Shown here: positions 1 to 21,149 of the stretch, piece after piece
Numbering within the stretch: the first letter of the stretch is position 1
Layout: every line of letters begins with the position of its first letter
Origin: a virus
Direction: 5' to 3' (one strand)
DNA: 21,149 nucleotides
Virus record (IMG/VR): IMGVR_UViG_3300021389_000190
Coordinates: 1-21,149 of that record
Notes under the pieces: generated by a model
What the model was told of the DNA's origin: nothing
Seen by the model: only the letters and a program-made list of their open reading frames with translations
The model's database searches: none
Translations under genes and position numbers: made by a program

Positions 1-3
1 GCT

Positions 4-1689
4 ATGGCAGACTACTTCAAGGCAGCGTCTGGTATGATGTCTGAAGAAGAGTTTACTGGTAAGCACAAGATGTCAACCAGAGCATTCGAGAATAAGTTTG
101 AAGAACAGAATAACGTAGACATCTCTGGAGCGGAAAGCTTCACGGAGATCACAGGTACATCCAAAGGAGATAACATGCGTAAGCAGATGAGTTTTTTCAA
201 TGAGGGTGGTATGGCTGCACCTCGCCGTGACCCAGTATCAGGTAATGAGATTCCAGTAGGAAGTTCTGCTGAGAATGTCCGAGACGATGTTCCTGCTATG
301 CTGTCTGAAGGCGAGTACATTGTACCTGCTGATGTAGTACGTTTCTTTGGTGTTAACTTCTTCGAACAACTCCGTGACAAAGCCAAGGGTGGTATGCAGG
401 AGATGGTCGCTGATGACCGTGTAGGAGGTAATAACCCTCAACAGGAGAATATGCAGGTAGACCCAGAGATGGTTCAAGCTGTAACACAGATGGCTGAGGG
501 TGGTCTTATCGACTCCGGTAACATCAACCAGTTAATCGACAAGGTTGTTGAATCAGCTAAGACCAACCCAGAGCTTCAAGGTATCTTCCAGAAACGTGGG
601 ATCATGATGGCTGAAGGTGGTCTTGTAACTGGTGACCAACCCCAAGGCACATTCAACGCTGCTGACTGGCAGAACGTAGGTGGCTCTTATGGTGTAGGTA
701 ATGCTGGTGGCAATGGTGCTGCTGGTGGCTTTGAGTACGTACCTTACACAGGCCCTAACGGTAACACCATGATGGTTCTACATATCAATGGTGCACCTGC
801 TCAGACAATCCCTGAAGGTTTCACCTCGGGTAAAGCTAGCGCAGGTATCAACCCTAACGCTGGTTCCGGTTCTTATACAGCGCCAACACCTCAAGGTAAC
901 GATAAAGATCAGTCTATGAACGCTGCTCAACTCTACGCACAGCAAGGCCCTGGTGGTCAAGGTGTGCCTATGGGTGAAGCTGGGGGTGCTCTTGCTAACT
1001 TCAACTCACCATTGGATGGTCTTGACTTTACGGACTCAGAGTCTGTTGTAGAACACTTCTCTGGTCGTCTTGCCCCTGATGCTTTGAAAGCTAAGCTTAG
1101 CCCTAACCTAGGTTTGTCTATGGTTAGCGGAGCAGTTAACATGGGTAGAGAAGCCCGTCGTATAGCTGAGACAAGAGCTGCGGCTATGGCAGCAGATGCC
1201 GCTGGTAATGAAGAACTAGCAACTAACCTAAGAGAGATGGCTCAGAAAGCTCACGATGAGTACGGTCTTGGTGGTATCATGGGTCTTATCCCAGACGAGA
1301 TGATGGACGGTGATCGTATCTATGAAGGTTACGTGCAGAAGCAACAACGCCTAGCTGAAGAAGGGGGCATAGCTGGTCGATCAGCAGCCACCGGTACCAG
1401 TGCAAATATGAATGGTATGCAAGCTGTATCTCGTGACACCCCTGCTGGAGCTAGACCAATTTCAGGTGGGGTTGCATCCGCATCGCCACTAGTTCGCAAT
1501 AACGACGGTGATGGACACAGAACAGTAACAGACGTGGGTGGGGTTACCTACAACCAGACAAGTAACAGTGACGACCCTAACACCTATAGCTCACGTACAG
1601 CCGTAGGTTCAACTGCACCTACAACCTCTGCACGTCCACAAGCAAGACCTATGTATAAAGGTGGATTGGTCACCCGCCCTAAGAAGTAA
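4..1689 (+). CDS. GGM/GGL-motif virion-associated protein (possibly 5'-truncated)
   Basis: A 561-aa protein of a kind often found beside head genes in marine phages; I know the family by its motifs but not its biochemical role. Around residues 66-71 is NEGGMA followed by a DPVSGNEIPVG stretch. The best-conserved block follows (VRDDVPAMLSEGEY, VPADVVRFFG and FFEQLRDKAKGGM, about residues 92-131). GGL motifs recur near residues 163 (MAEGGLID) and 201 (MAEGGLVT) and at the C-terminus (YKGGLVTRPKK). The region from about residue 210 on is rich in Gly, Ala, Asn and Thr and looks flexible, apart from a helical part near residues 360-440. The ATG lies three bases from the window edge, so no ribosome site can be seen and the true start may be further left. 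It sits directly before the scaffold gene, consistent with a head or portal-associated role (inference). Confidence 0.75.
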   Translation: MADYFKAASGMMSEEEFTGKHKMSTRAFENKFEEQNNVDISGAESFTEITGTSKGDNMRKQMSFFNEGGMAAPRRDPVSGNEIPVGSSAENVRDDVPAMLSEGEYIVPADVVRFFGVNFFEQLRDKAKGGMQEMVADDRVGGNNPQQENMQVDPEMVQAVTQMAEGGLIDSGNINQLIDKVVESAKTNPELQGIFQKRGIMMAEGGLVTGDQPQGTFNAADWQNVGGSYGVGNAGGNGAAGGFEYVPYTGPNGNTMMVLHINGAPAQTIPEGFTSGKASAGINPNAGSGSYTAPTPQGNDKDQSMNAAQLYAQQGPGGQGVPMGEAGGALANFNSPLDGLDFTDSESVVEHFSGRLAPDALKAKLSPNLGLSMVSGAVNMGREARRIAETRAAAMAADAAGNEELATNLREMAQKAHDEYGLGGIMGLIPDEMMDGDRIYEGYVQKQQRLAEEGGIAGRSAATGTSANMNGMQAVSRDTPAGARPISGGVASASPLVRNNDGDGHRTVTDVGGVTYNQTSNSDDPNTYSSRTAVGSTAPTTSARPQARPMYKGGLVTRPKK

Positions 1690-1740
1690 CTTTAACGACC
1701 ATTAAGGCCACCCGCTATAAGCGGCCCCAAGGAGAAACAA

Positions 1741-2655
1741 ATGGCTAACGAACAGATGACACGTGAACAACCTAAATCAGTAATGATTGATCCTAACTTC
1801 AACAACCGAAAGAACCGACAGCGCATTGAGCAGGACGAGAAAGAACTCGAAGAGCTAATGAAAGCTGAGTCTTCTGAGGAAGAAGAAGTGGTTGAGGATG
1901 AAGGGGTAGAAGAAGATACCTCTGAGGTTAAACCTGTAGAGACAGAAGAGGTTGAAGAAGAAGACACCTCCATGTCCAAGGAAGAACAAACCTTCAAGAA
2001 GCGTTACGGTGACCTACGTCGGCACCAAGCTAAGAAGGAAGAGGAGTGGGCAGCTAAGTTAGCCGCTCTGGAGAATAAGACAGAAGCCCAGGGGTTTGCC
2101 CCACCTAAGTCTAACGAAGACCTAGAAGCTTGGGCTAAAAAGTATCCTGATGTAGCTGGTATCGTAGAGACTATTGCTGCTAAGAAAGCTCAGGAGATGT
2201 TCGAGAAGACTGATAGTCGTTTCAAAGAACTTGATGAACTCACATATGAGACTAAGCGTACCAAGGCGGAGACACTTATCCGTAAGGCTCACACTGACTT
2301 TGATACTCTTAAAGCCTCTGATGACTTCCATGACTGGGCAGAGAAACAACCCTCATGGATTAAGAACGCACTGTATGACAACGAGGATGATGCCTCTGGT
2401 GTTATCCGTGTCATTGATCTATACAAGACAGACAAGGGTATGACCCCTGCTGCTAAGAAGGTACAGGCACGAGACGCTGCATCTGATGTTAAGACCAAGG
2501 GTTCCCCTAAGCTTGACTCCGATGGAGACGGTAAGAAAATCTATGAGTCCCAAGTTGCTCGTGAGAGTGATGCTTGGTATGAAAAGAACGAAGCCAAGAT
2601 TGCAGAAGCTATGGCTACTGGAAACTTTGTTTATGACATCTCCCGTAAAAAGTAG
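1741..2655 (+). CDS. Capsid assembly scaffolding protein
   Basis: A 304-aa, highly charged protein immediately before the major capsid gene, which is the usual place for a scaffold. Residues about 30-80 are a nearly pure Glu/Asp/Ser/Val acidic block. A basic, helical, coiled-coil-like segment beginning near residue 84 follows (FKKRYGDLRRHQAKKEEEW), a pattern I recognise from scaffolds of T7-like and marine podoviruses. The C-terminus (WYEKNEAKIAEAMATGNFVY) is also typical of that group. Scaffolds direct shell assembly and are lost from the mature head. The ribosome site AAGGAG lies just upstream of the ATG. A small hairpin (CCGCT/AGCGG, 1712-1724, 3-nt loop) sits ahead of it in the 51-bp gap. 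The family assignment rests on motif, composition and position. Confidence 0.8.
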   Translation: MANEQMTREQPKSVMIDPNFNNRKNRQRIEQDEKELEELMKAESSEEEEVVEDEGVEEDTSEVKPVETEEVEEEDTSMSKEEQTFKKRYGDLRRHQAKKEEEWAAKLAALENKTEAQGFAPPKSNEDLEAWAKKYPDVAGIVETIAAKKAQEMFEKTDSRFKELDELTYETKRTKAETLIRKAHTDFDTLKASDDFHDWAEKQPSWIKNALYDNEDDASGVIRVIDLYKTDKGMTPAAKKVQARDAASDVKTKGSPKLDSDGDGKKIYESQVARESDAWYEKNEAKIAEAMATGNFVYDISRKK

Positions 2656-2683
2656 TTGACATCTAAACAATTCTTGGTATAAC
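2656..2683 (+). promoter_or_regulatory. Sigma-70-type promoter for the capsid gene
   Basis: A perfect -35 box TTGACA at 2656-2661 begins at the first base after the scaffold stop codon. After a 16-bp spacer comes the -10 box TATAAC (2678-2683), preceded by TGG, which makes an extended -10. Transcription would start near 2690 and give the capsid gene a leader of about 210 bases. A dedicated promoter here would raise capsid output above that of upstream genes. The match is read directly from the sequence; activity is inferred. Confidence 0.65.
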
Positions 2684-2693
2684 TAAGGGTATT

Positions 2694-2728
2694 GTAACGG
2701 AAGCCCCTTTATGGACACCTTCCGTTAC
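2694..2728 (+). promoter_or_regulatory. Perfect inverted repeat (hairpin) in the capsid leader
   Basis: GTAACGGAAG (2694-2703) and CTTCCGTTAC (2719-2728) are perfect 10-bp complementary arms around a 15-base loop. There is no T-run after it, so it is not a standard intrinsic terminator. It lies just downstream of the predicted start of transcription, where it could protect the 5' end of the capsid message or act as an attenuator. A 9-codon reading frame (2711-2740) begins in the loop and runs through the right arm, and its possible ribosome site GGAAG lies inside the left arm. Confidence 0.6.
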
Positions 2729-2737
2729 TCCTCCCCT

Positions 2738-2762
2738 TAATACGACTGGGGAATATTCCCCA
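2738..2762 (+). promoter_or_regulatory. T7-promoter-like decamer abutting a 16-bp palindrome
   Basis: TAATACGACT (2738-2747) is identical to the -17 to -8 recognition segment of the coliphage T7 RNA polymerase promoter. The T7 initiation part is not conserved: the next bases are GGGGAATA instead of CACTATA. Overlapping its last base is a perfect palindrome TGGGGAATATTCCCCA (2747-2762), which could fold as a short hairpin or bind a dimeric protein. No phage RNA polymerase gene is visible in the window, so promoter function is unproven and the match may be chance. Confidence 0.3.
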
Positions 2763-2825
2763 TACAAATAGCTACAAGAAACAAAGACAACCTGTGAAGC
2801 TAGCCCTCGTCATGTCGAGACACCT

Positions 2826-2853
2826 AGTGTATCAGCCCTTCGTTCAGTGTATC
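2826..2853 (+). repeat. Pair of 8-bp direct repeats spaced two helical turns
   Basis: AGTGTATC occurs at 2826-2833 and again at 2846-2853, exactly 20 bp apart, in the leader between the palindrome and the capsid ribosome site. Spacing of about two turns would put both copies on the same DNA face, as expected for a protein-binding site. The repeats are short and could be chance. Otherwise I see nothing specific in 2763-2890. Confidence 0.25.
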
Positions 2854-2903
2854 GCTATTGTCCTTAAAACTCTAGCCATCTATACTCAACAAGGAGAAAT
2901 CAC

Positions 2904-3977
2904 ATGGCATTCGCATCCGCAGCAGGGCACGGTAACCTACCCAATGGTAACTTTAGCTCCGTAATCTATTCGAAGAAAGTACAACTTGCTTTCCGTAAGT
3001 CCACAGTTTGTGGCGACATCACTAACTCTGACTACTTCGGTGAAATCTCTGCTCAAGGTGATACAGTGCGTATTATCAAAGAGCCTGAAATCTCCGTAAG
3101 CCCTTATGCACGTGGCACACAAGTTACTGCACAAGACCTGGACGACGAGGACTTCTCTCTGGTCATCGACAAAGCTAACTACTTTGCTTTCAAGACTGAC
3201 GACATTGAGACTGCACACTCGCACGTTAACTTCATGGACTTGGCAACTAACCGCGCTGCTTACCGTTTGGCTGACAACCACGACCAGGAAGTTCTTGCTT
3301 ACTTGTCCGGTTATAAGCCTTCCGCTGTACACACAGTAGGCGACGCTGTTAACACAGAGACTAACGGTACTAAAGCTGTAATCACTGCTGGTTCTGATGA
3401 ATTGCTTTCGAGCATGAAGTTGAACAAAGGTAAGTTCGGTAACATCACGACTGCTTCTGCTGGCGATCACTCGATCCCTGTAGCTGCTCGCCTCCCTGGT
3501 GCGACTGCTCTGCCAACAGCTTACGCTTCACCTGTCATGCTTATCAACCGTATGGGTCGTTTGCTCGATCAACAGAACGTTGACAAAGCTGGTCGTTGGT
3601 TGGTTATTGATCCTATCATGATGGAAATCCTGATGGACGAAGATTCACGTTTCTTGAACGCTGACTTCGGTGACTCTGGCGCATTGCGCAATGGTCTGGT
3701 CTTGAACAACTGGAATGGCTTCCGTGTATACCAGTCTAACAACCTTCCTGCCGTTGGCGGTGGTGCTGGTACAACTGGTACAGCTAACCAGAACACTGAC
3801 TATGGTGTTATCGTTGCTGGTCATGACTCCGCTGTAGCTACTGCTGAGCAGATCAACAAGACTGAATCGTATCGTGACCAAGACTCCTTCGCGGATATTG
3901 TTCGTGGTATGCACCTCTACGGTCGTAAGATTCTTCGTCCTGAAGCTCTTGTAACCGCTAAGTACAACCTCGCGTAA
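2904..3977 (+). CDS. Major capsid protein (HK97-fold expected)
   Basis: A 357-aa protein following the scaffold, with a strong ribosome site AAGGAG at 2891-2896. The N-terminal half carries the pattern common to this coat family: a YSKKVQLAFRKSTV-type opening (about residues 25-37), GDTVRI, then QDLDDEDFSLVIDKANYFAF (about residues 74-93). The C-terminal half has GRWLVIDPIMMEILMDEDSR, typical of the nucleotide-free HK97-type shell proteins, and ends with YGRKILRPEALV. It forms the icosahedral shell around the genome. Codon choice is visibly more restricted here than in the flanking genes (many NNC codons such as AAC and GAC), as expected for the most abundant virion protein. It is followed after 19 bp by a decoration-like gene. 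Confidence 0.9.
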   Translation: MAFASAAGHGNLPNGNFSSVIYSKKVQLAFRKSTVCGDITNSDYFGEISAQGDTVRIIKEPEISVSPYARGTQVTAQDLDDEDFSLVIDKANYFAFKTDDIETAHSHVNFMDLATNRAAYRLADNHDQEVLAYLSGYKPSAVHTVGDAVNTETNGTKAVITAGSDELLSSMKLNKGKFGNITTASAGDHSIPVAARLPGATALPTAYASPVMLINRMGRLLDQQNVDKAGRWLVIDPIMMEILMDEDSRFLNADFGDSGALRNGLVLNNWNGFRVYQSNNLPAVGGGAGTTGTANQNTDYGVIVAGHDSAVATAEQINKTESYRDQDSFADIVRGMHLYGRKILRPEALVTAKYNLA

Positions 3978-3996
3978 TAGGAAAGGATAACACGTT

Positions 3997-4410
3997 ATGG
4001 CTAAATCACAATCAATGAACTATCAACCGACTATCGTTGAGAAGATCGTAACTCTTGGAGTTGCTTCTGGTACCGTCGAAGGTCCAGCAGTTCCTGCAGG
4101 TTGCGTTGTTCTCTCGGCTGGTATCGAGTTCATCACTGCCCCTGGTAGTGCTGGTACTTCATCCACTATCGCTATTGGCGATGGTACAACTGCTAACCTG
4201 GCTGCAGTAACAATGCAAGCAAAGGCTGCTGGCACCATTCTTGGTGGCGTAGTTCCTAGCTTCATCTCTACTGCTGACACTATTGACGCCATTCAGGTTG
4301 TCTCTGGTGTTGGCCTTGTAGCTGCTACTGCCCGCGTATGGGCTGTAGTTTGCCCAGTCTCTGAGTCCACCCGCGCTGCTGCTGAAGTAGACCGCGACAC
4401 ACTGGCTTAA
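3997..4410 (+). CDS. Small head protein, probable capsid decoration protein
   Basis: A 137-aa protein rich in Ala, Val, Gly and Thr with few charges, reading like alternating beta strands (VVLSAGIEFITAPGSAG, STIAIGDGTTANLAAV). It lies 19 bp after the capsid gene with a good ribosome site (AGGAAAGGA), and a terminator hairpin closes the pair. Small beta-rich proteins in this position usually cement or decorate the shell. I do not recognise a named family, so the role is inferred from position and composition. Confidence 0.6.
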   Translation: MAKSQSMNYQPTIVEKIVTLGVASGTVEGPAVPAGCVVLSAGIEFITAPGSAGTSSTIAIGDGTTANLAAVTMQAKAAGTILGGVVPSFISTADTIDAIQVVSGVGLVAATARVWAVVCPVSESTRAAAEVDRDTLA

Positions 4411-4424
4411 AAGCTAGTAACTTT

Positions 4425-4458
4425 TGGGGTATCCTTAGGGGTACCCCATCAACTTTTT
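4425..4458 (+). terminator. Terminator hairpin after the capsid gene pair
   Basis: TGGGGTA (4425-4431) pairs with TACCCCA (4442-4448) around a 10-base loop. A TTTTT run begins five bases later (4454-4458). The T-run is slightly distant, so termination is probably partial. That would lower expression of the downstream tail genes relative to the abundant capsid and decoration proteins. Confidence 0.6.
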
Positions 4459-4474
4459 CTGAAAGGTTTTTACC

Positions 4475-4846
4475 GTGGCAACTCTAAATGATCGCGTGTT
4501 TGATAACGGTTTGACTGTATTGGATACCGAAGCTAATCGAATCGACATTACCTCACAAGAGGCAACAAGCTACACTGACGCAACAAGCACATCTACCTTG
4601 GGTAATTCTACAAGTTTAAGCATTGGTGCCCCTGCTGATCGCTCTGGTGGTGGCCGTGAGGTTGTTGTATCAACTATCACTGATGGTTCCGTAACAGGGA
4701 CAGGTACAGCGACTCACTACGCTATTGTAGATACTGTCAACTCCCGTCTCTTGGCTACTGGTTCTTTGGTAGCATCCCAAGCAGTTACATCTGGTAACAC
4801 CTTTACGCTTTCGTCTGTCGCAATCGGCATCCCTGATCCAGCCTAA
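4475..4846 (+). CDS. Conserved small phage structural protein (ATLNDRVFDNG family)
   Basis: A 123-aa protein starting at GTG (4475), with AAAGG about nine bases upstream; no in-frame ATG fits the conserved N-terminus. The opening MATLNDRVFDNGLTVLDTEA and the later AIVDTVNSRLLATGSL and SGNTFTLSSV segments are a pattern I recognise from small structural proteins next to head or fibre genes in many phages of alphaproteobacteria. Its exact place in the virion is not known to me. It lies just after the capsid terminator and 12 bp before the first fibre gene. Confidence 0.6.
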   Translation: MATLNDRVFDNGLTVLDTEANRIDITSQEATSYTDATSTSTLGNSTSLSIGAPADRSGGGREVVVSTITDGSVTGTGTATHYAIVDTVNSRLLATGSLVASQAVTSGNTFTLSSVAIGIPDPA

Positions 4847-4858
4847 GAGGTTTCTTAA

Positions 4859-5740
4859 ATGGTCATTCTCGTAAACAGAGCCAAAGTCGCCACTGCCACA
4901 ACAGGCACAGGCACAATCACTCTTGGTGCTGCTGAGAGTGGTTATCAAACCTTTGCTAGTGCAGGTGTCGTAGACACTGACGTGGTTCGTTATGTCATCG
5001 AGGATGGCACTGCGTGGGAGATTGGTTCAGGGGCTTACTCAACGGGTACTCTTACTCGTGTGTTGGACGAAAGTTCGACTGGTTCACTGCTAAACCTTTC
5101 GGGTAGTGCTATCGTATATGTGACAGCTTCTGGTGAAGACATTCAGCAACCATTGGCCGAAGGCGCTTTTGTTGATGGTGACAAGACCAAACTAGACGGT
5201 ATTGAAGCTAACGCTGACGTAACCGACACGGCAAACGTCACAGCCGCTGGTGCCTTGATGGACAGTGAGGTAACAAATCTTGCTCAAGTGAAGGCATTTG
5301 ACAGCGCGGACTACGCCACGGCGACGCAAGGTGGGCTAGCTGATAGCGCACTACAGCCTGCTGACATTGGTGCAACCGTCCAAGGTTATGATGCTGACAC
5401 AATGAAGACTGACGTTGCTCAGACGATGACGGCACAGCTTACGGTCAAAGAGACGGCAGAGACAGCTTACGCCCTCACTGGCACGGACGTTGACCCTGTG
5501 AACGGGACGATGCAGCGAAAGACCACCACAGGCGCGGAAACGATCACTGGGACCAACTTTGCCGCTGGTCAGTCCGTTACCCTTACTCTGTCTGCTGCTG
5601 CTTCGGTGGCTTTCACGGGCTTCACATGGGTTACTTCGGACGGAACTGCGCCCACTATCCTTGGCTCTAACGATACGTTTGTTCTTTGGATGGACCAGGG
5701 GTCGAATAAGTATGTTGCCTACGCTGGTGGCTCAGCATGA
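4859..5740 (+). CDS. Tail fibre protein 1
   Basis: A 293-aa modular fibre. Residues 1-100 form a conserved N-terminal module ([19 protein letters not shown], then [19 protein letters not shown] and [13 protein letters not shown]) that I know from many marine phage fibres and that probably attaches to the tail. Residues about 107-135 hold the shaft repeat [19 protein letters not shown] and [10 protein letters not shown], which recurs in the second fibre of this window. The C-terminal part is rich in Thr and Ser and ends in a beta-type segment ([20 protein letters not shown]). From about 5150 on, codons become richer in G and C than upstream, suggesting a transferred tip. The stop overlaps the next start by four bases (ATGA). 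Confidence 0.8.
5246..5262 (+). repeat. 17-bp sequence shared with fibre 2 (copy A)
   Basis: GCTGGTGCCTTGATGGA here is identical to 10747-10763 in the second fibre gene. It lies in the segment encoding [20 protein letters not shown], which is identical in protein in both fibres while the surrounding DNA has drifted. Confidence 0.7.
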
Positions 5741-6396
5741 TTTTGGCTGAAAGATTACGGTCTGTCCGCCTTGCTGCTGGAGGGGCAGCTCTTGAAGGAA
5801 ACTTCATAGAAACTAAAGAAGATGGCAGCAACCGCACAATCTATACCTTTTCCGTTAGCGGGTACGACGCGGGCGTTCTTGCAATCACAATTCATGCTAA
5901 AAGAAGCGGCGGCTCTTCAAACACAATATCATCCGTTACTGTTGGGGGCAACGCTGCCACTGAGGTTGTGCAAATAAGTTCTGTTGCGTCTAATGCTTTT
6001 GTGACTGGGATTTATTACATTTCCCTTGCAAGCAGTTTTACAGGTGACATTGTTGTGACTTTTGGCAATACGCAACTTCGAGCAGCAATAGGCACTTTCT
6101 CTTTGTCTGCGGGGGTTTCTCCAGATTTTACAGACAGCGATCAAGGCACAACATCAACATCTTTAACGATTGGCGATGTGTCAGAGGGTCTTTATATTGT
6201 AGGTGTTTCTTCAAACAGCACCGACACTGTGTCTGTTACAAACTCCACAGAAGTCTACAACTTCCAAATGGAAAGCAATAATTTTGCAGAAGTTTGGGGC
6301 GGATTTGATTTGAGTAGTGGTAGCAAAACCTTTGATATTACAGCAACATATCCGTTTGGGGAGCATCATTGTTCCGTAGCGGCACGTTTCGCATAA
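5737..6396 (+). CDS. Beta-rich fibre-tip or receptor-binding protein
   Basis: A 219-aa protein translationally coupled to fibre 1 (ATGA overlap) and followed by a tail-assembly chaperone. After a short N-terminus it consists of alternating Ser/Thr/Val-rich strands ([48 protein letters not shown]) with no long helix, which fits a jelly-roll or Ig-like adhesion fold. Position between a fibre and a chaperone is where receptor-binding tips are usually encoded. I do not recognise the family. From about 5880 the base use is more AT-rich than in the gene before (runs such as AATAATTTTGC), a sign of a separate origin. Confidence 0.55.
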
Positions 6397-6410
6397 AGGA
6401 GGCCACCTAA

Positions 6411-6848
6411 ATGCACATCAAACTTACAAACGGCGTTCCAGAGAAGCACACAACAGGGCAACTGCGCCGCGATAATGCGCAAATATCTTTCCCCAAGAAC
6501 ATCCCCGATGCGACCTTGGCGGAATACGGGGTCTACCCTTACACTCGCCCTGAGCGTCCTGAGTACGACACCTTGACATCAAAGCTGGTTGATGGTGGTT
6601 TTGAGCAAGATAGTGTTGGCAACTGGGTCCAAGGGTATGTTGTTGAGCAACTACCGGTGGATCAGGCAGAGCGCAACATCCGCTCTAAGAGAGACAGCCT
6701 GCTTCAAGATACGGACTGGGTTGTCACCAAGGCATACGAAATGGGCGCGTCTGTACCTTCTGAATGGGCAACGTATCGTCAAGCTCTTCGTGATATAACC
6801 ACCCAAGAAGGTTTCCCGTTCTCGGTGGTCTGGTCCACTAAGCCTTGA
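6411..6848 (+). CDS. Tail-assembly chaperone 1 (Phage_tail_APC-like)
   Basis: A 145-aa protein with a very strong ribosome site (AAAGGAGG) overlapping the previous stop. The C-terminal third carries the signature of phage tail fibre assembly chaperones: RSKRDSLLQDTDW, then EWATYRQALRDITTQEGFP and a final Trp before the end (about residues 90-142). The N-terminal half (YPYTRPERPEYD, WVQGYVVEQLP) is the usual variable part. These proteins help fibre subunits fold or trimerise and are normally specific to the fibre gene just upstream. A second member lies at 11415-11780 with the same C-terminal signature. Confidence 0.8.
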   Translation: MHIKLTNGVPEKHTTGQLRRDNAQISFPKNIPDATLAEYGVYPYTRPERPEYDTLTSKLVDGGFEQDSVGNWVQGYVVEQLPVDQAERNIRSKRDSLLQDTDWVVTKAYEMGASVPSEWATYRQALRDITTQEGFPFSVVWSTKP

Positions 6849-6856
6849 GGTAAATA

Positions 6857-7603
6857 ATGCTTGGATTTTCCCCACTAGCCTCTACCCCTTTAGGCGATGA
6901 TGGGGTTGTATCTGGAATAAGTTTTACTGGCGTCAGTATTGTTTCTGGTGCCCCTATAGTTGCTTCATCTATTGTCGCCCAAGGACATGGTTTAAACCCC
7001 GCTGCAGTGGTTTCTGGTACACCAGTAGTAGGCACCCCTAGTTTACTTTCAGAACTTACCCTAGTCCCTGACAACATTGTTACCAATATACCTTCAGTTG
7101 GTACACCTACCCTAACTCAAGACCAAGACTTTGAACTAGTTGATATAGATGTAGCTACACCTGTAGTAGCTTCTCCAGAGTTAGTTAGTCTTGTTAGCCT
7201 CACAGGAGTGGGGGTAGCTGCGGGTCAGCCTGTTATCGGTACACCCAATATCTCTCAAGTATTTCAGCTTGAGGCTATTACAGTAGGTCAACCTGTTGTT
7301 GGTAGTCCTACATACACAACAGACTATAACCTCATTGCAAGTGAAATTACAACTGGACAAGTAACAGTACCTGTGGTACAACTCTTTTTGGTAGAGAGTC
7401 TTTCTGGTTCTGATATTACGACAGGCAACGTACAACTCTCTAACTCAAGTTTGTCTATAAAAGTGTATCTTCCTGAGAACTTTAATAGGGTTAGAGTAGG
7501 TTATATTTCACCAGAACACCTCAGAGTAGCTTCTGTAAATACTGAACCAACACGTAAAACCTACACTCTACCTGAACAAAGTAGAACTGCGAGAGTTAGA
7601 TAA
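6857..7603 (+). CDS. Repetitive beta-strand tail protein (PVVGTP repeats)
   Basis: A 248-aa protein opening with MLGFSPLASTPLGDDG, a start I recognise from marine phage tail regions. Residues about 15-205 consist of roughly eight degenerate repeats of 20-24 residues with the core TGxPVVGTPxL (SGTPVVGTPSL, AAGQPVIGTPNI, TVGQPVVGSPTY, ITTGQVTVPVV). The C-terminal part (NRVRVGYISPEHLRVA, TEPTRKTYTLPEQSRTARV) has a Tyr-Thr-Leu-Pro pattern seen in other small tail proteins. There are almost no charged residues in the repeats. A fibrous beta-solenoid-like or stalk role is plausible but not proven. The stop is directly followed by the next ATG. Confidence 0.6.
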   Translation: MLGFSPLASTPLGDDGVVSGISFTGVSIVSGAPIVASSIVAQGHGLNPAAVVSGTPVVGTPSLLSELTLVPDNIVTNIPSVGTPTLTQDQDFELVDIDVATPVVASPELVSLVSLTGVGVAAGQPVIGTPNISQVFQLEAITVGQPVVGSPTYTTDYNLIASEITTGQVTVPVVQLFLVESLSGSDITTGNVQLSNSSLSIKVYLPENFNRVRVGYISPEHLRVASVNTEPTRKTYTLPEQSRTARVR

Positions 7604-7927
7604 ATGAGCTTAAAATGGCCCCCTAAAGATAAAGATGAAACACTGGACTACAGTCTAGATTGGTCTAGAGCTTTGGCTTCTGGAGAAACTATTAGTTCTG
7701 TCTCTTGGTCTATTGTAGATGATAATGACGATAAAGTATCTTTTGGCTTAGGTCAAACTGTAGAGGGCCTTAAAAACCTTACACAGACTAATACAAGCAG
7801 TGTTGCTACCATCTTTCTAAGCTCTGGTACAAACAACAAAGAGTATAAGCTCTTCTGCCTTATCTCAACTAACCAAGGCCGCTCAAAAGAAAGAGCAGTA
7901 GTAGTCCGTATTCGGGAGTATAACTAA
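7604..7927 (+). CDS. Fibre-tail adaptor-like protein
   Basis: A 107-aa protein starting MSLKWPPKDKDETLDYSLDW. The KWPPKDKDE and LDYSLDWS pattern, followed by ISSVSWSI and a terminal beta segment ending in RIREYN, is what I know from small proteins called phage fibre-tail adaptors. These join fibres to the tail and are encoded next to the head-tail adaptor. It is packed between neighbours with no gap: it begins at the base after the previous stop and its TAA overlaps the next ATG by one base. The ribosome site for the next gene (GGGAG) lies inside this gene. Confidence 0.55.
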   Translation: MSLKWPPKDKDETLDYSLDWSRALASGETISSVSWSIVDDNDDKVSFGLGQTVEGLKNLTQTNTSSVATIFLSSGTNNKEYKLFCLISTNQGRSKERAVVVRIREYN

Positions 7928-8619
7928 TGTCCGAGTATAACTTCCTAGGGCTTGTAAACGACGTCAACCGTAGACTTAACGAAGTTGAGTTAACCTCTAC
8001 TAACTTTGTGTCGTCTGTAGGCTTTTATGCCACTGCAAAGGACGCTGTCAACTCCGCTATCCTTGAGATAAATCAGCAACAGTTTGAATGGCCCTTTAAC
8101 CATGTCACTCAAGAAGAAGATTTGATTGAGGGTGATGTAAGATACTTTATCCCTCGTGACGTTAAGTCTCTTGATATGGACTCTTTTAGACTCATTCGTG
8201 ATGATGATCTATGTAACAACACTGTAAGACTCAAGCTTATCTACTATGAAGAGTATCTTGACAAACATCTTGACAGTGAGTATAATAGCTCAGAGAGTTT
8301 AAGAGGACTTCCTAAGTATGTCTTTAGGTCTCCCTCTATGGAGTATGGTGTTGTACCTGCCCCAGATAAAGCTTACCGTATTGCCTATGAGTACTACAGA
8401 AATCCTACTAACTTGATCTTGCACTCTGATGTACCTTCTATCCCTGAAGAGTTTCGTTATGTTATTGTTGATGGTGCTATGGTACATGCTCACGCATTCC
8501 GTGGTGACACAGAGAGTTCTCAGTTTAGTGCGATGAAGTTTAAAGAGGGTATGAAGTCTCTCCGTAGCATTTACATCAATCGTTATGAATACGTCCGCTC
8601 TACTGTAAGGTCTTTTTAA
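7927..8619 (+). CDS. Head-tail adaptor (gp4-like / tail tubular A-like) protein
   Basis: A 230-aa, mainly helical protein directly before the nozzle gene, the same order as the adaptor and nozzle genes of short-tailed phages. The N-terminus (LVNDVNRRLNEVEL, then AVNSAILEINQQQFEWPFN) and the segment EGDVRYFIPRDVKSLDMDSF resemble adaptors that dock under the portal and close the packaged head. The C-terminus (GAMVHAHAFRGD and further on KEGMKSLR) is helical. It starts in a one-base overlap with the upstream gene and ends in a one-base overlap with the nozzle gene. Assignment is from pattern and gene order; no alignment could be run. Confidence 0.7.
   Translation: MSEYNFLGLVNDVNRRLNEVELTSTNFVSSVGFYATAKDAVNSAILEINQQQFEWPFNHVTQEEDLIEGDVRYFIPRDVKSLDMDSFRLIRDDDLCNNTVRLKLIYYEEYLDKHLDSEYNSSESLRGLPKYVFRSPSMEYGVVPAPDKAYRIAYEYYRNPTNLILHSDVPSIPEEFRYVIVDGAMVHAHAFRGDTESSQFSAMKFKEGMKSLRSIYINRYEYVRSTVRSF
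8258..8286 (+). promoter_or_regulatory. Full consensus sigma-70 promoter inside the adaptor gene
   Basis: TTGACA (8258-8263), 17 bp, then TATAAT (8281-8286): both boxes match the bacterial sigma-70 consensus perfectly and the spacing is optimal. A second TTGACA (8269-8274) lies within the spacer. Transcription would begin near 8293 and drive the nozzle, second fibre, chaperone and acyltransferase genes. It lies in coding sequence for LDKHLDSEYN, so codon constraints could produce it by chance, but a full 12-of-12 match is rare. Confidence 0.55.
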
Positions 8620-10157
8620 TGCCCTCACAATGGCAAACTTTCCCTGTCGAGTTTAGAGGTGGTCTCGTCTCTAACATGAACCCTTTGCAACAGGGTACTA
8701 ACATGGTGGGATCAGCAACCTTTTTACAAAACTTTGAACCTTCAAAAGAGGGTGGCTATAAGAAGGTACTTGGCTACGAGAAGTACATTGCAGGTCAAGT
8801 GGCTGGCTCTGGCTTGATGCTTGGTGTTAAAGTAGTCAATGCTGGTGAAGTAATTGCAGTAAGAGAGAACGCCAGTAACGTATCAGAGTATCACATCAAC
8901 ACTGGTGCTACTTGGACTTCTCTGGGTGCAGCAGCTTTGCTTGGTGGTCGCGTTAAGGCAGTAGACTTTAACTTCGATGGTAACCATAAGATTGTTTTTG
9001 TTGACGGGGTAAACTCTCCTGCTATCTTTAACGACACAACGAACACACTGACATTCCCTACTCTGCCTTCTGACCTGACTGGTTCTAGCCACGTATCCTC
9101 GTACAAGAAAGCTATCTTTCTGGCTAATGGAGCTAACCTACATTTCTCTGCTCCTTTTGACGAGTCAGATTTTACTCCTGCTAATGGTGCTGGGGTAATC
9201 AATGTAGGCCATACCATCACAGGCCTTATTGTCTTTAGAGACCAGTTGGTAATCTTTAGCCGTAATAAGATTCAAAGACTTGTAGGTAACAGCGTAGGAG
9301 ACTTCCAGCTTGTACCTATTGCAGAAGACATTGGTTGTCTGCATGGTGAGACCATCCAAGAAGTTGGTGGTGACGTTATGTTCATGGCTGCTGATGGTCT
9401 TAGACTATTAAGTGCCACTGAACGGATTGGTGACTTTGGGCTTGAAGTTGCATCTGCTCCAATCAACAAAGACGCCTTAGCCTTTATCAACAGCACTCAG
9501 ACGTTCTCCAGTTATGTGCTGAGAGAGAAAGCTCAGTACCGTGTGTTTGCCTACAGTCCTTCTGTAGGTGCTGACGTAGCTAAGGGTATTATTGGCACTA
9601 CGTTCTCTGACCAAGGTGCTGCTCAGATTAACTGGGCTACAACAAGCGGCTACAAAGTTTACGTAGCTGATGGTCGTTATGTCCCAGGACAAGAGCTGAC
9701 AGTCTTTGCAAATGATGATGGTTATGTCTATCGGGCAGAGGTGGGTAGTAGCCGTGATGGTGGTATTATTGAGGCTATCTACAAGTCCCCTTTTATGCCT
9801 ATCAATGACCCTCAGGTACGTAAGACATTCTACAAGATGTCTCTGTACGTAGAGACCGCAGGTAACTTCGCTATTAACCTGAACCTAGACTTTGATTTGT
9901 TTAAGACAGATAACTACACAGGTGGACTTGCTAATACTATTAGCCTTGGAAGTACTGGCTCTGGTGTATTTATCTACGGTGCACCTAACACCCTCTATGG
10001 TACAACTGTCTATGGTGCTCCTTTGGACAATGTCTACAATACAAATGTAATCGGTAGCGGCAAGACTGTTTCTTTCCGTATCGAAGATAAAACAACTAAC
10101 CCCTCTTTCAGCTTAGACACTGCTGTTTTAGAGTTTAGAACTAACGAGAGAAAGTAA
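8619..10157 (+). CDS. Tail nozzle / packaged-DNA stabilisation protein (P22 gp10-like)
   Basis: A 512-aa protein beginning with the typical nozzle opening (WQTFPVEFRGGLVSNMNPLQ, then ATFLQNFEPSKEGGYKKVLG). The body consists of repeated beta-blade units (GNHKIVFVDGVNSP, SYKKAIFLANGANLHFSAP, VFRDQLVIFSRNKIQRLVG, VGGDVMFMAADGLRLLSATE), as in the beta-propeller nozzle proteins of P22-like tails. These plug the lower end of the tail and help hold the packaged genome. Its ATG overlaps the adaptor stop (TAATG), and the second fibre gene starts five bases after its own stop. The C-terminal 130 residues are a separate beta domain (YGAPNTLYGTTVYGAP), possibly a fibre-contact part. Confidence 0.8.
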   Translation: MPSQWQTFPVEFRGGLVSNMNPLQQGTNMVGSATFLQNFEPSKEGGYKKVLGYEKYIAGQVAGSGLMLGVKVVNAGEVIAVRENASNVSEYHINTGATWTSLGAAALLGGRVKAVDFNFDGNHKIVFVDGVNSPAIFNDTTNTLTFPTLPSDLTGSSHVSSYKKAIFLANGANLHFSAPFDESDFTPANGAGVINVGHTITGLIVFRDQLVIFSRNKIQRLVGNSVGDFQLVPIAEDIGCLHGETIQEVGGDVMFMAADGLRLLSATERIGDFGLEVASAPINKDALAFINSTQTFSSYVLREKAQYRVFAYSPSVGADVAKGIIGTTFSDQGAAQINWATTSGYKVYVADGRYVPGQELTVFANDDGYVYRAEVGSSRDGGIIEAIYKSPFMPINDPQVRKTFYKMSLYVETAGNFAINLNLDFDLFKTDNYTGGLANTISLGSTGSGVFIYGAPNTLYGTTVYGAPLDNVYNTNVIGSGKTVSFRIEDKTTNPSFSLDTAVLEFRTNERK

Positions 10158-10161
10158 TTAG

Positions 10162-11415
10162 ATGGCTGGATATGTACGTCAAGATACCTCCAATAACATT
10201 GCTAACGGCTCTGTTGTGGATGCAGACGACCTAGATAATGAATTCGATGCTGTTGCAACTGCCTTTAACACCTCTACTGGACACACCCACGATGGTTCTA
10301 CAGCCGAGGGTGCACCCATTACTGTCGTAGGTCCTGCTCAAGATGTTGTTGTAGGTTCTGGCTCTATTGCACCTAAGACTGACTCTGCTTACGAACTTGG
10401 GACAACAAGTTTGCGTTGGTCTACAGGTTACCTAGATGATCTTATTGTCACTGCAGATACTACTATCGGTGGTGCTGTTACTGTTGCTGACACACTTGCG
10501 GCTGGATCAACTACTATCACGGGTGATATTACAGTAACAGGCACAGTAGATGGTCGTGATATAGCTGCGGATGGCACTAAGCTTGACGGAATTGAAACAG
10601 GGGCTACAGCAGATCAAACTAACGCTGAGATTAAAGTAGCCTACGAAGCTAATGCAGACACTAATGCTTTTACTGACGCTGAAAAGACTAAGCTAAGTGG
10701 TGTTGAAGCTCTAGCAGACGTAACTGACACAGCTAATGTGACTGCTGCTGGTGCCTTGATGGATTCCGAAGTAGACGCAGATATTAAAACTCTGAGCCTA
10801 CCAGCTAACACCACTATCAGTGCCTTTGGTGCTACACTCGTAGAAGACGCTGATGCTTCCACAGCTAAAGCCACTCTTGGTGTTGTCATCGGTACCGACG
10901 TACAGGCTTATGATGCTAATCTTCCTGCTTGGCCTTCTACTGTAGACGCTACAGAGGTTGGCTATTTGAACGGTGTTACATCAGCTATTCAAACACAGCT
11001 AAACTCCAAAGCACCAGACAATGAACTGACCCAGATTGAGGTTGAAAACGACACGTCAACGGTATTCGGGCAGGTATCTGGGCAACGGTTGGCGCAGGCT
11101 GTGGCGGCGAATACCCCCATCCCATTGCATGGGGCGGTTGGGTCTTACGTTTGGGCAACGATTGCAGACTCTACTGGCGCAGCATCGCAATTTGTTTTCG
11201 GAGATACTTACGCTGGCTCAGGGCTTTACCCAGCGGGTTTTGCGTCTTTTTCTGCTCTTTCAGCACCTCAAGTCATGGTATATGCGGAGTCTGCAAATCT
11301 AGGCATGAAAGATTCAGCCGTATCTGCATTAAGTGGCACTTGGCGGTGCATGGGGCAAACCCCAGAGTTTAGTTATGATGAAATGCCTGTTACTCTTTTT
11401 CTGAGGATTGTGTAA
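10162..11415 (+). CDS. Tail fibre protein 2
   Basis: A 417-aa modular fibre. The N-terminus has the tail-attachment pattern seen in many fibres (YVRQDTSNNIANGSVVDADD, LDNEFDAV, then HTHDGSTAEGAPI). The segment YELGTTSLRWSTGYLDDL is followed by Thr/Ala-rich beta repeats and shaft motifs GTKLDGIETGATADQTN and [19 protein letters not shown] (about residues 175-206), the latter shared with fibre 1. The C-terminal 120 residues (STVFGQVSGQRLAQAV to LSGTWRCMGQTPEFS and VTLFLRIV) form a distinct tip domain whose DNA, from about 11035, uses more G and C. The stop overlaps the chaperone start (TAATG). Confidence 0.8.
   Translation: MAGYVRQDTSNNIANGSVVDADDLDNEFDAVATAFNTSTGHTHDGSTAEGAPITVVGPAQDVVVGSGSIAPKTDSAYELGTTSLRWSTGYLDDLIVTADTTIGGAVTVADTLAAGSTTITGDITVTGTVDGRDIAADGTKLDGIETGATADQTNAEIKVAYEANADTNAFTDAEKTKLSGVEALADVTDTANVTAAGALMDSEVDADIKTLSLPANTTISAFGATLVEDADASTAKATLGVVIGTDVQAYDANLPAWPSTVDATEVGYLNGVTSAIQTQLNSKAPDNELTQIEVENDTSTVFGQVSGQRLAQAVAANTPIPLHGAVGSYVWATIADSTGAASQFVFGDTYAGSGLYPAGFASFSALSAPQVMVYAESANLGMKDSAVSALSGTWRCMGQTPEFSYDEMPVTLFLRIV
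10747..10763 (+). repeat. 17-bp sequence shared with fibre 1 (copy B)
   Basis: Second copy of the 17-bp identity at 5246-5262, at the end of the shaft motif and upstream of the GC-richer tip region of fibre 2. Confidence 0.7.
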
Positions 11416-11780
11416 TGAAATATAAAAACGCAAAGTTCACAGCGCAACCAAACGTTATTGACTGTGAGATTGAACATCCCGTTCATGGTTGGATACCTTT
11501 TACCGCTAATCCCAATGACGTTGACCCTTTGGGTGCCCAAGTTTTTAACGCGGCAAAAAATGGTGCGTCAGCATACGTTGAACCACCAGTTGACCTCATA
11601 GCCCTCGTCACCGCCGCCCGCACCCAACGCGACAGACTCCTAAGCCAGTCCGACTGGACGCAGGTATCAGACGCTACTGTTGACCAAACTGCATGGGCAA
11701 CCTACCGCCATGCGTTGCGTGATGTACCAGCACAAGCGGGATTCCCCGAAAACATTGATTGGCCTGTCGCGCCGGAGTAA
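11415..11780 (+). CDS. Tail-assembly chaperone 2 (Phage_tail_APC-like)
   Basis: A 121-aa protein coupled to fibre 2 by a TAATG overlap, with TGAGGA as ribosome site. The C-terminal signature matches the first chaperone: RTQRDRLLSQSDW, then AWATYRHALRDVPAQAGFP and WPVAP (about residues 68-120). The N-terminal half differs (IEHPVHGWIPFTANPNDVDP), as expected when each chaperone serves its own fibre tip. Its DNA is noticeably GC-rich around 11600-11780 with many NNC codons, unlike the following gene, so it looks like part of an exchanged tip-plus-chaperone unit. Confidence 0.8.
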   Translation: MKYKNAKFTAQPNVIDCEIEHPVHGWIPFTANPNDVDPLGAQVFNAAKNGASAYVEPPVDLIALVTAARTQRDRLLSQSDWTQVSDATVDQTAWATYRHALRDVPAQAGFPENIDWPVAPE

Positions 11781-11784
11781 CTCT

Positions 11785-12204
11785 TTGATCATAGACTATA
11801 ACAAAGCTTTGGATAATGCCAGGTTCTTGTTCCTAAGTAGTGAACACCATAAGAACTTCGACTCTAATGAAATCTACTCTTACCTAGTTTTACCTTGCAA
11901 AAAGAATGCAATCAGGTTATACTACCGTGAGGGTAAACCTATTGGTCTTGTCACTTGGTGTTGGTTAACACCGGAGAAGGCTAAAGACTTTGTAAACTTC
12001 GAGTACCTTCTTCTAGAGTCCGACTACGAGAAGAGAGAAGGTACTGAGCTTTGGGGCTTAGACTTTATTACTCCATACGGTGATGCACGTAAAGTCTTCT
12101 CCTTGATCAAAGAAGAGTACAAGAATGTTTATGGTGAAGAAACCAAGGTGAAGTGGCGAAGAGCTAAAGACCCTCTGAAAGTACATGAGAGAAAACTATG
12201 TTAA
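11785..12204 (+). CDS. HlyC-like toxin-activating lysine acyltransferase
   Basis: A 139-aa protein aligned by eye along most of its length with E. coli HlyC, the acyltransferase that moves a fatty acid from acyl-carrier protein to internal lysines of RTX toxins. SSEHHKNF (residues 18-25) matches HlyC SSPLHRNW, so His22 aligns with catalytic His23. REGKPIGLVTWCWL (48-61) matches RDNYPVAYCSWANL, and LWGLDFITPYGD (89-100) matches KWFIDWIAPFGD, so Asp93 aligns with catalytic Asp92. It is shorter than HlyC (about 170 aa), lacking mainly the C-terminus. The start is TTG at 11785, with GGAG seven bases upstream overlapping the chaperone stop; an in-frame ATG at 11680 would overlap the chaperone by 101 bases. 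Codon use is AT-rich against the GC-rich chaperone before it. No RTX repeat protein is visible, so the substrate is unknown. Confidence 0.85.
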   Translation: MIIDYNKALDNARFLFLSSEHHKNFDSNEIYSYLVLPCKKNAIRLYYREGKPIGLVTWCWLTPEKAKDFVNFEYLLLESDYEKREGTELWGLDFITPYGDARKVFSLIKEEYKNVYGEETKVKWRRAKDPLKVHERKLC

Positions 12205-13793
12205 ACATGAAATGGAAAAACCCAGGGATCACCTTTATCTCCGGTAGTGGTAGTTCTGGTGGTGGTTCAGGCGGTACCTCAACGTCTACAACAATGCCAT
12301 CTGGCGGTGCTCTTGATGCTGCTTTAGGAAGGCCCACATTTACACATGCGTCCCTACCAGGTCAGACGTTTAACTCATCTGAGGAACTACAGGCTGCTCT
12401 AGCTGCTAAGGAAGCTGCTGATGCACAAGCTGCTAAGGAGCAGGGTATTGTTACTGGTGTTCAGGAGCAGTCCACTGCTATTGCTGCTGACCCTAACTCT
12501 GCACTGACAGCATCTAACTCAGCTATTGCTTCATATGAATCACAGATTGCTAACCTAACCTCACAGGTAGGGGACAACCCAGGTCTACAGACTGAGATTG
12601 ATCGTCTTGCAGGACTACTCCAACAGGAGCAGGTAAAGCAGTCTGAGGCACAAAGACTGAATAATGTTCAGACACAAGATGCTCAGCGCACACTAGCCTC
12701 TAACGCTCTCACAGACCCTGGTTCCATTATCGAACAGGCGCAGGTAGATACAACACAAGTAACCCCTGATCAACTGATTGCTGCAGGTACAGGTGATGCC
12801 GGTGCTGCTGCTCAGGCTGGTGTGTCTACTGTTCAAGAGACAGCTACTGCGCAGACCCCTGCTAGACAGGAAGCTACAACCTACGATGCAGCCACTATCA
12901 ATGATCAAGTACAGGACGTAACAGACGACCTTCAGGCTGCTACTGCACAAGCCTCAGAGAAGGCCACAGTACGTGGTCAGTTGGCTATGTTGATGGAAGA
13001 CTTCGAGGGTGGTGAGACTCCTCCTTGGGCCTCTGGACCTATGCGCCAGGCTATGCAGATGATGCAGTCCCGAGGTATGGGTGCCTCTAGTATGGCTGGT
13101 GCTGCTGTCGTACAGGCTGCTATGGAGAGTGCTATCAGCATTGCTTCACAGGATGCTAGCATTAACGCACAGTTCGAGATGAAGAACCTTGACAATGCGC
13201 AGCAGACTACAATCTTTAAGACACAACAACGACTAGCTGGTTTGTTCTCTGATCAAGCTGCAGTCAATGCTTCTGCTCAGTTTAACGCTACTAGTGAAAA
13301 CCAAACTAACCAGTTCTTTTCTAACCTAGAGCAACAGTCCTCACAGTTTAATGCTAACCAGATCAACGCTATTCGTCAGTTCAACTCTGGACAGACAAAT
13401 GCTGTGGAGCAGTTCAACACACAGATGCGTAACCAGCGGGATCAGTTCAACACACAGAACTCTCTTGTCATCTCTCAGGCTAATGCTCAGTGGCGTCAGT
13501 CTATTGCTACAACGGCTACAGCTACGCAGAACATGGCTAACATGGAGTACACTAAGAATGCTAACGCAATTACAGGTGCTGCTCTAGACCAGTTGTGGCA
13601 GCGTGAGCGTGACCTTATGGACTATGCTGTTAAATCCTCAGAGAGTGCCTTAGATAGAGCCAACGCGCTTGTTGTACAGCGCCTAGCTATTTCAGCAAGT
13701 AGTGAGGCAGCAAAGATTGTACAACAGGCTAATGAAGATAAGTCTAAGGGTGCCTTCTGGGGTGAAATCTTCACAAGTATTGCAGGGATTTAA
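12198..13793 (+). CDS. Internal virion / ejection protein with hendecad coiled coil
   Basis: A 531-aa, Gln/Ala/Asn-rich protein starting in a 7-base overlap with the acyltransferase (GAGAG six bases upstream; an ATG at 12207 is an alternative). The N-terminal 35 residues are Gly/Ser/Thr-rich and disordered. Residues about 60-250 are Ala/Gln-rich helix. A Met-rich patch (MRQAMQMMQSRGMGASSMAG) follows near residues 281-300, and then at 360-425 six 11-residue repeats built on QFN. The gene is first in the block of large proteins after the fibres, where short-tailed phages encode proteins ejected into the cell. The family is familiar from marine podoviruses but has no assigned activity that I know. 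Confidence 0.65.
   Translation: MLNMKWKNPGITFISGSGSSGGGSGGTSTSTTMPSGGALDAALGRPTFTHASLPGQTFNSSEELQAALAAKEAADAQAAKEQGIVTGVQEQSTAIAADPNSALTASNSAIASYESQIANLTSQVGDNPGLQTEIDRLAGLLQQEQVKQSEAQRLNNVQTQDAQRTLASNALTDPGSIIEQAQVDTTQVTPDQLIAAGTGDAGAAAQAGVSTVQETATAQTPARQEATTYDAATINDQVQDVTDDLQAATAQASEKATVRGQLAMLMEDFEGGETPPWASGPMRQAMQMMQSRGMGASSMAGAAVVQAAMESAISIASQDASINAQFEMKNLDNAQQTTIFKTQQRLAGLFSDQAAVNASAQFNATSENQTNQFFSNLEQQSSQFNANQINAIRQFNSGQTNAVEQFNTQMRNQRDQFNTQNSLVISQANAQWRQSIATTATATQNMANMEYTKNANAITGAALDQLWQRERDLMDYAVKSSESALDRANALVVQRLAISASSEAAKIVQQANEDKSKGAFWGEIFTSIAGI
13275..13472 (+). repeat. Six in-frame 33-bp units encoding hendecad repeats
   Basis: Codons 360-425 of the protein above read as six consecutive 11-residue units: AQFNATSENQT, NQFFSNLEQQS, SQFNANQINAI, RQFNSGQTNAV, EQFNTQMRNQR and DQFNTQNSLVI, with a degenerate seventh (SQANAQWRQSI). 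The QFN core is kept while the rest drifts. An 11-residue period is the hendecad pattern of right-handed or straight coiled coils. The DNA units have diverged, so the expansion is old. Confidence 0.75.
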
Positions 13794-13796
13794 GAT

Positions 13797-14615
13797 ATGA
13801 TTGAAGACAGCATCATCCAATTCAGAGCTAAGCGTAAGCGTGAGCAGGACCGTCTAGGTACTCGGGCTAAGACACAACAACGTCTAGGTCTAGCTCAGCG
13901 AGAAGCACAGAACACCCAAAGTGACATCCGTGCCGCACAGCGAAACATGGACGAAGCCACAGCACCAGAGTATGATCCAGCTACAAAGGTTAATGCCTGG
14001 GCTGATGAACTTCAGGCTCTCCGTCAGGAACGGTCTGCTCGTGCAGACAAAGAGGTTTCAACTACAACAGCTATGGACGAGAACCCATTAGCTTCTCCTC
14101 GTCCTAATGACTTAACCAACCGTTGGGATGGACCTGTAGGTCTGTCCGGGGGTGCTGGTGGTAGGGCTGCTGCTGAAGAATACCTTGGTCGCCCTATGGA
14201 GGACAACGAGTGGGAGATGTTAGCCCGTACTACATACGCAGAGGCAACAGATGACCCAGAGGAACAGGCTGCTATTATGTCTGTCATCCTTAATAGAGCT
14301 AAGGCAGACAACTACCCTGACTCTATTGTCGAGGTTGTTAATCAACCTAACCAGTTCCAAGCAGTTACAGGTACAGCAGGTAATCGTCAACCAAGCTCTC
14401 GCTTCAAAGCATTCAACGACGATGTGTTGTCACTCTTTGAGTCTGACGTAACACCGCGACTTGGTAACTTCTCCGATACAGGTTGGTTGAACTTCACAGC
14501 GAGTAACCCTGCTGCATACGGTGAAGGAACTAACATTGGCTTTATGGATGATGTAAGCAACAGCAAAGGTTCTGCACAGATTGGCGGAACACTATTCGGA
14601 ACAGTCGGAGGTTAA
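13797..14615 (+). CDS. Virion-associated cell-wall hydrolase (SleB / Hydrolase_2-like)
   Basis: A 272-aa protein of two parts. Residues 1-60 are charged and helical (RAKRKREQDRLGTRAKTQQR). Residues about 135-270 match the SleB-type cell-wall hydrolase fold: LARTTYAEA (142-150, with Glu149 in the place of the catalytic acid), VILNRA (163-168), QPNQF (183-187) and a Gly-rich end. Such enzymes cut the glycan strand of peptidoglycan. Because it lies inside the ejection-protein block and carries a charged N-terminal extension but no signal peptide, I favour a virion-borne enzyme that opens the wall during DNA entry; an endolysin role is also possible. The ribosome site is GCAGGGA. Confidence 0.75.
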   Translation: MIEDSIIQFRAKRKREQDRLGTRAKTQQRLGLAQREAQNTQSDIRAAQRNMDEATAPEYDPATKVNAWADELQALRQERSARADKEVSTTTAMDENPLASPRPNDLTNRWDGPVGLSGGAGGRAAAEEYLGRPMEDNEWEMLARTTYAEATDDPEEQAAIMSVILNRAKADNYPDSIVEVVNQPNQFQAVTGTAGNRQPSSRFKAFNDDVLSLFESDVTPRLGNFSDTGWLNFTASNPAAYGEGTNIGFMDDVSNSKGSAQIGGTLFGTVGG

Positions 14616-14618
14616 ACT

Positions 14619-15122
14619 ATGAGTATTGACGCACCAATCCCAGGGCAATCCCTGACAAATGAACCACGTAACCACCCTTGGGAGAGACCTCCTGAGACTG
14701 TTGATCCTGATGAAGCTATTGCTCACCACCTCACACGTATGTCTGACCCTAAGGTCTTGAATAGTGTCCTTGATGCTATCTCAGAGGGTTTCCCTGTGTC
14801 TTTCATTACTGAGATGATGTTGACTGGTGCCGTAGCTAAAGGTATCCACAGTATCGACGTCTCCATGATGGTTGCACCTGTGATCCAAGACTACATCGTA
14901 GAGGTCCTTGAAGAAGAAGGTGTGGACTTTAAGGAGTTCTTCTCCGATGATGGTGACGAAGACATTCAGAAGACTATGGCTATCTCTCAAGCTATCTCTG
15001 GTGCTAAAGAATCTATGGGTATGCCTATGGAGGAAGAGCCAGAAGAAGATGAGATGATGGAAGAAGAAGAGATGCCAGAGGAGACACCTAAGCGTGGTCT
15101 CATGGCTAGAGAGGGTATGTAA
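14619..15122 (+). CDS. Conserved small acidic phage protein (IPGQSLT family)
   Basis: A 167-aa protein opening MSIDAPIPGQSLTNEP, followed by ERPPETVDPDEAIAHHLTRM, a start I recognise from a widespread small protein of marine phages, function unknown. The middle (LDAISEGFPVSFITEMMLTG and AVAKGIHSIDVSMMVAPVI, about residues 47-90) is helical and moderately hydrophobic. Residues about 138-157 are almost all Glu, Asp and Met, and the C-terminus is KRGLMAREGM. The GLMAR end resembles the GGLVTR end of the first protein in the window. It starts four bases after the hydrolase stop (GGAGG ribosome site) and its stop overlaps the next start, so it is made together with the ejection proteins. Confidence 0.65.
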   Translation: MSIDAPIPGQSLTNEPRNHPWERPPETVDPDEAIAHHLTRMSDPKVLNSVLDAISEGFPVSFITEMMLTGAVAKGIHSIDVSMMVAPVIQDYIVEVLEEEGVDFKEFFSDDGDEDIQKTMAISQAISGAKESMGMPMEEEPEEDEMMEEEEMPEETPKRGLMAREGM

Positions 15123-16894
15123 TGAGCTTTGCCAGTGGATTCTACGGACGTGTTGCAGACAACATGCAAGACAAGAAACAGTTTATCCGCCAGCGGGTAG
15201 AGGAGGATCGTCTATACCTCCGTCAACAGGGGCTTCAACGTCAAGCTGCTGTTACTGAGCAGAAGACTAGGTACCAACAAGCTACCGAGCAGTTGATGCG
15301 TATCCGAGGTGTAGACAAGGACCGTGTACTAGCTGCGCTAGAAGCAGACCCTGATGGTATCCTTGACTTGGCTAATCGTGACTATACCACTGGCTCCGAG
15401 ATCAACACAGTGCTAGAAATCTACGGCGACACAGAAGCTTCAGGGAGTCTCACAGATATCCTTGGTAAGGTTATGCCTGCCTTCTCTGCGCTGCCTGCTG
15501 ATGCTGATCCTACAACTGTAAAGCGTACAGGTATCGCTGCTTGGCTTGGTCTTGACACAGAGACAGAACTGAACGAACAGGTATATAGTGCACAGATTGT
15601 TGGTGGTATGACTGGTGATCAAATCCTTGCAAGCATGAACATCCCTGTCACTGCACAGGGTACTGGTTCTCGTGGTATGAACTACGAGGCGGTAGAGGAG
15701 TTGTCAGAACCACAGAGACAGTCACACTTCAATGATATGATTCCAGAGTATGACGCTATGCTTGAGGCGGAGATAACTAAAATCCAGGAACTACCCCTAT
15801 CTGACGAATTTACAGCAGCCGACAAGATGGAGCAGATTAAAGAACTTCGTGATCTTGGTACAGGTCCTGTTGATACACGTCTACAGAAACTGTTGGAGAA
15901 GTTTGGTCCAACAGATAACTCTAACGCATTCTTTGATCGCTTTGGTGAGGGTCTCTTTGGCCCAGGTATGGCTCGGTTCTTCTCCGCCACACAAGAAGAT
16001 AACCCAGAGGATACTCAGGACCCTAATGTTATTACTACGACTGAGCTACCAGCAGCACCTGTCGAGGTTACATCTGACGAGGAAGCTCTGGACGCAATGC
16101 AGATTGCAAAGGCTAATGGAGAGACTTCTATCACCCTTATTCAAGACGGTGTTGAGTCAACTGTTGACCTAACAGCTATTGAAGAAACTGATGATGACAT
16201 CGTAGACGTAGTTATTGACCCTGAAGAACCTAACATGATTACTGTTACTACTCGTCGTGGGGAAACTGTAACGAAAGAAGCTCATCCAACCTTTATAGAT
16301 GGCCTAAGACTAATCTGGAATAAATCAGGCGGAGGTACGTCTGGTTCTGGTCGCAATAGATCGAACGAGAGAGCAAATGTAGACTCTGCTAACCCTGAGT
16401 CTACACCTGAACCTACTGTCGATGAGGGTCCAGTAGATACCTTTGAAAGTGCTTTACCTCTTGATGGGATGCCCAACCAACCAAGATCAGGACCTTCGAC
16501 TAGACCTACCGTAGGGCGGAGAGGACCATCTGTAGCACCTGAACCTACTATCGACGAGGGTCCAGTAGATACCTTTGAAAGTGCTTTACCTCTTGATGGG
16601 ATGTCTAGCCGACAAAGATCAGGACCTTCGACTAGACCTATCGTAGGACGGAGAGAACCATCTGTAGCACCACGAGTTCGACCTGAGTACTTAGAGCAGA
16701 AAAACAAATTGGTTACACAGGTAGAAAGACTGGGTGATCAACGATTAACCAACGCAGTTAAAGGTATTGACTTGAGTGCAAGCGGTAGGATACGTCGCCG
16801 TGAAATCGACTCTATTGTCAGGGGTCTTAGACAGCGTAATCAAACACCAGAAGTTATCTCACTAATTGAGGCCCTAATGGAAATGCGAGGATAA
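15122..16894 (+). CDS. Internal virion protein with tandem-duplicated linker
   Basis: A 590-aa protein starting in a TAATG overlap. The N-terminus (residues 1-65) is a charged coiled coil (MQDKKQFIRQRVEEDRLYLR). Residues about 66-300 are mixed helix with GVDKDRVLAALEADPDGILD. An acidic stretch (near 300-385) follows, then a Ser/Gly/Arg-rich linker and a Pro-rich region holding two copies of a 44-residue unit (residues 430-517). The end (residues 520-590) is again helical and basic. It sits between the small acidic protein and the largest virion gene, the usual place of a core or ejection protein in short-tailed phages. I do not recognise an enzyme domain. Confidence 0.6.
   Translation: MSFASGFYGRVADNMQDKKQFIRQRVEEDRLYLRQQGLQRQAAVTEQKTRYQQATEQLMRIRGVDKDRVLAALEADPDGILDLANRDYTTGSEINTVLEIYGDTEASGSLTDILGKVMPAFSALPADADPTTVKRTGIAAWLGLDTETELNEQVYSAQIVGGMTGDQILASMNIPVTAQGTGSRGMNYEAVEELSEPQRQSHFNDMIPEYDAMLEAEITKIQELPLSDEFTAADKMEQIKELRDLGTGPVDTRLQKLLEKFGPTDNSNAFFDRFGEGLFGPGMARFFSATQEDNPEDTQDPNVITTTELPAAPVEVTSDEEALDAMQIAKANGETSITLIQDGVESTVDLTAIEETDDDIVDVVIDPEEPNMITVTTRRGETVTKEAHPTFIDGLRLIWNKSGGGTSGSGRNRSNERANVDSANPESTPEPTVDEGPVDTFESALPLDGMPNQPRSGPSTRPTVGRRGPSVAPEPTIDEGPVDTFESALPLDGMSSRQRSGPSTRPIVGRREPSVAPRVRPEYLEQKNKLVTQVERLGDQRLTNAVKGIDLSASGRIRRREIDSIVRGLRQRNQTPEVISLIEALMEMRG
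16409..16672 (+). repeat. 132-bp tandem duplication (two copies)
   Basis: Copy 1 is 16409-16540 and copy 2 is 16541-16672, head to tail and in frame. The encoded units both contain DEGPVDTFESALPLDGM, then RSGPSTRP and SVAP. I count 37 of 44 residues identical, with four of the seven changes in one short patch (PNQP against SSRQ). Most base differences elsewhere are single changes, which marks the duplication as fairly recent. Confidence 0.9.
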
Positions 16895-16895
16895 T

Positions 16896-19800
16896 ATGGT
16901 AACCTACGCAGAGGCTTTACGCCAAGCTAGACAACCCGAGGAACAAAGCACAGCCTCATCTGGTGTATCTTCACTATTGAATGATGACGGTTGGTCTGAT
17001 ATTGCTGAGTACATGGAAGACCGCGCTGGTATGACTGAGCGTGATTACTCCCGTGAGGAAATCAGAGATGCTTATGTCAACTCTATGCGTGGCTTCAATG
17101 CAGGTAACTCTGTTGATGTCGTTCAAGAGATGTCGTACCTGTACCGTGGTGATGGTGAAGAACTAACACAACGCAGGAACATTGCTGCTCGTGCCTACGA
17201 GCGTTGGGACTCACTTGACGGTGCGTTCACTGACTCTACTTTCGGTGAGAAGGCTGATGCTGTTGGTGACTACGCTAGAGCTATTATCCTTGACCCAGTA
17301 AACATTGTATCCCTTGGTATCGGTAAGGCTGGTGGTGTTGCAGCTACCCGTGCTTCTACCCAAGCACTAAAAGTTCTGGCCCAACAAGCTGGTAAGACAG
17401 CGGGACAAGAAGCTGCTAAACGTGGTGCTAACAAAGCTGCTGTCGCTTTAGCTGAGAAGGTTGCTTCACAAAGAGCACTTCAACTGTCTATGCAGGCACC
17501 TGCAGGTAGGGAGATTGCTCGTCGTGGTGGTATCGCTGATATCCTTAGTACTGGTGCTGCTGATGTAGCCACAGGTGTAGGTGTTGACGCAGGTATGCAG
17601 AAGGTAGACCGTATGACAGGACGTGCTGAGGAGTACAGTGCTGCTCAGGGTGCCTTGGCTGGTGTCGGTGGTATCCTAGGTGCTGGTGCTGCTGGCGCTA
17701 TGCTTGCACGTAAGGGTAGCAACCAACTAGCTAACACCACCACAGAGTGGGTACGTAGTAATCAGTTAGCAGAAGATGCTGTTAAAAAACTTCTCGATGA
17801 ACAGGGTAAGGTGAAGGCTGCTGCTGTAAACGCAAAGCTTGATGCTAAGAAAGCTGCTGAAGAATTGGATAGATTCCTTACACCGTTCAAAGAGATTGTA
17901 GAGCAAGGGAGGTTCTTATCTGAAGCTGGTGATGAAGCCTCTGAACTATACACTATGCAATCTACAAAAATATTCATTGCTAATGCTGGTGATATGTTTA
18001 GGGCTGGTGGTATTCCTATCGACAGGCTTACCGCATCCAAGGGTCAACGAAGGTCCGGTTGGTTGCATGACGTTGTTACTGACCCCAGCTTTCCCGATGA
18101 ACTCTACGACAAGCTAGAGGAAACACTACAACTACTGGTTCCTAAAGCGCCTGGAGGCAAGAAGGTGAAGCTAGGCAAGTGGCTAAAGGTGAACGGTGAA
18201 CAGTCTTCAGAAGCTGGCTCCCTATTACAAGCACAGGGTATGGCTAGTCGGTTAACGAAACAGATAAAAAAGGACCCCAAGAGTCTGACAGGTGACGTAG
18301 CCTTAGGTCAAGCTCTTGCAGATGCACCTTCTGATGCAGTTAAGGAAGCTGTCAAAGAGAGTAAGATCTCCGCCTTCCAACACACCTACATCCGTATGCT
18401 TGTTACTAACCCTGCCACTACAGCACTAAACGTAATGGGTTGGGGTCAAGCCTCAGCACTACAAAGCTCTGCGGATATGCTCCGTGGTGCTCTCTACGGT
18501 GGTACTGCTGTACTCAATGGGTTGATCGGTCGTAAGGACAGCTACTCTAAGTTTGCTGAGAAGGCTACCCTTATGGCTGGTCTTCAGAGACAGAAGTTCC
18601 GTAACCTTGCTGACCCATTTGGTACTCAAGAAGAAGTACTAGACTACCTGACGTACAGACCAAAGGCACAGGATGCACTGTTCCGTTATCTTGCTGGTGG
18701 TGTCGAGTCCGAAGACGTTATGAAGGAACTTAACCTACTGCCTGGTGAAAAGATCACTAAGACTGGGTTGAAGAAAGCCTTTGATGGTCTTCAGGTTGCC
18801 TACGGTGTGTCTGCTCAGGACATGTTGACTAAGACACAGGAGTTTGCGTACGCACTGGACAAGAACATCCGCCTTAAGTACGGTATGTCTTGGGCTGACT
18901 TCATGCGTCAAGACGACATCGCTGATATCCTTATGAACCCTAAACGTTCTAAGTACACAGACTACCTAGAGGTAGAAGGTGGTGCTGTAGAGGCTGCACT
19001 AGGTAACGTCTATGCGCGTAAGTACGGCCCTAAGCCAGGTGACCCTAAGAGTATGCTTAAGTTTGTTGCAGGTACTATCGAGGATGCACGTAACGTGCCT
19101 ATCCTTGGTGCCCTTGTACCTTTCGGACAGTTCTTCAACAACACTGTTGCCTTCATGTACGACTACTCAGGTGCTAACCTCGTCCTTAGTCCTTTCTTCA
19201 AAGGGTACAAGAACGTGGAAGACCCTATGGAGTTGTTCACTAAGGCTGCTGTTGGTTGGTCTGCCTTTGCTTGGGCTACATCCGAAGAGGAACAGAACCT
19301 TGAGGATGGTCTAGCTTGGCACGAGTCTCGTGGTCCTGATGGTCAGGTAGTGACACGTATGTACGACTACCCTCTGTCATTCTGGAAGATGGTTGGTCGT
19401 ATCGGTGCTCACATCAAACGGGATGGTGCTGTGCCTGTAGGCCTGTTCGAGGACTTCATGCAGAAGTTTGCAGGTCAAGATGTATTCCAGAACCTGGGTG
19501 AAGCTGCTGGTGCTGTGCAAATAGCTGTGCAGGACATGGCTTCAGGTGAGTCTGGTGCTACTCTGGATGCTGTAACCAATGCTCTTGGTGCTGCTACGAG
19601 TATGTATACCTCAGGTATGACACGCTTTGCAGACCCAGTTAACACAGCCCTAGCTTTTGCTGAGGGTGAGAACTACATTGAACCTACACGTAACATTGGT
19701 AACAAGCAACTCAACAACGCTCTACGCTACACTGACCAAATCTTTGATAGTCTTATCGGTCTGGAGAATATCCCAGGAACTGAAGGTTACCGTGTAGAGA

Positions 19801-20357
19801 AGGAAAGTGCTACGACAGACAGAGACGTGGGCGCTGGTATGGAGCGTGTGTTTGGTGTACGTTCAGTATCCCCTGCAAGTAACATCCAAAGGTTGTTTAA
19901 CGATGTTGGTCGTCCTCAGTGGCAGACTGAAATGAGAGTAGGTAATCCAGAAGCACAGAACATTGTGAACGAGTACGTCTTCCCATACCTTGAGATGATG
20001 GCTACAGCTTTGTTTGAAGCAGGTACATGGGAAACACTAGACCTAAAGACCAAACAGAGAACACTGGATAAACTGCTAGGTAGTGATGGGGCTAGGGGTG
20101 CTGTGAGAGACATGCTCAGATCACAGGCTCCAGGGTCTGACCTTAAGAAGGCTGACCTTATCTGGCAGGTAACTGGTCTACGGTCCAGAGGTAAGGACAA
20201 CTACATGAGAACACTTGCTGACTTCAACATAAACGAAGAAGACTTAGCCGATATGGATGAGAACCAACTTGAAGTACTCATCTGGTTTATTAAAGAGAAC
20301 GCAGATGCAGGTGGTGACCTAGTGGACAACATACTAAACGATGCTCTAGGTCGATAA
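16896..20357 (+). CDS. Large internal virion (ejection) protein
   Basis: At 1153 aa this is the largest protein in the window and the last rightward gene. The N-terminal region has LLNDDGWSDIAEYMEDRAGM, NIAARAYERWDSLDG and DYARAIILDPVNIVSLGIGK, a pattern seen in giant internal proteins of marine podoviruses. Residues about 150-205 are Ala/Lys-rich helix. Residues 252-271 form a glycine-zipper-like apolar stretch (GALAGVGGILGAGAAGAMLA), and another apolar stretch lies near 735-770. The C-terminal 400 residues are long helices. By length and position it could be the T7 gp16-like component ejected to carry DNA across the envelope, though I see no transglycosylase motif. It starts one base after the preceding stop (GAGGA site). 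Confidence 0.7.
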   Translation: MVTYAEALRQARQPEEQSTASSGVSSLLNDDGWSDIAEYMEDRAGMTERDYSREEIRDAYVNSMRGFNAGNSVDVVQEMSYLYRGDGEELTQRRNIAARAYERWDSLDGAFTDSTFGEKADAVGDYARAIILDPVNIVSLGIGKAGGVAATRASTQALKVLAQQAGKTAGQEAAKRGANKAAVALAEKVASQRALQLSMQAPAGREIARRGGIADILSTGAADVATGVGVDAGMQKVDRMTGRAEEYSAAQGALAGVGGILGAGAAGAMLARKGSNQLANTTTEWVRSNQLAEDAVKKLLDEQGKVKAAAVNAKLDAKKAAEELDRFLTPFKEIVEQGRFLSEAGDEASELYTMQSTKIFIANAGDMFRAGGIPIDRLTASKGQRRSGWLHDVVTDPSFPDELYDKLEETLQLLVPKAPGGKKVKLGKWLKVNGEQSSEAGSLLQAQGMASRLTKQIKKDPKSLTGDVALGQALADAPSDAVKEAVKESKISAFQHTYIRMLVTNPATTALNVMGWGQASALQSSADMLRGALYGGTAVLNGLIGRKDSYSKFAEKATLMAGLQRQKFRNLADPFGTQEEVLDYLTYRPKAQDALFRYLAGGVESEDVMKELNLLPGEKITKTGLKKAFDGLQVAYGVSAQDMLTKTQEFAYALDKNIRLKYGMSWADFMRQDDIADILMNPKRSKYTDYLEVEGGAVEAALGNVYARKYGPKPGDPKSMLKFVAGTIEDARNVPILGALVPFGQFFNNTVAFMYDYSGANLVLSPFFKGYKNVEDPMELFTKAAVGWSAFAWATSEEEQNLEDGLAWHESRGPDGQVVTRMYDYPLSFWKMVGRIGAHIKRDGAVPVGLFEDFMQKFAGQDVFQNLGEAAGAVQIAVQDMASGESGATLDAVTNALGAATSMYTSGMTRFADPVNTALAFAEGENYIEPTRNIGNKQLNNALRYTDQIFDSLIGLENIPGTEGYRVEKESATTDRDVGAGMERVFGVRSVSPASNIQRLFNDVGRPQWQTEMRVGNPEAQNIVNEYVFPYLEMMATALFEAGTWETLDLKTKQRTLDKLLGSDGARGAVRDMLRSQAPGSDLKKADLIWQVTGLRSRGKDNYMRTLADFNINEEDLADMDENQLEVLIWFIKENADAGGDLVDNILNDALGR

Positions 20358-20390
20358 GAAAAGAGGGGAGAACCTTTCGGAACTCCCCTC
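20355..20390 (-). terminator. Intrinsic terminator for the leftward genes
   Basis: GAGGGGAG (20363-20370) and CTCCCCTC (20383-20390) form an 8-bp stem, with a possible further CC/GG pairing in the 12-base interior. Read leftward, the stem is followed by TTTTCTTATC, a good termination tract, only three bases after the stop of the last leftward gene. Read rightward it lacks a T-run, so it works mainly for the leftward message. Its tract overlaps the stop codon of the 1153-aa gene. Confidence 0.75.
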
Positions 20391-20393
20391 GTA

Positions 20394-20621
20394 TTACTCA
20401 TCTGTTTTTAACATGAGGTCAGCCCATAGGTTGGCCTCTTTTTTTATGTCCAACATTTGGTGTGGACTGATACTCCCTGGAGTTCTTGCTAACAGCCCAC
20501 CCAGGGCAACACCACAATAGTAGTCATGGGCTGTCATATTAACTCGTGGCCTACCCTTGGGTGGTGCCTGTGGTTTAGGGTCAGGGACCTTAGGTGATAA
20601 CTGTTGCTTCTTCCTCGGCAT
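20394..20621 (-). CDS. Small hypothetical phage protein (75 aa)
   Basis: A 75-aa leftward gene, last of its unit. The N-terminus is Lys/Pro-rich (MPRKKQQLSPKVPDPKPQAP) and the rest is a helical domain (MTAHDYYCGVALGGLLAR, then KKEANLWADLMLK). The pattern of an aromatic, small-residue helix followed by a second helix ending WADxML is one I have seen in many small phage proteins of unknown function. Its ATG overlaps the stop of the upstream gene by one base (TAATG on this strand), so translation is probably coupled. A rightward terminator is embedded near its 3' end. Confidence 0.6.
   Translation of the reverse strand: MPRKKQQLSPKVPDPKPQAPPKGRPRVNMTAHDYYCGVALGGLLARTPGSISPHQMLDIKKEANLWADLMLKTDE
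20415..20445 (+). terminator. Strong intrinsic terminator for the rightward structural operon
   Basis: GAGGTCAGCC (20415-20424) pairs with GGTTGGCCTC (20429-20438) over ten positions, two of them G-U in RNA, around a CATA loop. Seven T residues follow directly (20439-20445). It lies wholly inside the coding region of the convergent 75-aa leftward gene, where it encodes part of KKEANLWADL. It should end the long late transcript about 85 bases after the last rightward stop codon. Confidence 0.85.
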
Positions 20622-20806
20622 TAGTTCACCAGGTTTAGTGAGGGTTGTCGAGCATCACTATCTGCCTCAGCCATTTCTTTGGTGAGCAGTCCCTCCAGCT
20701 CCACAAGGGTGCTTACAAGGTTGGTGTTGTCTAGGCCAGGTAGCCCAGAGCTAACTAGTGTTTCAAAGATTTGGTATCGTACATTCATTTGTTGTTCAGG
20801 TGTCAT
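20621..20806 (-). CDS. Small hypothetical phage protein (61 aa)
   Basis: A 61-aa leftward gene with a strong ribosome site (AAGGAG, about eight bases before ATG) and its own promoter-like sequence just upstream. The product (start MTPEQQMNVRYQIFETLVSS, then LVELEGLLTKEMAEAD) reads as two or three short helices without Cys or membrane segments. I do not recognise a family. It is followed by the 75-aa gene in a one-base overlap, so the two are expressed together. Confidence 0.6.
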   Translation of the reverse strand: MTPEQQMNVRYQIFETLVSSGLPGLDNTNLVSTLVELEGLLTKEMAEADSDARQPSLNLVN

Positions 20807-20829
20807 TTAGTTCTCCTTCTGGTACGTTA

Positions 20830-20858
20830 ATAGTAAAGCAATCTAGGGTTGTTGTCAA
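20830..20858 (-). promoter_or_regulatory. Leftward sigma-70-type promoter
   Basis: On the minus strand, TTGACA (20858-20853), a 17-bp spacer, then TACTAT (20835-20830): a perfect -35 box with optimal spacing and a 4-of-6 -10 box. It overlaps the stop codon of the upstream 62-aa gene and would start transcription near 20823, giving a leader of about 17 bases that just includes the AAGGAG ribosome site. The design, a promoter placed on the preceding stop, is the same as at 2656. Confidence 0.6.
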
Positions 20859-21043
20859 GCAGGTTCACCCCACTCAACACACTCAAGGTCAGCTACGAAA
20901 GCATTCAGTGTAGCTGCGTATGCCCGAGCACCGTCAGCGTCACCGTAACAGGCTTCCATTGTAGGGTAAAAGATAATGCTGGGTTTAGCAGCACATACGG
21001 TTGGGTCGTCCAGTAGGCACATCAGTGCTAGTCCTGTAATCAT
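20855..21043 (-). CDS. Small cysteine-containing, probably exported or membrane-linked protein (62 aa)
   Basis: A 62-aa leftward gene with a very strong ribosome site (GGAGGAG a few bases before ATG). The N-terminus is apolar (MITGLALMCLLDDPTVC), followed by FYPTMEACYGD and ending LECVEWGEPA. Four Cys (9, 17, 32, 55) could form two disulfides, which would fit a periplasmic location, but the apolar segment is short for a signal peptide and lacks leading Lys/Arg. I have seen similar small Cys proteins in phages and bacteria of the Rhodobacterales; their role is unknown. Its ATG overlaps the upstream stop (ATGA). Confidence 0.6.
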   Translation of the reverse strand: MITGLALMCLLDDPTVCAAKPSIIFYPTMEACYGDADGARAYAATLNAFVADLECVEWGEPA

Positions 21044-21149
21044 TTCTCCTCCTCCATCATAAAGTTAGTTGTAAATTGGATAGCCTCTACTAAGGTGGAC
21101 ACTGCTTTACGGACCTCTTCCCATGCATTAGGCCCAGCCTGGTATACAA
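21040..21149 (-). CDS. 3' end of a leftward gene, cut by the window edge
   Basis: Only the last 35 codons are visible: reading leftward they give VYQAGPNAWEEVRKAV, continuing to FTTNFMMEEEK and a TGA. The frame is open to the window edge, while the other two frames on this strand contain stops. Its TGA overlaps the ATG of the 62-aa gene (ATGA) and its final Glu codons supply the GGAGGAG ribosome site of that gene, a sign of real coupling. The product cannot be named from this fragment. Confidence 0.6.
   Translation of the reverse strand, partial: VYQAGPNAWEEVRKAVSTLVEAIQFTTNFMMEEEK

Follow-up and report, generated by a model that had tools for sequence, protein, structure and literature searches.

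A perfect consensus sigma-70 promoter inside a protein-coding gene raises the question of whether selection keeps it as a promoter, or whether the codons of the protein happen to spell it. The case considered here lies in a single virus record of 21,149 bases with its long open reading frames on the + strand, the whole of which was analysed and is referred to below as the window. The phage is of the HMO-2011 type and marine, and the protein encoded by the adaptor gene that holds the site (Table 1) shares 59.8% identity with its counterpart in CRP-345, 56.7% with CRP-603, 54.3% with CRP-207 and 46.6% with HMO-2011. Both boxes agree with the consensus (12/12 letters, spacer 17), which places the site within the sigma-70 definition of TTGACA and TATAAT set 16-18 bases apart. 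A first-pass annotation had described it as a perfect match within a coding region, and this is confirmed: a search for TTGACA-N15..19-TATAAT finds it as the sole exact match in the record. The window sequence has no TGn ahead of the -10 box at 8281, and a second TTGACA at 8270-8275 is unfit as a -35 box because it lies 5 bases from the -10 box, which is too close.

Table 1. Positions in the window of the focal site, the coat-gene promoter and the genes discussed in the text.
Feature	Position	Strand	Basis or remark
Coat-gene promoter, intergenic	2656..2683	+	TTGACA-16-TATAACTA, TATAAC(TA); also in relatives
Major coat protein gene	2904..3977	+	phrog_267, E 8.7e-64
SU10-type head-tail adaptor gene, holds the focal site	7927..8619	+	PF24175, E 4.5e-19; phrog_10775 tail protein
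-35 box TTGACA	8258..8263	+	codons (C)TT GAC A(AA) = L111-D112-K113; 21/69 representatives vs 3.6 expected
17-base spacer	8264..8280	+	final base G, from E118 codon GAG
-10 box TATAAT	8281..8286	+	codons TAT AAT = Y119-N120; full hexamer without excess over codon use
Predicted transcription start	8293	+	inferred, ~7 bases past the -10 box
Nozzle-like structural protein gene	8619..10157	+	phrog_5107 (labelled amidase), weak structural/head-closure matches; no Pfam match
Tail fibre gene	10162..11415	+	phrog_24456
Tail assembly chaperone gene	11415..11780	+	PF16778
HlyC-like acyltransferase gene	11788..12204	+	PF02794, E 5.7e-13; start codon uncertain

The expectation of 0.003 matches originally attached to the site agrees with a hand count that takes all bases as equally frequent and allows a single spacing (2 x 21149 / 4^12 = 0.0025), but such a count ignores the protein motif. 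Dinucleotide shuffles of the window gave 0.01 matches with spacers of 15-19. The fitting null for a perfect match is synonymous codon shuffling, in which 3,000 shuffles yielded 0.018 perfect matches per shuffle (1.8%), a value equal to the rate at the focal site alone; given the protein, the site is therefore about a 1-in-55 event. The adaptor peptide LDKxxxDxEYN fixes most of the box letters and favours the site. Once the protein is given, there is little surprise in the perfect match by itself, which turns attention to the relatives.

Sequences with the adaptor gene were drawn from five viral-contig searches (four giving their best 80 loci each, in one case out of 586 or more candidates), the CRP-345 and HMO-2011 records and the window, 294 in all with some contigs counted more than once; representatives, the window included, numbered 148, 103 and 69 at 95, 85 and 75% nucleotide identity, respectively. 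For the set of 69, the expectation was derived from each locus's own codon use. All 12 box letters are present in 5 of the 69 representatives, the window being one of them (0.81 expected), and at least 11 of 12 in 23 (6.36 expected), while 46 score 10/12 or less, so that most relatives are without the site. The excess sits in the -35 half: full TTGACA occurs in 21 representatives against 3.64 expected and is thus kept beyond coding need, whereas full TATAAT occurs in 9 against 11.65 expected and is not. Conservation of the boxes at synonymous sites had been proposed in the first-pass annotation as a check on its reading of a real internal promoter. The check bears out the -35 box, which ranks first of 177 codon-pair columns, and fails for the full -10 box, where only GTATAA tracks the -35 box in a post hoc test described below; that reading is thereby supported in part.

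The codons behind the -35 box behave unlike the same codons elsewhere. At Leu111-Asp112 in the 103-sequence set, CTT GAC is used in 26/48 and CTT GAT in 2/48, whereas among 1,349 Leu-Asp pairs elsewhere in these loci CTT GAT is the commoner (268 against 147 CTT GAC), and among the 409 of them followed by an A-initial codon the figures are 67 and 40. Codon-pair bias was rejected on these grounds as the cause of CTT GAC. Ranked by excess over codon use, the focal codon pair stands first of 177 columns in the 69-sequence set and second of 194 in the 103-sequence set. A quick tree built from the 103 proteins gives it 6 changes, compared to 16.3 with shuffled labels, and its change ratio is the lowest of 120 codon pairs at 30-70% frequency, for which the median ratio is 0.88. 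When column pairs were ranked by linkage, the two focal codons came first out of 1,426 in an initial set of 59 representatives (p 3e-6) and fourth out of 908 in a stricter set. For the TTGACA state, just 7 changes are counted on the tree (48 rows), which implies few independent events and limited independent evidence. We also considered a generally conserved synonymous region and rejected it, given that windows of 3, 5 and 11 codons from residues 111 and 119 rank 55-179 of ~220-228; outside the codon pair, the signal includes only the E118 codon GAG, in sequences with TTGACA (19/21). In a comparison of close pairs from which identical genes had been removed (79 pairs, 16 with TTGACA), the focal Leu and Asp codons were the same in 16/16 each, against 201/236 and 216/240 elsewhere, and the focal Glu codon in 12/16 against 211/242, numbers too small for a conclusion.

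For the -10 half, the base at -7 deserves separate treatment, as T is missing from this position in more than 60% of the -10 elements of several Alphaproteobacteria (PMC8407463, available part). With -7 ignored, TTGACA-17-TATAA is found in 13/68 against 1.69 expected, first of 7,543 sense sites, and in 0 against 0.57 expected in antisense; this form is kept beyond coding need, a result driven mainly by the -35 half. Comparisons that ignore the tree associate TTGACA with GTATAA (15/24 with it, 12/47 without, p 0.003), with GAG before the -10 box (21/24 vs 27/47, p 0.009) and with TAT in the -10 box (17/24 vs 19/47, p 0.014), the -10 tests having been picked after the coat promoter and the GAG of the TTGACA set had been seen. 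In the same tree-ignoring comparisons, no association with TTGACA was found for AAT, which holds the -7 base (p 0.44), or for whole TATAAT (9/24 vs 12/47, p 0.22). On the tree, the TAT and AAT codons change about like others (ratios 1.03 and 0.92). The 24 closest pairs differing in TTGACA gave 10 for and 3 against GTATAA, and well-supported branches retain only 4 independent pairs, with 1.5 for, 1.5 against and no trend; the corresponding pair tests for AAT (2.0 vs 0.2) and TATAAT (1.7 vs 0.4) were not significant.

A scan of the adaptor, nozzle-like and coat genes for at least 11 of 12 letters, evaluated against codon use, covered 7,473 sense combinations of position, frame and spacer. The focal site tops them all, with 23/68 against 6.4 expected, and the other sense sites sum to 6 (~2.7 expected), the antisense sites to 4 (4.9 expected) and the backward motif to 3 (1.9 expected). 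Over whole loci and with another shuffle, non-focal sense coding sites numbered 14 against ~5 and antisense coding sites 4 against ~7; caution is needed with this sense excess, which points to additional internal promoters or else to a null that underestimates the expectation somewhat. In three loci (L034, L132, L066), perfect sense-strand matches also follow the homologous -35 start at a distance of 1,631-1,659 bases, and a fourth (L103) has one 696 bases past the start of the adaptor match. These matches lie in or near the nozzle-like gene where the focal site is absent, and are possibly replacement promoters.

The promoter usage of the group can be judged from the coat gene. Its promoter begins right after the stop of the ORF at 1741-2655, 248 bases before the coat start, and lies between the coat gene and the preceding gene in the window and in relatives. 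A search that tolerated no more than a single mismatch in TTGAC and TATAA, called for a stop-like triplet near the site and left -7 free found it in 38 of 103 loci, not all of which extend that far; the spacer is 16 in 31 of these 38 sites and -7 is C in 36. Near-consensus sites that are intergenic or at gene edges number 26 on the + strand and 0 on the - strand (69 loci, 24,058 intergenic bases). This sense-only distribution, together with the clear coat promoter, indicates that the group uses TTGACA/TATAAC boxes. By a matrix built on the group's coat promoters, the focal site scores 10.1 and comes third on the + strand, compared to 30.1 for the window's coat promoter, and one - strand site scores higher than the focal site, at 12.5. 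With a spacer of 17 and TATAATAG, the focal site falls outside the coat-promoter class, which has a spacer of 16 and TATAACTA. The coat promoters favour C at -7 more strictly than would be expected from the available part of PMC8407463, where the bases at -7 are about equally common in Alphaproteobacteria. A leader of ~210 bases is predicted between coat promoter and coat start (window 2656-2903), and in some relatives inverted repeats were seen by eye over the coat-promoter boxes, as if an operator were there. The idea that an internal promoter occurs where other genes part the coat and adaptor genes was rejected: the coat gene was located in 60/103 loci, and the coat-adaptor distance in the 12 that carry TTGACA (median 2,234) is similar to that in the 48 that lack it (median 2,313; p 0.76).

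Searches for a polymerase or sigma factor of the phage's own covered 10 records. Sigma70_r2 had no match in any of them and Sigma70_r4 a single one below the cut-off (E 2e-4, in G002), with working positive controls, and the phage-type RNA polymerase PF00940 matched 0/10, a result that is no proof of absence since the control genomes were silent too. The host polymerase is the likely reader of the site, and the host is probably alphaproteobacterial, like those of the nearest named phages. Eight cultured relatives were examined, out of 29 phage records in which a relative had been found. CRP-603 and CRP-207 carry TTGACA-17-TATAAC at the focal codons, as well as a coat promoter with 11/12 boxes and a spacer of 16 that precedes the coat start by 220 and 233 bases, and the focal site is absent from the other six (CRP-345, HMO-2011, CRP-235, CRP-738, CRP-212 and CRP-3). 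As to the genes that would be served, the names given in the first-pass annotation hold by family matches for the adaptor containing the site, the fibre and the acyltransferase, while the nozzle at 8619-10157 can be suggested from position and weak structural matches.

Taking these results together, we lean, if not strongly, towards an internal sigma-70 promoter that serves the tail genes and is kept by selection; this is the best account, with transcription inferred from the sequence. In some relatives, the -35 half is kept by codon choices beyond the need of the protein, and the site is therefore probably a real internal start for the tail genes. The adaptor motif LDKxxxDxEYN would happen to permit both boxes, and in part of the phage group the statistics show that selection keeps those synonymous choices that spell TTGACA, whereas a looser constraint on GTATAA is suggested by the post hoc comparison. 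A host housekeeping RNA polymerase of the sigma-70 type, probably alphaproteobacterial, would read 8258-8286 and start a second late transcript at ~8293, behind the coat-gene promoter at 2656, and this would add to the transcripts of the genes for the nozzle-like protein, the fibre, the chaperone and the acyltransferase. The last -10 base may be free since many alphaproteobacterial sigma-70 promoters are without T there (PMC8407463, available part), should this carry over to these phages. More tentatively, and with somewhat less than an even chance of being right, we propose a late promoter embedded in the adaptor motif YLDKxxxDxEYN of a dominant marine phage group, its -35 box kept by synonymous selection and its -7 base drifting as the alphaproteobacterial RNA polymerase tolerates any base, which would make the tail transcript separately adjustable in each lineage.

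The alternative that ranks second, and which we regard as rather unlikely, is that the boxes are a by-product of the protein, spelled by the conserved LDKxxxDxEYN, ordinary codons and shared descent, with no purposeful transcription. Codon shuffles do recreate the match at the focal site, which alone holds 6.4 of the 9.1 matches expected in the scan; TATAAT is without excess, TTGACA is clustered in few clades with its 7 changes, synonymous changes remove the site in relatives, and other sense coding sites also exceed the codon null. Against it stand the excess of TTGACA (21 vs 3.6), its first rank of 177 and the stability of the codon pair, the greatest of 120; as other codon pairs in the same gene and on the same tree behave otherwise, shared descent by itself explains the pattern poorly. 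That CTT GAC is selected for another cause, be it the pace or pausing of translation, an RNA element or the site of a DNA-binding protein, with the -10-like bases incidental, would fit an excess in the -35 half and a -10 half that on its own is at background. It is difficult to reconcile with the use of CTT GAC elsewhere, where it is not favoured (40/409 Leu-Asp pairs before an A-initial codon), and with the tracking of GTATAA by TTGACA (15/24 vs 12/47, post hoc), and we rank it last, as improbable.

The focal site is a known kind of promoter in an unusual place. It shares TTGACA, a 17-base spacer and TATAAY with the alphaproteobacterial form of the sigma-70 promoter, and the T or C found at -7 in relatives resembles the -7 variation of alphaproteobacterial promoters (PMC8407463, available part), although this freedom may reflect just the Asn codon; unlike the usual sigma-70 promoter, it lies inside a coding gene, and its promoter activity is a prediction. 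With the HMO-2011-type coat promoter it has in common the -35 box, the first five -10 bases and the strand, and the internal site of CRP-603 and CRP-207 has TATAAC as the coat promoter does; the coat promoter differs in being intergenic, with a spacer of mostly 16 and C at -7, compared to a spacer of 17 and T or C at the internal site. Phage late operons can have promoters inside them, such as the class III promoters of T7, which a phage-encoded polymerase reads. The likeness is that the focal site would boost a portion of a structural operon from within, and the difference lies in that polymerase, for which the ten records here are unmatched by PF00940, with the control silent. We offer the promoter map, consisting of the coat promoter and the internal tail promoter, for testing, with CRP-603 and CRP-207 as cultured phages; it also illustrates that a regulatory site within a gene could be traced through synonymous codon choice.

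Several further observations concern this region and the cultured phages. A terminator-like hairpin (10 pairs, 6 of them G-C) lies at 4425-4448, after the ORF that comes behind the coat gene, and would make a downstream promoter useful. The HlyC-like gene, of the RTX toxin acyltransferase family, sits between tail genes at 11788-12204. The literature searched, by title or the start of the abstract, held no promoter study of HMO-2011; the available text of PMC9038755 has zero mentions of ‘promoter’, as has that of PMC12753301, an infection transcriptome of HTVC022P and HTVC027P. The - strand of HMO-2011 (GU557055.1) contains perfect sigma-70 matches at 31726-31754, between annotated genes 43 and 42, and at 53368-53396, both with TGG before TATAAT, that is, with an extended -10.
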